Shown: one piece after another, positions 1 to 64,000 of the stretch
How the letters are laid out: each line of letters starts with the position of its first letter
How positions within the stretch are numbered: position 1 is the first letter of the stretch
Notes under the pieces: generated by a model
The model's database searches: none
What the model was told of the DNA's origin: nothing
Seen by the model: the letters and a program-made list of their open reading frames with translations, nothing else
Origin: an uncultured Hyphomicrobiales bacterium
GTDB lineage: Bacteria; Pseudomonadota; Alphaproteobacteria; Rhizobiales; Beijerinckiaceae
DNA: 64,000 nucleotides
Direction of reading: 5' to 3'
Assembly: GCA_903861645.1 (NCBI GenBank)
Contig: CAIOVE010000103.1
Location: 62,001-126,000, forward strand
Program-made: the position numbers and the translations under genes

Positions 1-376
1 GCAACTCGCCATTCTCGCCTTTCCCGCCGCGGCGCCAATGCTCAAGGGCGGCTTGCTGAAACCCATCGCCGTCAGTTCGATCGAGCGCGTGACGGGCTAT
101 GAATCCATTTCACCCATCGCCGACACCTTGCCCGGATTCGATTTCTACGGCTGGCTAGGCGTGTCCGCGCCGGCGGGCGTCCCCAAGCCGATCATCGAGC
201 GTCTGAACGCCGAAATCAGCAAGCTTCTCGATGACGCGGAATTCAGGGAAAGCCTTGTCAAGCTGGGCTTTTACTCGTTCGGTTCCCATTCCGTCGCGGC
301 CGCGGAAAAGGCGGTGAGCGACGAACTGGAGCTCTGGCGCAAGGTCGTCGGCGATCTCGGCATCCAGCCCGAATAA
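1..376 (+). CDS. Bug-family tripartite tricarboxylate transporter binding protein, C-terminal part (partial)
   Basis: The reading frame is open from the first base of the window (codons begin at base 2), so the start lies outside. The visible C-terminal ~124 residues have the Bug/TctC ending: a 'GWLGVSAPAGVPKPIIERLN' segment followed by an amphipathic helix with 'EFRESLVKLGF'. Family members are periplasmic binding proteins of about 320 residues that capture carboxylates or related organic acids for TctAB-type carriers. No TctA or TctB gene is visible downstream; the next gene runs in the opposite direction and ends 6 bases away. The ligand cannot be predicted. Confidence 0.85.
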   Translation, partial: QLAILAFPAAAPMLKGGLLKPIAVSSIERVTGYESISPIADTLPGFDFYGWLGVSAPAGVPKPIIERLNAEISKLLDDAEFRESLVKLGFYSFGSHSVAAAEKAVSDELELWRKVVGDLGIQPE

Positions 377-382
377 GCAGGC

Positions 383-1345
383 CTATCGCGCGAAAAAATC
401 CGTCGCCTCGACGAGTTTGCGCGTGATGCCCGGCTCGCTGGTCGCGTGGCCCGCGTCGTTGACAATATCGAAGCGCGACGACGGCCAGAGCCGGTGCACC
501 TCCCAGGCGGTGGTCGGCGGCGTCACCACGTCATAGCGCCCTTGCACGATGATGCCGGGAATATGCATGATACGCTCCATGTCGGCGATGACGCGACCTT
601 CGCCGATGAAGGCGTCGTTGATGAAATAATGCGCCTCGATGCGCGCGAGCGCGCGCGTGTGCTCGCCGGCGCCCGCGCTGAAATTCGACGAGCGCGGCGC
701 GAGCGTCATCAGCGCCGCCTCCCACGTGCACCAGGCGCGCGCCGCCTCGCGTTCGACTTCCGCGTCGCCGCTGAACAGCCGACGATGATAGGCGCGGGGC
801 AGATCGCCGCGTTCGTCCTCGGGCACGAAGGTCGCGAATTTTTCCCAGCGCTCGGGAAACAGTTCCGACGCGCCGTGCTTGTAGAGCCAGTCGACCTCGC
901 GCCGACGCGCGGTGAACACGCCGCGCAGCACGAGCGCCTCGACCCGCGCGGGATGCGTCTGCGCGTAGAGCAACGCCAGCGCGGCGCCCCATGAGCCGCC
1001 CAGCACCACAAAACGATCGATCCGCAGATGTTCGCGCAAACGCTCGATGTCGTCGACCAGCGCCATCGTCGTGTTGCCGGCGACCTCGCCGAGCGGGCGC
1101 GACTTGCCGCAGCCGCGCTGATCGAACAGGACAATGCGATAGCGCCGGGGATCGAAGAGACGGCGATGGTCCGCGTAGCAACCGCCGCCGGGACCGCCAT
1201 GCAGGAACAGCGCGGGCTTGCCCGCGGGATTGCCGCTCGCCTCGTAATAAATCTGGTGGTCGTCGCCGACATCCAGCATGCCGCTTTCATGCGGCTGGAT
1301 GGAAGGGTAGAGCGCGCCGGGGCGGGCAAGGGTTTCGGCGATCAC
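383..1345 (-). CDS. pip: Proline iminopeptidase (alpha/beta hydrolase, S33)
   Basis: A 320-residue cytoplasmic alpha/beta hydrolase that should release N-terminal proline from peptides. Visible family marks are the oxyanion-hole HGGPGGG near residue 49, the nucleophile elbow GGSWGAAL with the catalytic Ser near residue 117, an Asp in 'QGRYDVVTPP' and a C-terminal 'DAGHA' His. Length fits the family (310-330). The start is a GTG that overlaps the stop of the upstream EutA-like gene as GTGA, so it is probably the last gene of the minus-strand unit cupin - EutA-like - pip. The peptidase activity may not be related to the cupin system; co-transcription is an inference. Confidence 0.92.
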   Translation of the reverse strand: MIAETLARPGALYPSIQPHESGMLDVGDDHQIYYEASGNPAGKPALFLHGGPGGGCYADHRRLFDPRRYRIVLFDQRGCGKSRPLGEVAGNTTMALVDDIERLREHLRIDRFVVLGGSWGAALALLYAQTHPARVEALVLRGVFTARRREVDWLYKHGASELFPERWEKFATFVPEDERGDLPRAYHRRLFSGDAEVEREAARAWCTWEAALMTLAPRSSNFSAGAGEHTRALARIEAHYFINDAFIGEGRVIADMERIMHIPGIIVQGRYDVVTPPTTAWEVHRLWPSSRFDIVNDAGHATSEPGITRKLVEATDFFAR

Positions 1346-2862
1346 GCGACCCTCTCGGCCTCGACGCGACCGAGCGCCGACGTCGTCGGGAACACCAGCG
1401 ACTTGATCACCACGGGCACGGCGCCGGATGTCTCCAGCATCGCGCCTATGTCGATGAAGTCGAACTCCTTCAGCACGATGCCGTCGATCGACACGATGGG
1501 ATTGGCGATCCTGGCCTCTTCGAGCGCGTGGATACCCACGAGCCCGCCGATATCGCCATCGCCGACGAGAATGAGCGGATGGCCATTCGCGAGTTGCGCC
1601 GCGAGGCCTTTCGCGACACCCTTGCAGAAGTCATCGAGGCGACGGAACATCGCCGAGCCGCCCCAGCGATAGCAGACCGCCACCGGCTGCTCGCCCTCGT
1701 GCAGATCGAGCCGGCGCAGCGCCGCGCGCACCGCGGCGGCGATGGCGTCCTGATCGAGATCGTCGGCGTCCAATGCAAAATCCGGCGTCACCACGGGAAT
1801 ATTCCGCAACGGCAAGGTGTCAAGCGGCGCGACGAAGATCGTGCTGCCGCTGACCTGTATGGTGTATTGCGAGGCGCCGACGACGGTGGCGCGAATGCCT
1901 TCGTCGGGCTTGGCGATGCGCTGGCCCCAGGCGTCGACGCGCTTCTTGATGGCGCGCGCGAGCAACGGCCCGAGATCGCCGAAACCACTGTCCTGCCGGT
2001 TGTAGATATATTCGGAAACGCCGCCCGAAAACGTCACGACATCGGGCGCGCGCGCGTTGCGCAGCGGATCGAGCCGAAGCAACGCCGCCGTTTCAGCGGA
2101 CAGGGTCGGCGCGGAAATGACCTCGAACAGCCGGTCGGCCATGCGCTCGACCATGAGGCCAAGATCGGCGGGCGATGGTTTCGAGCCGATGTCGAGTTGC
2201 AGACCCGCCTCCTTGGCGAAGCGACGACCGGCCTCCTCGAGCCGGACGACAACGCCATGCTTGTCGAGCGCGATGACGCGCGCGCCAACGTCAACCGCCG
2301 TCATCTCGGCGATCTCGCCATCCGCGCATACGGCGATCTTCGACGTGCCGCCGCCGATGTCGATGTTCATCACGCGGTTGGATTCGCGAATGGAGCGCGC
2401 GGCCGCGCCCGAGCCAAAGGCCGCCAGCGTGGTCTCAAGCCCGTCGCCCGCCGAAACGGACACGAACTTGCCCGCCTGCGCCGCGAACAATTCGCCGATC
2501 GCCCGCGCGTTGGAGCGACGCACCGCGACGCCCGTCAGGATCAGCGCGCCCGTGTCGATGGCCGCGGGATCGAGCAGCGCCATGTCGTACTGGCGGTTGA
2601 TGAAATCGCCCAACGCCTTCGCGTCGATGGTCATGTCGTCGGCGTAGGGCGTCAGCAACACGTCGGATTCATGGACGATCTCGCGCTCGCTGACGATGTA
2701 GCGATTGTCGAGACGTTCGAGCACGAGCCGCGAGAACACCAGATGCGATGTCGACGAACCGATGTCGACACCAACGCTGACGAGGCGGATTTCATCCTCC
2801 TCCTCCAGGCTGCGCCGAACATTGGAGAAAAAAACGCGACCGCCAACGGGTTCATCGCTCAT
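1342..2862 (-). CDS. EutA-like ASKHA ATPase 1 (ethanolamine ammonia-lyase reactivase family)
   Basis: A 506-residue protein that matches EutA along its length. It has the phosphate-1 loop GVDIGSSTSH (about residues 31-40), 'DTGALILTGVAVRRSNARA' (about 103-121), the phosphate-2 loop NIDIGGGTSK (about 166-175) and an adenosine-type 'FSGGVSEYIY' near 278. EutA is an ATPase that exchanges damaged cobalamin out of ethanolamine ammonia-lyase. No eutB or eutC exists in the window, so the client must differ or lie elsewhere. A good ribosome site (GAGGAG) precedes the ATG. It lies 30 bases after the bicupin gene at 2893-4119 on the same strand and overlaps pip, indicating an operon. A second, longer paralogue is at 5188-6924. 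Confidence 0.85.
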   Translation of the reverse strand: MSDEPVGGRVFFSNVRRSLEEEDEIRLVSVGVDIGSSTSHLVFSRLVLERLDNRYIVSEREIVHESDVLLTPYADDMTIDAKALGDFINRQYDMALLDPAAIDTGALILTGVAVRRSNARAIGELFAAQAGKFVSVSAGDGLETTLAAFGSGAAARSIRESNRVMNIDIGGGTSKIAVCADGEIAEMTAVDVGARVIALDKHGVVVRLEEAGRRFAKEAGLQLDIGSKPSPADLGLMVERMADRLFEVISAPTLSAETAALLRLDPLRNARAPDVVTFSGGVSEYIYNRQDSGFGDLGPLLARAIKKRVDAWGQRIAKPDEGIRATVVGASQYTIQVSGSTIFVAPLDTLPLRNIPVVTPDFALDADDLDQDAIAAAVRAALRRLDLHEGEQPVAVCYRWGGSAMFRRLDDFCKGVAKGLAAQLANGHPLILVGDGDIGGLVGIHALEEARIANPIVSIDGIVLKEFDFIDIGAMLETSGAVPVVIKSLVFPTTSALGRVEAERVA

Positions 2863-2892
2863 CGAAACAAACTCCTCGCGGCAGCGTTCTCG

Positions 2893-4119
2893 TTACACCA
2901 CGTCCTTGCGCGTATCCGCGTCGTTGGGCTTCAGGTACCACTTGGGGTCCATGCGGCAAGGCACGCCGTTCTGGCGCAGTGTTTCCTCGTATTCGTTGCG
3001 GATATACGGGTCTTCCATCCAGTACGGGATCGCGGTGCCGCCCTGATTGACGTCGATCGCCGTATAATCCGTATGCTTCTGGCCGGGCGCGCCGGGGTCG
3101 CGGCCGGGATTGTGCGGGCCGAACCACGCGGTCAGCCGGAAGTCGTCCTTCGAGACGCTGAAATGCTGGTGATACCAGCGCGCGCCGCCCGGCGCCGCCG
3201 TCACCATGCCAATCGGTTCGTAGTCGAGCCGGTTGACCTGATCGGCCTGACCGGTTTCCCACGGCCGCTCGCCGCAATGCTCGGGCCAGGAATAAGTGTA
3301 GCCCTTGCCCTTCAGGCAAATCAGGATCGCCGCGGACGTGTGCGCGTGGCCCTTGGAATAGCGCCCGTTCTCGTGCTGGCCGATCCAGAAATAGAACGAG
3401 TTGTTGGTCATCAGCGGCTCGACGCGGCGATAGCCAACCGAGCGACGGTTATCGAGCGGCAGTTCGCAGTTGATGACGTCGGGAATGAAGTTCGTCTTGC
3501 GCATGGCGAGGCCACGCACCGGATCGGGCTCGATATCGTCCTTCGGCTTGAAGAAGTCATCGGCGCCCGAGAAGCGATCCTTGAAGACGAAGGGATTGCT
3601 GAACACCGCGTCCGCGTTCTGCAGCGCGTTCAGAACCACCGGCGCCGTGGTGCCGCCGAGCAGCAGCGCGCCGCCCGAGGTCGCGTTGACCAGACGATGC
3701 ATGGCGTTCATCGGGATCGAGAACATCGAGCCCTTCTGCCACTCGAAAACATGCTTCTTGCTGTCGCCCTCGAGCCAGACTTCCGTCGAGCCGCGGCCTT
3801 CCACCACGAGGAAGATTTCCTCGTACATGTGTTTTTCCGGGTTCAGCGCGCCGCCCGGCGGAATTTCGACGACGTAGCAGCCCCACTTCGTCTCGGTGCC
3901 GTAAAGCTGGATGAAGTGGCCGCGACCGCCGGTGCGCTTCCACGGCACGAGCGGCAGGTTCTGCACCTTGGAAATGCCGATGCCACGGAAAACCGGCAGG
4001 CCCTCGGATTCCATCCACGCGTCATAGGGCGTCGGCTGCTTGGCGAACTCGCCGAAACCCGCCTTTTTCGTGCCCGCCGGCTCGTGCCAGTGAACTCCGT
4101 CTTTCCCGTCGTGCGGCAT
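2893..4119 (-). CDS. Bicupin protein A (putative metal-dependent dioxygenase-like)
   Basis: A 408-residue protein with two cupin domains, in the size range of gentisate dioxygenase-type bicupins but without clear identity to any named enzyme. Domain 1 (about 80-150) has a degraded first motif: EKH at 95-97 replaces HxH, with E100 and H141 retained. Domain 2 (about 245-325) keeps H258-x-H260 in 'GHAHTSAAIL' and H317/H319 in 'YHQHFS', so a metal site is probable there; the usual Glu is absent. An AGGAG site sits before the ATG. It is upstream of EutA-like 1 on the same strand. It shares the H-Q-H-F motif with the four plus-strand cupins. The substrate is unknown. Confidence 0.8.
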   Translation of the reverse strand: MPHDGKDGVHWHEPAGTKKAGFGEFAKQPTPYDAWMESEGLPVFRGIGISKVQNLPLVPWKRTGGRGHFIQLYGTETKWGCYVVEIPPGGALNPEKHMYEEIFLVVEGRGSTEVWLEGDSKKHVFEWQKGSMFSIPMNAMHRLVNATSGGALLLGGTTAPVVLNALQNADAVFSNPFVFKDRFSGADDFFKPKDDIEPDPVRGLAMRKTNFIPDVINCELPLDNRRSVGYRRVEPLMTNNSFYFWIGQHENGRYSKGHAHTSAAILICLKGKGYTYSWPEHCGERPWETGQADQVNRLDYEPIGMVTAAPGGARWYHQHFSVSKDDFRLTAWFGPHNPGRDPGAPGQKHTDYTAIDVNQGGTAIPYWMEDPYIRNEYEETLRQNGVPCRMDPKWYLKPNDADTRKDVV

Positions 4120-4182
4120 GGCGCTTCTCCTGATGGTTTAACGGGCTAGATCGACCAAAGGCGAAGACCTGTCAATGCGCTG

Positions 4183-5028
4183 TCACCGCGTCGATGGAGG
4201 CGGCGACTGGAGAACCGAGCGCAGCGACCGCCAGACCCGGTTTTTCCATTCGACGGCGGGCGGTCCCGGCAGCGTTTCCGGCGCGCTGCCGGCGCGCGCC
4301 GCGCAGTCGGGAGTCAGTCGCGCGAGGGCGATTTCGCCGTCTGTGTAATAGCGGTCGCCGCCGCCATTGCGACCCATCAGCGTCTGGCCAACCCCGGTCA
4401 CCTCATAGACGCCATCGACGACGCCCGCGCGCGTCAGCGCCGCGATCAAACCGTCCCGCTCGGCGTCGATGTCCGCGTCGATATGGTGCGTCACCTGCAA
4501 AGTATAGCGGCTGAAACCAACGCCGCGATCGAAGCTGGCCGCGCCGAGCCAGACCGGCCGGCCCTCCTCACCATTCTCCAGCGCTTGCCAGAGGCGCACG
4601 TGGTGGCGCGTGTCGGCGCTGCGGCCCGCCGCGCGCTGGAACGACAGATCCTCGCGTCGGCCATCGAGATAGAGCGCGCTGACCGGCGCCGCCGGATAAG
4701 GCCGGTCGAGAACCACGCTGCCGACGATTTTAAGGCTCGACGCCAGCGTAACCGGGTCGGCCGGCGCCCACCCCGCCGCGTGAAAGGCGCAGACAACGTC
4801 GGATTGGGAGCCCACGAAGCCCACGTTGAGCGGGTCGCCGGGTATTCCCTGCGAGGTGCGCGTGACCATCTCCCGCCCCTCGAGGCCGCGCTGGTGTTCG
4901 TAATGCCGCCATATCAGCGGCAGCGCCGCGTAGGCCAGCCCCGCCCAGACCAGCGCGACCACGCCCACCACCGCCCAGAGCCGGCGGTTTGCGAGGCATT
5001 TGACGAAGGTTTTGACGGAAATGGTCAA
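4183..5028 (-). CDS. Membrane-anchored LssY C-terminal domain protein
   Basis: A 281-residue protein with one N-terminal membrane segment (about residues 16-38, 'LWAVVGVVALVWAGLAYAAL') followed by a soluble LssY_C-type domain: 'GDPLNVGFVGSQSD', 'AAGWAPADPVTLASSLK', 'RPYPAAPVSALYL', 'RHHVRLW', 'GAASFDRGVGFS' and 'VTHHIDADIDAERD'. In larger proteins this domain follows DedA/PAP2-like membrane domains; its function is not established. It is transcribed toward the bicupin A gene but 63 bases separate the two. It shares a 159-base divergent intergenic region with EutA-like 2. Whether it belongs to the cupin system is unclear. Confidence 0.75.
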   Translation of the reverse strand: MTISVKTFVKCLANRRLWAVVGVVALVWAGLAYAALPLIWRHYEHQRGLEGREMVTRTSQGIPGDPLNVGFVGSQSDVVCAFHAAGWAPADPVTLASSLKIVGSVVLDRPYPAAPVSALYLDGRREDLSFQRAAGRSADTRHHVRLWQALENGEEGRPVWLGAASFDRGVGFSRYTLQVTHHIDADIDAERDGLIAALTRAGVVDGVYEVTGVGQTLMGRNGGGDRYYTDGEIALARLTPDCAARAGSAPETLPGPPAVEWKNRVWRSLRSVLQSPPPSTR

Positions 5029-5138
5029 GCTCGCGTTTGCATATCCGACGCGCCGGATGGGGCGCCGCGGTCGACGTTCACCTTACCCCTTCCCGCGCCG
5101 CGCGCGAAGAACGCGCCGCCGTTGACTCCCGCGTCAGC

Positions 5139-5159
5139 ATGGGCGAACCAGACGCCCAT
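5139..5159. promoter_or_regulatory. Perfect 7-bp inverted repeat upstream of EutA-like 2
   Basis: ATGGGCG at 5139-5145 is matched by CGCCCAT at 5153-5159 with a 7-base spacer, 28 bases before the ATG of EutA-like 2 and inside the divergent region shared with the LssY_C gene. It could be an operator or a leader hairpin; no regulator gene is adjacent. Confidence 0.3.
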
Positions 5160-5187
5160 TCAGGCTTGCAGGGAGTTCGGACGGACC

Positions 5188-6924
5188 ATGGCTGACGAAA
5201 ACGACAAGAAGCCCGCCGTCCATTCCATGAACGAGCATTCGATGGGCCAGGAATGGTCCCATGAACACGACGGCGAAGCCGACCACGACCACGACGAATT
5301 CGATTACGACGGTCCGCTGGAGGAAAATCCCCTCTGGATTCAGGACAATGTCACCCTCGTCAGCGTCGGCATCGACATCGGCTCCTCCGGCACGCAGGTC
5401 ATTTTCTCGAAAATTCACCTGCGCCGTCTCGCCGAGGATCTGACCAGCCGCTATTACGTCGTTTCACGTGAAACCCTTTACTTGTCGCCGGTTTCGCTGA
5501 CCCCCTATTCCAGCGAAACCCGCATCGACGACGCCGCCCTCAAACAGATCGTGCAGGACGCCTACGACGGCGCCGGGGTCAAGCCGGGCGACATCGACGC
5601 CGGCGCCGTGATTTTGACCGGCGAGGCGCTCAGGCGCGAAAACGCGCAGGGCATTTCCAAGATGCTGTCCGAACAGGGGGGCGACTTCGTCTGCGCCACC
5701 GCCGGCCATCACATGGAGTCCATGCTGGCGGCCTACGGTTCGGGCGCGGCGCAGGCCTCACTTGATCTCGGCAAGCGCGTGCTCAACATCGACATCGGCG
5801 GCGGCACCACCAAGCTCGGGCTGGTCGAGGGCGGCCAGTGCAAGACAACCGCGGCGGTTCACATCGGCGGGCGCCTGATGGTCGTCGACGAGAATTTCAG
5901 GCTGGTGCGCCTCGATCCCGCCGGCAGGCACCACGCGCGTCGGGCCGGCTTCGACTGGAAGCTCGGCGATACCGTGACCTCGGCCGACCTCGACAAGGTC
6001 GCCGACGGCATGGCGGAGACCCTCGTCAGCGCGCTGGCGCAACGCCCGATGCCGCACGACGTCGAGCATCTGTATCTCACCGATCCCATCCTCGATTTCG
6101 GCGACATCGGCGGCATGATGTTTTCCGGCGGCGTCGCCGAATATGTCTACGCCCGCGAGGAGCGCGACTTCGGCGATCTCGGCAAGCGGCTCGGCTCGGC
6201 CATCGCCCGCAAGATCGCGGCGGGACGGTTCCCCTGGACCCTTCTGCCGGCGCGCGAATGCATCCGCGCCACGGCGCTCGGCGCGTCGGAATATTCCGTT
6301 CAGCTTTCCGGCAACACCAGCTACATCTCAAACCCCGGCGTGCTGCTGCCGCGCCGCAATCTGCAGGTGCTGCAACCGCCCTGCGAATTCGGCGACGAGA
6401 TCGACGCGGAGGCGCTGGGCAAGGCGATCATCTCGCACCGCAAGGCCTTCGAGGTCGAGGACGCGGCGATCGACATCGCGCTGGCCTTTCACTGGAAGGG
6501 CTCGCCGGAGTTCGGCCGCATCTTCGCGCTGGCCAAGGGCATCGCGGCGGGCATGGCCGACCATATCGCGCAGGGCAAGCCAATCTACGTGATGCTCGAT
6601 GGCGACATCGCGCAGACGCTGGGCGCCGTGCTGCGCGAGGATTGCAAGGTGAACAGCGAAATCCTCGTGATCGACGGCGTAATGCTGATGGATTTCGACT
6701 ACATCGACCTCGGCAAGGTGCGCATCCCCTCCTTCACCGTGCCCGTGACCATCAAGTCGCTGGTGTTCAGCGAGGATCCGCGCGGCCCTCGCGCGAAGGA
6801 GCGCATCCATCACCGCGAGGAAGATGGCCACCATCATCATCATGGGCATGACCACGGGCATCATCATCACCATGGCCATGGTCACGGACATCATCATCAC
6901 CACGACCACGACCACAAGCATTAG
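5188..6924 (+). CDS. EutA-like ASKHA ATPase 2 with histidine-rich ends
   Basis: A 578-residue EutA homologue. The ATG at 5188 is chosen because GGGAG lies 13 bases upstream and EutA similarity begins only after it, although the frame stays open back to 4483. The N-terminus is His/Asp-rich (residues 24-40). The ATPase loops are GIDIGSSGTQ (about 61-70), NIDIGGGTTK and FSGGVAEYVY. The last 38 residues contain 24 histidines in HHHHH blocks separated by G/D, as in metallochaperones such as HypB or CooJ. This tail is absent from EutA-like 1 and from classical EutA (about 470 residues). It heads the plus-strand unit that continues with an ABC permease 28 bases on. A reactivase role with metal delivery is an inference. 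Confidence 0.85.
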   Translation: MADENDKKPAVHSMNEHSMGQEWSHEHDGEADHDHDEFDYDGPLEENPLWIQDNVTLVSVGIDIGSSGTQVIFSKIHLRRLAEDLTSRYYVVSRETLYLSPVSLTPYSSETRIDDAALKQIVQDAYDGAGVKPGDIDAGAVILTGEALRRENAQGISKMLSEQGGDFVCATAGHHMESMLAAYGSGAAQASLDLGKRVLNIDIGGGTTKLGLVEGGQCKTTAAVHIGGRLMVVDENFRLVRLDPAGRHHARRAGFDWKLGDTVTSADLDKVADGMAETLVSALAQRPMPHDVEHLYLTDPILDFGDIGGMMFSGGVAEYVYAREERDFGDLGKRLGSAIARKIAAGRFPWTLLPARECIRATALGASEYSVQLSGNTSYISNPGVLLPRRNLQVLQPPCEFGDEIDAEALGKAIISHRKAFEVEDAAIDIALAFHWKGSPEFGRIFALAKGIAAGMADHIAQGKPIYVMLDGDIAQTLGAVLREDCKVNSEILVIDGVMLMDFDYIDLGKVRIPSFTVPVTIKSLVFSEDPRGPRAKERIHHREEDGHHHHHGHDHGHHHHHGHGHGHHHHHDHDHKH

Positions 6925-6952
6925 TCCGACAAAAGCCTGACGGGAGGCGAGC

Positions 6953-8695
6953 GTGGCGATGGAAGCGGCGGCGACGCGCAACCCGACGGGCGACCGCCCC
7001 GAGTCAGCGTACGACGCGCGCGCGCCCTTGCTCGGCGTCGTCGTCGCGGCCATCGCCTGGCTGGCGCTGGCACCCCTCGGCTTCCTGATCTGGCAAAGCT
7101 TCATGACGCCACGCGTCGGGTCGCGGCCGGCGCGGTTCACGCTGGGCAATTTCGTCGAGGCCTACGCGAGCCCCGACACCCTGCCCCTCTTGATCAACTC
7201 GCTTGAATTCGCCGCCGGCGCCTCGGTGCTGGCGCTTGTCGTGGGCGCGCTGCTGGCGTGGATCCACGAGCGCACGAATACACCATTTAAATCCATGATC
7301 TACGCGCTTTCCGTGGTGCCGCTGGTCATTCCCGGCATTCTCTTCGTGGTCGCGTGGATCATGCTGGCGAGCCCCAAGATCGGGCTGTTCAATCTGGCTT
7401 TCCAGCGAACCTTCGACACGGACGCCACGCTGGTCGACATCTACTCGCTCGGCGGCATGATTTTCGTCGACGGCCTGCATTATTCGCCCATCGCCTTCCT
7501 GTTGATGACGGCGGCGTTTCGCGCCATGGACCCCTCGCTGGAAGAGGCCGCGATGATGAGCGGCGCCTCGACGACCGGCGTCGCCCGGCGCGTCACGTTC
7601 GGGCTGGCGTGGCCGGCGGTCGCGGCGTCCTTCCTGATCCTGTTCATCAGGGCGATTGAGTCCTTCGAAACCCCCGCCCTGCTCGGCCTGCCCGTCGGCA
7701 TCGAGGTCTTCACCTCGGCGATCTACGACGCGATCCACCGCTACCCCAGCAATATCGGGCTGGCCGCGGCCTACGCGCTGTTGCTGCTGGCGCTGACCGG
7801 CGGCGGGATCTGGTGGCAATCGCGCATCGCCTCGCGCGGCGGACGCTACGCGACGGTCGGCGGCAAGGGGTTCCGCCCGCGGGTGATGGACATCGGCGGC
7901 TGGCGCTGGGCGACCGGCGGGTTTTTCGTCGTTTACGCCCTGCTCGTCGTCGGCCTGCCCTTCCTCGTGCTGCTGTGGAGCTCGCTGCAAAAATTCTACA
8001 GCGTCCCCTCCTGGGCGGCCTTGAAAAACATCACGCCCAAGGCCTACGCCACGGTGCTGGCCTATCCCAACGTGGCGACGGCGGCCTGGAACAGCGCCTT
8101 GCTCGCCATCGAGGGCGCGACCATCGTCATGCTGCTGACGGCCGTGGCCTGCTGGATTATCCACCGCACGAAAATCCCTGGTCGCTGGCTGCTTGACGGC
8201 GTCGCCTCGGCGCCGCTCGTCATCCCTGGCCTCGTGATGGGTCTTGCGATCATGGTCAGCTACCTGTCCCTTGGCGGCGGCGTTTACGGCACGATCTGGA
8301 TCATGCTGATCGCCTATGTGACGCGCTTCCTGCCCTACGGCATGCGCTACAACACGACCTCGATGATCCAGCTTCACCCGGAGCTGGAGGAATCCGCGGC
8401 TATGTCCGGCGCCTCGTGGGCGCAGAGTTTCCGGCGCATCGTGCTGCCGCTGCTCAAGCCCGGCCTCGTCGCGGGCTGGATCTATATCGTCATCGTCTCC
8501 GTCCGGGAGTTGTCGAGTTCGATTTTGCTCTATAGTCCGGGTACGGAAGTGATCTCGGTGGTTATCTGGGAGCTCTGGCAGAATGGACAGTACGTGGAAC
8601 TGTCCGCGCTGGGCGTGATGCTCATTGCCGCGCTGTTCGTCTTCGTGATGGCGGCGCAGGCCCTGAGCAGGCGGTTTGGCGTGCGCGAACCATAG
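6953..8695 (+). CDS. ABC transporter permease, fused double-domain Fe(III)/polyamine-type
   Basis: A 580-residue inner-membrane protein with about 12 hydrophobic segments, made of two tandem permease domains. Each half has an EAA-type loop that contacts the ATPase: 'EEAAMMSGASTTGVARRV' in the first half and 'EESAAMSGASWAQSFRRI' in the second. This architecture is typical of FbpB/AfuB-like ferric-ion permeases and relatives for 2-aminoethylphosphonate, thiamine and putrescine. The start is GTG at 6953 behind CGGGAGG. The ATPase follows at 8715 and a binding protein of the matching family occurs at 13420, after four cupin genes. The transported substrate is not predictable. Confidence 0.9.
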   Translation: MAMEAAATRNPTGDRPESAYDARAPLLGVVVAAIAWLALAPLGFLIWQSFMTPRVGSRPARFTLGNFVEAYASPDTLPLLINSLEFAAGASVLALVVGALLAWIHERTNTPFKSMIYALSVVPLVIPGILFVVAWIMLASPKIGLFNLAFQRTFDTDATLVDIYSLGGMIFVDGLHYSPIAFLLMTAAFRAMDPSLEEAAMMSGASTTGVARRVTFGLAWPAVAASFLILFIRAIESFETPALLGLPVGIEVFTSAIYDAIHRYPSNIGLAAAYALLLLALTGGGIWWQSRIASRGGRYATVGGKGFRPRVMDIGGWRWATGGFFVVYALLVVGLPFLVLLWSSLQKFYSVPSWAALKNITPKAYATVLAYPNVATAAWNSALLAIEGATIVMLLTAVACWIIHRTKIPGRWLLDGVASAPLVIPGLVMGLAIMVSYLSLGGGVYGTIWIMLIAYVTRFLPYGMRYNTTSMIQLHPELEESAAMSGASWAQSFRRIVLPLLKPGLVAGWIYIVIVSVRELSSSILLYSPGTEVISVVIWELWQNGQYVELSALGVMLIAALFVFVMAAQALSRRFGVREP

Positions 8696-8714
8696 GGAAC
8701 GGGGAGGAATACGC

Positions 8715-9851
8715 ATGTTGAGCGTCAAGGGACTCAACACCGAATACAAGACGCAGAAGGGGCCGGCCGTGCAGGCCGCGCGCAACGTGGCCTTCGAGGC
8801 GCCAAAGGGCGTGTTCTTCACCCTCCTCGGTCCGTCGGGCTGCGGCAAGACCACGACGCTGCGCTCCATCGCCGGCCTTGAGCGCCCGACCTCCGGCGAG
8901 ATCGAGGCCAACGGCCGCGTCGTCTATTCCTCCGCCCAGGGCGTTTTCGTTCCGCCAAACAAGCGCAACTTCGGCATGGTCTTCCAGTCCTACGCGATCT
9001 GGCCGCACATGACCGTGTTCGCCAACGCCGCCTTCCCGCTGGAAGTGCGCAAGAACAGGCTCAACAAGAGCCAGATCGCCGAAAAGGTGATGAAGGTGCT
9101 GCACGCGGTCGGCCTCGACCATCTGGCCGAGCGCGATGCGACGCGTCTTTCGGGCGGCCAGCAGCAGCGCCTCGCGCTCGCCCGGGCGCTCGTCATGGAG
9201 CCGGAAATCCTGCTGCTCGACGAGCCCCTGTCGAACCTCGACGCCAAGCTGCGCGAGAAAATGCGCTTCGAGCTCAAGCGCATCCAGCGCGAGCTTGGCC
9301 TGACCACGATCTACGTCACCCACGATCAGGGCGAGGCGCTGGCGCTGTCGCACGAAATCGCCGTGATGAGCGAGGGCCGGATCGTCCAGATCGGCTCGCC
9401 GCGCACGATCTACGAGCGGCCCGCCAACCGCTTCGTCGCCGACTTCATCGGCACGACCAATTTCATCGACGGCACGGTGCTTGGACACGACGACGCCACG
9501 AAACTCTATCGCGTGCGCACGCCCATCGGCGATCTGCTGGTGACCAGCGACGCGCCGCTCGCCGGCGGCGCTCCCGTCACGCTTTCGATTCGTCCCGAGG
9601 ACGTGGAATTAACCGAGGACGCGGCCCCCGAGGACCGATTGATCAATCTGTCGTCGGGCATGGTTGACGCCAAGGTTTTCCTCGGCGATATCGTGGATTT
9701 CCAGGTCAAGGTTGGCGATGTCATGCTGCTTTCGCGGGCGCATCCCTCGCTGCGCACCCCGGTCGGCGACAAGATCAATATCCGCATGGACCCGCTGAAA
9801 TGCGTGGCCCTGCCCGCGGAACCCGCCGTCGCCGCGCAAGCCGCCGCCTGA
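8715..9851 (+). CDS. ABC transporter ATP-binding protein, Fe(III)/polyamine-type
   Basis: A 378-residue ATPase with Walker A GPSGCGKTT (about residue 40), Q-loop 'FGMVFQSYAIWPHMTV', signature LSGGQQQR, Walker B ILLLDEP with 'LSNLDAKLREKMR', and the H-loop 'YVTHDQGEAL'. The C-terminal ~100 residues are a TOBE-like regulatory domain ('SIRPEDVEL'), as in PotA/FbpC proteins. ATG at 8715 is preferred because GGGGAGG sits just upstream; the frame is open back to 8676, which would overlap the permease. It pairs with the permease at 6953 and most likely with the binding protein at 13420. Confidence 0.93.
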   Translation: MLSVKGLNTEYKTQKGPAVQAARNVAFEAPKGVFFTLLGPSGCGKTTTLRSIAGLERPTSGEIEANGRVVYSSAQGVFVPPNKRNFGMVFQSYAIWPHMTVFANAAFPLEVRKNRLNKSQIAEKVMKVLHAVGLDHLAERDATRLSGGQQQRLALARALVMEPEILLLDEPLSNLDAKLREKMRFELKRIQRELGLTTIYVTHDQGEALALSHEIAVMSEGRIVQIGSPRTIYERPANRFVADFIGTTNFIDGTVLGHDDATKLYRVRTPIGDLLVTSDAPLAGGAPVTLSIRPEDVELTEDAAPEDRLINLSSGMVDAKVFLGDIVDFQVKVGDVMLLSRAHPSLRTPVGDKINIRMDPLKCVALPAEPAVAAQAAA

Positions 9852-9876
9852 ACCGAACCGCAACTAGGAGCGCCGC

Positions 9877-10995
9877 ATGGCCAAGGACGCAAAAGTTTCC
9901 GACGATCTCGCCCAGAAATTCGCCACCGAGAAGGACACGCCCTATCTGCGCTGGGTGCGCGACGAGGGTCTGGACATCATCAGCGCGCACTACATCCGCA
10001 ACCTGCGCACGGTCGAGCTGAAGCCCTGGGCGCGACGCGGCGGCAAGGGCGTCTTCATCAATCACGAGGCCTCCCGCACCTCGAACGATTGCTACGTCTG
10101 CGAAATCCCCACCGGCGGCAAGCTCGCGCCGCAGCGCCAGCTCTTCGAGGAAATGGTGCTCGTGCTGGAAGGCCGCGGTTCGACCTCGGTCTGGAACGAC
10201 GCCGGCGCGCGCATCACCTTCGAATGGAAGGCCGGCGCGCTCTTCGCCATTCCACTGAACTGCTGGCACCAGCACTTCAACGGCTCGGGCACGGAGCCCG
10301 CGCGCTTCGTCTCCGTCACCAACGCGCCGCCGGTCATCAACCTGTATGAAGACACCCACTTCGTCTTCAACACGCCGCATGACTTCAAGGAGCGCTTCTC
10401 GGGCGAGCCGGACTATTTCGCCAACAAGGGCGAGCAGAAGGGCTTCCTGCTGACCACCAACTTCGTGCCGGACGCGCCGAACATCCCGCTTATCTCGGCC
10501 AAGGAGCGCGGCGCCGGCGGCGGCCACATCCGCTTCAACATGGCCAAGGGCTCGATGAACAGCCACATCTCGCAGTTCCCGATCGGCACCTACAAGAAGG
10601 GCCACGCGCATGGCCCCGGCGCCCACGTCATCATTCTCGGCGGTCAGGGCTATTCGCTGATGTGGCCGGAGGGCGAGGAGCCGCGCCGCTACGACTGGGA
10701 AATCGGCACCATGATCGTCCCGCCGAACATGTGGTTCCACCAGCACTTCAACACCGGCACGACGCCCTCGCGCTATCTGGCGTTCAAGCACGAGGTCGTG
10801 TCGATCCGCAATTCGCAGGGCGTGCCGAAGGCGTGGATCAGCAAGCGCGTCGGCGGCGACCAGATCGACTACGTCGACGAGAAGCCCGTCATCAAGACGA
10901 TGTTCAAGGACGAACTCGCCAAGGTCGGCCTCGAGCCGAAAATGGACGAGGCCTACAAGACCGAACTCGAAACGCTGCCGCCGAAGGTCGCGTAA
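9877..10995 (+). CDS. Bicupin protein B
   Basis: A 372-residue protein with two cupin domains. In domain 1 the first motif reads P-Q-R-Q (Q86, Q88) where HxH is expected, with E91/E92 kept and H131/H133 in the second motif, so its metal site is altered. In domain 2, H243-x-H245, H250 (in place of the usual Glu) and H288/H290 ('FHQHFN') are present, giving up to five clustered histidines. It follows the ATPase gene by 25 bases with a TAGGAG site. It is strongly similar over its full length to the next gene (11049-12161), indicating tandem duplication. Enzymatic role unknown; gentisate dioxygenase-like or other bicupin oxygenase or isomerase chemistry is possible. Confidence 0.82.
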   Translation: MAKDAKVSDDLAQKFATEKDTPYLRWVRDEGLDIISAHYIRNLRTVELKPWARRGGKGVFINHEASRTSNDCYVCEIPTGGKLAPQRQLFEEMVLVLEGRGSTSVWNDAGARITFEWKAGALFAIPLNCWHQHFNGSGTEPARFVSVTNAPPVINLYEDTHFVFNTPHDFKERFSGEPDYFANKGEQKGFLLTTNFVPDAPNIPLISAKERGAGGGHIRFNMAKGSMNSHISQFPIGTYKKGHAHGPGAHVIILGGQGYSLMWPEGEEPRRYDWEIGTMIVPPNMWFHQHFNTGTTPSRYLAFKHEVVSIRNSQGVPKAWISKRVGGDQIDYVDEKPVIKTMFKDELAKVGLEPKMDEAYKTELETLPPKVA

Positions 10996-11003
10996 TCGAA
11001 TTG

Positions 11004-11033
11004 GGGCCGCCGGACCAACCGGCGGCCCTTTTT
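11004..11033 (+). terminator. Rho-independent terminator after bicupin B
   Basis: A perfect 10-bp stem (GGGCCGCCGG at 11004-11013, CCGGCGGCCC at 11019-11028) with loop ACCAA is followed by five T residues and TATTA. It lies 9 bases after the bicupin B stop and 16 bases before the bicupin C start, so it would end or attenuate transcription within the otherwise continuous gene set. Confidence 0.88.
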
Positions 11034-11048
11034 ATTAACGGAGGAAAA

Positions 11049-12161
11049 ATGGCCAGGAACGCCGTCGTCTCGGACGATCTCGCGGGCAAGTTCTCGACCG
11101 AAAAGGACACCCCGTATCTGGCGTTCGTGCGCGAGGAAGGCCTCGACGTCATCCCCGCCAATTACGTGCCCAATCTGCGCACGGTTGAGCTCAAGCCCTG
11201 GGCGCGGCGCGGCGGCAAGGGCGTCTATATCAATCACGACGCGTCTCGCACCTCGAACGACTGTTACGTCTGCGAAATCGCGCCCGGCGGCAAGCTGGTC
11301 CCCCAGCGCCAGCTCTACGAGGAAATGATCCTCGTTCTGGAAGGCCGCGGCTCGACGACGGTCTGGAACGACGCGGGCGCGCACATGACCTTCGAGTGGA
11401 AGGCCGGCGCCATTTTCGCGATTCCGCTCAACTGCTGGCATCAGCATTTCAACGGCTCGGGGCAGCAGCCCGCGCGCTATGTCGGCGTCACCTTCCTGCC
11501 GTCGGTGCTGAACATGTACGGCGACAAGGATTTCGTCTTCAACACGAAGTACGACTTCCTGAACCGCTTCAATGGCGAACCCGACTATTTCGCCGCCAAG
11601 GGCGAGCAGAAGGGCTTCCTTCTGACCACGAATTTCGTGCCGGACGCGGTCAATCTGCCGCTGATTTCCGCCAAGGAACGCGGCGCGGGCGGCGGCCACA
11701 TCCGCTTCAACATGGCGCGCGGCTCGATGGCGAGCCACATCTCGCAATTCCCGGTCGGCACCTACAAGAAGGGCCACAAGCACGGCCCCGGCGCGCATGT
11801 CATCGTGCTCAGCGGCGAGGGCTATTCCCTCATGTGGACGGAGGGCGAGGAGCCCAGGCGCTACGACTGGCAGCCGGGCACCCTCATCGTGCCGCCGAAC
11901 GCCACCTTTCATCAGCATTTCAACACGGGGCCGACGCCGGCCCGCTATCTGGCCTTCAAGCACTCCTCGCCGCGCAACGCTCAGGGCGTGCCGATGTCGT
12001 GGATCAGCAGCCGCGTCGGCGGCTATCAGATCGACTACGCCGACGAGACCAAGCGGCTGCGCGACATGTACGCCGAGGCGCTGGCCCGGCACGGGCTCAA
12101 GCCGAACATGGACGACGCCTACACGAAGGAACTGGAGACGCTGCCGCCCAAGATCGCCTGA
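11049..12161 (+). CDS. Bicupin protein C (tandem paralogue of B)
   Basis: A 370-residue bicupin that aligns almost without gaps to bicupin B. The start ATG at 11049 is behind CGGAGG. Domain 1 has the same PQRQ substitution (86-88) and 'WHQHFN' (130-135). Domain 2 has H243-K-H245, H250 and 'FHQHFN' at about 288-292. Conserved blocks such as 'NLRTVELKPWARRGGKG' and 'GEQKGFLLTTNFVPDA' are identical in both copies, while segments around 155-165 and 305-320 differ. It starts just after a strong terminator, so it may depend on read-through or its own promoter. Both copies may act as a hetero-oligomer or on different substrates. Confidence 0.82.
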   Translation: MARNAVVSDDLAGKFSTEKDTPYLAFVREEGLDVIPANYVPNLRTVELKPWARRGGKGVYINHDASRTSNDCYVCEIAPGGKLVPQRQLYEEMILVLEGRGSTTVWNDAGAHMTFEWKAGAIFAIPLNCWHQHFNGSGQQPARYVGVTFLPSVLNMYGDKDFVFNTKYDFLNRFNGEPDYFAAKGEQKGFLLTTNFVPDAVNLPLISAKERGAGGGHIRFNMARGSMASHISQFPVGTYKKGHKHGPGAHVIVLSGEGYSLMWTEGEEPRRYDWQPGTLIVPPNATFHQHFNTGPTPARYLAFKHSSPRNAQGVPMSWISSRVGGYQIDYADETKRLRDMYAEALARHGLKPNMDDAYTKELETLPPKIA

Positions 12162-12246
12162 AATCGAGGCGGTCGACGGCCCCTCTTGCCGCCCACGGGG
12201 CTTGTGCTACACGACCTTCACGAACCCCCAACGATGAGGATCAGTC

Positions 12247-12828
12247 GTGAGCGAACTCGAGCCGGCGGGCGCTGGCCACAACAGCAGCGCCATGGCCAAG
12301 GAAGAAGTGGTCTGGGAACGCTGGACCAAGAAGCGCGTCTTCGTCCGCGCGCTGGAAGGCACCTACGGCGAACTGGTGCGCGAACTGTTCAGCCAGCCGC
12401 GCGTCTATCCCACCCGCGACCACAAGTGGAAGGGCGGCCCCGGCCATTACGGCAAGAAGATCATCAACCCGCAGGCGGTCAAGGTGGCGCAGTCCATCGA
12501 AACCCACGTCGAGGTTTTCTCCCCCGGCGGCTACGGCCAGAAGCACGGCCACATGAACAGCGCCGTGTTCTTCGTGCTCAAGGGCAAGGGCCACGACGTG
12601 CACGACGGCAAGCGCTACGACTGGGAGGCGGGCGACGCCCTCATCGTCGAGAACGCCTGCGTGCATCAGCATTTCTCGGACGAACCCGACGATGAATGCA
12701 TCACGCTCGTGATGAAGGCGAAACCGCTGTTTCTCTTCATGCACATGCTGTTTCAGAAGGTGGTCGATTTCCCGCCCAAGGACGCCACCGCCAAGCAGGC
12801 GGTTTACACCCCGCCCGCCGACCTGTGA
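12247..12828 (+). CDS. Single-domain cupin protein D
   Basis: A 193-residue protein with one cupin fold in its C-terminal half. Motif 1 is 'GGYGQKHGHMNSAVFFVLKG' with H100 and H102 and no Glu in the usual position; motif 2 contains H140 and H142 ('VHQHFS'). The N-terminal ~90 residues have no recognised domain and include 'AGHNSS', a short motif seen at the start of many rhizobial proteins. The start is taken as GTG 12247; ATG 12292 is an alternative that would remove 15 residues. It follows bicupin C by 85 bases and precedes cupin E by 8 bases. Function unknown. Confidence 0.75.
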   Translation: MSELEPAGAGHNSSAMAKEEVVWERWTKKRVFVRALEGTYGELVRELFSQPRVYPTRDHKWKGGPGHYGKKIINPQAVKVAQSIETHVEVFSPGGYGQKHGHMNSAVFFVLKGKGHDVHDGKRYDWEAGDALIVENACVHQHFSDEPDDECITLVMKAKPLFLFMHMLFQKVVDFPPKDATAKQAVYTPPADL

Positions 12829-12836
12829 GGGAAGCC

Positions 12837-13391
12837 ATGTCCTTTATCGATCCGCGCGAACGCGCCGCCGCCCATCTCCAAACGCCCCATGTCGACTTCT
12901 ACGCGGAAGCGTTGAAGGCCTCGGCGCAATTCCGCGACGACTACGAAGGTCGCATGAATATCGTCAAGGCGAGCGAAATGCCTTTCGAGCGCTCGCCGAA
13001 CGGCCTGATCAAGCACATCATCAACGAGCGCATGAACACCAAGGAATGCTGCCTCGACATCTACATGCAGTTCCTGCCGGGCGGCAAAGCCTCCGGCACG
13101 CACCGCCATCTGTCGGAGGAAGTGTTCTATGTCGTCGAGGGCCACGGCTATGATCTCCATTGGGATCTGCGCTTCGACTGCCACGACAAGATGGAATTCG
13201 ATTGGGAAACCGAGCCGAAGAAATTCGAATGGCAGGCCGGCGACTTCGTCTACATTCCGCCCTACTGCGCCCACAAGCACTTCAACGCCGACCCGACGCA
13301 GGAAGCCCGCATCATCGTCTGCAACAGCCGGATACTGAAGCCCATGGGCTTCGACTGGTTCGAGCAGATCGAGAACGCGGAAGGGTACTGA
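12837..13391 (+). CDS. Single-domain cupin protein E
   Basis: A 184-residue protein with the most canonical cupin motifs of the cluster: H89-x-H91 with E94/E95 ('GTHRHLSEEVFYVVEG') and H146/H148 in 'PPYCAHKHFN'. A normal 2- or 3-His plus Glu metal centre is therefore likely. The loop between the motifs is enlarged (about residues 105-130, Asp- and Trp-rich). The ATG follows GAGGGA, 8 bases after cupin D, so the two are translationally close. The binding protein gene follows 28 bases later. Possible roles include dioxygenase, decarboxylase or isomerase; none can be selected from sequence. Confidence 0.78.
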   Translation: MSFIDPRERAAAHLQTPHVDFYAEALKASAQFRDDYEGRMNIVKASEMPFERSPNGLIKHIINERMNTKECCLDIYMQFLPGGKASGTHRHLSEEVFYVVEGHGYDLHWDLRFDCHDKMEFDWETEPKKFEWQAGDFVYIPPYCAHKHFNADPTQEARIIVCNSRILKPMGFDWFEQIENAEGY

Positions 13392-13419
13392 ACCGCTGTC
13401 CCGCGGGATCAACATCAAG

Positions 13420-14457
13420 ATGTCGTCGACGCGCGCCCTGTGCGCGGCGGCGCTGTGCGCGCTCGCCACGGGCGTTCGCGCGCAAGCGGCCGATGTCGCG
13501 ACGCTGGCATCCTATACCGGCCCCGATCGCGCCGACAAGCTCGCCGAGGGCGCGCGGCGCGAGGGAACGCTGAATCTGTATTCCTCGCTGACGACCGAGG
13601 ATCTTGGCGTCCTCGGCGCGGCCTTCGAGAAGAAATACGGCGTAAAGCCCACGTTCTGGCGCGCCAGCAACGAGGACATCCTGCAACGCGCCGTCGTCGA
13701 GGCGCGCGGCGGACGCCGCACCGTCGACCTTTACGAGACCGGCGCGGCGAGCCTCGAGGGACTGCGCCGGGAAAGCCTGCTGCAACCGGTTGTCTCGCCT
13801 GTCTTCGCCGAGTTGATGCCGCAGGCGACAGCGCCCGGCGCGTGGATCGGCACGCGCCTTCAGATCATCACGGCGGCTTACAACACCAATTCGGTGCGCG
13901 CGAGCGCGTTGCCCAAGTCCTATGCCGACCTCGCCGATCCCAGATGGAAGGGCAAGCTCACCATCGAGGCGGGCGACACGGATTGGCTGGCGACCCTTCT
14001 GACGGCGCTCGGCGAGGAGCCAGGCGAAAAGCTGCTGCGCCAGATCGTCGCCGCCAATGGCGTATCCGTCCGCAAGGGGCACACGCTGATCGCCAATCTC
14101 GTCGCCGCGGGCGAGGCGCCCGTGGCGATCACGACATACCTCTACAAGGTCAACCAGTTGAAGGCGTCCGGCGCGCCCATCGATTCATTCCAGCTTGACC
14201 CGACCGTGGCGCGCGTCGATGGCGTCGGTCTGGCCGCCGGCGCCCCGCATCCCAACGCCGCCCTTCTGTTCATGGACTTCATGCTGGGCGAGGGGCAGGC
14301 CATTCTTGCCGGTCGGGAATTTTTCCCGACCAACCTCAAGGCTGGCAAATCGCTCGACGGCATGAAGCTGGCCTTCAGCGACGCCGGCAAACAGCTCGAC
14401 GAGAGCGAACGCTGGGAAAAACTCTACAACGACATTTTCGGCCGTCGTTCGCGCTGA
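13420..14457 (+). CDS. ABC transporter periplasmic binding protein, Fe(III)/polyamine-type
   Basis: A 345-residue exported protein. The N-terminal ~23 residues are a signal peptide ending near 'GVRAQA'. The mature part has the FbpA/AfuA-type start 'REGTLNLYSSLTTEDL', 'LPKSYADLADPRWKGKLTIE' and a C-terminal 'EGQAILAGREFFPTN'. It lacks an obvious twin-Tyr ferric site, so an organic ligand is as likely as iron. It is the natural partner of the permease (6953) and ATPase (8715); the four cupin genes lie between. This placement links transport with the cupin enzymes. Confidence 0.85.
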   Translation: MSSTRALCAAALCALATGVRAQAADVATLASYTGPDRADKLAEGARREGTLNLYSSLTTEDLGVLGAAFEKKYGVKPTFWRASNEDILQRAVVEARGGRRTVDLYETGAASLEGLRRESLLQPVVSPVFAELMPQATAPGAWIGTRLQIITAAYNTNSVRASALPKSYADLADPRWKGKLTIEAGDTDWLATLLTALGEEPGEKLLRQIVAANGVSVRKGHTLIANLVAAGEAPVAITTYLYKVNQLKASGAPIDSFQLDPTVARVDGVGLAAGAPHPNAALLFMDFMLGEGQAILAGREFFPTNLKAGKSLDGMKLAFSDAGKQLDESERWEKLYNDIFGRRSR

Positions 14458-14481
14458 ACGCGGCCTTCACGGAGCGCGAAC

Positions 14482-14877
14482 ATGTGCGGCGAACTCGAAG
14501 ACGATGGCCCGACGGATCTTGAACAGCGCCTGTTCGCGGCGTTTCTCGTCCACACGCGCCTGATGCTGAACGAGACGACCCGAAGCCGCCATGAAAGTGG
14601 CTCGGTCAGCGCCTACGCCGACCGGCTGATGGGCGACGCGCTCAACCGCGCGCGCCGCGACGCCGAGGCCGCCGACGCCGACAAGCGACAATCGATGTTC
14701 GCGGTGCAGCCGCTCGTCTTCGCCCGGCTCGCCGGCTTTCTCGCCTCCCACCTGCCGCTGAACGAAGACCCGCTGCGCAAGGTGATGGAAGCCATGATGC
14801 TCGGTTATGCCGACGCCGAGCGGCTGGGCGCGTCGTTGGCTCATGACCATGGCGACGGCGAAAGCCATCATCACTGA
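14482..14877 (+). CDS. Small uncharacterised protein with His-rich C-terminus
   Basis: A 131-residue soluble protein that I do not recognise. It appears largely helical, with 'LEQRLFAAFLVHTRLMLNET' near the N-terminus, an Arg/Asp-rich middle and 'RKVMEAMMLGYADAERLG' before a tail with six His among the last eleven residues (HDHGDGESHHH). An ATG at 14482 follows GGAG. It is 24 bases after the binding protein stop and so probably the last gene of the cupin/ABC unit. The tail echoes the His-rich tail of EutA-like 2, which suggests metal handling as an inference. Confidence 0.65.
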   Translation: MCGELEDDGPTDLEQRLFAAFLVHTRLMLNETTRSRHESGSVSAYADRLMGDALNRARRDAEAADADKRQSMFAVQPLVFARLAGFLASHLPLNEDPLRKVMEAMMLGYADAERLGASLAHDHGDGESHHH

Positions 14878-14940
14878 GTGCGTATAACCACCGACTGGCT
14901 CCGGCCGGGCGGTCGCGCTAGTCTACGATCTTAAATCGCC

Positions 14941-16014
14941 ATGGAGACGCCCTTGTTACGCCTCGTTCGCGCCCTCGCCCGCTTCGACATGGTCGCCACG
15001 CTCGGCCTCGCGCTGCTTCTGCTGGCGGGCGTCGCAAGCGCGCGCGCCAACGACAAGGTCGCCGTCGGCATGCTGCGCTTCGTCTCGTCCGGCCCGCTGT
15101 TTCTGGCGATGGAGCGCGGCTATTTCCGCGATCAGGGCATCGACATCGAGCCGAAATTCTTCGAGGCCGCCCAACCCATTGCCGTCGCGGTCGTGTCTGG
15201 CGACATTGACTATGGCGCGACGGCCTTCACGGGCGGGTTCTTCAACCTCGCCGGCGCCGGCCAGCTCAAGATCATCGCCGCCCAGTCGAAGGAGGCGAAA
15301 GGCTACGAGGGCAACGCCATCCTCGTTTCGAACGCCGCTTGGGACAAGGGCTTCCGCGCACTCAAGGACTTCGGCGGCAAGAGCCTCGGCATTTCGCAGG
15401 TGGGCTCCTCGTTCCATTACCAGATTGGACAATTGGCCCGCGTCGCCGGCTTCGATCTCAAGACCGTGACGTTGCGACCCCTGCAATCCCTGCCGAACAT
15501 GGTCGCCGCGCTGAAAGGCAATCAAGTCGACGCCATCATCATCGCGCCCCATCTCGCCAAGCCGCTGGTCAACGCCAACGAAGCGCATTTGCTGGGCTGG
15601 TATTCGGACTACGATGAATACCAGTTCGGTGGCCTGTTCACCGCGACCAAGACCGCGAAGGATCGACGGGAACTTACCCAGCGCTTCGTGCGCGCCTATC
15701 AGAAAGGCGCCGCCGATTACGCCGACGCCTTCATGAAAAAGGACGCCGCGGGCGCGCGCGTCTTCGACGCCGCGTCGGACGCCGCCGCGAAAATCATCAC
15801 GAAATATGTTTATCCCGCGGAGGCCGAAGACAAGGGCGTCGCGCTGGTCAAGGCCTCCGCCTTCCCCGCCGACGCGCAAGCACGGCTCGACGTCTCCGAC
15901 ATCTACAATCAGATCGCCTGGATGAAGGCGGAAAAGCTCGTCGACGCCAAGGTCGATCCCGCGACGACGCTCGACCTTGAATTTGTCGACGGCCACTTCA
16001 ATTTGCCCAAGTGA
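14941..16014 (+). CDS. NMT1/THI5-type ABC solute-binding protein
   Basis: A 357-residue exported protein with a hydrophobic signal segment (about 18-37, ending near 'VASARA'). It has the SsuA/TauA/NMT1 pattern: 'GPLFLAMERGYFRDQGIDIE', 'VVSGDIDYGATAFTGGF', 'LKDFGGKSLGISQVGSSF' and 'PNMVAALKGNQVDAIIIAPH'. Such proteins bind alkylsulfonates, pyrimidine precursors, nitrate or aromatic acids. No cognate permease or ATPase is adjacent; instead the stop overlaps the start of the Nramp-like gene (GTGA), implying joint translation. Confidence 0.85.
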   Translation: METPLLRLVRALARFDMVATLGLALLLLAGVASARANDKVAVGMLRFVSSGPLFLAMERGYFRDQGIDIEPKFFEAAQPIAVAVVSGDIDYGATAFTGGFFNLAGAGQLKIIAAQSKEAKGYEGNAILVSNAAWDKGFRALKDFGGKSLGISQVGSSFHYQIGQLARVAGFDLKTVTLRPLQSLPNMVAALKGNQVDAIIIAPHLAKPLVNANEAHLLGWYSDYDEYQFGGLFTATKTAKDRRELTQRFVRAYQKGAADYADAFMKKDAAGARVFDAASDAAAKIITKYVYPAEAEDKGVALVKASAFPADAQARLDVSDIYNQIAWMKAEKLVDAKVDPATTLDLEFVDGHFNLPK

Positions 16015-17312
16015 CGCGCGACGCGGGCAAGGGCATGGTCGACGAACAGGGCAGGAAAAACTTTCGCTACGCGCTGGGGCCGGGGCTGATCACCGGCGCT
16101 TCCGACGACGATCCGAGCGGCATCGCCACATACTCGCAGGCCGGCGCCCAGTTTGGCTTCGGCATGTGCTGGGTCATGCTGTTCACGTTCCCGCTGATGG
16201 CCGCGATACAGGAAATCTGCGCGCGCATCGGCCGCGTCACCGGACAAGGCATCGCCGGCAATATTCGCGCGCATCACTCAAAAACGTTGCTGCGGATCAT
16301 CGTCGGCCTGCTGTTGGTCGCCAACACGCTCAATCTCGGCGCCGATCTCGGCGCCATGGGTGACGCGTTGCGGTTGCTGATCGGCGGCTCGACGAAGGTC
16401 TATGTCGTGCTGTTCGCGGTTGGCTGCGCGCTGCTTGAGATTTTCTCGCGCTACGACCGATACAACAGCATCCTGAAATGGACGTCCGTCGCGCTGCTCG
16501 CCTATGTCGCGACAGCCTTCGCGGTCGACACGCCGTGGCGCGAGGTGGCCTGGAGCACCTTCCTGCCGAGCGTCACATGGAGCTCCGAATATATTGTCCT
16601 GCTCGTCGCCGTGCTCGGCACCACGATAACCCCCTACTGCTTTTTCTGGCAGTCATCGCAGGAAGCCGAGGACGAGCGCCTCGACCCCGACGCCCATCCG
16701 CTCATCGAGGACGCCTCGGACGCGCCAGCGCAGATCGCGCGACTGCGTTTCGATACGTGGTTCGGCATGGGCTATTCCAACATCATCAGCCTGTTCATCA
16801 TGATCACCACGGCGGCGACGCTGCACGCCCATGGGATCACCGACATCCAGACCTCCGCGCAAGCGGCGGAAGCGCTGCGGCCGATCGCCGGCCCGCTGAC
16901 CTTCGTGATCTTCTCGGCGGGCATCATCGGCATCGGCCTGCTGGCGGTGCCGGTGCTCGCGGGTTCCGCGGCCTATGCGCTCGGCGAGGCGCTGGAATGG
17001 CCGACGGGACTTGATCGTCTTCCGCTGGAGGCGCGGGCGTTCTACGGCGCCATCGTCGTTTCGACGCTTGTCGGCGTGGTGATCAACTTTCTCGACATCG
17101 ATCCCATCAAGGCCTTGCTCTGGGCGGCGGTTCTGAACGGCGTCGTCGCGGCGCCGCTCATGGCCGTCATCATGTTCATGGCCTGCGAACGCAAGATCAT
17201 GGGCGACTTCACGCTGCCGCCCGCGTTGAAACTCACGGGTTGGCTTTGCACCGGCGCGATGACCGTCGCCGTGGTCATCATGATTGGCGCGTCCGTTTTC
17301 GCCGCAGCCTAG
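16011..17312 (+). CDS. Nramp-family carrier with altered metal-site motifs
   Basis: A 433-residue polytopic protein with about 11 hydrophobic segments. The TM1 motif, DPGN in Nramp metal transporters, reads DPSG here (about 34-37, in 'SDDDPSGIATYSQAGA'). The TM6 motif, usually ATIMPH, reads 'TTITPYCFFWQSSQ'. The metal-coordinating Asn and Met are therefore replaced, so Mn2+/Fe2+ transport should not be assumed; a related clade transports Mg2+ or other substrates. The start is either GTG 16011, overlapping the previous stop, or ATG 16035. Its stop shares the CTAG tetranucleotide with the convergent peroxidase gene. Confidence 0.85.
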   Translation: MTRDAGKGMVDEQGRKNFRYALGPGLITGASDDDPSGIATYSQAGAQFGFGMCWVMLFTFPLMAAIQEICARIGRVTGQGIAGNIRAHHSKTLLRIIVGLLLVANTLNLGADLGAMGDALRLLIGGSTKVYVVLFAVGCALLEIFSRYDRYNSILKWTSVALLAYVATAFAVDTPWREVAWSTFLPSVTWSSEYIVLLVAVLGTTITPYCFFWQSSQEAEDERLDPDAHPLIEDASDAPAQIARLRFDTWFGMGYSNIISLFIMITTAATLHAHGITDIQTSAQAAEALRPIAGPLTFVIFSAGIIGIGLLAVPVLAGSAAYALGEALEWPTGLDRLPLEARAFYGAIVVSTLVGVVINFLDIDPIKALLWAAVLNGVVAAPLMAVIMFMACERKIMGDFTLPPALKLTGWLCTGAMTVAVVIMIGASVFAAA

Positions 17313-18493
17313 CCGCCGCGACGCGGTGGACCGACACCGGACGGCGCGGGACTGTCGAGCGTATTCAGGAAAATCCGCAACTGCTCGAATTCCGTGCCCG
17401 TCATGGTCGCGGCTTCAAGCTCGCTCTGGCCGAGAGGCGCGCCATGGCTCGTGCGATAATGCCAGATGACGTCGTCGAGCGTCTTGACGTGCCCGTCATG
17501 GAAATACGGACCTGTCCGCGCGACGTTGCGCAGCGAAGGCGCCTTGAACGCGCCCTTGAGATCGTCGCCCTCGACGCGCGCGAATTCAAGCTCGGGGCAT
17601 TGTCCGGGCCCCGCGTCGCTCCATTTGCCCAGACAGTTGAATTCATCGGCCATCGCCTTGCGCACGCCAATGGCGCGGCCATCCTCGGAATTCGCGGCCT
17701 GACGGTTCTGGCTACCGATATTGTGGAACGTGCCGTTGGTGAACAATGGCCCGTTGTGGCAGCGCAAACACTGGCTTTGCTCAACCGACAGAAACGCGCG
17801 CAGCCCCATTTCCTCGTCGAGGCTCAGCTTTTCCCCGGGCTTGGTCGGCTCTCGTCCTTCCAGCCTGGCTTGCACGTATCGATCAAAGCGTGACGGCTGG
17901 GGCGCCACGCGCCGCTCGAAGGCGGCGATCGCCTTGCCGATATTCACGAAAGCGCGCGTCACGCCCTCGACGTCGCCGGCGCCGGGCAAGTCGCCAAACA
18001 CCGCGCGATAGCGGCGGCGGTAATCGGGATCGCGGCGCAGGACGCCAAGCGCCTTGTCGCGCGACAGATTCATCTCCAGCGGGTTTTCCATCGAGGCCAG
18101 CGCCTGCGACCACTGGCTGTCCTTGCGCCCATCCCAGAAGTACCAACCATTCCACGCCGCCCCGATGATCGTTGGCGCGTTGCGATCTGTAACGCCGACG
18201 CCCCGCGCGACCGGGCGACCATCGCTGAAGGCCTTCGCCGGTTCGTGGCACGAGGCGCAGGCGACCTTGCCATTGGAACTGAGGCGCTTGTCGTAGAACA
18301 GCAGTCGCCCGAACTCTGCGGCGCGCGGATCGTCGGCGTATTTGTTCGAGGGGTCGGGCGGCAAGGGTGGCAACCCGCCAATCCAGAGCGACCGCAACTG
18401 ATCGATTTGCGCCGGCGACCAGTCGTCGGCGCGCGCCGATGGCTGGGCGGCGGCAAGCGCGACAAATGTGAGAAGTAGCCCGAGTTTTCTCAT
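17309..18493 (-). CDS. Dihaem cytochrome c peroxidase / MauG family protein
   Basis: A 394-residue exported protein with a signal peptide (cleavage near 'ARA', residue 22) and two c-type haem motifs, C79-A-S-C-H83 and C242-L-R-C-H246. Flanking motifs 'LGRLLFYDKRLSSNGKVACA'-like and 'GPYFHDGHVKTLDDVIWHY' are typical of the bacterial di-haem peroxidase/MauG family. It should act in the periplasm on H2O2 or in oxidation of a partner. It is co-transcribed with the small YtkA-like gene upstream (ATGA overlap at 18490-18493). Whether it is a peroxidase or a MauG-like maturase cannot be told. Confidence 0.9.
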   Translation of the reverse strand: MRKLGLLLTFVALAAAQPSARADDWSPAQIDQLRSLWIGGLPPLPPDPSNKYADDPRAAEFGRLLFYDKRLSSNGKVACASCHEPAKAFSDGRPVARGVGVTDRNAPTIIGAAWNGWYFWDGRKDSQWSQALASMENPLEMNLSRDKALGVLRRDPDYRRRYRAVFGDLPGAGDVEGVTRAFVNIGKAIAAFERRVAPQPSRFDRYVQARLEGREPTKPGEKLSLDEEMGLRAFLSVEQSQCLRCHNGPLFTNGTFHNIGSQNRQAANSEDGRAIGVRKAMADEFNCLGKWSDAGPGQCPELEFARVEGDDLKGAFKAPSLRNVARTGPYFHDGHVKTLDDVIWHYRTSHGAPLGQSELEAATMTGTEFEQLRIFLNTLDSPAPSGVGPPRRGG

Positions 18494-18894
18494 TTGACGT
18501 CAATTTCAAAATCGACGCGATCATGGCTTGCGCCCGCGCCAATGTCCAACCTCAGTCGCCAGCGCCCGGCCATGTCGAATTTGAGCCCCTCGATGCGGTA
18601 GTTCCCATTCTCCAGCGGCCCACGGGCGCGCGGCGAGGTCGGCATGAGCCGCCCCAGACCGGGAACCCGCGCCGCGACGGCGATGCCGTCCGGAATGGCC
18701 TTTCCGGCGCGGATCGGCGCGAAGTGAAGGTTGCAGTCCTGAAATCTGTTGAGAACGGGCGGGATGAACTGACACGACAATGTCACGCGATAGGCGCCCT
18801 TCTCGCTGACCTCGGGGCCGGCCGTCAGCGGTTCGGCATGGAGGCATGCGGTCTGGATCGCCAAAAGCGATAGCAAGAGCAAGGCTCGCCGCAT
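18490..18894 (-). CDS. Small exported YtkA-like domain protein
   Basis: A 134-residue protein with a signal peptide ('RRALLLLSLLAIQTACLHA'), a single Cys near the cleavage site and a beta-rich C-terminal domain with 'GNYRIEGLKFDMAGRWRLRL', which resembles the YtkA-like fold (copper- and oxidase-associated periplasmic proteins). The ATG at 18894 follows GAGGGGGGAG; the frame extends upstream but without support. It overlaps the dihaem peroxidase gene by 4 bases, suggesting a two-gene operon with linked periplasmic redox function. Confidence 0.7.
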   Translation of the reverse strand: MRRALLLLSLLAIQTACLHAEPLTAGPEVSEKGAYRVTLSCQFIPPVLNRFQDCNLHFAPIRAGKAIPDGIAVAARVPGLGRLMPTSPRARGPLENGNYRIEGLKFDMAGRWRLRLDIGAGASHDRVDFEIDVK

Positions 18895-19029
18895 GACACT
18901 CCCCCCTCGGCCCATCCGCGAGATATGCACTTGAAACAGGCGAGCGGCGCCTTGCGGCCCGCGCCTTGCGTCCACTACATATCTGGATGACTTACACCAC
19001 GAATTCCAGCCCCTGCGAGACCCTGTCGC

Positions 19030-20004
19030 ATGTCTGATCCGAAGACTTCCCAACACGCGCGCCTCATCATCGTGGGGTCGGGCCCCGCCGGCTACACGGC
19101 GGCGATCTATTCCGCGCGCGCCATGCTCGAGCCGGTGATGATCGCGGGGTTCGAGCCGGGCGGCCAGTTGATGATCACCACGGACGTCGAGAATTACCCC
19201 GGCTTCAAGGATGTGATCCAGGGGCCCTGGCTCATGGAGCAAATGAAGGCGCAGGCCGAACACGTGGGCGCGCGCCTCGTGTCGGACCATGTCGTCCGGG
19301 TCGATCTGGCCAAGCGGCCTTTCCGGCTGGAATGCGACAGCGGCGACGTCTGGACCTGCGACGCGCTGATCATCGCCACGGGCGCCAAGGCGCGCTGGCT
19401 GGGCATTCCCTCCGAGGAGGCGTTCAAGGGCTATGGCGTCAGCGCCTGCGCCACCTGCGACGGATTTTTCTATCGCGGCAAGGAAGTGGTGGTAGTCGGC
19501 GGCGGCAACACGGCGGTCGAGGAGGCTTTGTACCTGTCCCATCTCGCCTCGAAGGTCACCGTCGTCCATCGACGCGATGGGTTCCGCGCGGAAAAGATCC
19601 TTCAGGACCGGCTGCTGGCCAATCCCAAGGTCGAGGTGATCTGGAACGCGGCCATCGAGGAAATCACCGGCTCCCAGTCGCCGCCCTCCGTCACCGCCGT
19701 CCGTCTGCGCGACACCAGGACCGGTGCGATCACCGAACGGCGCACCGATGGCGTGTTCATCGCCATCGGCCATTCGCCGGCGTCCGAGGTATTCGCCGGA
19801 CAGGTCGAGACCAAGGCCAACGGCTACATCCGAACGGCGCCGGATTCGACGGCGACCAACGTGCCCGGCGTCTTCGCCGCTGGCGATGTCGCCGACGACA
19901 TCTACCGGCAGGCGGTCACGGCCGCCGGCATGGGCTGCATGGCGGCGCTCGAAGCCGAGAAGTTTCTGGCGGCGGCCGACAGCCATCGCGCCGCGCAAGG
20001 GTAA
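19030..20004 (+). CDS. trxB: Thioredoxin-disulfide reductase
   Basis: A 324-residue flavoprotein that transfers electrons from NADPH to thioredoxin in the cytoplasm. It has the FAD-binding [15 protein letters not shown] (about 16-30), the redox pair C140-A-T-C143, the NADPH-binding '[18 protein letters not shown]' and the C-terminal FAD motif '[18 protein letters not shown]'. Length matches the bacterial low-Mr family. It diverges from the YtkA-like/peroxidase pair across a 135-base region and is followed after 53 bases by a LysR-type regulator, an arrangement frequent in alphaproteobacteria. Confidence 0.96.
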
Positions 20005-20057
20005 TTCGGGGGATCGGACACCGGGCGTTCAAGCACGGGTCCGACGAGGAGGGGGCT

Positions 20058-20948
20058 GTGGACTGGGACAAGCTGCGGATTTTTCACGCGGTGGCGAACG
20101 CCGGTTCGTTCACCCACGCGGGCGACGCGCTCGGTCTGAGCCAGTCGGCCGTCAGCCGGCAGGTCAGCGCCCTTGAACAGGACTTGCAGGCGCCGCTGTT
20201 CCATCGCCATGCCCGCGGCCTGATCCTGACGGAACAGGGCGAGACCCTGTTTCGCGCGGTGCGAGACGTGTCCCAGAAGCTCGAGGCGACGCGTGTGCGC
20301 CTGTCGGACAGCCGCGTGCGTCCGCATGGCGAACTGCGCATCACGACCACCATGGGCATCGGCACCAACTGGCTCGCGCCCCGGCTGGGCGAGTTTCTGG
20401 AGCTTTATCCCGACGTCAACGTGAACGTGATTCTGTCGGACAATGACCTCGATCTGGGCATGCGCGAGGCCGATCTCGCCATCCGCGTCCGTGAACCCGT
20501 CCAGCCGGATCTGATCCGGCGACGCCTGTTCACAATGCATTTTCACGCCTACGCCTCGCCGCTCTACCTCAAGCGCAATGGGCAGCCGCGCGACCTCAAC
20601 GATCTCGATCGGCATCGAATTCTTGTTTATGGCGTTTCGGCGGGCTCCTATCTGCAAAATATCAATTCGTTGCAGATGGCTGGACGCGATCAGAAATCCC
20701 CGCGCGCCGCGGCGATGACAATCAACAATCTGACGGCTGTCTGGCGCGCGGTTCAGGGCGGCGTCGGGATCGCCGTTCTGCCGGATTATCTGATGGCCGA
20801 GGGGTCCGATCTCGTCCGCATTCTGCCCGAGGCCGACATGCCCGAGCTCGACTGCTATCTGGTTTACGCGGAAGAACTGAAAAACGTCGCGCGCGTTCAG
20901 GTCTTTCGCGACTTTCTGGTCGCGACGGCGCAACGCTGGGATTATTGA
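20058..20948 (+). CDS. LysR-family transcriptional regulator
   Basis: A 296-residue regulator. The N-terminal winged helix is 'WDKLRIFHAVANAGSFTHAG' followed by 'LSQSAVSRQVSALEQDL'. The rest is a LysR substrate domain with 'RITTTMGIGTNWLAPRLGEF' and 'AVQGGVGIAVLPDYLMAE'. The GTG start at 20058 is behind GAGGAGGGGG. It follows trxB on the same strand, so may be co-transcribed or autoregulated; its inducer is unknown. It is followed by a strong hairpin (20967-20999). Confidence 0.93.
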   Translation: MDWDKLRIFHAVANAGSFTHAGDALGLSQSAVSRQVSALEQDLQAPLFHRHARGLILTEQGETLFRAVRDVSQKLEATRVRLSDSRVRPHGELRITTTMGIGTNWLAPRLGEFLELYPDVNVNVILSDNDLDLGMREADLAIRVREPVQPDLIRRRLFTMHFHAYASPLYLKRNGQPRDLNDLDRHRILVYGVSAGSYLQNINSLQMAGRDQKSPRAAAMTINNLTAVWRAVQGGVGIAVLPDYLMAEGSDLVRILPEADMPELDCYLVYAEELKNVARVQVFRDFLVATAQRWDY

Positions 20949-20966
20949 CGTAATAATGACCCTTTG

Positions 20967-21002
20967 CGTTGCGCGCATGGCTCCCATGCGCAAGCAACGT
21001 TT
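20967..21002 (+). terminator. Stem-loop terminator downstream of the LysR gene
   Basis: A long hairpin made of CGTTGC (20967-20972) plus GCGCATGG, loop CTC, then CCATGCGC, an AA bulge and GCAACG (20994-20999). A short TTT run follows. It lies 18 bases after the LysR stop. The U-tract is short, so efficiency is uncertain. Confidence 0.6.
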
Positions 21003-21036
21003 GCGGGTCGGGCGTTGCGGGCGGATATTGTTCCGA

Positions 21037-21165
21037 CGGTTGCCGATTGCGGGCTCGCTCCCCCACCCTTCCAGGCGGGCTCGCGCGTATCTCCAGCCGA
21101 TCCCTCTGAAGAGCCCGGCACCCCCCAAGCCGGGTGCGGCCGGGCGGCAACGCCCGGCCTTTTCT
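21037..21165 (+). ncRNA. Possible intergenic small RNA
   Basis: The interval has no convincing ORF but contains two consecutive stem-loops: CCCGGC/GCCGGG enclosing ACCCCCCAA, then the strong terminator hairpin at 21138-21159. A weak promoter-like pair, TTGCGG (21001-21006) and GATATT (21024-21029) spaced by 17 bases, would start a transcript near 21037. The C-rich loop resembles the anti-ribosome-site loops of some alphaproteobacterial sRNAs. The transcript boundaries are guesses. Confidence 0.25.
21138..21165 (+). terminator. Rho-independent terminator
   Basis: GGCCGGGCG (21138-21146), a GCAA tetraloop and CGCCCGGCC (21151-21159) form a perfect 9-bp stem followed by TTTTCTTT. It either backs up the LysR terminator or ends a separate short transcript. 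Confidence 0.75.
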
Positions 21166-21267
21166 TTGGGTCGCCGCGGGCCAGCAGCTACCCGCCGTCA
21201 TTAACGATATCGGCCTTACCCTCCCTTCGTCATATTCTCGCCCATTTCCAAGGCCCGTATGATTTAC

Positions 21268-21308
21268 GGGGCGGTTGATCGGGGGCTTCGGAGGCCGCGC
21301 CCTTTTTT
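21268..21308 (+). promoter_or_regulatory. Imperfect hairpin with T6 run in the leader of the small secreted protein gene
   Basis: GGGGCGG near 21268 can pair imperfectly with CCGCGCCC ending at 21302, directly followed by six T (21303-21308), 25 bases before the ATG at 21334. It could be a leader attenuator or a terminator of upstream transcription. Pairing is imperfect and was judged by eye. Confidence 0.3.
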
Positions 21309-21333
21309 GTGCGTCGGTGCGAAGGAGTTTCGG

Positions 21334-21690
21334 ATGAGGAATTCAATGAAATCGCTTGGCCCTTTATCGGGCGGTCTCATGTTGGCGCTTGCCGCCGCTT
21401 CGCCCGCCATTGCCACACAATGCCCCTCTGGCCAGATATTCCGCGTTTCCCTGAATATCTGCGCCCCAAAGGCGGCGAACCTCCAGTACCTCCATTCCGG
21501 CGGCCAGAAGCCGTCGAAACAGGCCCGCAAGACAATGTCCGACGAGGTGGCGACGCTGCGTCCCGCCTATGCCCCGACGGCGGAGCCCGACAGCGGCGAA
21601 ACCGTCGTGGCCGCCGAGCCCGCGCCGGCTCCCGCGCTCGAAAAACCCTCGCCGTTCGGCGCCCTGCCTTCGTTGTCGAGCTTCCGGTAG
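21334..21690 (+). CDS. Small exported hypothetical protein
   Basis: A 118-residue protein with a clear signal peptide ('GGLMLALAAASPAIA', cleaved near residue 27). The mature N-terminus has two Cys in 'TQCPSGQIFRVSLNICAPK', which could form a disulfide, and the rest is Pro/Ala/Glu-rich and low in complexity. ATG 21334 follows GAAGGAG; the frame extends to 21259 without support. Such short Cys-pair exported proteins are common in Rhizobiales and have no assigned function. Its stop lies 3 bases before the convergent DUF1501 gene stop. Confidence 0.7.
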   Translation: MRNSMKSLGPLSGGLMLALAAASPAIATQCPSGQIFRVSLNICAPKAANLQYLHSGGQKPSKQARKTMSDEVATLRPAYAPTAEPDSGETVVAAEPAPAPALEKPSPFGALPSLSSFR

Positions 21691-21693
21691 GCG

Positions 21694-22926
21694 TCAGACG
21701 ATCAGCCCCTTCATGGGGGCGACGCCCGAACTGTCGGGGAAAACGCGCGCGCCCAGCGCCGCCGCCGACAGGCCGAATTGATCCGCAAGCACGCCCTTCA
21801 GCACCGCGCGCAAATCCGTCGTCGCCCGCAAATCCCTGTTTTGCCAGAGATTAGCATCTGACAGCCCCGGCCAGTCGGCGATGACCCGCCCGCCCTTGAC
21901 CGCGCCCCCGGCCAGAAAAGCAACCGTCCCGGTCCCGTGGTCGGTGCCAACCGTGCCGTTGATGCGCGCGGTGCGACCAAATTCCGTGATCGCGACAATG
22001 GTTGTCCCCGCCCAGGCCGCGCCCAAAGTCTGCTGAAAGGCCTCGAAGGCGCCATCGAGGCCGCCGAGCAACATGGCGAGACGTCCACCACCGCCGCCCT
22101 CGTTGGCGTGCGTGTCCCAGCCATCAATGGCGAGCGCGGCAATTCGTGGTCCATCCTCGGGGGCGAGCAGGCGCGCCACGCCCTCGGCCACCCGTCGCAT
22201 GAGTTGCGCCTCGTTGCCGCCTTGCGGCCTGGCCTCGCCCATTTCACGCGCGGCGATTTTCTCGATGCCGAGACCCTGCGCCAGCGATGTCGCGAGCGCG
22301 GGATCGGTCTGGCGGTAGAGGTCCATCAGGCGGGTCGCGAGATCGTCGGCGGCCTGCGGCAAGCCGGTCGGCGCCCAGCCCACCACGGGCGCCCCGCCCC
22401 GCATGATCAGCGGCGTGACCGCGCCGACCCCGAGCCCACCCTTAAGGGCGGCGCGGTCGCCCTTGGGCAGTTCCGCGATGGCGCGGTTGAGCCAGCCGGA
22501 CGAGGTATGGCCGGGGCCGGCAAAGCCGCTTTCCAGCACGTCCTGCCCGTCAAAATGAGAGCGGTCGCGGTAGGCCGTCGCGACGGCGTGAACGATCGCC
22601 GCCTGCCGTTCGCGAAACATCCGCGCGAAGACCGGCATGCCCGGATTGAGCGCGAAGAAAGGATCAAGCGCGAGCGCCGGATTGGGCCCGCCCGTCGACA
22701 GGGCGAGCGCGCCATGCAACCGGACATAATCGGGATCGCCAACCGGCGCGACGGCGGACAGACCGTCGAGCGCGCCCCGCAGGACGATCACGATAAGACG
22801 CTTGTCCGTCGCGCCGCCAGCGCGGGCTATTTTGGGCAGATAGGCGGCGCTGAAGGCCGCGCCGCCCGAAAGCAGCAAGCCGCGCCGGGACGTTCGGGGC
22901 AGCACGAGAGTCATAGAGCGATCCAT
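21694..22926 (-). CDS. DUF1501 (sulfatase-like fold) exported protein
   Basis: A 410-residue protein with a twin-arginine-type signal ('SRRGLLLSGGAAFSAAYLP') and DUF1501 features 'LIVIVLRGALDGLSAVAP', 'DRSHFDGQDVLESG', 'DGWDTHANEGG' and 'AITEFGRTARINGTVGTDHG', which correspond to the metal-binding blocks of the alkaline phosphatase/sulfatase superfamily. The ATG at 22926 follows CGGAGG. It lies 2 bases after the DUF1800 gene and is certainly co-transcribed with it. The pair is conserved in many bacteria and of unknown biochemical role. Confidence 0.88.
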   Translation of the reverse strand: MDRSMTLVLPRTSRRGLLLSGGAAFSAAYLPKIARAGGATDKRLIVIVLRGALDGLSAVAPVGDPDYVRLHGALALSTGGPNPALALDPFFALNPGMPVFARMFRERQAAIVHAVATAYRDRSHFDGQDVLESGFAGPGHTSSGWLNRAIAELPKGDRAALKGGLGVGAVTPLIMRGGAPVVGWAPTGLPQAADDLATRLMDLYRQTDPALATSLAQGLGIEKIAAREMGEARPQGGNEAQLMRRVAEGVARLLAPEDGPRIAALAIDGWDTHANEGGGGGRLAMLLGGLDGAFEAFQQTLGAAWAGTTIVAITEFGRTARINGTVGTDHGTGTVAFLAGGAVKGGRVIADWPGLSDANLWQNRDLRATTDLRAVLKGVLADQFGLSAAALGARVFPDSSGVAPMKGLIV

Positions 22927-22928
22927 GG

Positions 22929-24347
22929 TTACCTCCGTTGCATTTCCGGTGACATGAGCAGAAGGGCGAGCCCCTGCTGTTTCGTTTCCGCGCGGGCGAC
23001 CGCTTCCCTTGTCGCGTCGGACGCGGCCGCGCCAAGGGCGTCCGCCAGCAGATCGCGTGGATCGGGCGGATCGCGCGTCTGGCGCGCGACCTGCGCGGCG
23101 ATGTCGAGACGCAGCTTCATGCCTTCGGCCGACGCCCACGCCGCGACCGTGTCGGGAAAGCCATTTGGACCGGACGGCGACCACAAGGGTTGGCCCAACT
23201 GATTCAGCCCACCAAGCAGCGGGCCCGGATCCTCGGGAACCCGCCCCAACAGGCGCGTGGTCGCGATCAGATATTCCCAGGGATCGCGCACCTTGGTCAG
23301 GGGCGTGGACCAAGCCTCCTCGGACCGGACGAGCGCCAGCGTCACCGCTTTCAGATCGCCATCGGTTTTGCGGAACGTTTCGGCGAGCCGCGCGACGAGC
23401 GCGGGCGGCGGCGCATCGGCGATGAAATGGCTCGCGAGTTTGCGCGCGACGTGATCGGCGGTCGCCGGATGTCGAGCAATGTCGGCCAGCGCCGTCTCGC
23501 CCTGCTCCCGCCCGCCCTCGGGATAGGTCTTGCCGAGGAGGGGAAACGCGCCGGGCTCGTGCCAGTTCGGCACGAAGGCGAAGGTTCCCGGCGAACCGAT
23601 GCGGCCCTCGCGCCCGGCGAAGGTCCAGCCCGTGATGATCCGGGCGAGGTTCGTGACATCGGCCTGCGTGTAGCCGGCGTTCACGCCGAGCGTATGCAGT
23701 TCAAGAATTTCGCGGGCGAGATTCTCGTTCAGGCCCTTTTTCTGGTTCAGCCCGGCGCGCGAATTAGGCCCCATGGATTGCTGGTTATCGAGATAAAACA
23801 ACATGGCCGGATGCTGTTCGACCGCCTTCAGCATGTCGGCGAAACGACCGAGCGCGAAGGGACGGATCGCCTCGCGCTCGAAGGAGCCCGCCGTCACGCG
23901 AATAAAGGGCGCCTTGCTGACCGCGACCGCGAAATGGTTCGCCCAGAACGCCACGAGCCGTTCGTGAAAGCCGACGCTCGCCAAGGCGCCCGCGCGGACG
24001 CGCGCGAGGGCCTCGGCCCGAAAAACCCGTTGCGGAAAAGGCGTGGGCGCTGGCGGCGGCTTGGGCGCGACGACGCCATCCGCCGTCGCCGGCGCGGGCG
24101 TTGGGGCTGGCGGCGGCGCGGCGGCGCGCGCGGCTTTCTCCGCCTCCTGAAAGTCGTAGAGCCCCTTGAGAAGGTCCGCCGTGGGCTGAAGCTCCGCCGA
24201 GGCGGGCGCGGGGACTGGCTTCTCGATTTCCGCCATGACGAAGGCCCGCGGGTCCGCCGCCGCGCTGGAAAGGTAGACGGACGCCGCTCCACGCCCGCCA
24301 AGGCCAAAGCGATTCAGGGCGACAAGCAAGGGGTGAGGCGCCGTCAT
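22929..24347 (-). CDS. DUF1800 domain protein
   Basis: A 472-residue protein with DUF1800 landmarks: 'LLVALNRFGLGGRG' at the N-terminus, 'VGFHERLVAFWANHFAVAVS' , 'NENLAREILELHTLGVNAGY' and 'ADHVARKLASHFIAD'. The region about 75-105 is Ala/Pro-rich and low in complexity. No signal peptide is evident. It is upstream of, and 2 bases from, its usual partner DUF1501. Roles in export or cell-surface processes have been suggested for such pairs but are not established. Confidence 0.87.
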   Translation of the reverse strand: MTAPHPLLVALNRFGLGGRGAASVYLSSAAADPRAFVMAEIEKPVPAPASAELQPTADLLKGLYDFQEAEKAARAAAPPPAPTPAPATADGVVAPKPPPAPTPFPQRVFRAEALARVRAGALASVGFHERLVAFWANHFAVAVSKAPFIRVTAGSFEREAIRPFALGRFADMLKAVEQHPAMLFYLDNQQSMGPNSRAGLNQKKGLNENLAREILELHTLGVNAGYTQADVTNLARIITGWTFAGREGRIGSPGTFAFVPNWHEPGAFPLLGKTYPEGGREQGETALADIARHPATADHVARKLASHFIADAPPPALVARLAETFRKTDGDLKAVTLALVRSEEAWSTPLTKVRDPWEYLIATTRLLGRVPEDPGPLLGGLNQLGQPLWSPSGPNGFPDTVAAWASAEGMKLRLDIAAQVARQTRDPPDPRDLLADALGAAASDATREAVARAETKQQGLALLLMSPEMQRR

Positions 24348-24491
24348 GATCGGACATCCATCGTTTCAGAACGCCATCCAGAGCACATCCAATCTGACCA
24401 GACGATGAACGCCAAGGCCCCGCCCACGCTTAACGTCCGTGAAAAGCTTACGCGTTAGGCTGTTTCCGTCGACCCCGGCGGACGCGGACAC

Positions 24492-25686
24492 ATGCACGAG
24501 ATTTCCACACGATCCCTGACGGTGGCCTATTCGCTGGCGCTCGCCATCGTCGCCGCCCTGTCGTTTTTTTCGCACGTCACGATCAACAATATCCTGCACG
24601 AGCAGGAAGGGTCGGCGGCCATCATCAACATCAGCGGCCGTCAGCGCATGCTGTCGCAACGCATCGCCAGCTACGCCGCGCAGCACGCGCTTGGCGACCC
24701 CGAGGCGGCGGCGGAACTCACGGCGGCGTCGGACAGGTTCGAGCGCTATCATCGGACGCTGGCCCATGGCGACGACGCCCTGAAAATCCCGGCGCCGAGT
24801 TCGCCCGCGCTGATCGCCATCTACGCCAGCGATGGCGCCGGTCTCGACGCCGCCGCGACCGCCTTCGTGACGCGCGCGCGCCATCGCCGGGCTCGCGCCC
24901 GGTTCCGCGGCCCTCCGCGCCGATTTGACGCCGCTACTCGCCGACGCGCGCATGCCGCTGCTGGACTCGCTGGAGGACGTCGTCACCTTCCAGCAGCGCG
25001 CCAGCGAAAGGCAACTGTCCCGCCTCGAAACCCTGCAAACCGGATCGCTGATCGTCGTGCTCCTCACGCTCATCGCGGAAGCGATGGGCATCTTTCGGCC
25101 GATGGTGGCGAAAATCCAGCGCTACACGAGCGAACTGCTACGCATCGCCAACCGCGATCCGTTGACTGGCGCGCTCAATCGCAAGGGTTTCGCCGACCAC
25201 GCCGCGAAGGAACTGTCGCGCGCGAACCGATACCGCAGGCCAACCTCTTTCCTCATGCTCGACGCGGATCGCTTCAAGCAGATCAATGATCTCCATGGCC
25301 ACGGCGCGGGCGACGCCGCGCTGAGCGCCATCGCGAACGCGCTCGGCGAATGTCTGCGCCCCGCCGATTTTCTGGGCCGCTTGGGCGGCGAGGAATTCGG
25401 AATCTTGCTGCCCGAAACCAGCTTGCAAGGCGCCATCGCCGCGGCCGAGCGCATCCGCAAGCGCGTCGAGACGCTTCAGGTGAGTTCGAAAAGCGGGCCC
25501 TTCCAATGCACGGTCAGCATTGGCGCGACCGAGGTGGAGCCCGGCGCCGTCGATCTGAAATCAGCGATGGAACGCGCCGACGCGGCGCTCTATCGCGCCA
25601 AGGCCGAGGGTCGAAACCGCGTGATCGCGGCGGCGGCGCCGTCGTTCGAGGAAGCGGACTCGCCCGTCGTCGCCCACGCGAGCTGA
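24492..25686 (+). pseudogene. PilJ-type sensor / GGDEF diguanylate cyclase, interrupted by a frameshift
   Basis: Two overlapping frames together encode one protein of about 398 residues. The first part (from ATG 24492) has a membrane helix and a PilJ-type sensor ('INISGRQRMLSQRIASYAA'). The second has 'LLADARMPLLDSLEDVVTFQ', a second membrane helix, and a GGDEF domain with 'RDPLTGALNRKGF', 'LDADRFKQINDLHGHGAGD' and the active-site GGEEF. The frames switch around the alternating CG tract at 24871-24880: adding one CG unit would restore a continuous reading 'TRARAIAGLAPG'. It may be a true mutation, a variable tract or a sequence error. If intact, it would make c-di-GMP at the membrane. Confidence 0.8.
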
Positions 25687-25777
25687 GGTCGCGAAAAAAA
25701 ATCGCATGAAGCGGGAATAAATCGCCCGCTGGAACGGTCTACCTCCCGCGTCGCCGTGACGCGCGATGGAGATCGAC

Positions 25778-26716
25778 ATGACCGACGAACAGAACAAGCG
25801 TGGACTTGACCGCCGCGGCGCGCTGGAATGCATGGCCTGGGCGGGAACGGGCCTGCTCTGGACGGTCGCGGGCGGCGTGCCGAAGGTGTCGCGCGTATTG
25901 GGCTCGACGGCGGCCTCGGCGCAGACGTCGGGCTTCACCTTCGCCCAGATTTCCGACAGCCATATCGGCTTCGACAAGCCCGCCAATCCCAATCCGGCCT
26001 CGACGCTCGAGGAAGCCATCGGCAAGGTCGTGTCCGCCAAGGATAAGCCGGCGTTCATGATCCACACGGGCGATATCACGCACCTGTCCAAACCGAAGGA
26101 ATTCGACGACGCCGCGCGCATCATCGGCGCCTCGAAACTCGATGTTCACTACGTGCCCGGCGAGCATGACGTGATCGACGAGGACAACGGCAAGGCCTAC
26201 ATGGAGCGTTACGGCAAGAACGCCAAGGGCAAGGGCTGGTACGCCTTCGACCATCAGGGCGTGCACTTCGTCGGCCTCGTCAATGTCTTCGACCTCAAGG
26301 CCGGCGGCATGGGCAATCTGGGCGCGGAGCAGCTTGCGTGGCTTGAGGACGATCTCAAGGCCCGAACCGCCTCGACGCCCGTCGTGGTCTTCGCGCATAT
26401 ACCGCTCTGGACTGTTTACGGTGAATGGGGTTGGGGCACGGACGACGGTGTCCGCGCGCTTGATCTGCTGAAGCGCTTCGGCTCGGTGACCATTCTCAAC
26501 GGGCACATTCACCAGATTTTCCAGAAGGTGGAAGGCAACGTCGCCTTTCACACCGCGCGCTCGACCGCCTTTCCGCAGGGTGAGCCGGGCAAGGCTCCCT
26601 CGGCGGGCCCCATGCTCGTGCCAGCGGACAAATTGCGCACGGTTCTTGGCGTCGCCAGCATAGTCGTGAAGCAGGGAACGCAGGCGCTCGCGATCACCGA
26701 CACGCCGCTCGCCTGA
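25778..26716 (+). CDS. Exported calcineurin-like metallophosphoesterase
   Basis: A 312-residue protein from ATG 25778, preferred over ATG 25766 because GGAG lies 6 bases upstream. The N-terminus 'DRRGALECMAWAGTGLLWTV' resembles a Tat signal. Metal-binding motifs are 'ISDSHIG', 'HTGDIT', 'PGEHD' (GNHD in most members; Glu replaces Asn), 'VFAHIPLW' and 'NGHIH'. It should hydrolyse phosphoesters in the periplasm. It begins a likely four-gene unit with a cupredoxin, an ECF sigma factor and an anti-sigma factor. Confidence 0.88.
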   Translation: MTDEQNKRGLDRRGALECMAWAGTGLLWTVAGGVPKVSRVLGSTAASAQTSGFTFAQISDSHIGFDKPANPNPASTLEEAIGKVVSAKDKPAFMIHTGDITHLSKPKEFDDAARIIGASKLDVHYVPGEHDVIDEDNGKAYMERYGKNAKGKGWYAFDHQGVHFVGLVNVFDLKAGGMGNLGAEQLAWLEDDLKARTASTPVVVFAHIPLWTVYGEWGWGTDDGVRALDLLKRFGSVTILNGHIHQIFQKVEGNVAFHTARSTAFPQGEPGKAPSAGPMLVPADKLRTVLGVASIVVKQGTQALAITDTPLA

Positions 26717-26760
26717 GTTCGCCACGCGGTCGTCAAGCAATCATTTCATTGGAGACCATC

Positions 26761-27099
26761 ATGATCATCGCCACGCCGCGCGCGGCTTTCTCGCGCGCGC
26801 TTTGCATCGCCCTCGCGCTCGGCTTCAACGCGGCCGCACACGCCGCCGAGGTCGTCGTCACCATCGACAATTTCGTGTTCAATCCCCCCGCTGTCACGAT
26901 CAAGCCGGGCGACACCGTGACGTGGCGCAACGCGGATGACATCCCTCATTCCATCGTTTCGACCACGCCGGGCGCCTTCCGTTCGAAGGCGCTCGACACC
27001 GACGACAAGTTTTCCTTCACCTTCACGACGTCCGGGGCGTTTGAATATTTCTGTGGCCTTCATCCCCACATGAAGGCCATGATCACCGTCGCGCCCTGA
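26761..27099 (+). CDS. Amicyanin/pseudoazurin-like cupredoxin
   Basis: A 112-residue exported blue copper protein. After a signal peptide (to about 'AAHAA', residue 26) the mature domain has 'VTIDNFVFNPPAVTIKPGDT', a His in 'DIPHSIVS', and the C-terminal ligand loop 'FCGLHPHMKAMITV' with Cys, His and Met. All four type-1 copper ligands are present. ATG 26761 follows GGAG. It is downstream of the metallophosphoesterase and upstream of an ECF sigma factor, suggesting redox-responsive co-regulation. Its electron partner is unknown. Confidence 0.9.
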   Translation: MIIATPRAAFSRALCIALALGFNAAAHAAEVVVTIDNFVFNPPAVTIKPGDTVTWRNADDIPHSIVSTTPGAFRSKALDTDDKFSFTFTTSGAFEYFCGLHPHMKAMITVAP

Positions 27100-27123
27100 C
27101 GGGCGAAACGCCGGACCCATCGC

Positions 27124-27669
27124 GTGACCGACTCCCGCCGCGGACCATTCGCCGATCTCGTGCTGCCGCATCTCGACGGCGCCTATCGGCTCGCGCGCGG
27201 ACTGACGGGCAACGCGGCGGACGCGGAGGATGTCGTGCAGGACGCATGCGAGCGCGCGCTCAAGGGTATCGGCGGTTATGCGGGCGGCGACGCGCGCGCG
27301 TGGCTGTTGGCGATCACGCGCAACGCCGCCTTCACCTTCATGGCGCGCAAGCGTCCCGGCAGCCTGCTTCTGACGAGCAATTCCGAGGAAGCCGAACGCG
27401 CCCTGGAGGACATGCCGGACGAAGCCGCCACGCCCGAGGCCAGCCTCATCGCGCGCGCCGACGCGGCGGCGCTGGAGCGCGCGCTGGCCAGCCTGCCCAT
27501 CCCCTTCAGGGAAATCATCGTGCTACGCGAATATAACGACCTCAGCTATCGCGAGATCGCGGAGATGACCAAACTGCCCATCGGAACCGTCATGTCGCGC
27601 CTGGCGCGCGCGCGGGGCATGTTGCTGCGCGCGCTGATGCCCGACCGTCTTGGAAGGACCGCGCCGTGA
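27124..27669 (+). CDS. ECF-type RNA polymerase sigma factor
   Basis: A 181-residue sigma factor with region 2 ('ADAEDVVQDACERALKGI', 'DARAWLLAITRNAAFTFMA') and region 4 ('LPIPFREIIVLREYNDLSYR', 'MTKLPIGTVMSRLARARGML'). The start is GTG at 27124. Its stop overlaps the GTG start of the anti-sigma gene (GTGA), a classical pairing. The genes just upstream (cupredoxin and phosphoesterase) are probable members of the same operon or targets. The inducing stress is not visible in the sequence. Confidence 0.93.
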   Translation: MTDSRRGPFADLVLPHLDGAYRLARGLTGNAADAEDVVQDACERALKGIGGYAGGDARAWLLAITRNAAFTFMARKRPGSLLLTSNSEEAERALEDMPDEAATPEASLIARADAAALERALASLPIPFREIIVLREYNDLSYREIAEMTKLPIGTVMSRLARARGMLLRALMPDRLGRTAP

Positions 27670-28466
27670 CGAATGACGCTGGCGAACACATCGATGAATT
27701 CACGCTGCACGCCGCGCTCGATGGCGAACTCGACGCCATCGCCACGATGCGGGTGGAACAAGCGCTCGCGGCGAACCCGGCCCTGGCCGCGCGATACGAG
27801 GCGCTGCGCGCGCTACGCGCCGCCATGCGCCAGTTCGCCGCGAACGATCGCGCGCCCGACGCCCTGCGTCAACGCATGGAGGCGATGGCGGGCGACGACG
27901 CGAGGCATGCGCCACCCATGGCATTGCCCCGCGAGACGCGGCGCTGGCGGCTATCGCTCGTCGCCGCGTTGCTGCTCGGATTGGCGGGCGGCGGCAGCGT
28001 CATGCAATTCGTCATGCGCGAAAAATCCGAACCGACGCGTCTCGCGATGCTGATGGTCGATGATCACCGTCGGGCCTTGCTGGCGCGCGAACCGATCGAT
28101 GTCGCCTCGTCGGACCGACACACCGTCAAACCCTGGTTCGACGCGCGACTGGCGATTTCGCCGCCGGTGGTCGACCTTGCGGCGCAGGGAATCGAACTCG
28201 TCGGCGGGCGCGCCGATGTCGTGGAAGGAATCGTCGCGCCAACGCTCGTCTATCGCCAGCGCGAACATCTGATCAGCGTGACGGCCTTGCCCTCGCCGCG
28301 TTTCACAGCGACGCCGGCGGCCTTGTCCACGAGCGGCTATGAAGCGCTATCGTGGTCGGATCGGGTCTTTGTTTACTGGGCCGTGTCCGACTTGCCGCGC
28401 GCCGATCTCGACGCCTTCGCGCTGGTCTTTCAACGCGGCGCGACCGCCAACGAAAACGCGCGATAA
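27666..28466 (+). CDS. Membrane-anchored anti-sigma factor
   Basis: A 266-residue protein with an N-terminal anti-sigma part ('DEFTLHAALDGELDAIATMR'; no zinc HxxxCxxC motif), one membrane segment ('LSLVAALLLGLAGGGSVMQF', about 94-113) and a periplasmic domain of about 150 residues. This matches FecR/RskA-like or other transmembrane anti-sigma regulators. GTG 27666 overlaps the sigma factor stop. The periplasmic domain is presumably the signal sensor, with no recognised ligand. Confidence 0.85.
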   Translation: MTNDAGEHIDEFTLHAALDGELDAIATMRVEQALAANPALAARYEALRALRAAMRQFAANDRAPDALRQRMEAMAGDDARHAPPMALPRETRRWRLSLVAALLLGLAGGGSVMQFVMREKSEPTRLAMLMVDDHRRALLAREPIDVASSDRHTVKPWFDARLAISPPVVDLAAQGIELVGGRADVVEGIVAPTLVYRQREHLISVTALPSPRFTATPAALSTSGYEALSWSDRVFVYWAVSDLPRADLDAFALVFQRGATANENAR

Positions 28467-28467
28467 G

Positions 28468-29457
28468 CTAGTCGTGCAAGCCCGGCAGCGGCGCGAAGAG
28501 TTCCTCCACCTTCACCTTGCGGGCGATCATGTCCTGCTGATGCAGGAAACGGATCATCGCCTCCAGCGAGGGGCGGTTCGGCTCGATCCCGCAAGGCCAT
28601 GGATCACCACCCATAAGCGATTCGATCTCGTCGAATTCGGCGTTGTGCCAGGGGAACATGGTCGATTGGGTGATCGACACGCGCATCAGGTCGAGCGCGA
28701 ATTCCTTCGCCTCCACGAAGGCGCGATACAGGCTGGAAGCGACCCAGGGATTGCGATCGTAAACCTCGCGCCGGATGCCAAGCAGATGCATGATGGGATG
28801 GATTTTCGTGCGCGCGTACATGTCGCGCTCGACCTCGCGATAATTCGGAAACAGGCGGACGATGTCGGGGTTCTTGCCGAAACCCGGCGGCCGGCGAGCC
28901 GGGATCATCGCGTCGATCTCGCCGCGCGCCAGCAACTCCGCGAGCGAATAAGGCGAGGTGTTTTCAACGAGATTGATGGGCTTGAGCAAGGGCCGCGTCA
29001 CCGGCTGGCCGTGCGGCCCCGCCTTTTCAATCGCGCCCTGCACCCATTTGACGTTGGAAAAGTCGACGCCGAAATCGTTGTGGAGATGACCGCGGATGAC
29101 CACGGCCGCCGTCTGCGTGTAAAGGCCCACGCCAATGCGCTTGCCCTCCAGATCCTTCGGCGTGCGAATACCCGCGTTCGCGTTGACGAAGACGAAGCCG
29201 TGGCGAAACACGCGCGAGGGGAAAATGGGCAGGGCGACGAAGCGATCCTCGCCCGCGTCGACCATGCGGATATATTCGGAAATCGACAATTCCGCGCAAT
29301 CGAAGTCGCGCCCGCCAACGAAACGATCGAAGATTTCGCGCGACGCCTCGATGGGGATGTAATTTAGATCGATGCCCTCGGGCCGCACGTCGCCCGTGCG
29401 CAGCGCCTCGGTGCGGTCATACCGGCCACAGGCGAAGGTCAGCGGCAGTCTGTTCAT
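28468..29457 (-). CDS. ABC-type solute-binding-fold protein, 4,5-dihydroxyphthalate decarboxylase-like
   Basis: A 329-residue protein with 'LTFACGRYDRTEALRTGDVR', 'VGGRDFDCAELSISEYIRM' and 'LPIFPSRVFRHGFVFVNA', which belongs to a group often labelled 4,5-dihydroxyphthalate decarboxylase but having the NMT1 binding-protein fold. It has no evident signal peptide, so a cytoplasmic role remains possible. ATG 29457 is preferred (GGGGAA upstream); ATG 29490 is an alternative. Its stop lies 2 bases from the convergent anti-sigma gene. No transporter is adjacent. Confidence 0.75.
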   Translation of the reverse strand: MNRLPLTFACGRYDRTEALRTGDVRPEGIDLNYIPIEASREIFDRFVGGRDFDCAELSISEYIRMVDAGEDRFVALPIFPSRVFRHGFVFVNANAGIRTPKDLEGKRIGVGLYTQTAAVVIRGHLHNDFGVDFSNVKWVQGAIEKAGPHGQPVTRPLLKPINLVENTSPYSLAELLARGEIDAMIPARRPPGFGKNPDIVRLFPNYREVERDMYARTKIHPIMHLLGIRREVYDRNPWVASSLYRAFVEAKEFALDLMRVSITQSTMFPWHNAEFDEIESLMGGDPWPCGIEPNRPSLEAMIRFLHQQDMIARKVKVEELFAPLPGLHD

Positions 29458-29541
29458 GGCGTTCCCCGGCGTTTTGTTGGCGTCGATCAAGCCCGCATAT
29501 AGGCGCGCGGCGCGACGGCAAGCAAGTCCACGACCGCCATG

Positions 29542-29571
29542 AAAAAAGGCGCATGGGTTGCCCCATGCGCC
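29542..29571 (-). terminator. Rho-independent terminator of the FMN reductase gene
   Basis: On the minus strand, GGCGCATGGG and CCCATGCGCC (plus coordinates 29562-29571 and 29548-29557) form a perfect 10-bp stem followed by six T (plus A-run 29542-29547). It is 24 bases after the stop at 29596. Confidence 0.85.
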
Positions 29572-29595
29572 TTCCCGGGAAGTCGAGATTCGCCT

Positions 29596-30153
29596 TCAGC
29601 CCTTGAGCTGACGCGCCAGCTTCACGAGCGCCTCGAGATGCGCCTTGATGAAGTCGCGGCCCTGCTGGTCGATGAACTTGCCGTCGGCGTCGAACTTGGT
29701 GTGGCCGGCGCCGATCATCACCTGCGGCTGGTTGACGGCATATGCGTCAAGACCGACGAGAATGTTGCGCAGGTTGGACTGGGCGCGCGCCGTGCCGGCC
29801 GCGCCGCCCGCGACGCCGATAATGCCGACCGCCTTGTAGGCGAATGGCTGGCTCGGCGGACGCGAACACCAGTCGAGCGCGTTCTTCAGGGCCGGCGTGA
29901 CGGCGTAGTTGTATTCCGGGCAGGAAATCAGGATGGCGTCGGCGGCCCTGACCTGCTCGCGCAGGCGATGCGGCGCCGGCGGATAGCCGCCATCGATCCG
30001 CAGATCCTCATTATACAGCGGCAAATCGCCGATTTCGACGATCTCGACGCTGACGCCGGCCGGGACCAGTTCGGCGGCGGCGTGCAGGGCGGCCGTGTTC
30101 AGGGACTTCTTGCGAAGGCTTCCGGAGAAGGCGACGATCTTGAATTGGCTCAT
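29596..30153 (-). CDS. NADPH-dependent FMN reductase
   Basis: A 185-residue flavodoxin-like protein with the FMN phosphate loop 'FSGSLRKKSLNTAALHA' (about 9-25), 'EIGDLPLYNEDLR' and the isoalloxazine-contacting 'SCPEYNYAVTPALKNALDWC'. It reduces FMN or quinones with NADPH in the cytoplasm. The gene stands alone, divergent from the enoyl-CoA hydratase-like gene, and ends in a strong terminator. It might supply reduced flavin to catabolic enzymes in the neighbourhood, which is inference only. Confidence 0.92.
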   Translation of the reverse strand: MSQFKIVAFSGSLRKKSLNTAALHAAAELVPAGVSVEIVEIGDLPLYNEDLRIDGGYPPAPHRLREQVRAADAILISCPEYNYAVTPALKNALDWCSRPPSQPFAYKAVGIIGVAGGAAGTARAQSNLRNILVGLDAYAVNQPQVMIGAGHTKFDADGKFIDQQGRDFIKAHLEALVKLARQLKG

Positions 30154-30291
30154 GGATAGAACAACTCCAGGCGGGATTGGGAGAATTAACTCAATACGGC
30201 GGTTCCCGCGGCGAGGCAATCGGCCGCGCCCACGCCATTGACGAACGCGGCCCCGCCGTTCCAATCTTCGCGAAACATCGGGAGGAAGTGG

Positions 30292-31125
30292 ATGCCGGAT
30301 AACTGGGTCAATCTGAAATCGTGGCCTGAGCTCATCCTTGACAAGCTCGAGGACGCCGGCGTCGCCCGCATCACCCTCAATCGGCCCGAAAAGCGCAACT
30401 GCTGGAATGAAGCGATGTGCGACGCCTTTTTCGCGTCGCTGGAAATCGTGCGCGCCGACAAGGAGATCAAGGTGGTCATCACCCGCGGCGCCGGGCCCTG
30501 CTTTTCATCCGGCCTCGACCTGAACTTTCTCAAGGGCATGAGCGATGGCCCCCTGCTCGACTGGGACCGCGCCTCGCCCACCATCCGCCTCGCCGAGGCG
30601 CTGCGCGCCTTTCCGCGCATCATGATCGCGCAGGTGCACTCCTACTGCCTCGGCGGCGCGCTCGGCATCATGAATTGCCACGATCTCGTCTTCGCGGCTG
30701 AGGACGCGCAACTCGGCATGCCCGAAATCCTGCGCGGCAGCTTCGGCCAGCTTGTCACGTCAACGCTGCTGCATGGCGGCGTCCCCATCAAGAAACTGTC
30801 CTATATCGCGCTCGTCGGGCGCAATCTTTCGGGCGTCGAGGCCGACCAGCTTGGCATCGTGTCGATGGCCGTGCCCGCCGCGGAGCTTGAATCCCACACG
30901 CTCAAGATCGCCCGCGAGATCGGCTCGCGCCATCTGGCGCCGCTGGAGCATCACAAGATCACCGCGCAGATGGGACGCGATCTGTCCCTGTCGCAGGCGA
31001 TCCAGCTCGACCAGTTGGTCGGGCAGCGATTGCGCCGGGCCATGGACCCGCTGGGCGACGTCAAGTCCTATCTGAACAGCCAGAAGGGCGGCCCCAACCT
31101 CGACTTCAAGCGCGACGACGTTTGA
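30292..31125 (+). CDS. Enoyl-CoA hydratase/isomerase family protein
   Basis: A 277-residue crotonase-fold protein. Visible motifs are 'VARITLNRPEKRN', the oxyanion-hole segment 'GPCFSSGLDLNFLKG' and 'CLGGALGIMNCHDLVFAAED', followed by 'LGMPEILRGSFGQ', which carries a candidate acid residue. ATG 30292 is behind GGAGGAAG; the frame is open to 30238. Crotonases act on acyl-CoA thioesters by hydration, isomerisation or hydrolysis; the subtype is not assignable. It is followed by an NMT1-type binding protein 41 bases later, hinting at an aromatic or fatty acid pathway. Confidence 0.9.
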   Translation: MPDNWVNLKSWPELILDKLEDAGVARITLNRPEKRNCWNEAMCDAFFASLEIVRADKEIKVVITRGAGPCFSSGLDLNFLKGMSDGPLLDWDRASPTIRLAEALRAFPRIMIAQVHSYCLGGALGIMNCHDLVFAAEDAQLGMPEILRGSFGQLVTSTLLHGGVPIKKLSYIALVGRNLSGVEADQLGIVSMAVPAAELESHTLKIAREIGSRHLAPLEHHKITAQMGRDLSLSQAIQLDQLVGQRLRRAMDPLGDVKSYLNSQKGGPNLDFKRDDV

Positions 31126-31166
31126 AGGCCGCGATCACAAAAAATTACGCCACGGAGCATCGGGCC

Positions 31167-32189
31167 ATGTTGAAACGCGCCTTCGCGATCGCGGCGGCTT
31201 TATGCATGGCGGGCCCGGCCCTTGCCGCGGACGCCATCCGCGTCAACATCGGCCACACCAACGCGGCCGCCGACGTGGGGTTTTTCGTCGCCGACAAACG
31301 AGGCTATTTCCGCGACGAGGGCATCGAACCCAATTTCATCGCCTTCGATTCCGGCGCGCGCATGATCGCGCCCTTCGCGTCGGGCGAACTCGATGTTGGC
31401 GGCGGGGCGCCTTCCGCGGCGCTCTACAACGCCGTCGGCCGCGGCATTCGGGTCCGTATCGTCGCCGACAAAACCTCGACGCCGCCCGGTCGCCCGAGCC
31501 AGTCGCTCATGGTGCGCAAGGATCTCGTCGAAAGCGGCCGGTATAAATCCCTCAAGGATCTGAAGGGCCTGAAACTCGCGGGCGCCGCGCCGGGCTCCTC
31601 CGGCGATGGCACGGTCTACAAGATTTACGAGGAGACGGGCCTGCTGCCCGGCGACATCGAACGCGTTTACATGGGCTATCCGCAGCAATTGCTGGCGCTG
31701 GCGAACAAGGCCATCGACGCCGCCTTGCCCGCCGAGCCCACCGCGACGGAGATGGAAACGCGGGGCCTCGCCGTCCGCGCCATCGGCGACGACCGCATAC
31801 ACCCGAACCACCAGATTTCAACCGTGCTGTATTCGGCGCAATTCGCCGGGCGCAAGGAACTCGCGACGAGGTTCATGCGCGCCTATCTGCGCGGCCTGCG
31901 CGATTACAACGACGCCATCGAGAACGCCCACCTTGTCGGCGCTAAGGGCGAGGCCATCATCGCCATTCTCACCGAATACAGCACGATCAAGGACGCCGAC
32001 GTCTACCGCCGCATGAGCGTCAACGCCTGCGATCCCGATGGGCGTCTCGATCTGCCGAGCATGCGCTACGACCTCGATGTCTTCCGCAAGGAAGGACTCA
32101 TCGAGGCCAATGTCGCGGTCGAGGACGCGATCGACGGTTCGTTCGCCCGCGACGTGGTCGCCGAACTCGGCGCCTATCGCAAGAAGTAG
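31167..32189 (+). CDS. NMT1/SsuA-type ABC solute-binding protein
   Basis: A 340-residue exported protein with a signal peptide ('LKRAFAIAAALCMAGPALAA') and binding-protein motifs 'VGFFVADKRGYFRDEGIEPN', 'FASGELDVGGGAPSAALYNA' and 'LKDLKGLKLAGAAPGSSGDG'. ATG 31167 is chosen because the signal peptide starts there; the frame continues upstream to 31122. There is no permease or ATPase next to it. It follows the crotonase gene and is convergent with the isochorismatase-like gene, with 9 bases between stops. Confidence 0.88.
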   Translation: MLKRAFAIAAALCMAGPALAADAIRVNIGHTNAAADVGFFVADKRGYFRDEGIEPNFIAFDSGARMIAPFASGELDVGGGAPSAALYNAVGRGIRVRIVADKTSTPPGRPSQSLMVRKDLVESGRYKSLKDLKGLKLAGAAPGSSGDGTVYKIYEETGLLPGDIERVYMGYPQQLLALANKAIDAALPAEPTATEMETRGLAVRAIGDDRIHPNHQISTVLYSAQFAGRKELATRFMRAYLRGLRDYNDAIENAHLVGAKGEAIIAILTEYSTIKDADVYRRMSVNACDPDGRLDLPSMRYDLDVFRKEGLIEANVAVEDAIDGSFARDVVAELGAYRKK

Positions 32190-32198
32190 CCGCGCCGG

Positions 32199-32900
32199 CT
32201 ATTCCGCCGCGCGCCGCGCCGCCGCCGGCAAGGCGTCGAGATGCGCGAGCACGTCGGCGACATGCATGACATCGGCGTATTTGTGATGCAGGTCGAACAG
32301 GTTGACCTTGTGGCTCAGCATCGAGCGGTCATAGGTGCATTCCTCGACGAGCGTATTGTGGAAGCCATAGGAATAGGCGTCCACCGTCGAGGCGCGCACG
32401 CAACCCGACGTGCTCTCCCCGCAGATGATCAGGCTCTCGACGCGCAGTCGACGCAGGTGGGCGATCAGCGGCGTGCCGAAGAAGCCCGACGCGCGCTCCT
32501 TGTAGATGACCAACTCGCCGGGCTCGGGCTCGAGGCCCGGCTGGATTTCATAGAGGTTCTCGGTCTCGCGACCCATGCGCCGGTTGGTTGAATGCACGCC
32601 CGCCGTATCGGCGTGGCGGGTCGTGTAGATCACCGGCACGCCGGCGCGACGCGCTGCGGCGAAAAGCTTTTGCGTCGGCTCCATCGCCTTCCAGGCGTTT
32701 TCGCCACATGAGCCGGAGAACTGCCGGTTGACCTCCCGGACCGGCTTGTTGCCGCCCTGATAGGCCTTCTTGTAGAGATCGATCGCCAGCACCGCCGGAC
32801 GCGGCCCGACGAAAACCTCGCGCCGGTAGGCCTCGTATATTTCAAGAATCTCGTCGTCGACGACATCCTTCCAGCAATAGTCCTCGAACTTGTCGACCAT
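32199..32900 (-). CDS. Isochorismatase-family cysteine hydrolase
   Basis: A 233-residue cytoplasmic hydrolase with the family triad visible: D41 in 'LAIDLYKKAY', K134 in 'VIYKERAS' and C167 in 'STSGCVRAS'. The cis-peptide region precedes the Cys as in N-carbamoylsarcosine amidase and nicotinamidase relatives. The subtype resembles the former (longer N-terminus, 'GRETENLYEI'). It shares strand with the dienelactone hydrolase gene; 50 bases separate them. The amide or ester substrate is unknown. Confidence 0.9.
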   Translation of the reverse strand: MVDKFEDYCWKDVVDDEILEIYEAYRREVFVGPRPAVLAIDLYKKAYQGGNKPVREVNRQFSGSCGENAWKAMEPTQKLFAAARRAGVPVIYTTRHADTAGVHSTNRRMGRETENLYEIQPGLEPEPGELVIYKERASGFFGTPLIAHLRRLRVESLIICGESTSGCVRASTVDAYSYGFHNTLVEECTYDRSMLSHKVNLFDLHHKYADVMHVADVLAHLDALPAAARRAAE

Positions 32901-32950
32901 GGTTGCAATCCTCGCGTGACAACGGCGTTAATGATCGCCGAACGGAAGCA

Positions 32951-33754
32951 TCATTCGTACCGGACGTTCTTGCTGAAGTCGTAGGTTTTGGCGATCGACG
33001 CCTTGTAACTTTGGCGAATGAACGAGCGATCCCGTTTCTCGTCGAACACCCATTCAAGAAACGCGCGTTGCGTGGCCCACGCGGCTTCCGCCGCCTCGCG
33101 CCGATAACGACCGGGCATGGTGTCGTTCAGCCAGCCATGGGGCGCCGCGCCGAAAATCTCGACATGAAAGCTCTTGCCATGCTTTTCCAGACTGCCGCGC
33201 AACTTGCGCACGCTGTCGACGGAAATGATGTGGTCCGTCTCGCCGAACATGCCGAGCACGGGGCAGTCCGCCTTGGCGATGAGATCGTCGAGCCCCACGG
33301 GATAGCGGGCGTTGACCTGCCACTCGCGTTCCTGCGCCGCGCCATACCAGACGAGCGCCGCGGAAATCTTGCGCTGCGCCGCGAGCACGATCGGATGACG
33401 CCCGGTCTGGCAGACGCCCATGACCGCGATACGCCCGAGATCGGCGCGTCGCTCCGTTTCCAGCGCCGCGATGGCGGCGTTCATGTATTCCACGGATTCC
33501 GGATCGGTCATGTCGTAACCGACGTCGCCGCGATGCAGCGCCGCCTGATCGGGATGCTTGAAGAAATAATCAGCCGCGACGCAGACAAAACCCTCCCTGG
33601 CGTGGCGGCGCGCGAGATCGCGCGTGTGTTCGACAAGACCATAGCGCTCGTGCAGGAGCACGATCACGGGATGCGGTCCCGCGCCCGCGGGGATGGCGAT
33701 GAAGGCGGGCAGCCCGCCCGCGCAAACCACCGATCGCGTCTCGATATCCGACAT
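32951..33754 (-). CDS. Dienelactone hydrolase-family protein
   Basis: A 267-residue alpha/beta hydrolase. The nucleophile is Cys115 in 'VMGVCQTGRH', as in dienelactone hydrolases, with E36 ('LLHERYGL'), an Asp in 'FGETDHIISV' (about 176) and His in 'GAAPHGW' (about 206). ATG 33754 follows GGGAGTAAGG; the frame extends 7 codons upstream. The family hydrolyses lactones from ring-cleavage pathways, but many members act on other esters. Position next to the isochorismatase-like gene fits a small catabolic operon. Confidence 0.88.
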   Translation of the reverse strand: MSDIETRSVVCAGGLPAFIAIPAGAGPHPVIVLLHERYGLVEHTRDLARRHAREGFVCVAADYFFKHPDQAALHRGDVGYDMTDPESVEYMNAAIAALETERRADLGRIAVMGVCQTGRHPIVLAAQRKISAALVWYGAAQEREWQVNARYPVGLDDLIAKADCPVLGMFGETDHIISVDSVRKLRGSLEKHGKSFHVEIFGAAPHGWLNDTMPGRYRREAAEAAWATQRAFLEWVFDEKRDRSFIRQSYKASIAKTYDFSKNVRYE

Positions 33755-33894
33755 GTCCCTTACTCCCGCTCGCATGGATTAAAGCGCGCGCCGCCGCCCC
33801 CTGTCAAAAGGCGCCGTGACGCGAAAACGGGCAGTCCGGACATGGCGCGCGCATGCCAAACGCGCCGGTTCCGGTCGGCTGGCGTTGGAACGCG

Positions 33895-33927
33895 AAAACG
33901 GCGACGAAGCTCTCGCTCCGCCGCCGT
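33895..33927 (-). terminator. Rho-independent terminator of the HU gene
   Basis: On the minus strand a 13-bp stem with two G-U pairs (plus 33915-33927 and 33898-33910) closes a GAGA tetraloop and ends in TTTT (plus 33895-33898). It is 28 bases after the HU stop. Confidence 0.75.
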
Positions 33928-33954
33928 TGAATATTGCGCCAATGCGGGAAAAGG

Positions 33955-34293
33955 TCAGACCGCTTCCTTGAGTTCCTTGGCGGCGCGGAAGGCGACCTTC
34001 TTGCTGGCCTTGATCTTGATGGCCTCGCCAGTCGCGGGGTTGCGGCCCATGCGGGCGGCCCGCTTGCGAACCTGCAGAATGCCAAGACCGCCAATGCGGA
34101 TGCGGGCGCCCTTCTTGAGGCTTTTGGTGACGTGCGTCACGAAGTCGTCGAGGATCGCGTTCGCCTGCTTCTTCGACAGTTCGTGCGTCTCGGAAATCGT
34201 GTTGGCGATGTGCTTCAGGGTAACGGTGTCCACTTTGGCTTTCGCGGCCTTGGGGGCGGCGGCCTTCGCGGGAGCGGCGGGTTTCACGGCCAT
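33955..34293 (-). CDS. HU-family DNA-binding protein
   Basis: A 112-residue nucleoid protein. Residues about 1-22 are an Ala/Lys/Pro-rich extension ('KPAAPAKAAAPKAAKAK'); the rest is the HU/IHF fold with 'LSKKQANAILDDFVTHVTKS', the beta-arm 'GLGILQVRKRAARMGRNPAT' and 'AFRAAKELKEAV'. HU bends DNA and compacts the chromosome. The ATG follows AAGGAGG; the frame extends upstream without support. The gene is monocistronic, with its own terminator. The basic N-terminal tail is unlike E. coli HU (90 residues) but similar tails occur in alphaproteobacteria. Confidence 0.93.
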   Translation of the reverse strand: MAVKPAAPAKAAAPKAAKAKVDTVTLKHIANTISETHELSKKQANAILDDFVTHVTKSLKKGARIRIGGLGILQVRKRAARMGRNPATGEAIKIKASKKVAFRAAKELKEAV

Positions 34294-34441
34294 GGGGTCC
34301 TCCTTGTTCGAATCAGAACCATTGAAAGAATACACCGCCGCCAAAGGAAAAATAAGCCCCCACGCGCTGTCATCGGCCGAAAAGACCATATAAACCGGGC
34401 TTATCTGACATCGCGCCCCCAAAACGCCTTGAAAGGCGGGA

Positions 34442-35311
34442 TCAAACCCGCGACGGCGATTCGTCCTCGACGACATTTTCAAGGACGCCGACGCCGGAAA
34501 CCGCGATCCGCAGGCGATCGCCGGGTTGTAGCCAACGAGGCGGATCGAACCGCGCGCCCGCGCCGGTGGGCGTCCCCGTTAGAATAATGTCGCCGGGCGC
34601 GAGGCTGGCGAACTGGGACAGATAGCTGATGAGAAAATCGAACGGCCAGATCATGTTGGCGGTCGTGTCGTCCTGCCGCAAATCGTCGTTCACCCAGGTC
34701 CGCACCCGAAGCGTTTCCCCGGCCGCGAGGGGCCGCGTGTCGATCCACGGGCCGATGGACCCGCTGCGGTCGAAATTCTTGCCCTGCGTGATGTTGAACC
34801 GGCCGTGCGTCATCCAGTCCCGCAACGTGCCCTCGTTGGCGATCGTCAGTCCAGCGATATGCGACGCCGCCCCGGCGCGCTCGATGTAGCGGCCCGGCTT
34901 TCCGATCACGAGCACGATTTCACCCTCGTAATCGAGTTGCTCGGAAACATGCGGACGAATGATCGCCTGACCATGGCCGACAAGCGATTCCGGCGTGCGC
35001 ATGAAGACGTTTGGATATTTCGAGGGGGCGGCGACCTGCCCATATTCCTCGTTGCGCTTGCCGTAATTCACGCCGATGCAGAAAATCTTGCCGGGCCGGG
35101 CGAGCGGCGGCAAGAACGAGACTTCCTCGAATGGGAAATCCGCGCCGGCGCCATCGGCCGCCGACGCCGCGCGCGACCACGCGTTCGCCCGCGCCACGTC
35201 GTCGAGGGACGCGAACTCCGGCGCCAGACGATCCGTCAGGTCGACCACGCCGGTTTCGGAGGCGACGCCAAAACGCGCGCGCCCCCCGGCGAAAAAGCTC
35301 ATGAACCGCAT
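34442..35311 (-). CDS. Fumarylacetoacetate hydrolase-family enzyme
   Basis: A 289-residue cytoplasmic enzyme with the FAH fold: 'RPGKIFCIGVNYGKRNEE', the metal ligand segment 'EQLDYEGEIVLVIGKPGR' (two Glu), 'SIGPWIDTRPL' and the C-terminal 'LAPGDIILTGTPTGAG'. These enzymes split or decarboxylate 2,4-diketo acids in aromatic degradation. ATG 35311 follows GGGGAGGG. It is divergent from the molybdenum hydroxylase operon across 187 bases, so it may be co-regulated with that pathway. Specific substrate unknown. Confidence 0.92.
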   Translation of the reverse strand: MRFMSFFAGGRARFGVASETGVVDLTDRLAPEFASLDDVARANAWSRAASAADGAGADFPFEEVSFLPPLARPGKIFCIGVNYGKRNEEYGQVAAPSKYPNVFMRTPESLVGHGQAIIRPHVSEQLDYEGEIVLVIGKPGRYIERAGAASHIAGLTIANEGTLRDWMTHGRFNITQGKNFDRSGSIGPWIDTRPLAAGETLRVRTWVNDDLRQDDTTANMIWPFDFLISYLSQFASLAPGDIILTGTPTGAGARFDPPRWLQPGDRLRIAVSGVGVLENVVEDESPSRV

Positions 35312-35498
35312 GCGCGCCCTCCCCAGCCCATGCACGCGATGGTTTCGAACGACGCGCGGCGGCTTGCCGCATTAGCGGCCGACGCTCGCGGGCGTCAAAC
35401 GGAATCGCCTCTTCACGCCGCCCGTGGGCGCGTTGACAGGGCGCCGCCCCCTCCATAGGTTGCGCCGCGTCGCACGGTCGACCCGCTTCGGAAAGCTT

Positions 35499-36380
35499 AT
35501 GAAAGCAGCCCCTTTTGAATATTCAAGGCCCAGCAGCGTCGCCGAGGCCTGCGAACTGCTGACCCGCGACGAGGACGCCCGCATCATCGCCGGCGGCCAG
35601 ACGCTCGTGCCCATGATGGCCATGCGGTTGGCCCGCCCCACGCGGCTTGTCGACATCGCGCGCATTCCCGAGCTCGCCTTCATCCGCGACGACAGCGACG
35701 CCATCGTTGTCGGTGGCGCCACCCGTCAGGCGGCGCTGGAGCGCCACGCGTCCCTCGCCGCGCGCTTGCCGCTGCTGGCCCGCGCGCTCCCCTGGGTGGG
35801 CCACGCGGCCACCCGCAATCGCGGCACGGTGGGCGGCTCCATCGCCAACGCCGACCCAGCGGCGGAAATTCCGCTCGTGCTGGTGACATTGGACGGTTCG
35901 ATCCGCGCGCGCTCGACGCGCGATGACAAGGTTATTGCGGCCGACGATCTGTTCGAGGGCCCCATGGCGACGGCGCTCGCGCTCGACGCCTGCCTGACCG
36001 AGGTCCGCTTCCCCACGTGGAGCCACGCGCGCATGGGCTCGGCCTTTCAGGAAATCAGCGCCCGCCATGGCGATTTCGCCTATGTGTCGGCGGCGGCGCA
36101 AGTCGCGCTCGACGGCGACGGCAAATGCGTCGCCTGCGCCATCGGCGTTGGCGGCGCGACAGCGGCGCCAACTCGTCTTAAGGCGGCCAGCGCCGCGCTC
36201 CTGGGCGGCCGTCTCGACGACGCCGCGACGCGCGAGGCCATCGCCGCCGAGATCGCGGCGCTCGACATCATGATCGACCCCCACGCCAGCCCCGCCTATC
36301 GCCGCCGCGTGGCCGTGACACTCGCCCACCGCGTCGTCATCGCCGCGCACGACGAAGCTCTTTCGAGGACGCCCGCATGA
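35499..36380 (+). CDS. Molybdenum hydroxylase, FAD-binding (medium) subunit
   Basis: A 293-residue CoxM/CutM-like subunit that passes electrons from the iron-sulfur subunit to FAD. It has the FAD motif 'ARIIAGGQTLVPMMAMRLAR' (about 32-51) and 'ATRNRGTVGGSIANADPAAE' (about 104-123). ATG 35499 is chosen by homology length; the frame is open to 35424. The stop overlaps the start of the 2Fe-2S subunit (ATGA), with the large subunit following similarly, giving the order M-S-L typical of xanthine dehydrogenase-family enzymes. It likely hydroxylates an aromatic or heterocyclic compound. Confidence 0.94.
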   Translation: MKAAPFEYSRPSSVAEACELLTRDEDARIIAGGQTLVPMMAMRLARPTRLVDIARIPELAFIRDDSDAIVVGGATRQAALERHASLAARLPLLARALPWVGHAATRNRGTVGGSIANADPAAEIPLVLVTLDGSIRARSTRDDKVIAADDLFEGPMATALALDACLTEVRFPTWSHARMGSAFQEISARHGDFAYVSAAAQVALDGDGKCVACAIGVGGATAAPTRLKAASAALLGGRLDDAATREAIAAEIAALDIMIDPHASPAYRRRVAVTLAHRVVIAAHDEALSRTPA

Positions 36381-36874
36381 AGGTCAGCCTGACCGTTAAC
36401 GGCGAGACGCGCGAGATTGACGCGGAGCCGCGCCTGACCCTGCTCGACGCCTTGCGCGATCATCTGCGTCTCACTGGCTGTCACACCGGCTGCGAGCACG
36501 GCGTTTGCGGCGCCTGCACGGTGCTCATCGATGGCGCGCCGGCGCGCGCCTGCCTGCTGTTCGCGGTGCAGGCCGACGGCCTTGAGATCACGACGATCGA
36601 AGGTCTCGCCCCGGCGCCCGGCGAGTTGAGCCTCGTGCAGGACGCCTTCTGCGAAACCCACGCGATGCAATGCGGTTATTGCACGCCCGGCATGGTGCTG
36701 ACCGCTCACGCGCTGCTGCGCGACAATCCAGCGCCGACGCGCGACGCCATCGTCGACGCGATCTCGGGCAACATCTGTCGCTGCACCGGCTATGGCCAGA
36801 TCGTCGAGGCGATTGAACTCGCCGCGCGACGCCTCGCCGGCTCGAACGCGCCGGCCAAGGGAGACGCGGCATGA
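36377..36874 (+). CDS. Molybdenum hydroxylase, 2Fe-2S (small) subunit
   Basis: A 165-residue protein with two [2Fe-2S] clusters: plant ferredoxin-type ligands C39, C44, C47 and C59 ('GCEHGVCGACTV'), and the second cluster C99, C102, C134 and C136 ('CGYCTPG' and 'CRCTGYG'). It carries electrons from molybdenum to FAD. It overlaps its neighbours by 4 bases on each side, showing tight translational coupling. Length is normal for CoxS-type subunits. Confidence 0.96.
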   Translation: MKVSLTVNGETREIDAEPRLTLLDALRDHLRLTGCHTGCEHGVCGACTVLIDGAPARACLLFAVQADGLEITTIEGLAPAPGELSLVQDAFCETHAMQCGYCTPGMVLTAHALLRDNPAPTRDAIVDAISGNICRCTGYGQIVEAIELAARRLAGSNAPAKGDAA

Positions 36875-39273
36875 ACGCGCCCTCGAAATTCCGCTACATC
36901 TCGACAGACCGTCGCGTGCGCGAGGACCGCCGCTTCGTCGTCGGCAAGGGACGCTACATCGCCGATCTCGCGGCCGAGGGCATGTTGCATGTGGCGCTCG
37001 TGGCCTCCCAGCACGCGGCCGCGAACATCAAGTCCATCGACGCGTCGAAGGCGCTGGCCATGCCCGGCGTTCACGCGGTCATCGACGGCGCGGAACTCGC
37101 CGCGGCCAGCGAACCCTTGATGAACGGGCTGGATACGCCGAACGTGCGTCGCCACCCGCTCGCGGTCGGCGCCACGCGCTACATGGGCGAATGGGTCGCC
37201 GCCGTCGTCGCCGATACGCGCGCCCTGGCCGAGGACGCCGCCGAACTCGTGGAAGTCGAATACGAGGCCCTGCCCTTCGTTATCGACGCGGAGGAAGCCT
37301 ACACGCCCGCCAGCACGCCTGTGCACCCGGCGCATGGATCGAACGTGTTGCTCGACCGCGTTTTCAACTGGGGCGACATCGACGAGCATTTCGCCGCCAG
37401 CGAACGTCAATTGTCGCTGCGCGTCACCTGGGGCCGCAACTCCACCGTGCCGATCGAGACCTTCGGCGTGCTCGCGCAATGGGATCCATGGGGCCAGGTG
37501 CTCGACGTGCGCGCCTCCATCCAGATGCCGAAATACGCCGATCAGATCGCCCGCGCCCTGCGCCTGCCCATGAACGGCGTGCGCGTGCATTACGATGTCG
37601 ACGTCGGCGGCAGCTACGGCGTCAAGCGCGGCATCAAGCACAGCGTGCTTGTCGGCTATCTCGCCCGCAAGCTCGGCCGTCCCGTGCGCCTGATTGAGGA
37701 CCGGCTGGAAAACATGCGCTCGGGCGACGCCCATGGCCCCGAACGCATTTTCGATATCGATGTCGCCTTCAACTCGGATGGCGTCATCAACAGCATGAAG
37801 ATGCGCGCTCTGGACAATGCCGGCGCTTACGCCGGCCGCGCGCCCTTCCAGCTTGGCAAGCCGATTGGCGCCATCGTCGGCCCCTATCGCATCAAGAGCG
37901 TGCGCTATCACGCGGTCTCCGTCACCACCAACAAGGCGGTCGAGGAGGCGGTGCGCGGCTTTGGCCAGTCGCCGACCAATTACGCCATCGAAACCATGGT
38001 CGATCGCGTCGCCGAGGCCGTCGGTCTCGACAAGGTCGAGGTGCGCCGGCGCAATCTCATCCGCAAGGAGGAGTTTCCCTATCTTATCCCCAGCGGCACG
38101 CGCTACGACAGCGGCGACTATCACGCGGTGATCGACAAGACGCTCGCGCATGTCGGCTGGCGCGAACTCGTGGCCGAGCGCGATGCCCTGCGCGCGCGCG
38201 GCCTGCTGGCGGGCATCGGCATCGCAGCATGTCTTGAGCCGTCGGGCGGCAACTCGTCCTTCGAGCCCTTGCTGAACCCCAAGAACACCACGACGACTTG
38301 GATGGAATCCTGCCGTCTGAACGTCGACGCGCTCGGCACGGTCAACGTCGCCATCCACACGACGTCATCGGGACAGGGTCACGAAACCCTCGTCGCGACC
38401 GCGGTCGGCGAGGCGCTGGAAATCGACCCCGACAAAATCCGCGTGACACGACCAGATTCACTGTCGAGCCTGCCCGGCAACTCGCCCGTCGGCAGCCGCA
38501 TGGCGATCATGCTGGGCGGCGCCGCCTTCCATGCCGCGCAAAAGCTGAAGGCGAAAATCGTCGCCATCGCCGCGCGCCGGCTGGGCTGCGCGCCCGAGGC
38601 GGCGGTCTATCGCGAGGGCGCGGTTTTCCATGGCGACCGCGAGGTATCATGGGACGATATCGTGACGATCGCCCACCGGCATTTCCACGAATTGCCGGAG
38701 GGCGCGGAACCTGGTCTCGAGTCGACCTACATCATGCAGACGCCGACGGGGCTGGAACTGCCGACCGCGGATGGCCGCGTGCAGATGTATCCCTGCCACT
38801 CGTTTGAATTCCATGTCGTGCTCGTCGTCATCGACCCCGACCTCGGCAAGCCCGAGTTGCGGCGCTACGTCATCGGCCACGATTGCGGCACGGTGATCAA
38901 TCCGCACATCGTCAAGGGCATGACGCTGGGCGGCATCGCGCACGGCATCGGCGCGACGCTGCTCGAGGAATTCGTCTATGACGCCGAGGGCCAGATGATG
39001 AGCCAGAGCTTCATGGATTATCTGATGCCCTCGGCGCACGAAGTGCCGCGCGTCGAGATCGTGCATCACTGCACGCCCTCGCCGCTGACGGTCTTTGGCC
39101 AGAAGGGCTCGGGCGAATCCGGTTATCTCGGCGCGCCCGCGGCTGTCTCCGGCGCCATCAACGACGCGACGCGCCCGCTTGGCGTGCGCTTCAACAAGCT
39201 CCCCATTCGCGTCGGCGCCCTCGCCGACGCCGTCGCCGACGCGCGCGAACAACGGAAGGACAGCGCTCCATGA
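36871..39273 (+). CDS. Molybdenum hydroxylase, molybdopterin-binding (large) subunit
   Basis: An 800-residue catalytic subunit of the xanthine dehydrogenase/CoxL family. It shows 'FVVGKGRYIADL' at the N-terminus, 'VDVGGSYGVKRGIKH' for cofactor binding, 'AVRGFGQSPTNYAIE', and the C-terminal 'GQKGSGESGYLGAPAAVSGA' containing the active-site Glu. The AYRCSFR loop of true CO dehydrogenase is not present, so it is not a form I CODH. It likely hydroxylates an N-heterocycle or aromatic acid. No cofactor maturation gene (XdhC/CoxI type) is seen nearby. Confidence 0.94.
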   Translation: MNAPSKFRYISTDRRVREDRRFVVGKGRYIADLAAEGMLHVALVASQHAAANIKSIDASKALAMPGVHAVIDGAELAAASEPLMNGLDTPNVRRHPLAVGATRYMGEWVAAVVADTRALAEDAAELVEVEYEALPFVIDAEEAYTPASTPVHPAHGSNVLLDRVFNWGDIDEHFAASERQLSLRVTWGRNSTVPIETFGVLAQWDPWGQVLDVRASIQMPKYADQIARALRLPMNGVRVHYDVDVGGSYGVKRGIKHSVLVGYLARKLGRPVRLIEDRLENMRSGDAHGPERIFDIDVAFNSDGVINSMKMRALDNAGAYAGRAPFQLGKPIGAIVGPYRIKSVRYHAVSVTTNKAVEEAVRGFGQSPTNYAIETMVDRVAEAVGLDKVEVRRRNLIRKEEFPYLIPSGTRYDSGDYHAVIDKTLAHVGWRELVAERDALRARGLLAGIGIAACLEPSGGNSSFEPLLNPKNTTTTWMESCRLNVDALGTVNVAIHTTSSGQGHETLVATAVGEALEIDPDKIRVTRPDSLSSLPGNSPVGSRMAIMLGGAAFHAAQKLKAKIVAIAARRLGCAPEAAVYREGAVFHGDREVSWDDIVTIAHRHFHELPEGAEPGLESTYIMQTPTGLELPTADGRVQMYPCHSFEFHVVLVVIDPDLGKPELRRYVIGHDCGTVINPHIVKGMTLGGIAHGIGATLLEEFVYDAEGQMMSQSFMDYLMPSAHEVPRVEIVHHCTPSPLTVFGQKGSGESGYLGAPAAVSGAINDATRPLGVRFNKLPIRVGALADAVADAREQRKDSAP

Positions 39274-40247
39274 TCATCGATTGCCACGCCCATATCGCGC
39301 CGCCGAGCCTGATGGCCGCGATTGAAAAGGAAGCCGCCTCGTTTCCCTCGCTGCGTCTGGTTCCCGACCCAGCCGGCGGCTTTGGCCTGTCGTTCGTCGG
39401 CGGCAAGGCGACGCGCCCCGTGGCCAAGCCCCTCAGCGACATCGACGCGCGCGTGAAGTGGATGGACGGTCAGAAGATCGAGCGTCAGGTCGCCGGCGGC
39501 TGGCTCGACATGTTCGGCTATGAATTGCCCGCCGAGGAAGGCCTGCGCTGGTCGCGCCTGATCAACGCGCATCTCGCCGAACTCGCGAAGACCAATTCGC
39601 GCTTCGTCGCCCTCGCCACCGTGCCCTTGCAGGATGGCGCGCGCGCCGCCGAGGTGCTGCGTGAGGCGCACGCCATGGGCCTGCCCGGCGCCATGATCGG
39701 CACGCAACCCAAGGGCGTTGGCGGCGTGCTCGACGATCCCTCGCTGGAGCCTTTCTGGAAGGCCGCCGACGAACTCGGCTCGGCGCTGTTCATTCACCCC
39801 GTGTTCGAGAGCGGCGACAAGCGCAACGCCGACTACGGCATGGCGAACGCCGTCGGTCGCATCACGGATACGCTCATCGCCGTGAGCCGTATCATCTACT
39901 CCGGCCACATCCTCAAGTACCGCAACGCCAAGGTCGTCGTGGGCATTGGCGGCGCCGCCCTGCCGTGGACGCTGGGCCGCCTGCAAAAGTCGTGGACGCT
40001 CGACAAGAGCCTCGGCAATCCCGCGGAAAGCCTCGCCGCGCTCTACTACGACACCATCGTGCATGACGCGCACACGCTGCGCTTCCTCGCCGACAAGGTG
40101 GGCGCGGGCCGCATCATGATGGGCTCGGACGCGCCATTCCCGATCGGCGACATGACGCCGATGGACGTGGTGCGCGACGCTGGCTTCACCGCGTCGGAAG
40201 CCGCCTCCATCAACGGCGGCCTCGCGCGCAGCCTGTTTGTGAAGTAA
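39270..40247 (+). CDS. ACMSD-like amidohydrolase with substituted catalytic His
   Basis: A 325-residue TIM-barrel amidohydrolase related to 2-amino-3-carboxymuconate-semialdehyde decarboxylase. Metal ligands H6-x-H8 ('DCHAHIA'), H176 ('LFIHPVFE') and D287 ('MGSDAPFPIGD') are all present. However, the 'HGGG' segment that carries the ACMSD catalytic His (His228 in the Pseudomonas enzyme) is 'GIGGAALPW' here, with Ile226 at the His position. It overlaps the large hydroxylase subunit (ATGA) and precedes a UbiD decarboxylase. It may be a hydrolase or decarboxylase with another base. Confidence 0.87.
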   Translation: MIIDCHAHIAPPSLMAAIEKEAASFPSLRLVPDPAGGFGLSFVGGKATRPVAKPLSDIDARVKWMDGQKIERQVAGGWLDMFGYELPAEEGLRWSRLINAHLAELAKTNSRFVALATVPLQDGARAAEVLREAHAMGLPGAMIGTQPKGVGGVLDDPSLEPFWKAADELGSALFIHPVFESGDKRNADYGMANAVGRITDTLIAVSRIIYSGHILKYRNAKVVVGIGGAALPWTLGRLQKSWTLDKSLGNPAESLAALYYDTIVHDAHTLRFLADKVGAGRIMMGSDAPFPIGDMTPMDVVRDAGFTASEAASINGGLARSLFVK

Positions 40248-40255
40248 CGCGCCGC

Positions 40256-40280
40256 CGCCCTCTCCCCGCGGGAGGGGGCG
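40256..40280. repeat. Palindromic hairpin of the CTCTCCCC class between amidohydrolase and ubiD-type gene
   Basis: An 11-bp stem with one G-T pair (40256-40266 with 40270-40280, loop CGC) lies 9 bases after a stop and 23 bases before the next ATG. Its CCCTCTCCCC/GGGAGGGG core resembles palindromes scattered in alphaproteobacterial intergenic regions. No second copy was recognised by eye in this window. Confidence 0.4.
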
Positions 40281-40303
40281 CGGACCATGAATCGGGATCA
40301 GCC

Positions 40304-41953
40304 ATGACAAAGACCGAAGCACAAACCAGCGGCGACCGCGGTTATCGCGATCTGCACGATCACCTAGACGCCCTGCGCGACGCCGGTCTGCTCGTCACCG
40401 TCGATCGCCAGATCGACAAGGACAGCGAGTTGCACCCGCTGGTGCGCTGGCAATTCGTCGGCGGCATCGACGAGCCCGATCGCAAGGCGTTCCTGTTCAC
40501 CAACATCGTCGATGGCCTTGGCCGCAAGCACGACATTCCCGTCGTCGTCGGCGCCATCGCGGCGAACCGCGAGATTTATTCCATCGGCATGGGCGCGCCC
40601 GTCGCCGACATCCAGAAAAAATGGGATCACGCCATCGCCAATCCCATCAAGCCGCGCGTGGTTGAAAACGCCGCTTGCCATGACGTCATCCACGAAGGGC
40701 GCGACCTCGTCGGCGAGGGCAATGGCCTCGACCGTCTGCCGATCCCCGTCTCGACGCCGGGTTTTGACTCCGCGCCGACGCTCACCGCGACGAATGTCGT
40801 CACGCACGATCCGGTGACCGGCGTGCAGAACATGGGCACCTATCGCTGCGCGCTGAAGGCGCCCGATCGCCTTGTCGTGCGCATGGCGACGCGCGTCGGC
40901 GGCGCCGGCGGCTATCAGCACTACCTCGCCCACAAGAAGCGCGGCGACAAGGAAATGCCCTGCGCCATCGTGCTGGGATGCCCGCCCTACGTGGCCTTCA
41001 TGGGTCCGCAGAAGCTGCCCGTCGGCGTCGATGAACTCGATGTCGCCGGCGGCCTCGCGGGCGCGCCGATCAACATCGTCAAGGCGCGCACCGTCGATCT
41101 CATGGTGCCAGCCGAGTCCGAGGTCGTCATCGAGGGCTTCATCGACACCGAATATGTCGAGCCCGAGGCCCCCTTCGGCGAGTCGCACGGCCACGTGGCG
41201 CTCGAGGAATTCAACATGCCGATGCGGATCACCGCGATCACGCATCGCGCCAAGCCCGTCATTCCCTCCTACATCAGCCAGGTCGCGCCGAGCGAGTCGA
41301 GCGTCATCAAGCGCGTCGCCTACGAGCCGCTATTCCTGGCGCATCTGCGCGACGGCCTCGGCATCAAGGGCGTCAAGCGCGTGGCGCTGCACGAGCCGCT
41401 GACCGGCCTCCTGCGCGTCACCACCATCATCTGCGAGAAGGGCATGCCGCGCACCGAAATCTGGCGCGCGCTCTATGGCGCGGCCTTCTTCAAGGGCGAC
41501 TGCGGCAAGATCTGCATCGCGGTGAACGATGATATCGATCCAGACAACGCCGACGCGCTGCTCTGGGCGCTGGCCTACCGCTCGAACCCGGTGACCGACG
41601 TGCGCACCGTTGAGTCCCGCGGTCAGGGTCACGGCCCCAAGCGCGAACATGGCGGCGAGGAAGACTCGACGCTGCTCATGGACGCCACCATGAAGTCGGA
41701 CATGCCGCCGCTGGCGCTGCCGAAGAAGCCCTACATGGAAAAGACCAAGAAAATCTGGGAGGAATTGGGCCTTCCCGCGCTGCGTCCACAATCGCCGTGG
41801 TATGGCTACTCGCTCGGCGACTGGCTGCCGCAGTGGGACGAGGCGGCGGAGCGCTGCGCGACGGGCCACTATCTCGAAAACGGTCGCGTCAGCCTGCAAC
41901 GCCAACGCAAGGGCCTCGTGCCCGAAACCAAGTTCAGGCCCGACGAGGATTAA
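40304..41953 (+). CDS. UbiD-family (prenylated FMN) decarboxylase
   Basis: A 549-residue UbiD-type enzyme that reversibly decarboxylates unsaturated or aromatic acids with prenyl-FMN. The N-terminus has 'DLHDHLDALRDAGLLVTVDR'; the core has 'PIPVSTPGFDSAPTLTA', 'MGTYRCALKAPDRLVVR' and the family 'PFGE' block at about 290-293 ('EAPFGESHGHVAL'). Length is slightly longer than classic UbiD (about 490). The prenyl-FMN synthase UbiX is not in the window, so it must be supplied elsewhere. It sits between a molybdenum hydroxylase and an ABC transporter, indicating degradation of an aromatic acid. Confidence 0.92.
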   Translation: MTKTEAQTSGDRGYRDLHDHLDALRDAGLLVTVDRQIDKDSELHPLVRWQFVGGIDEPDRKAFLFTNIVDGLGRKHDIPVVVGAIAANREIYSIGMGAPVADIQKKWDHAIANPIKPRVVENAACHDVIHEGRDLVGEGNGLDRLPIPVSTPGFDSAPTLTATNVVTHDPVTGVQNMGTYRCALKAPDRLVVRMATRVGGAGGYQHYLAHKKRGDKEMPCAIVLGCPPYVAFMGPQKLPVGVDELDVAGGLAGAPINIVKARTVDLMVPAESEVVIEGFIDTEYVEPEAPFGESHGHVALEEFNMPMRITAITHRAKPVIPSYISQVAPSESSVIKRVAYEPLFLAHLRDGLGIKGVKRVALHEPLTGLLRVTTIICEKGMPRTEIWRALYGAAFFKGDCGKICIAVNDDIDPDNADALLWALAYRSNPVTDVRTVESRGQGHGPKREHGGEEDSTLLMDATMKSDMPPLALPKKPYMEKTKKIWEELGLPALRPQSPWYGYSLGDWLPQWDEAAERCATGHYLENGRVSLQRQRKGLVPETKFRPDED

Positions 41954-41979
41954 GCTCGTCCGAGCCAAAGGAGGAACGC

Positions 41980-42957
41980 ATGAGGATCGTCCACGCCCTG
42001 CGCGCAGGAGCCATGATGGCGGCGCTGGCCTTCGCCGCCAGCGCGTCGACCCCGGCGCTCGCGCTCGACAAGATTTCGATCGTCGTGTTCGGCGCGCCGT
42101 CGCTCGGCGCGCTGCTGCAACCGATCATCAAGGATCGCAAGCTCGACGCCAAATACGACCTCGACATCGACTTTCAGGAGCGGACGCCCGACGCCTACAC
42201 GGCCCAATTCAACTCGGGTGAATTTCAGGTCGGCGGCAGCGCGGCCGTGCTGACCGTCGGCCTCGCCGACCTGCGTGGCGTGAAGGTGTCCTACCTCTTC
42301 AACCTCTTTGATTACTGGGGTGGACTCGTCACATCGCGCCCCGATATCAAGACCCTGAAGGATCTCGAGGGCAAGGACATCGCCGCTGCGCGCGGCACGA
42401 CGAACTACATCATGTTCGACTGGCTCGCGCGTCAGCAGGGCCTCGATCTTTCCAAGGTGTCGGTCGTCAACACCGCGACGCCGGGCCTCGTGGGTTACGC
42501 GCTCGCCGACCGCGCCGCCGCTGTGCAATTGTGGGAGCCGGCCTACACGACGCTGAAATCGAAGAAACCCGACATCCGCGCCATCGATCTGCAAATCGCC
42601 GAGCGGTGGAAGGCCTTCGCCGGCAGCCCGAGCATTCCCTATCTCGGCGTCGCCGCCCACGTGGACTGGATCGAGAAGCATCGCCCGCTGATTCCGAAAC
42701 TGTATGCAGCCTACAAGGAAGCCGCCGACTACCTCGTGGCCAACTCAGACGCCGCGGCGAAGCTGATCTCGCCCAAGGGAACGCCCGACGACCTCAAGGC
42801 CATCGCCGACCTCGTGCGCGCCAACGATCGCCTCGGCCTGAACATCAAATGGGCGTCGGAGCAGCGCAAGGAAATCAACTCCGTTTACGCGGCGGGCAAA
42901 TCAACGGGCTTCCTGCCGGGCGATCCCGCGCCCGCGACCATTTTCGAAAAGCCCTGA
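41980..42957 (+). CDS. NMT1/THI5-type ABC solute-binding protein
   Basis: A 325-residue exported protein with a signal peptide ('AGAMMAALAFAASASTPALA') and the family segments 'TLKDLEGKDIAAARGTTNYI' and 'YALADRAAAVQLWEPAYTTL'. ATG 41980 follows AAAGGAGG; the frame extends far upstream over the UbiD gene without support. It is directly followed by its permease (1-base gap) and ATPase, forming a complete taurine/sulfonate/aromatic-acid-type uptake system. Given its neighbours, the ligand is probably the pathway's aromatic substrate. Confidence 0.92.
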   Translation: MRIVHALRAGAMMAALAFAASASTPALALDKISIVVFGAPSLGALLQPIIKDRKLDAKYDLDIDFQERTPDAYTAQFNSGEFQVGGSAAVLTVGLADLRGVKVSYLFNLFDYWGGLVTSRPDIKTLKDLEGKDIAAARGTTNYIMFDWLARQQGLDLSKVSVVNTATPGLVGYALADRAAAVQLWEPAYTTLKSKKPDIRAIDLQIAERWKAFAGSPSIPYLGVAAHVDWIEKHRPLIPKLYAAYKEAADYLVANSDAAAKLISPKGTPDDLKAIADLVRANDRLGLNIKWASEQRKEINSVYAAGKSTGFLPGDPAPATIFEKP

Positions 42958-42958
42958 C

Positions 42959-43747
42959 GTGGCGACGGCGCGCGCCGGATTGATGTCCGTAGCGCTGCGC
43001 GCCGCGCAGGCGGCGGCGCCATTCCTGCTGCTCGCGGGCCTCTGGCAAATCGCGTCGCTGAACCTGCCGAAATTCCTGTTTCCCTCGCTCGTCGATGTAT
43101 TCTGGCGTGTGTTGGGAATATTTCTCGACTGGTCCGAGTTCCGAAATGTCGTCGCGACCGTCGGCCGCATCGTGGCGGGTCTTGGCGGCGCCTTCGTCAT
43201 TGGCGCCGTTCTCGCGCTGGCGATGAACCGCTCGCGCGCCGCTGATCGCTTCATCGGCCCGATCATGACTTTCTTTCAGGGCGTTCCCGCCCTGTCATGG
43301 GTCGTCTTCGCGATTATCTGGTTCCATGGCACGGAGCCGCGCATATTCTTCATCATGCTCGTGACCTCGCTGCCGGCGTTCGTATTTCAAGTTCTTGGCG
43401 CGTTGCGCGCGGTGCCGCGCGATCTCTTCGAGATGGTGCTGTCATTTCGCCCTAGCGGCGCGAAAATGTTCCTGCAACTTACCCTGCCAGCGATCCTTCC
43501 CGACATTCTCACCGCGTGGAAGGTCAATCTCGGCAACGCCTCGCGCGTCGTAGTCGTCGCCGAGCTTGTCGGCGCGACGGGTGGCGTTGGCTATGCCTTG
43601 CTGCAACAGCAACAGATATTCGACATGGCCGGCGCGCTCGCCTGGACGCTGCAACTCGTCATCTTCGTCCTGATCGCCCAGGGTTTCATCGGCATGGTGG
43701 AGACCCGCGCGTTCAAATATCGCGCGGTGTCGGAGCACGCCCTGTGA
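42959..43747 (+). CDS. ABC transporter permease, SsuC/TauC type
   Basis: A 262-residue inner-membrane protein with about six hydrophobic segments and the EAA-type region 'VPRDLFEMVLSFRPSGAKMF' (a diverged EAA loop). The start is GTG 42959, one base after the binding protein stop; its own stop overlaps the GTG start of the ATPase (GTGA). It forms the channel of the transporter encoded by 41980-44496. Confidence 0.92.
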   Translation: MATARAGLMSVALRAAQAAAPFLLLAGLWQIASLNLPKFLFPSLVDVFWRVLGIFLDWSEFRNVVATVGRIVAGLGGAFVIGAVLALAMNRSRAADRFIGPIMTFFQGVPALSWVVFAIIWFHGTEPRIFFIMLVTSLPAFVFQVLGALRAVPRDLFEMVLSFRPSGAKMFLQLTLPAILPDILTAWKVNLGNASRVVVVAELVGATGGVGYALLQQQQIFDMAGALAWTLQLVIFVLIAQGFIGMVETRAFKYRAVSEHAL

Positions 43748-44496
43748 GCGACGCCGAGATCAGCTTCGATCACGTGACGAAGGAATTTCCGAAGCCCGAC
43801 GGCGGCGGACTTTTCCGCGCGGTCGACGATGTCAGTCTCGCCATCGCGCCGGGCGAACTCATCGCGCTGCTAGGGAAGACCGGTTGCGGCAAGTCGACCA
43901 TGTTCAACATGATCGCGGGCCTGACCGAGCCCAGCGCCGGCGTCCTGCGCGTCGCCGGGCGCGATCCCTTCGGCGATTTCAACTGGTTCCGCGGCAAGAT
44001 CGCCATCGTATTCCAGAACGACCGACTGCTGCCCTGGCGCACGGCCATTGAGAATGTCGAGATTGGCCTTGAAATGCTCGGTGTGCCGACGGCTGAACGT
44101 CGCCAGCGCGCGCAGGCCTGGCTGACCCGCCTCGGCCTCGCGGGTCATGAACGGGATTATCCGCATGCGCTGTCGGGCGGCATGCGACAACGCGTCTCCA
44201 TCGCGCGCGCCTTCGCCACCGACGCGAAATTCCTGTTGTGCGACGAACCCTTTTCCGCGCTCGATGAAATCACCGGTCAGCGCCTGCGCGAGGAATTCGG
44301 GACGCTGGTGCGCGAGAACGGCAAGACCGCGGTATTCATCACCCATTCGATTAACGAAGCGATCCAGCTCGCCGACCGCATCGTCGTTCTGCGCCGCCCC
44401 GCGCGCATCGCGATGGACGCGCGCGTGCCGCGCAACGCCTCGCCCACCGAACGCGACGATCTCCGATCGCGGGTCGAAGCCATATTGTCGGAATAG
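43744..44496 (+). CDS. ABC transporter ATP-binding protein, SsuB/TauB type
   Basis: A 250-residue ATPase with Walker A GKTGCGKST, Q-loop 'IAIVFQNDRLLPWRTAIENV', signature LSGGMRQR, Walker B FLLCDEPFSALD and H-loop 'FITHSINEAI'. GTG 43744 is the coupled start. The Cys before Asp in Walker B is common in this subgroup. It energises the transporter with the two preceding genes. The next gene, an acyl-CoA dehydrogenase, begins 66 bases later. Confidence 0.94.
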   Translation: MSDAEISFDHVTKEFPKPDGGGLFRAVDDVSLAIAPGELIALLGKTGCGKSTMFNMIAGLTEPSAGVLRVAGRDPFGDFNWFRGKIAIVFQNDRLLPWRTAIENVEIGLEMLGVPTAERRQRAQAWLTRLGLAGHERDYPHALSGGMRQRVSIARAFATDAKFLLCDEPFSALDEITGQRLREEFGTLVRENGKTAVFITHSINEAIQLADRIVVLRRPARIAMDARVPRNASPTERDDLRSRVEAILSE

Positions 44497-44562
44497 CGTC
44501 CGGCCGCTCCCCTTGCCACCCGCGCGGGCGGCGCTAAGGTCGGCGAGGTTCCGGAGGAAGCC

Positions 44563-45774
44563 ATGGACTTTGCCTATTCACCCCGCGTGGAGGCGCTACG
44601 CGCCCAGCTCGACGCCTTCATGCGAAAGCATGTCCATCCCGTCGAAATGGAGTTCCAGCACGCGACCGAGAAGGGCCATCATCCCATGGCCATTCTCGAT
44701 CCGATCAAGGCGGCGGCGCGAAGCGAAGGCCTGTGGAACCTTTTTCTGCCGGCGTTGCGCGACGACGAGCCGGGCACGCGGCTGACCAACCTCGAATACG
44801 CGCCGCTGGCGGAAATCATGGGCCGCGTGTTCTGGGCGTCGGAAGCGTTCAATTGCAGCGCGCCCGATACCGGCAACATGGAGATACTGCATCTTTTCGC
44901 CACGCCCGAGCAGCGCGAACGCTGGCTCGATCCACTTCTCAACGGCGAGATACGCTCCTGCATCGGCATTACCGAGCCCGACGTCGCGTCGTCCGATCCG
45001 ACCAATCTTCAGACGACCATTCGCCGCGACGGCGATCACTACGTCATCAACGGGCGCAAGTGGTTCACCACCGGCGCGCTGCATCCGAACGTCCGCTTTT
45101 GCATCGTCATGGGCCTGTCCGACGAGCGACCGGAGGCCAATCCGCACGCGCGCCATTCGATGATCATCGTGCCGCTCGACACGCCCGGCGTCGAGATCGT
45201 CCGCAATCTGCCGATCATGCAGCACTATTCGGCCGAGGGTCACTGCGAGGTCGCCTACAATAATGTCCGCGTGCCCGCGGCCAACATGCTCGGCGAGGAA
45301 GGCAAGGGATTCGCGCTGGCGCAGGCGCGGCTCGGTCCCGGGCGCATCCATCATTGCATGCGCTCCATCGGCCAGTGCGAGGCCGCGCTCGACCTGATGT
45401 GCGCGCGCGCGCTGGAGCGCAAGGCCTTCGGCAAGGCGCTCGGCGATTACGCGAATATTCAGGACTGGATCGCCGAAAGCCGCATGGAGCTTGATCAGGC
45501 GCGACTATACGTGCTGCGCGCGGCGTGGATGATGGACCTGCATGGCAACAAATCCGCGCGCACGGAGGTGTCGGCGATCAAGGTCGTCGCGTCGCGCATG
45601 CAGACGCGCATTCTCGATCGCGCCATTCAGGTCTTCGGCGCCAAGGGCCTGACCAACGACACGCCGCTGGCCTTTCTCTGGACATGGGGGCGCGCGCTGC
45701 GTTTCATCGACGGGCCCGACGAGGTGCACACGCGCGTTGTCGCGCGCGCCGAATTGCGCAAGCACAAGGTCTGA
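44563..45774 (+). CDS. Acyl-CoA dehydrogenase family protein
   Basis: A 403-residue flavoprotein of the acyl-CoA dehydrogenase fold, closest in look to the ACAD10/11-like and medium-chain groups. It has 'CIGITEPDVASSDPTNLQTT' (FAD and substrate contact), 'GRKWFTTGALHPNVRFCIVM', 'LGPGRIHHCMRSIGQCEAAL' and 'AIQVFGAKGLTNDTPLAFLW'. It oxidises an acyl-CoA at the alpha-beta bond. ATG follows CCGGAGG. It lies between the transporter and an SDR gene (4-base gap), so it belongs to the same catabolic unit. Substrate unknown. Confidence 0.93.
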   Translation: MDFAYSPRVEALRAQLDAFMRKHVHPVEMEFQHATEKGHHPMAILDPIKAAARSEGLWNLFLPALRDDEPGTRLTNLEYAPLAEIMGRVFWASEAFNCSAPDTGNMEILHLFATPEQRERWLDPLLNGEIRSCIGITEPDVASSDPTNLQTTIRRDGDHYVINGRKWFTTGALHPNVRFCIVMGLSDERPEANPHARHSMIIVPLDTPGVEIVRNLPIMQHYSAEGHCEVAYNNVRVPAANMLGEEGKGFALAQARLGPGRIHHCMRSIGQCEAALDLMCARALERKAFGKALGDYANIQDWIAESRMELDQARLYVLRAAWMMDLHGNKSARTEVSAIKVVASRMQTRILDRAIQVFGAKGLTNDTPLAFLWTWGRALRFIDGPDEVHTRVVARAELRKHKV

Positions 45775-45778
45775 CGAC

Positions 45779-46549
45779 ATGGATTTCGCGCCGCTCATGC
45801 GAGGTCGTTGCGTGTTCATCACCGGCGCGTCGTCGGGCATCGGCGCCCATCTGGCGCGGCTTTGCGCGCGACTGGGCGCGAAGGTGGCGATCGCCGCGCG
45901 GCGCGTCGACGCGCTGCGCGAGCTGGAAAGCGAGCTGCGCGCGCTGGGCGCCGCCGACGCATTGGCGCTCGCGCTCGATGTCGCCGACGCCGACTCCGTC
46001 GAGGGCGTCATGCGCGCGGCGAGGCTGCAATTCGGCGCGCTCGATGTCGTCGTCAACAACGCCGGCATCGCGCCCGATGGCGCGGCCATCGACACGCCGA
46101 TCGCGCGCTTCGACCAGGTTCTGGACGTGAACCTGCGCGGCGCCTACGCCGTCGCGACGGCCGCCGCGCGCGTCTGGCGCGAGGATCGGCGTGGCGGATC
46201 ATTGATCAACATCGCTTCGATTCTCGGCCTGCGACAGGCGTCGGGCGTTTCGCCCTACGCGATTTCCAAGGCGGGCGTCGTGCAGATGACCAAGGTGCTC
46301 GCGCTTGAATGGGCGCGTCATGGCGTTCGCGTCAACGCGCTCGCGCCCGGCTATATCGACACGCCCATGACCAGCGACTTTTTCGCCACCGACATGGGTA
46401 AATCGATGATCGCGCGCATCCCCATGCGTCGCATCGGCAAGCCGGAAGACCTTGATGGTCCCTTTCTGCTGCTGGCGACCGAGGCTTCGGCGTTCATGAC
46501 CGGCGCCATCATCCCCGTCGACGGCGGCCATCTCGTCAATTCGATGTAA
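45779..46549 (+). CDS. SDR-family oxidoreductase 1
   Basis: A 256-residue short-chain dehydrogenase with the NAD(P)-binding TGASSGIG (about 18-25), NNAG, 'INIASILGL' with the catalytic Ser, and Y-x-x-x-K in 'SPYAISKAGV'. ATG 45779 is 4 bases after the acyl-CoA dehydrogenase stop, so the pair is likely co-translated. It could reduce or oxidise a hydroxyacyl-CoA or other alcohol. The convergent VOC gene stops 4 bases away. Confidence 0.94.
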   Translation: MDFAPLMRGRCVFITGASSGIGAHLARLCARLGAKVAIAARRVDALRELESELRALGAADALALALDVADADSVEGVMRAARLQFGALDVVVNNAGIAPDGAAIDTPIARFDQVLDVNLRGAYAVATAAARVWREDRRGGSLINIASILGLRQASGVSPYAISKAGVVQMTKVLALEWARHGVRVNALAPGYIDTPMTSDFFATDMGKSMIARIPMRRIGKPEDLDGPFLLLATEASAFMTGAIIPVDGGHLVNSM

Positions 46550-46553
46550 CGCG

Positions 46554-47072
46554 TCAGGCCGACGCGCGCGCCTTCTTGAAGTTCTGCCAGTCGGCGAGCG
46601 CGGCGTGCGCCTCGCGCGCCTGTTTCTCGATGAAGCCCGGCGGCTCCGTGCGCGTGGTTATTTCAAGCCGCAGGCCATTCGGATCGAAGAAATAGATCGA
46701 CTGGATGAACTCGTGATCGACGACCCCGATGACATCGACGCCCGCCGCCTTCAGGCGCGCGTGAATGGCCTCGACATCGGCCATCGTGGGCACCTCCAGC
46801 GCGAGATGCTGAACCCACTTCGGGGTATTGGGCGAGGGCTTTGGCGTTTCACCCGCGCCAAGATCGAAAAACGCGACGTAGGAACCGTCGCCCATCTCGA
46901 AAAACAGATGCAGATAGGGGCCTGGATCGCCGGAGCTCGGCACCGACGCGACCTTCACGCAACTCGTCATCGGCAGGCCGAGAACATCCTCGTAGAACGC
47001 GCGGGTCTCCTCGGCGTCGCGACAGGGAAACGCGAAATGGAACATTTTTTCGATGGCGCGCGGCGCGGGCAT
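46554..47072 (-). CDS. VOC (glyoxalase/extradiol dioxygenase) family protein
   Basis: A 172-residue protein with the paired beta-alpha-beta-beta-beta units of the VOC family: 'MFHFAFPCRDAEETRAFYED', 'LHLFFEMGDGSYVAFFDLG', 'VQHLALEVPTMADVEAIHAR' and 'YFFDPNGLRLEITTRTE'. Candidate metal ligands are His in FHFAF, His in QHLAL and Glu in LRLEI. ATG 47072 is behind GGGAGGAAG; the frame extends 31 codons upstream without support. It is alone on the minus strand between SDR genes. It may be an extradiol dioxygenase-like or isomerase enzyme. Confidence 0.88.
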   Translation of the reverse strand: MPAPRAIEKMFHFAFPCRDAEETRAFYEDVLGLPMTSCVKVASVPSSGDPGPYLHLFFEMGDGSYVAFFDLGAGETPKPSPNTPKWVQHLALEVPTMADVEAIHARLKAAGVDVIGVVDHEFIQSIYFFDPNGLRLEITTRTEPPGFIEKQAREAHAALADWQNFKKARASA

Positions 47073-47185
47073 GGGCTTCCTCCCAACGGAATTTCTTTTA
47101 TTGAGCTTAGCGTTCCCTCGCGCGCGCCGCAACGCGCGCTTGTCGGCCCGATTGACGCGCGGCATACTCGACCGACTTAGACGGG

Positions 47186-48070
47186 ATGGAGACGCGCGTG
47201 AGGGATTTCAAGGGCAAGGTCGCCGTGATCACGGGCGCCGCTTCCGGCATTGGCCTTGGCATGGCGCGCGTGTTCGGGCGCGAAGGCATGAAGGTCGCCA
47301 TGCTCGATGTCAGGCGCGAACCACTTGATGCGGCGGTCGAGGATGTCCGCGGCCTGCAGATCAACGCCATCGGCGTCGAGACCGATGTTTCCGACGCCAG
47401 ATCGGTCGAGGCGGCCGCCGCCCGTGTCGAAGCGGAATTCGGACGCGTCGATATTGTTTGCAACAACGCGGGCGTCCTCATCCACGACAAGGACATCATC
47501 GATATCTCGCCCGCCGAATGGGAATGGATCATCGGCGTCAATCTTCATGGCGTCATCAATGGCGTGCGCGCGTTTCTGCCGCGCATCCGCAAGCATGGCG
47601 AGGGCGGCCACATCGTCAATACCGCCTCCATCGGCGGCTTTCAGGTCGGCGCCGCCATGCGCACGCCCGCCTACGCGGTCACCAAGTTCGGCGTCGTCGC
47701 CGTTAGCGAGGGACTGCGCAACGAACTGACGGGCAGCAACATCGGCGTGAGCATTCTCGCGCCCGCCGCGACCGATACGGGCATCTACCGCTCGCCCCAG
47801 CACAAGCCGCAAAAATTCGGCGGGCCCGACGGCGGCCCCGATCCGACGCCCGAGGTGTTGCGCGCGGGCGCGCGGCCCGACCAGATTGGCCGCCGCGTGC
47901 TCGATGGCGTAAAGCACGGCGACTTCTATATATTCACGCACGTCGAGACGCGCGACTGGCTGCGCAAGCGCCATCAAGGCATCATCGATTCATTCGAATC
48001 CCTCGAACGTTTCGAGGCCGAGGTCGAGATGATCCCGCGCATGGGAACCTTTCCGGAGCAGCCGAAGTGA
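47186..48070 (+). CDS. SDR-family oxidoreductase 2
   Basis: A 294-residue dehydrogenase with TGAASGIG (about 16-23), NNAG, 'VNTASIGGFQVG' and 'PAYAVTKFGV' (YxxxK). The C-terminal ~70 residues extend beyond a minimal SDR ('VLDGVKHGDFYIFTHVETRD'), as in subfamilies for cyclic alcohols. Start is ATG 47186 or GTG 47198, the latter with GGAG in front. Its stop overlaps the next SDR gene (GTGA). Confidence 0.92.
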   Translation: METRVRDFKGKVAVITGAASGIGLGMARVFGREGMKVAMLDVRREPLDAAVEDVRGLQINAIGVETDVSDARSVEAAAARVEAEFGRVDIVCNNAGVLIHDKDIIDISPAEWEWIIGVNLHGVINGVRAFLPRIRKHGEGGHIVNTASIGGFQVGAAMRTPAYAVTKFGVVAVSEGLRNELTGSNIGVSILAPAATDTGIYRSPQHKPQKFGGPDGGPDPTPEVLRAGARPDQIGRRVLDGVKHGDFYIFTHVETRDWLRKRHQGIIDSFESLERFEAEVEMIPRMGTFPEQPK

Positions 48071-48858
48071 CCGTTAATTTGTTCGATCTGACCGGCAGGG
48101 TCGCCTTCATCACCGGCGCGGCGAGCGGCCTTGGCTTCGCCATGGCCGAGGCTTTCGCCGAACAGGGCGCCATTGTCGTCATGGCCGACGTCGACACGGA
48201 AAACCTACGCCGCTCGGTCGGTCGATTGACGCAGGCTGGCTTCAACGCGGAAGGCGTTGAACTCGACGTGCGCCACCCCTTGCGCATTCGCGAGGCGATC
48301 AACGAAGTCGTCGCCAAATACGGAAAACTCGACATTTGTTGCTGCAACGCCGGCATTTCCGGCGGCCCGCCGTTTTCAAAACCCGAGGGCCAGATCGAGA
48401 ATGTCGATCTCACCACGTGGGACAACGTGCTGAAGATCAATCAGACCGGCGTGTTCGCCACGATGCAGGCGGCCGCCGCCGTGATGAAGCCGCGCAAGAG
48501 CGGCCGCATCATCGTCACCTGCTCCATCTCGGGTCTCGTGACCGGCTCTATCTCTGGTTACACCTATTCGGCGACAAAGGCCGCCGTGATCCATCTGGTG
48601 CATCTGGCCGCGGTCGAACTCGCGCCCTACAACATCATGGTCAACGGCTTCGCGCCCGGACCATTCCTGACCAACATCGCTGGCGGTCGATTGTTCCGAG
48701 AGCCCGAGGTGGTCGAGTTCATGGCCGGCACAGTGCCGCTGAAGCGCATGGCCGACCCGAAGGAATTGAAGGGTCTTGCGTTGCTGCTGGCGTCCGACGC
48801 GTCGAGCTACATCACCGGCACGGTGATTCCGATCGACGGCGGCGCGACGGCGATGTGA
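48067..48858 (+). CDS. SDR-family oxidoreductase 3
   Basis: A 263-residue dehydrogenase with TGAASGLG (about 16-23), 'CCNAGISGG', 'IIVTCSISGLVTG' with the catalytic Ser and 'YTYSATKAAV' (YxxxK). The GTG start overlaps the preceding gene. It is the last gene before murB, which is convergent with only 6 bases between the stops. With SDR 1 and 2 it suggests several alcohol/ketone steps in the pathway. Confidence 0.93.
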   Translation: MTVNLFDLTGRVAFITGAASGLGFAMAEAFAEQGAIVVMADVDTENLRRSVGRLTQAGFNAEGVELDVRHPLRIREAINEVVAKYGKLDICCCNAGISGGPPFSKPEGQIENVDLTTWDNVLKINQTGVFATMQAAAAVMKPRKSGRIIVTCSISGLVTGSISGYTYSATKAAVIHLVHLAAVELAPYNIMVNGFAPGPFLTNIAGGRLFREPEVVEFMAGTVPLKRMADPKELKGLALLLASDASSYITGTVIPIDGGATAM

Positions 48859-48863
48859 GCGCG

Positions 48864-48893
48864 ATCAGGCGGGTACGCCAATCCGCCTGATTT
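48864..48893 (+). terminator. Hairpin at the SDR 3 / murB junction
   Basis: ATCAGGCGG (48864-48872) pairs perfectly with CCGCCTGAT (48883-48891), followed by only three T. It starts just after the SDR 3 stop and lies mostly in the last codons of murB on the other strand, so it may serve as a weak terminator for the plus-strand operon. Confidence 0.45.
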
Positions 48894-49788
48894 CCCAGCG
48901 CAACTCGACGCCCGAGTTGTCGCGCACGCGACGACGCACTTCCTCGCCAAGCCCCTCGATGTCGGCGGCTGTCGCGCCGCCGCGATTGATGAGGAAATTG
49001 CAGTGCATCGGGCTGACCTGCGCGTCGCCCATCACAAGGCCGCGACAGCCGGCGGCGTCGATGACCTTCCACGCGCTCAGCGGCTTCGGATTTGCGAAGG
49101 TGGAGCCGCCCGTCTTCTCGCGAATGGGCTGCGAAGCCTCGCGCGCCGCCGTGATGCGCGCCATCTCGGCTTCGATCTCCGCGGGCGCGCCCGCGCGACC
49201 CTGAAACAGCGCGCTGGTGAAGATCACGTCATCGGGCGCGTCGCTGTGGCGATAGGAAAAACCCATGTCCGCGTGGCCGAGGACGCGGATGGCGCCGTCG
49301 CGATCAACGCCGCGCGCCTCGATCAAAACGTCGGTGGTCTCGCCGCCGTGGGCGCCCGCGTTCATGCGCAACGCGCCGCCAATCGAGCCGGGAATGCCGC
49401 AGTAGAACGCCAGGCCATCGACGCCCGCCTCGGCGGCGGCGCGCGCGAGGCGCATGTCGGGAACCGCCGCGCCGACGCGCAGGCGATGGTCGGGCAAGAC
49501 CGCAATTTCGCCGAACGGCTTGCCGCCGAGACGAATGACGACGCCGGGCACGCCGCCATCGCGCACGATCAGATTCGAACAAAGCCCGATGGAGGTCACG
49601 GGAATGTCGCGCGGCAAGCGCGACATGAAATAGGCGAGGTCATCCTCGTCCGCGGGCGAGAACAAAGCCTGCGCCGGGCCGCCCACGCGAAACCACGTAT
49701 AGGGCGCGAGCGGCGCGTTGGCGCTCAGGCGCCCGCGCAAGTCCGGCGCGCGCGCGGCGATATCGCCGACGATGTCGGGAAAGCTCAC
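48865..49788 (-). CDS. murB: UDP-N-acetylenolpyruvoylglucosamine reductase
   Basis: A 307-residue flavoenzyme that reduces UDP-GlcNAc-enolpyruvate to UDP-MurNAc with NADPH. It has '[19 protein letters not shown]', '[13 protein letters not shown]', '[20 protein letters not shown]' and '[20 protein letters not shown]'. The GTG start (49786-49788) overlaps the murC stop as GTGA; the frame extends further but inside murC. It is the last gene of the minus-strand cell-wall cluster; ddl, ftsQ, ftsA and ftsZ, which normally follow, are not present here. Confidence 0.96.
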
Positions 49789-51191
49789 GCCTTGACCCCG
49801 CCAAGCTGCTCCGGCAGCGCGTAGGCCCATTGCGTGATGTTGCCGGCGCCGAGGAACACCACGTAATCGCCGGGTTGGGCTAGCCCCTTCACCACCTCGG
49901 GCAAGGCCTCAGGCCCATCGAGCGCGATGGCGCTGCGGTGGCCATGCGCCTTGATGGCGGAGACGAGATGCTGCTTGTCGACGCCCTCGATCGGCTTCTC
50001 GCCGGCGGGATAGACATCCGCCACGATGACCGAGTCCGCGTCGTTGAAACAGGTCGCGAAATGTTCGAACAGGGATTGCAGGCGCGTGTAACGATGCGGC
50101 TGAACAATGGCGATAACGTTCGCCTTTGTGGAGGCGCGCGCCGCGCGCAGAACGGCGGATATCTCCACGGGATGATGCGCGTAATCGTCGAAGATCTGCG
50201 CGCCGAGCGCCTCGCCCGTGCGCGTGAAGCGCCGCTTGACGCCCCCGAAGCCCGCGAGCGCGGCGCGAATGGCGTCGACCGACATGCCGAGCTCGAACGC
50301 GACCGCGATGGCGGCGGTGGCGTTGAGCGCGTTGTGATGGCCAGGCATCGGCAGCACGATATCCTCGATATAGGTCGCCTTCGAAGCCTTGCGGTCGCGC
50401 ACGATCACGTTGAAGCGGCTGACGCCGCCCGCGAGATTTACGTCGAGCAGGCGCACGTCGGCCTGCGGATTCTCGCCGTAGGTTATGACGCGGCGATCCT
50501 CGATGCGACCAACGAGTTCCTGCACGGTGGGATGATCGAGGCACATGACCGCGAAGCCGTAGAAGGGCAGGTTCTCGACGAGGTTGCGGAACGCCTCCTT
50601 CACCGCGTCGAAGGTCTTGAAATGATCGAGATGCTCGGGATCTATATTCGTGACGATGGCGACGTCGGCCGGCAATTTAAGAAACGTGCCGTCGCTTTCG
50701 TCCGCCTCGACGACCATCCATTCGCCCGCGCCCAATCGCGCGTTCGTGCCATAGGCGTTGATGATGCCGCCGTTGATGACGGTCGGATCGAAGCCGCCCT
50801 TGTCGAGCAGGGTCGCGACCATGGATGTCGTGGTTGTCTTGCCATGCGTGCCGGCGATGGCGACGCATTGCTTGAGCCGCATGAGCTCGGCCAGCATCTC
50901 GGCGCGACGCACGACCGGCAAACGCCTTTCGCGCGCCGCGAGCAATTCGGGATTATCGCGGCGGATGGCGGTCGAGGCCACGACCACGGCCGCCTCGCCA
51001 AGATTACCGGCGTGATGGCCGACAAAGACATCGGCGCCCTTGTCGCGCAGGCGCTTGACGTTGGCGCTGTCGCTGGCGTCCGAGCCCTGCACGCGATAGC
51101 CAAGGTTCAGCAAAACCTCGGCGATGCCGGACATGCCGATGCCGCCGATGCCGACGAAATGGATGGGACCCAGCTCGGCGGGCAGCTTCAC
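49785..51191 (-). CDS. murC: UDP-N-acetylmuramate-L-alanine ligase
   Basis: A 468-residue Mur ligase that adds L-Ala to UDP-MurNAc with ATP. It has the N-terminal UDP-binding '[18 protein letters not shown]', P-loop '[15 protein letters not shown]' and '[16 protein letters not shown]'. The C-terminal domain shows '[20 protein letters not shown]'. Length and start fit the family. It follows murG with 17 bases between and overlaps murB. Confidence 0.97.
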
Positions 51192-51208
51192 GACAAAATT
51201 CTCCGTAA

Positions 51209-52309
51209 TTACAAAGCGTTCGAAACGCGAACGACAAACTCGGCCAGTCGCGCGGCGGCGTCCGGCACGCCAAGAGCCCGCGCGGCGGCTGCGGCGTAGC
51301 GCATGGCGTCGGGATTGTCGAGCCGCTGGCCAATCTCCTCGGCGAGCCTTTGGGGCGTGAAATCCGCCTGCGGGATGACCGTCGCCGCGCCGACCGCGCC
51401 CAGAATGGCCGCGTTGGCCGCCTGATCCTGATCGAGCGCGCCGGGCAAGGGCACGAGAATGGAGTCGCGGCCGATGACCGCGAGTTCCGAAACGGTCGAG
51501 GCGCCCGCTCGTCCGACCACCAGATGCGCGGCGGCCATGCGCGCGGGCAAATCCTTGAAAAAGCTCTCGACCGTCGCTGGGACGCCAAGGCGCGCGTAGA
51601 CATCGCGCACGCGCTGGAGATCCTCGGGACGCGCCTGCTGCGTGACACGCAGTCGCGCGCGCGCCGCGGGCGCGAGCAGCTCGATCGCCGCCGGCGCCAC
51701 ATCGCTCATCACGCGTGCGCCCTGCGACCCGCCCGTCACCAGAATTTCAATCGGCCCGTCGGCCGGCTCCGCATATGGCGCTCGCGCCGCCTCGATCACC
51801 GCGGGCCGCACGGGATTGCCGATATGCGTCGCCTTGGCGGCGATGGCGGGAGCGACGCCAGCGAGCCTGGGAAAGCCCGTGGCGATGGCGGTGGCGCGCG
51901 CGCTCAGAAATCGATTGGCGCGACCCATGACGGCGTTCTGCTCGTGGATGATCGTGACGAGCCCCGCCTGTTGCGCGGCCAGTAGCGGAGGCACGGTGGG
52001 ATAACCGCCAAAGCCGACAACAGCCGATGGCTTGACGCGCTTGATGACTCCGCGCGCCACCCATACGCCGCGCGCCAGCGTCAGCCCGGCCTTCAGCTTG
52101 CCAAACGCCGACCCGCCCGAGGGCGTCGCGGCGGGAATGGCGTGGATCGCGTCGGCGGGGAAATCGGCGCCATATTTCAGCGCGCGGGAATCCGTCGCGA
52201 GTTCGACGCGCAAGCCACGCGCGCGCAGGGCGATTGCGAGCGACTCGGCGGGAAACAGATGACCACCCGTGCCACCGGCGGCGAGCAGGATCGGGCCACG
52301 ATCACCCAT
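51209..52309 (-). CDS. murG: UDP-GlcNAc:lipid I N-acetylglucosaminyltransferase
   Basis: A 366-residue peripheral membrane glycosyltransferase that makes lipid II. N-terminal '[20 protein letters not shown]', '[14 protein letters not shown]' and '[16 protein letters not shown]', then the C-domain '[18 protein letters not shown]' and '[20 protein letters not shown]' are all typical. ATG 52309 lies 2 bases after the ftsW stop; the longer frame runs back into ftsW and is not used. Confidence 0.97.
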
Positions 52310-52311
52310 TT

Positions 52312-53442
52312 TCAGGCGCCCAGCCGCGACATGATCTGCGATTTCGGCCGCTTGCGCGTGACCGCGATGAGAAAGCCCATCGTCAACGCCAGCGAGATCA
52401 GCGACGAACCGCCATAGGAAATGAAGGGCAGGGTCATGCCCTTGGCCGGCATCAGATGCACGTTGACCGCCATGTTGATCGCGCTTTGCAGGCCAAACAG
52501 CATGACGAGCCCCGCCGAGGCGAAACGGCAGAAGGAGTCCTCGTTGCGCATCGCCGAGCTCAGGCCACGCAACACGATGAAGCAGAAGAGCGCGACGATG
52601 CACAGACAGACAATGACGCCGAACTCCTCGCCCGTGACCGCCAGGATGAAATCGGTATGGCTATCGGGCAGAACCCGCTTGAGCGTGCCCTCGCCCGGTC
52701 CCTTGCCGAACCAGCCGCCGGAAATGAAACTTTCCATCGCGGTGTCGACCTGAAACGTGTCGCCCGGCGAGGCGCCCGACGCCGGCTCGATGAACTTCTC
52801 GATGCGCGCGCGAACGTGCGGCACGAATTGATACGCGAAGAAGGCGCCGGTGAGGCCAATGCCGCCAATGCCCGCGACCCACATCCAGTGCAGCCCGGCG
52901 GCGAAGAACAACGCGGCCCAGACCATGGACAACAACATGGTCTGCCCGAAATCGGGTTGCAGCATGAGCGGCCCGATGGTGCAGACAAGCAGGAAAATGG
53001 CCAGCGTGTTGCCAGGCATGTCGCGACGGCGGCCACCCTCCGAAAAAGCCCAGGCGGCCAGGACAATAAACGCCGGTTTGACGAATTCGGATGGCTGGAC
53101 GCCAAGAATCCAGCGGCGCGCGCCCTTGACCTCGACGCCGTAAAAAAGCGCGAGAACGATCAGCGCCATGCCAACGAGGTAGACGATCAGCGCGCCACGA
53201 CGCACAAACCGCGGAGACAGAAACGATGTCGCGATCATCAGCACGGCGGAGATCGCGAGATAGGCGACCTGACGATTGACGAAATAAAAGGCCGATCGGC
53301 CAAGGCGCTCGGCCTCGGGCGGCGAGCCCGCCATGGTGAGCACGAGACCCAGCACCATCAGCATGCCAATCGGCGCGAGAATCCAGCGGTCGATCGTCCA
53401 CCACCAGTTGGCGATTGGCGATGTTTCGGCGCGAGACATCAT
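52312..53442 (-). CDS. ftsW: Septal peptidoglycan polymerase FtsW (SEDS family)
   Basis: A 376-residue polytopic SEDS protein with about ten hydrophobic segments. It polymerises lipid II at the division site with FtsI. Motifs include 'VKGARRWILGVQPSEFVKPA' and 'MLQPDFGQTMLLSMVWAALF', and 'MPAKGMTLPFISYGGSSLIS' near the C-terminus. It lies 4 bases after murD and 2 bases before murG, as in other dcw clusters. The family Asp/Glu residues around the large periplasmic loop are in place. Confidence 0.97.
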   Translation of the reverse strand: MMSRAETSPIANWWWTIDRWILAPIGMLMVLGLVLTMAGSPPEAERLGRSAFYFVNRQVAYLAISAVLMIATSFLSPRFVRRGALIVYLVGMALIVLALFYGVEVKGARRWILGVQPSEFVKPAFIVLAAWAFSEGGRRRDMPGNTLAIFLLVCTIGPLMLQPDFGQTMLLSMVWAALFFAAGLHWMWVAGIGGIGLTGAFFAYQFVPHVRARIEKFIEPASGASPGDTFQVDTAMESFISGGWFGKGPGEGTLKRVLPDSHTDFILAVTGEEFGVIVCLCIVALFCFIVLRGLSSAMRNEDSFCRFASAGLVMLFGLQSAINMAVNVHLMPAKGMTLPFISYGGSSLISLALTMGFLIAVTRKRPKSQIMSRLGA

Positions 53443-53446
53443 GGCG

Positions 53447-54865
53447 TTATCTCCCCGGTGTTGTCATGCGCGCGACAAGCGCGCGCGAAAGATCGCGGAA
53501 GCGGTCGCCGCGGACCTCGAAATTCGGAAACTGATCGTAGGAGGCGCAAGCCGGCGACAGCAGGACAACGGGCTCGCGCGCGCTCGACGCCAACGCGTCG
53601 CGCGCCGCCCGCTCGATCGCCACGTCGAGCGTGCCACAGGATTCATGATCGACATCGCCGCCAAGCGCGCGCGCGAAATCCTCGCTCGAGGCGCCGATCA
53701 GATAAGCCTTGCGCACCTTGCCAAATAGGGGGCGCAGGGAGTCGATGCCGCCTTCCTTCGACTTGCCGCCGATGATCCAGAAAACATCATCGTAGGACAA
53801 CAACGCCTTCTCGGCGGCGTCGGCGTTGGTGGCCTTTGAATCATTGACGAAGACAACGCGATCCAGCCGCGCCACTTCCTCCATGCGATGCGCGAGGCCC
53901 GGAAAGCTCTTCATCGCCGCGCCGATTTCATCATGAGGAATATCGAGCCATTCGCACGCGGCGAAGGCGGCCGCGGCGTTCTGACCATTATGCGCGCCGC
54001 GCAAGGCGCGCGCCTTGCGTAGATCGACCAGCGTTTCAACAAGCGACCATCCGGGGTTCAAGGCGATATCGCGCCGCAACTTGCCATCGTCGTAATGCAC
54101 GATTTCGGAAACATCCGTCGGTGCATGCGATATGGCGACGGCGGCGGCGTCGCGCTCGCGCAGCCCGCGATAAATATTCGCGCAATACTCATCGTCGACG
54201 CCGACCACGGCGAATTCAGCGCCCGCGACAAGGCGCTCCTTCACCGCGGCATACGTATCCATGTCGCCATGACGATCGAGATGATCCGGCGTGAGGTTCA
54301 GCAAGACGCCGACGGAGGGCTCGATGGAAGGCGCGAGATCGATCTGGAACGATGAACACTCGATGACGTGCACGCGGTCCATCGCGGGCGGCTCGAGCGC
54401 GAGAACGGGCGTGCCGATATTGCCGCCGAGTTGCACATCGTGGCCCGCCTCGCGCAGGATGTGCGCGATCAGGGCGGTCGTGGTGGACTTGCCATTCGTG
54501 CCGGTGATGGCGACGAACGGCGCGTTGGGCGCCAACCGCGCGCGCTCGCGACAGAACAACTCGATATCGCCGATGACCTCGATGCCAACCGATCGCGCCT
54601 TGACGACCGTCCAGTGCGGCGCGGGATTCGTCAGCGGCACGCCGGGCGCCAGAATGAGCGCGCTGAACCTCGACCAGTCGGCCGCGGAAATATCAACGAC
54701 CACGACTCCGGCGGCCATCGCCTTCGCGCGCGCCGCCTCGTTGTCGTCCCACGCGGAAACACGCGCGCCGCCCGCCTGCAGGGCGCGCGCCGTCGCCAGC
54801 CCCGAGCCGCCAAGGCCGAAGAGCGCGACATGTCGATCCGCGAAGGAGACGACAGGCGTCATCAC
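53447..54865 (-). CDS. murD: UDP-N-acetylmuramoylalanine-D-glutamate ligase
   Basis: A 472-residue Mur ligase that adds D-Glu. It has '[20 protein letters not shown]' at the N-terminus, P-loop '[19 protein letters not shown]', '[20 protein letters not shown]' and '[20 protein letters not shown]'. Its start overlaps the mraY stop by 4 bases. Length and domain order are as expected for MurD. Confidence 0.97.
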
Positions 54866-56007
54866 CGCACCTTCAACGTTGCAAGCCCTATCAGCGCGAG
54901 CACGAAGGAGATGATCCAGAAGCGAATGACGATCTGTGGCTCGGACCAGCCCTTCTTTTCAAAATGATGATGGATCGGCGCCATCAGAAACACGCGACGG
55001 CCCGTGCGCTTGAACCAGAACACCTGAATGATGACCGACAGCGCCTCGACGACGAACAGACCGCCAACAACCGCCAGCACGATCTCGTGCTTCACGATGA
55101 CGGCGATGGAGCCGATGAGCCCCCCAAGCGCGAGGGAACCCGTGTCGCCCATGAAGATTTGCGCGGGCGGCGCGTTGAACCACAGGAAGCCGAGACCGGC
55201 GCCGATCAGGGCGCCGCAAACGACCGCGAGTTCGCCCGCGCCAGACACATGGTTGATGCCGAGGTATGCCGCGAAAATCGAGTTGCCCGCGAGATAGGCG
55301 ATGGTGGCGAACGTGCCGGCGGCGATCATCGAAGGCACGATGGCGAGGCCGTCGAGCCCGTCGGTCAGGTTCACCGCGTTGCCGGCGGCCACGATGATGA
55401 AGGCGCCGAAGGCGAGAAAGAAAAATCCGAGATCGCGGCCAAAGCCCGTGAAGAAGGGCACGACCAGCTTCGCCGCCGGCGCGTCGAAACGGAATGGAAT
55501 GGTCAGCGCAGAAATCACATCGCCAAGCGAAGCAAGCGGCGGAGTCAGGCTGGCGCACATCATCAGATAGCAGGCAATGACGGCGATGCCCGCCTCAAGC
55601 GCGAGACGCGCCCGGCCCGAGAACCCGGCGTGCGTCTGGCGCGTCACCTTCAGATAGTCATCATAGAAGCCGATCGCGCCAAAGCCAAGCGTCACGAACA
55701 TGACGATCCACACATAGGCGCTGCGCGGATTGGCCCACAGGATGGTCGAAACAACGAGGCCGGACAGAATCATCAGGCCGCCCATGGTGGGCGTGCCCTT
55801 CTTGGTGAGCAGGTGCGATTGCGGACCGTCCGCGCGAATGGGTTGCCCCTTGCCCTGCTTCAGCCGCAGGGAAGAGATGATCGTCGGGCCGAAAAAGAAT
55901 ACGAAGAACAGCGCGGTCGCGGTCGCGCCACCCGCGCGGAACGTGATGTAGCGAAACAGGTTCAGCGGACCGAACAGGTAGGAAAAATCGCTTAGATAGG
56001 TCAGCAT
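54862..56007 (-). CDS. mraY: Phospho-N-acetylmuramoyl-pentapeptide transferase
   Basis: A 381-residue integral membrane enzyme, about ten membrane segments, that makes lipid I on undecaprenyl phosphate. Marks are '[20 protein letters not shown]', '[20 protein letters not shown]', '[18 protein letters not shown]' (catalytic Asp residues) and '[20 protein letters not shown]'. ATG 56007 is preferred because it matches the usual MraY N-terminus and avoids overlap; an upstream ATG at 56034 would overlap murF. It directly follows murF. Confidence 0.96.
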
Positions 56008-56011
56008 CAAA

Positions 56012-57448
56012 TCATCCTTCGTCGCCGGCACCATCGGCGGGCGCGGCGAATTTGGCCTTGAGCGCGGCGACGATCGGCCCCATGCGGCTTCCGTTCGACC
56101 CCTTCACCATGACGACGTCGCCGGCCCGGACCGTTTCGATCACGGCGGCTTCGATGTCCTTCGATTGATTGGCGTGAACGCCCCTGACGCCATCGGGCAA
56201 GGCGTCGAACAGTTCCTTCATCATCGGCCCGGCGGCGAACACCCGATCCACCTTGCCGGCCAGAACATCCGGCGCGAGGTCGCGATGCATGCGGGCCGCG
56301 TTGGGTCCAAGTTCCAGCATGTCGCCGATCACGCCGATGCGTCGCCCCTCGCCCGAGGGCTCCGCCGCGCCCAGCAAGGCGAGCGCCGCGCGCATCGACG
56401 TGGGATTGGCGTTGTAGCTCTCGTCGATGAGGGTGAAAGGCCCGTCGCCAGCGCTCAATTGCGTGCGTTGTCCCCGCCCGACGGGCGCCTCGAAGTCGCC
56501 GAGCGCGCGCGCCATGGCGTGGATATCCGCGCCGGCCGCCTCGGCCGCGAGCAGAACCGCCAGCGCGTTCATCGCGAGATGACGTCCAGGAGCCGCGAGC
56601 GCGAACACGATCTCCCGTCCCATGAAGGAGGCCCGCGCCTCGGCGCCGGTCGCCGTGGGCGCGTAACTCAGGAGTCTTGCGTCGGCGTCCTCGTGTTCGC
56701 CAAAACTTAGCACGGCGCCAACATGGCATTCGCCGGCCCGCGCGCGCAGCAGATCATGTTGCGCGATGTCGCGATTGATGATCGCCACGCCATCTGAATC
56801 GAGGCCGGAAAAGATTTCCGCCTTCGCCTCCGCGATGCCATCGATCGAGTCGAAATGCTCCAGATGAACCGGCGCGATGGTGGTGATCACGGCGACATGC
56901 GGTCGGACCATGGCGACGAGCGGCGTTATTTCGCCCGCGTGATTCATGCCGATCTCGAACACGGCGAATTGCGTGTCGGCGGGCATGCGCGCGAGCGTCA
57001 ACGGCACGCCCCAGTGATTGTTGTAGGAGGCCGCCGACGCGTGGGTTTTTCCCGCCTTCGACAACGCAAGCCGCAACGCTTCCTTCGTGCCCGTCTTGCC
57101 GACCGAACCGGTGACGGCGATGATGCGCGCGCCCGTTCGCGCGCGCGCCGCGCGACCAAGATTTTCCATCGAGCGCAAGGTGTCATGAACGACATAAAGC
57201 GGCCCGAGCCCCTTCAATTCGGCGGCGCGCTCTTCCGCCACGACGGCCGCGGCGGCGCCCTTCTCGAAAGCCTTCGCGACATAGTCGTGCCCGTCGCTGT
57301 TGTCGCCCTTGATCGCGAAGAACAGATCGCCCGGCTGCAACGTGCGCGTATCGATGGAGACGCCATTGACGCCGGCGGGCACGCGACCATCGACGCGCGC
57401 CGAAAGCGGCGGCACCAACGCCAGGCCTGTCCACAGATGACCGCTCAT
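56012..57448 (-). CDS. murF: UDP-MurNAc-tripeptide-D-alanyl-D-alanine ligase
   Basis: A 478-residue Mur ligase that adds D-Ala-D-Ala. It shows '[20 protein letters not shown]', P-loop '[19 protein letters not shown]', '[18 protein letters not shown]' and '[20 protein letters not shown]'. ATG 57448 overlaps the murE stop by 4 bases. This completes the UDP-MurNAc-pentapeptide branch with murE and murD. Confidence 0.96.
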
Positions 57449-58899
57449 GCACCCAGTTCCCTCAACGCGTTTCGCGCGGCCTCGTGATCGGAGAACGGCA
57501 GCACCGTATCGCCGACGATCTGACCGGTTTCATGGCCCTTGCCGGCGATGACGAGCGCGTCGCCCGGCGCCAGCATGGCGACGGCGGCTTTGATAGCGCG
57601 CGCGCGGTCGGCGATCTCGATGGCTCCTGGCGCCGCGGCGAGAATTTCCGAGCGTATCGTGGCGGAATTTTCCGAGCGCGGGTTGTCATCGGTCACGATG
57701 ACCACGTCCGCCTCGCGCGCGGCGATGTCGCCCATGATGGCGCGCTTGCCCTTGTCGCGATCGCCGCCGCACCCGAACACCACGATGAGACGACCGGCCG
57801 CCGAAGCGCGCAACGCGCGCAACACTTTTTCAAGCGCGTCGGGCTTGTGGGCGTAATCAACATAGACGGGCGCGCCATGGCGCTCGCCAACGAGTTCGAT
57901 GCGTCCCGGCGCGCCCGACAGATGTTCCAGCGCGGCGAATACCGCGACCGGATCGTCGCCCGTCGCCATGCAAAGACCCGCCGCGACAAGCGCGTTCGAC
58001 GCCATGAAATCGCCCGCCAGTGGCAGACGCGCGTCAATGCGCTTCCCGGCGTGTTCAATCGTGATCAACGTCGTGGCGCCCATGGCGCGCGCATTCAACA
58101 GTCGAATGTCGTCGCCCTTGGCGCCCGTCGTGAACACGCGAAGCCCGCGCGCGCGCGCATGCGCGACGGCGCGTTCCGAGAAGTCGCCGTCGGCGTCGAT
58201 GATCGCGGTTTGGCCGGGCGCGAGCAAGGCGTCGAACAGACGCATTTTCGCGGCGAAGTAATCATCGAGCGTCGCGTGATAATCGAGATGATCGCGGGAA
58301 AGGTTCGTGAAGGCGCCCGCGGCGAGCCGCACGCCATCGAGCCGGCGCTGATCGAGCCCGTGCGAGGAGGCCTCCATCGCCAGATGCGTAACGCCCTCGG
58401 CGGCGAGTTCGTCCAGCGTGCGATGCAACGTCACCGGATCGGGCGTGGTCAGCGAGCCATAGGTCGCGCCCGAGGGCTTGACGACGCCCGTGGTGCCGAG
58501 CGCCGCCGCCGCGTGGCCCAGCCGCGCCCAGATCTGGCGCGTGAACGCCGCGGTCGAAGTCTTGCCGCTCGTGCCGGTGATGGCCACGATGGTTGAAGGC
58601 TGGCGCTCGTAAAAGCGCGCGGCCGCCTTCGAAAGCGCGGCGCGAACATCCGCCACGCGCGCGACAATGGCGGGCGCGAGCGATGCGCGCGGTTCGTGCT
58701 CGGTGACCACGACGCCGGCGCCGGCGGCGACCGCCGCTGGCGCGAAGGACATTCCATCGGCCTTGACGCCCGGCACGGCGAAGAACGCAAAGCCCGGTTT
58801 GACGGCGCGGCTGTCCGCGGTCACGCCCGCAACCTCGCGCGCGCCATCCGTCGCGGAAAACGCGGCGTCGGGCAACAGATCGCGAAGCGAAATCGTCAT
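57445..58899 (-). CDS. murE: UDP-MurNAc-tripeptide synthetase (meso-diaminopimelate type)
   Basis: A 484-residue Mur ligase with '[19 protein letters not shown]', P-loop '[19 protein letters not shown]', '[20 protein letters not shown]' and the DNPR signature in '[17 protein letters not shown]', which marks meso-diaminopimelate as the added residue, so Gram-negative-type peptidoglycan. It abuts ftsI with no spacer (58899/58900) and overlaps murF. Confidence 0.97.
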
Positions 58900-60726
58900 T
58901 CAGTTACCCCTGACCGGGGGATTGGCCGCGGTGTAGCCAGCCTTCGCCAGCAGCGGGAATGGCATGGCCGGCGGATCGAGACGCGCCGGCAAATCGAGCA
59001 TGTTGGCGACGCGCTCGATGATCGCGCCGGTCACGACGCCGGAATTATACGCCGCGGTATGATAGCCGCCATCCTTGGGCAAGCCCTGGGGATCGTCGTA
59101 CAGCACCATGAACAGATATTTCGGCTTGTCGGCGGGCGCGATCGCCATGAAGGTCGTGAACACGCGATTGCTGGAGTAATGCCCGTGGATCAGCTTGTCG
59201 GCGGTTCCCGTCTTGCCGCCAACGAAATAGCCGCGGATGTTGGCGAGCTTCGCCGAGCCTTCGGTGGCGTTGATGCGCATGAGATAGCGCAGGGACTCGC
59301 TCGTTTCGGGGCGCACGACACGCGCGCCAAGGGCCTTTGCCGCGTCCTCGTCACGCCTGAGAAACGTCGGCGGAATAAGGGTTCCGCCATTCACCAGGCC
59401 GGCGACGGCCATCATCGCCTGCAAGGGCGCCACGCTGATGCCCTGACCAAAGGCGATGGTGATGGTGTTCAGCTCCGTCCAGCGCTTGGGGACGAGCGGC
59501 TCGGCGCTCTCGGGCAGTTCAGTTCGCAGGCGATCAAGCTGGCCCATCTTGCGCAGAAAGGCCTTGTGACCATCCACGCCAACCATCATCGCCATGCGCG
59601 CGGTGCCGATATTGGATGAATGGGTGAAGACCTCGGGCACGGTCAACATGCGATGTGTCGCGTGGTAATCATGAATGGTGAACCCGCCATAGCGAAGCGA
59701 GTCGCGCGCGTCGAGGCGCGAGTTGAGGTTCACCTTGCCCGCTTCCATCGCCATCGCGATGGAGATAGCCTTGAAGGTCGATCCCATTTCGTAACGACCG
59801 ACGTTGAGGCGGTTGATGCGCGACAGATCGCGCGCGTCGTTTTGCTTGTCGTTGGGATTGTTGGGATCGAAATCGGGCAACGACGCGTAGGCGATCAACT
59901 CGCCCGTGTTCACGTCCATGATGGCCGCGGCGCCGGCCTGGGCCTTGTAACGCTCGATGCCCTTGGCGACCTCGTCGCGAATGGCGTGCGTCACGCGCAG
60001 ATCGAGCGACAGCTTCACCGGCGCGAGGTCCGTCTGGTCGAGCCGGAATCCCGCCTGACTGAGATCTCCCAGCCCCTGCCCGTCGATGTATTTCTCGATG
60101 CCGGCGATGCCGATATTGTCGATGTCGGTGAAGCCGATCACATGGGCGCCGTCCGGCCCGTTGGGATAGATGCGCTTGTTCTCGGGCAGGAAGCTGATGC
60201 CGGGCAAGCCTAGGCGGAAAACCTCCTCGCGCTCCTTGGGCGAGATGCCCCGCTTGACCCACACGAAGCCCTTGCGCGAACCGAGGCGCTCGCGCAACTC
60301 GCGCGCGTTGACGTCGGGCAGAACCGCGGTGAGCAGTTCGACCGCCTCGTCCTTGTCGATGATGCGGCGCGGCTCGGCGAAGACCGACATGACCTTCACG
60401 TCGGTCGCGAGCACCTCGCCGTTGCGATCGACGATGTCGGGTCGCGCGCGCGAAACGGCTTCGGACGCCGCCCGGCGCAGGCTTTGCGGATCCGGCTTGA
60501 AACCGAGATAAACGAGCTTGCCGCCGATCGCGAGGAACACGGCGGTGAAACCGAACGCCACAAGGCGCAGGCGAACGCCGCTCTTGTCGAGCCGCGTATG
60601 CATCATGCCGCGCGCGATGTCGGCCAGCCGCCGCCACGCGCCGGGACGTTGCGCGGGCGCGGGCGCGATGACCGGTTCGACGACGGGGGCCGGCGCCCGA
60701 TCAGGAAATTCAGTCTGCCCTTCCAT
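58900..60726 (-). CDS. ftsI: Peptidoglycan D,D-transpeptidase FtsI (PBP3)
   Basis: A 608-residue class B penicillin-binding protein for septal crosslinking. It has a short cytoplasmic N-terminus, one membrane helix ('LRLVAFGFTAVFLAIGGKLV', about 52-71), a PBP dimer domain, and the transpeptidase motifs STFK ('YEMGSTFKAISIA'), SSN ('THSSNIGTA') and KTG ('GGKTGTADK'). It lies between ftsL and murE, the usual order. Its N-terminal cytoplasmic tail is Pro/Ala-rich and longer than in E. coli. Confidence 0.97.
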   Translation of the reverse strand: MEGQTEFPDRAPAPVVEPVIAPAPAQRPGAWRRLADIARGMMHTRLDKSGVRLRLVAFGFTAVFLAIGGKLVYLGFKPDPQSLRRAASEAVSRARPDIVDRNGEVLATDVKVMSVFAEPRRIIDKDEAVELLTAVLPDVNARELRERLGSRKGFVWVKRGISPKEREEVFRLGLPGISFLPENKRIYPNGPDGAHVIGFTDIDNIGIAGIEKYIDGQGLGDLSQAGFRLDQTDLAPVKLSLDLRVTHAIRDEVAKGIERYKAQAGAAAIMDVNTGELIAYASLPDFDPNNPNDKQNDARDLSRINRLNVGRYEMGSTFKAISIAMAMEAGKVNLNSRLDARDSLRYGGFTIHDYHATHRMLTVPEVFTHSSNIGTARMAMMVGVDGHKAFLRKMGQLDRLRTELPESAEPLVPKRWTELNTITIAFGQGISVAPLQAMMAVAGLVNGGTLIPPTFLRRDEDAAKALGARVVRPETSESLRYLMRINATEGSAKLANIRGYFVGGKTGTADKLIHGHYSSNRVFTTFMAIAPADKPKYLFMVLYDDPQGLPKDGGYHTAAYNSGVVTGAIIERVANMLDLPARLDPPAMPFPLLAKAGYTAANPPVRGN

Positions 60727-60742
60727 GCAACTAACCTCGCGA

Positions 60743-61141
60743 TCAACGATTGGACGACGGCGTCGACGAGCGCGGCGGCGCGCCCCGTTCGTCGCGCGGC
60801 GTCACGGTAGGTTCGGCCATGCCAAGCGATTCAAGCTTGCGGCCGATCATGTCTACCTTCGCCACGCGATCGGGCAATTCCGAGGCCTTGGCGAGTTGAT
60901 CGACCGACACGGACTGATAGTCGAAAAATTTCTCCGTCAGGGCCTGCACGCGCTCGGGTCGCGACAGGCGGGCCCATTCGGCGCGCAGCATGCCGATCGA
61001 GTCGCGCTCGCGCTGGATGTCGTGTTTCGCCTTCTGGATATCGGCGGAATAGCGCATGGTTTCGTATTTGATCGAATAGGCGTAGCCCGCCGACCCCACG
61101 AGGGCCACGATGGCGAGCAGGTTCAGGTAGCGCGTGATCAC
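60743..61141 (-). CDS. ftsL: Cell division protein FtsL
   Basis: A 132-residue bitopic protein with a membrane segment at about residues 5-24 ('[20 protein letters not shown]') and a coiled-coil-like stretch ('[20 protein letters not shown]'). FtsL bridges FtsB/FtsQ to FtsW/FtsI. Sequence is weakly conserved in the family, but position between rsmH (4-base overlap) and ftsI, size and topology support it. The C-terminal 30 residues are Pro/Ser/Arg-rich. Confidence 0.9.
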
Positions 61142-62181
61142 GAGCGCCTCCGGGTGTTGGATTCGGGCAGTTCGGCCAACGCCTTCAGTTTGGCGTCGAC
61201 GCCGCGCGATGGCGCGCCGGTGCGCGACGCGACGCGCAACTTGGCCGAGCGCGCCCGCGGATTGGCGGCGAGTTCCGCCTCGCCCGCGATTATGGGTTGT
61301 CGCGTCACGAGATCGAAGGTCGGCGTGGGCGCGGGTGGTTCGCCCGGCAACAGGCGCGAGCGCGCCTGTCCGCGGCCCGCGCGATCGGCGAGGAATTGCT
61401 TGACGATCCGGTCCTCGAGCGAATGAAAGCTCACCACCGCCAGCCGGCCGCCGGGCGCGAGCGCCTTCTCCGCGGCGACGAGACCGCGCACAAGCTGGCC
61501 CAGTTCGTCGTTCACCGCGATGCGCAGCGCCTGAAAGGCCCGCGTGGCCGGATGAATCTCGGTCGGCTTGTGGTGGATCACCCGACCCGCCAGTTCCGCG
61601 AGTTGTCGCGTGGTGTGGAAGGGCGTCGCGACACGATCGGCGACGATGGCGCGGGCAAGGCGTCGCGATTGCCGCTCCTCGCCGTAATAGAAGAAAATAT
61701 TCGCGAGGGTCTCCTCGTCCGCGCCATTGACGATGTCGGCGGCGGAGGGGCCGGCGGATTCCATGCGCATGTCGAGCGGCCCGTCGAAGCGAAACGAAAA
61801 GCCCCGCTCGGCCTGATCGATTTGCATCGATGAAACGCCGATATCGAAGGTGACGCCGTCGAGCGCCGCGAAGCCGGCGTCGGGCGCGACCTTGTCGAGA
61901 TCGGCGAAGCGGGCCTTTTCGAGCGTCAGCCTTCCCGCCATGTCGGCCACGAGTTCGGCGCCGCCCGCGATCGCGTCGGGATCGCGATCAAGCGCCAGCA
62001 CGCGCGTTCCCGGCGTCGCCAGAATGGCGCGCGAATAGCCGCCGGCGCCGAACGTGCCATCGGCGTAGAGCCCGCCGGGACGCACGGCGAGCCCCGCCAG
62101 AACCTCCGCGAGGAGCACGGGATGGTGCCGGACCGGTCCGTCGGCGGCGCGAGACGTGTCATCGCCGCGATCCATGCTCAT
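61138..62181 (-). CDS. rsmH: 16S rRNA (cytosine-1402-N4)-methyltransferase
   Basis: A 347-residue SAM-dependent methyltransferase (MraW). It shows '[20 protein letters not shown]', the SAM loop '[20 protein letters not shown]', '[20 protein letters not shown]' and '[20 protein letters not shown]'. ATG 62181 overlaps the mraZ stop by 4 bases (ATGA); a longer upstream frame lies in mraZ and is not used. It is the second gene of the cell-wall operon. Confidence 0.97.
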
Positions 62182-62663
62182 TCCCGTGCTCCACGAGGGC
62201 GCGGCGCCGACGCCGCGTATCCGGTTCCCAGTTCCCGCGTCAGCGCGCGCACCCGTTGTTCGGCCTCCTCCAGACGCGCGCGAAACCGGCCCGGCTCCCA
62301 GATCTGAAATTTGTGTCCCTGCCCGACGAAGGTCGCTTCCGAACCGATGCTGGCCCGCGCCAGCAAGCGCTCGGGCAAGACAATCCGCCCTTCGGTGTCG
62401 ACCTTCAGCACGTCGCTGGTGCCCAGCAAGGCCGTCGAAAAGACATCGCGCTCCGGCGAATAGGGCGAAAGCGTCGCCAGCAAGCCGTCGATCTCCCGCA
62501 GCAGCGCATGGCCGCCACAGTCCAGCGCCTCCGCGTCGAGCGAGGGATGGACATAGAGCCCCTCGAACCCGTCGCGCGCCAGCACCGAGCGAAAGGACGC
62601 CGGGATCGAGACGCGACCCTTCGAGTCCAGCCGGTTGGTGAAATTCGAAACGTAGCGATCCAC
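62178..62663 (-). CDS. mraZ: Transcriptional regulator MraZ
   Basis: A protein of about 161 residues with two AbrB-like SpoVT domains: '[20 protein letters not shown]' and '[20 protein letters not shown]'. MraZ binds repeats upstream of its own gene and controls the dcw operon. The start is probably GTG 62663 (VDRYVSNF, matching relatives); GTG 62672 is possible. The C-terminus carries an Arg-rich tail. It is the first gene of the operon, about 160 bases from the promoter-like region at 62805-62833. Confidence 0.93.
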
Positions 62664-62793
62664 GATTGCCACCCAGCCAGCGGCCTTGGCGCCCCGCCGG
62701 TCCACGCAACGCCCCCCATCCGGCGAGGCGCGCGACACCGGTCATGCCCCGACCGCGAGGGCCAAAGAGCAACGGAAGCGACGCGTCTTTCAA

Positions 62794-62827
62794 CGGGATG
62801 ACTTGGGATAACATGGGCTTTTTTGGG
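62794..62827. promoter_or_regulatory. Array of four (C/T)GGG repeats at 10-bp spacing, candidate MraZ boxes
   Basis: CGGG at 62794, then TGGG at 62804, 62814 and 62824 on the plus strand repeat with an exact 10-bp period. MraZ of E. coli binds TGGGN repeats of the same period upstream of mraZ. The array lies about 130 bases upstream of mraZ and overlaps its promoter-like sequences. Confidence 0.7.
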
Positions 62828-62833
62828 CGTCAA
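62805..62833 (-). promoter_or_regulatory. Candidate dcw operon promoter
   Basis: Reading the minus strand, TTGACG (plus 62828-62833) and TATCCC (plus 62805-62810) are separated by exactly 17 bases. The -35 is close to consensus and the -10 is weak. Three candidate MraZ boxes cover the spacer and -10, which would fit direct repression. A transcript would begin near 62798. Confidence 0.5.
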
Positions 62834-63043
62834 CGTGAATGCGAGTCAAAACGGGACGGATTCTCCCTGAGCGTGATTAGGCACTGTTAGGGTTAACGAA
62901 TCGTTCAGATTCCCCCCGATTTCAGGACGTCGGGCGTCCCGTTCAAATTCGGGCGATGGGCTACCCGCCCCGGTCCGAAGCGGCTATATCGCGAGGACTG
63001 GCGCGCCGGCCGCGCCCCCTCGCCGACAGCCGCGAAGAGTCAC

Positions 63044-64000
63044 ATGCGACCGCCCAACGAACTCGATTTCTGGCGCGGCCTCGCCCTTGCGACAATCTTC
63101 ATCGACCACGTCCCCGGCATCATTTTCGAGAACTACACGCTGCGCGCGGTGGCGATTTCGGACGCGGCGGAAATCTTCGTTTTTCTCGCGGGTTGGTCCA
63201 TGCGGCTGCTGGTGTCGAGCCGGTCGGTTCGCCAGATGGACGGACTGCACCTGGTCCTGCGCCTGGAAGGACGCGCCTTCACGATTTTCGCCGCCCAGAT
63301 CGTCATCACCGAGATCGCTCTCGCGATGACGGCGGCGGGCTCCCTGTTGCTGGAGAACCCTCTGATTCTGGAATGGAATAACGCCTCGGCCGTTTTCGAG
63401 GATCCGGTGGAGGCCCATCTCGGACTGGTCATGCTGAGCCATCAACTCGGCTATTTCGACATCCTGCCGCTCTACGTCGTGCTGATGGCCTTCGCCCCCA
63501 TCGCGGTGCTCGTCGACAGATACTTTCCCCTGCTGCTCCTGCCCCTGTCGCTCGCGCTGTACGCCGCGACGCTGGCGACCGGCGTCAACATCCCGACCTG
63601 GCCGGTGGAAGGGCGCTGGTACTTCAACCCCATGGCGTGGCAGCTCAATTTCGTTCTGGGCTTCGCGCTGGCGGCGCCCCATGGTCTTGGCGGCTTCGTG
63701 CGCCGGCATCGCCTGGCCATGCGATGGGTCGCGGCGCCGCTGCTGCTCGCGGGGGTCACCGCGGCGCATTACAACTGGTCGCCGGACCCCCTCTCGTTGC
63801 CCGAGCCGCAGTTGTTCCTGATGTTCGACAAGACCTACGCCTCGCCCGCGCGCGTCATCGAGACGCTGGCGCTGGTGGCGCTCTTTGGCGGCCTTTATCC
63901 ACATATCGCCGGCTGGTTCGGGCGCGCGACGGCGTTCTTTTCCATGCTTGGCCGCAATTCCCTCAATGTATTCTGCGTTGGATCGCTGTTAAGCTTGCTG
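63044..64000 (+). CDS. OpgC-type membrane acyltransferase-like protein (partial, runs off the window)
   Basis: At least 319 residues with many hydrophobic segments, open to the last base. The N-terminus 'RPPNELDFWRGLALATIFID' followed by 'HVPGIIFENYTLRAVAISDA' and 'AEIFVFLAGWSMRLL' is characteristic of OpgC, an inner-membrane protein that succinylates osmoregulated periplasmic glucans. ATG 63044 is the start; its ribosome site is weak. It is divergent from mraZ. The C-terminus is not available, and related acyltransferase-3 proteins of other function cannot be fully excluded. Confidence 0.85.
   Translation, partial: MRPPNELDFWRGLALATIFIDHVPGIIFENYTLRAVAISDAAEIFVFLAGWSMRLLVSSRSVRQMDGLHLVLRLEGRAFTIFAAQIVITEIALAMTAAGSLLLENPLILEWNNASAVFEDPVEAHLGLVMLSHQLGYFDILPLYVVLMAFAPIAVLVDRYFPLLLLPLSLALYAATLATGVNIPTWPVEGRWYFNPMAWQLNFVLGFALAAPHGLGGFVRRHRLAMRWVAAPLLLAGVTAAHYNWSPDPLSLPEPQLFLMFDKTYASPARVIETLALVALFGGLYPHIAGWFGRATAFFSMLGRNSLNVFCVGSLLSLL

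Follow-up and report, generated by a model that had tools for sequence, protein, structure and literature searches.

EutA-like ATPases encoded beside bicupins: a probable dedicated partner with a possible role in metal supply

Introduction

EutA swaps damaged cobalamin for intact cofactor, and the reactivation of ethanolamine ammonia-lyase is, to our knowledge, its only job. Two EutA-like proteins are encoded in the window, by which we mean the whole 64,000-nucleotide stretch of DNA from an uncultured Hyphomicrobiales bacterium analyzed here, and they are surrounded by cupin genes. What do these ATPases serve? A preliminary description of the window proposed that they maintain or load metal into the cupin enzymes or, alternatively, reactivate an enzyme encoded elsewhere.

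Results

The two ORFs, EutA1 and EutA2, are indeed full-length members of the EutA family with conserved ATP-site stretches (Table 1). EutA1 covers positions 3-474 and EutA2 positions 2-474 of the 475-position PF06277 profile (388 and 390 bits, respectively; Pfam cut-off, 27), and EutA1 also shows a weak MreB match in the Pfam search. The Gly/Asp-rich stretches DIGGGT and SGGV, which we take to be the ATP-binding loops, are invariant or nearly so in an alignment of 12 sequences that includes two EutBC-linked EutA proteins. The invariant or near-invariant columns of this alignment contain no cysteine, and an iron-sulphur activator like that of benzoyl-CoA reductase is rejected on this ground. 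Against the PDB, the EutA profile retrieved four remote matches, namely two phosphohydrolase entries, MreB and EutJ.

The window copies resemble EutA in matching its profile over the full length and in the same conserved ATP-site stretches but differ from it in an extra N-terminal extension (His-rich in EutA2), a bicupin partner and NCBIfam scores well under the EutA cut-off (best 325.6 and 331.5 bits versus 598). In the tree, from which four short rows were left out, a single branch (value 97) parts 12 EutBC-linked EutA proteins from 74 others, with the window copies on the latter side. Moreover, the lack of eutB noted for the window extends to the whole genome, in which no EutB was found by a search that is positive in E. 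coli. Given the absence of EutB, the scores under the NCBIfam cut-off and the separate branch, we reject membership of the window copies in the EutBC-serving EutA group. The genome contains four full-length EutA-family copies, including the two in the window; the third adjoins a bicupin (contig C37), and the fourth adjoins two single-domain cupins (contig C61).

Table 1. Features of the EutA-bicupin locus (window coordinates)
Feature	Position	Strand	Evidence
EutA1, EutA-family ATPase, 506 aa	1342..2862	-	PF06277, 388 bits; 14-row clade (branch value 100)
Bicupin A, 408 aa	2893..4119	-	Cupin_2 + Cupin_1
LssY_C-domain gene	4183..5028	-	PF14067, 229 bits
EutA2, EutA-family ATPase, 578 aa	5188..6924	+	PF06277, 390 bits; 25-row clade (branch value 100); ATG start
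EutA2 His/Asp-rich N-terminal extension	5188..5352	+	Translation
EutA2 His-rich C-terminal tail, 24 His/51 residues	6769..6921	+	Translation
Two-domain ABC transporter permease	6953..8695	+	PhnU2 as best NCBIfam match, 125.5 vs 593 bits
ABC transporter ATPase	8676..9851	+	Translation; in one cluster with genes from 6 other loci
Bicupin B1, 372 aa	9877..10995	+	Cupin_2
Bicupin B2, 370 aa	11049..12161	+	Cupin_2, two stretches
Single-domain cupin C	12247..12828	+	Cupin_2
Single-domain cupin D	12837..13391	+	Cupin_2
ABC solute-binding protein	13420..14457	+	SBP_bac_6

A bicupin gene and an LssY_C gene lie between the two EutA-like genes, as had been described. Bicupin A lies upstream of EutA1 on the same strand, with 30 bp between the two genes; since gene starts were set mechanically, the lengths of gaps, overlaps and extensions are estimates. 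Bicupins B1 and B2 are 77% identical, and cupins C and D also adjoin EutA on contig C61 and in seven loci of the Alicyclobacillus order. The gene order EutA-permease-ATPase-bicupin recurs in locus L051, and the window permease scores under every NCBIfam cut-off among the matches listed. The LssY_C gene looks incidental and is rejected as a part of the system because the other 81 scanned loci contain no homologue. The cupin encoded in the eut operon, EutQ, is likewise rejected as an identity for the window cupins, given that it is absent among the Pfam matches listed.

In a set of 70 bicupins, the first cupin domain is degenerate, and the second retains His243, His245, His288 and His290 in 68, 65, 70 and 68 members, respectively. 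The best PDB sequence match of the bicupin is gentisate 1,2-dioxygenase (3bu7; E 4.5e-6, 28.9 bits). The bicupins resemble gentisate-type and other bicupin or cupin dioxygenases in their cupin domains and conserved multi-His site but score far under the family profile cut-offs (32-33 bits versus 650 for 5-aminosalicylate dioxygenase and about 20 bits versus 442 for gentisate dioxygenase). The bicupin is predicted to act in the catabolism of an aromatic carboxylate as a metal-dependent enzyme and may be a dioxygenase that cleaves rings.

Is the linkage between EutA and cupins a peculiarity of this genome? Among 85 EutA copies collected blind to their neighbors, 59 are accompanied by a same-strand cupin no more than 300 bp away and 8 more have one within 3.5 kb, where "cupin" includes single-domain cupins (L007, L038, L043 and L056). 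EutB adjoins seven copies, eight copies away from contig ends have neither gene nearby, and three copies lie at contig ends; a cupin and EutB were beside the same copy in 0 of the 85. Thus, most sampled homologues are not found beside eutBC. The cupin-linked share does not describe PF06277 as a whole, because query A1 consisted of four cupin-linked copies and the samples drawn with it favor that branch; in several of these samples, some genomes had only a portion of their candidates scored, and the second EutA-bicupin pairs of plasmids are not among the 85 copies. Several of the copies with neither a cupin nor EutB adjoin Rieske genes. Cupin-linked EutA occurs in loci of Alphaproteobacteria, Streptomyces, Actinophytocola, Alicyclobacillus and Chloroflexi, and the linkage is not unique to this genome. 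We found no published report of it among the open-licence papers listed. EutA and bicupins also match in their occurrence in two collections.

The two collections were a survey of 289 genomes of the class, searched with the Pfam profile, and a survey of plasmid records, searched with EutA2 itself. The class survey gave matches at E <= 0.001 in 220 of the 289 genomes, 32 of them over the Pfam cut-off, and counted 17 copies of more than 300 bits in six genomes plus a contig-edge fragment in G226. The remaining matches listed, which score at most 32 bits and cover the profile only in part, were taken for other ATPases of this fold. Bicupins are present in seven of the 289 genomes, which are the same genomes that have EutA (one as the edge fragment), and in 4 of 72,556 plasmid records, all four of which also have EutA. 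Several bicupins of the window genome (contigs C98, C21, C9 and C43) stand apart from any EutA. EutB is also encoded in four genomes of the cupin type (G655, G656, G657 and G663).

The partners also match in type. Wherever an EutA1-clade copy has a bicupin beside it on the same strand, that bicupin is of type A (12 of 12), and in the EutA2 clade it is of type B (23 of 23); this matching holds even where both pairs share one locus (the window, L053 and L059). EutA and cupin distances correlate (r 0.81, 51 pairs), with nearest-neighbor agreement in only 29 of the 51. Recurrence, shared occurrence and partner-type matching lead us to reject chance or purely local linkage.

Histidine-rich ends distinguish most of the branch. 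An N-terminal extension with at least three His residues is found in 56 of 61 comparable copies outside the EutA1 clade, compared with 0 of 14 EutA1-clade copies (the extension of EutA1 itself contains no His) and 0 of 11 EutBC-linked EutA proteins, and a C-terminal tail with at least five His residues is found in 10 of 52 comparable copies. HoxN/NicT, NicO-like or NikR genes are present in 11 of 75 loci versus 0 of 7 EutB loci, as counts without a background rate; seven of the 11 positive loci come from one order, and no nickel gene was found nearby in the other 64, the window included. The nickel-gene families were checked on six proteins in one check and five in another.

Discussion

The cupin-linked EutA branch is best explained as a dedicated ATPase partner of the bicupin and not of ethanolamine ammonia-lyase. 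This partnership is well supported and rests on adjacency, shared occurrence, partner-type matching and a genome that lacks EutB. What does the ATPase do for its partner? Of the earlier proposal that EutA-like ATPases serve the metal of cupins, the linkage stands, and metal loading or reactivation is an inference with circumstantial support from the His-rich extensions, the NicT/HoxN and NikR neighbors in some lineages and the multi-His cupin site.

On balance, we favor the reading that the EutA-like protein loads or renews the metal of the bicupin, possibly nickel, with both mechanism and metal predicted from sequence. The EutA-like protein would bind the bicupin and spend ATP on opening or remodeling its metal site, so that spent or wrong metal is released and the right metal is admitted, in a manner modeled on the cobalamin exchange by EutA. 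The His/Asp-rich N-terminal extension of most members and the His-rich tail of some may act as a metal holder. Nickel would be the likeliest metal at loci with linked NicT/HoxN or NikR genes, and another divalent ion might take its place elsewhere. In the window, EutA1 would serve bicupin A, and EutA2 would serve both B bicupins.

This putative function has partial parallels in known systems. HypB, UreE/UreG and SlyD are nucleotide hydrolases or chaperones with His-rich stretches, comparable to the metal role predicted here, and in some lineages the EutA-like genes adjoin nickel transport and NikR genes. However, nickel chaperone NTPases are GTPases of another fold, and the window copies, for which Pfam finds EutA and, in EutA1, weak MreB, lack the P-loop GTPase domain of HypB and UreG. 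The diol and glycerol dehydratase reactivases are actin-fold proteins that mediate ATP-dependent exchange of damaged cofactor but serve B12 enzymes, and their likeness to the present proteins concerns predicted function. For gentisate and other cupin dioxygenases, including the nickel quercetinase QueD, we know of no dedicated ATPase. QueD is active with Ni, which is held in a 3His/1Glu or 4His site, and a search of the text describing it found no mention of a chaperone, transporter or similar factor (PMC4416304).

Could the pair instead form one two-component enzyme that uses ATP in catalysis, such as substrate activation or carboxylation, and not in cupin maintenance? Tight pairing and matching partner types would suit subunits of one enzyme, and other ATPases of this broad fold work in catalysis. 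However, we regard this as unlikely, given that the ATPase resembles the reactivase EutA over its full length rather than a catalytic family, and that the His-rich ends and nickel genes would be left unexplained. An ATPase that folds, assembles or regulates the bicupin but transfers no metal would fit all of the partnership evidence as well as the EutA1 clade, which has no His-rich extension; the His-rich extensions of most other copies and the tails of some speak against it and make it rather unlikely. The two genes might also share a laterally transferred catabolic cassette without any interaction between their products, in keeping with their patchy distribution (in the Streptomyces lanatus order, for example, 4 of 245 genomes) and with the Rieske, TctABC and other pathway genes that the clusters share. 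This is improbable, because it is the bicupin that recurs next to EutA in otherwise different clusters, unlike the other pathway genes, and the EutA and bicupin types match without exception. The cupin is a likelier client than an enzyme encoded elsewhere, and reactivation of EutBC or another B12 enzyme with the cupin as a bystander is very improbable: it would match the known job of EutA, the presence of EutBC without EutA in the stretches fetched around it in G655, G657 and G663, and the ability of HoxN/NicT to carry cobalt too, but no EutB was found in this genome, in 5 of 5 other class genomes searched or in 7 of 13 further genomes (several of them MAGs), and the separate branch and bicupin-type matching argue against it.

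Returning to metal supply, a bolder and tentative version is that the branch constitutes a widespread actin-fold, ATP-driven nickel insertase and reactivase whose clients would form a new family of ring-cleaving bicupin dioxygenases that depend on nickel. We know of no earlier metallochaperone of the actin fold and of no earlier maturation factor devoted to a cupin enzyme; if the nickel insertase reading is true, these proteins would be the first of both kinds.

Many soil-bacterial proteins named EutA probably carry the wrong annotation. The general view is that cupin enzymes acquire their metal unaided, and a dedicated ATPase partner would alter this picture and could explain why some cupin dioxygenases lack activity or contain the wrong metal when produced by themselves. 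With the bicupin-EutA pairs, one can ask concretely whether EutA-type reactivation represents a general form of cofactor exchange that extends beyond B12 enzymes.

The locus and its genome

The preliminary description had named two EutA-like ATPases of 506 and 578 residues, and both are borne out by their open reading frames and by matches to the whole PF06277 profile. EutA2 heads a plus-strand run that continues with a two-domain ABC permease, an ABC ATPase, two bicupins, two single-domain cupins and a solute-binding protein. Two further full-length EutA copies are found in the window's genome: the copy on contig C37 adjoins a bicupin, and that on contig C61 adjoins two single-domain cupins. 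The absence of EutB, an ethanolamine ammonia-lyase subunit, was originally noted for the window and holds in a search of the whole genome. The same genome carries more bicupin matches (C98:39931-41097, C21:6304-7479, C9:6935-8023 and C43:68616-70714) on contigs without a full-length EutA.

Features around the two EutA-family genes of the window
Feature	Position	Strand	Description
EutA1	1342-2862	-	506 aa, complete EutA-family gene; PF06277 388 bits, whole profile
Bicupin	2893-4119	-	30 bp from EutA1, on its upstream side
LssY_C gene		-	upstream of EutA1, with the bicupin
EutA2	5188-6924	+	578 aa, complete EutA-family gene; PF06277 390 bits, whole profile

Linkage of EutA-family genes to cupins

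EutA copies were gathered by searches blind to gene context. The Pfam profile was run over 289 genomes from the class, and genome contigs were scanned; further profile searches covered a draw from the phylum (398 genomes), the orders around Streptomyces lanatus (245 genomes), Alicyclobacillus suci (59) and Actinophytocola (200), and the class to which a Chloroflexi MAG belongs (29 genomes). Plasmids were searched as well (two of 25 EutA records counted). In the neighbourhoods fetched, every open frame was screened for nickel genes as well as for cupins, EutB and EutC. This neighbourhood survey, proposed in the preliminary description, places a cupin adjacent to or near 67 of 85 EutA copies across several lineages (on the same strand within 300 bp in 59, within 3.5 kb in another eight) and EutB beside seven; eight copies have neither nearby, three are truncated at a contig end, and no copy has both. 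With starts called mechanically, 36 of these 59 adjacent pairs overlap or are no more than 20 bp apart. A cupin is adjacent or near in 16/17 copies of the class draw, 12/15 of the contig scan, 3/3 of the Streptomyces order, 2/2 on plasmids, 6/6 of the Alicyclobacillus order, 16/24 of the Chloroflexi class and 12/13 of the Actinophytocola order, and in 0/5 of the phylum draw, where all five lie beside EutB; the contig scan and the order, Chloroflexi-class and phylum draws used a query from four cupin-linked copies and favour that branch.

At four Chloroflexi EutA-like genes (L103:8314-10071, L104:8401-10152, L105:8342-10009 and L109:4640-6283), a cupin was not found nearby. Those of L104, L105 and L109 adjoin Rieske genes, and that of L103 adjoins amidohydrolase genes. 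Since the cupin-less copies of L103, L104 and L105 carry His-rich tails (13, 19 and 17 His), cupins may not be the only partners that this branch serves. Neither cupin nor EutB was found near a further copy (L046:9125-10687), which belongs to the EutA1 clade; from their translations, we take the genes upstream of it to be KdpD-type sensor kinase-like and response regulator-like. Close to the cluster of Alicyclobacillus suci lies a gene of the phage integrase family (L060:17389-18294), which is consistent with lateral movement.

Shared occurrence of EutA and bicupin

A bicupin profile (E <= 1e-60), run over a class draw that matched the one of the EutA search in size and genome identifiers, hit 7 of 289 genomes: the window's (G000), G104, G113, G122, G210, G216 and G226. 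Six of them hold a full-length EutA, and in the seventh, G226, a contig-edge EutA fragment (C116:8-127) adjoins the bicupin (C116:215-1276). Among the matches listed, no other EutA match in the 289 genomes exceeded 33 bits. The chance of such a coincidence is 3e-14 for independent genomes, but the true figure is larger, since the seven, from four families, lack independence. On plasmids, bicupin B1, one of the window's two beside EutA2, finds 4 of 72,556 records, all within the 25 with EutA and each with two places for EutA and two for bicupin; in Phyllobacterium zundukense, both EutA-bicupin pairs are annotated side by side.

EutB was not found in G104, G113, G122, G210 or G216, nor in 7 of the 13 genomes from which the contig-scan copies came. 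The six scan genomes with EutB comprise two with EutBC-type loci (Photorhabdus and Halegenticoccus) and four of the cupin type (G655, G656, G657 and G663); for three of these four, the sequence retrieved around EutBC showed no EutA. Stretches with EutB and EutC in which EutA was not found are L078:6361-8567, L079:7105-9176 and L080:6011-8100, from three genomes with cupin-linked EutA.

EutA clades and their bicupin types

In an EutA tree of 86 rows, built by a quick method with SH-aLRT support, one branch (support 97) splits 12 EutBC-linked rows, including L073 on a very long branch, from 74 others (65 with cupins, nine without). EutA1 falls within a clade of 14 rows and EutA2 within one of 25 (support 100 each). 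A same-strand bicupin lies within 3.5 kb of 12 EutA1-clade copies and is of type A, the kind beside EutA1, in all 12; it lies as close to 23 EutA2-clade copies and is of type B, the kind beside EutA2, in all 23, with two copies in each clade having none. Both types are present together in the window, in L053 and in L059, and there each has its own EutA partner. EutA and cupin distances correlate over 51 adjacent pairs (r = 0.81, with 0 of 2000 permutations as high). Shared locus ancestry accounts for part of this, and the nearest neighbours of the two proteins match in just 29 of the 51.

The cupins and their pathway

Among 70 bicupins from these loci, the second cupin domain retains His243 (68/70), His245 (65/70), His288 (70/70) and His290 (68/70), and the site of the first domain is degenerate. 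Their nearest solved relative by sequence, a remote one, is gentisate 1,2-dioxygenase. Genes found repeatedly in these neighbourhoods encode LigXa-like Rieske oxygenases, TctABC transporters, class II aldolases, amidohydrolases, molybdenum hydroxylases, UbiD and NMT1-type proteins, the last of which we take to be relatives of 4,5-dihydroxyphthalate decarboxylase; a PdxA-family gene occurs in two loci. This neighbourhood looks like catabolism of aromatic carboxylates. Six loci encode a small protein close to the Rieske gene of the cupin-EutA cluster (copies at L054:5574-6068, L059:9447-9944 and L082:10302-10823); it measures 165-173 aa in the two tested; the L059 copy has no Pfam match and the L082 copy no NCBIfam match.

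Histidine-rich ends and nearby metal genes

Ahead of the ATPase domain, within a stretch of at most 45 residues, at least three His occur in 56 of 61 non-EutBC copies outside the EutA1 clade (mean 4.5 His, where the composition of the domain itself would predict about 0.9), in none of 11 EutBC-linked copies, which start almost at the domain, and in none of 14 EutA1-clade copies. HDHDHDD-like motifs recur in these N-terminal extensions, some of which are possibly called too long. C-terminal tails with at least five His occur in 10 of 52 non-EutBC copies outside the EutA1 clade, and the EutA2 tail has 24 His in 51 residues. Such tails are suggestive only, because SlyD requires them whereas UreE does not (PMC7055735).

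Nickel genes were recognized by similarity in 11 of 75 non-EutB loci and in none of seven EutB loci. HoxN/NicT transporters occur in all seven Alicyclobacillus-order loci and in Phyllobacterium, and NikR in L053 (5.2 kb away) and Phyllobacterium. In L043 and L056, where the order is UbiD-EutA-NicO-cupin, 9 bp separate EutA from a NicO-like gene. Of the proteins whose families were checked, two HoxN/NicT and two NikR proteins score above their NCBIfam cut-offs (subfamily-level for HoxN/NicT), and the L056 NicO-like protein above the Pfam cut-off only. Two genes away from the second Phyllobacterium pair is YjbE, a putative metal-transport gene. Over its first 20 kb, the locus of the window itself gave no HoxN, NicO or NikR match. 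The loci L043:7576-14751, L056:513-7807 and L038:7611-12204 share a run of UbiD, EutA-like gene and small cupin, which continues with further genes, among them members of the RidA and ornithine-cyclodeaminase families and one of NMT1 type; in L043 and L056, the EutA-like protein is encoded between the UbiD decarboxylase and the nickel-transport-like gene.

A proposed role in metal supply

No report of the EutA-cupin link appeared among the open-licence papers listed for EutA with cupin, metallochaperone or nickel/dioxygenase, or for PF06277, and the partnership of EutA and bicupin suggested here rests on genomics. EutA is known for the ATP-driven exchange of damaged cobalamin. Based on this action, the His-rich ends and the nearby metal genes, we propose that the EutA-like protein would renew or load the metal of the bicupin. 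Nickel as that metal would fit four lineages and the chemistry of nickel quercetinase, an enzyme operating with either a 3His/1Glu or a 4His site (PMC4416304).
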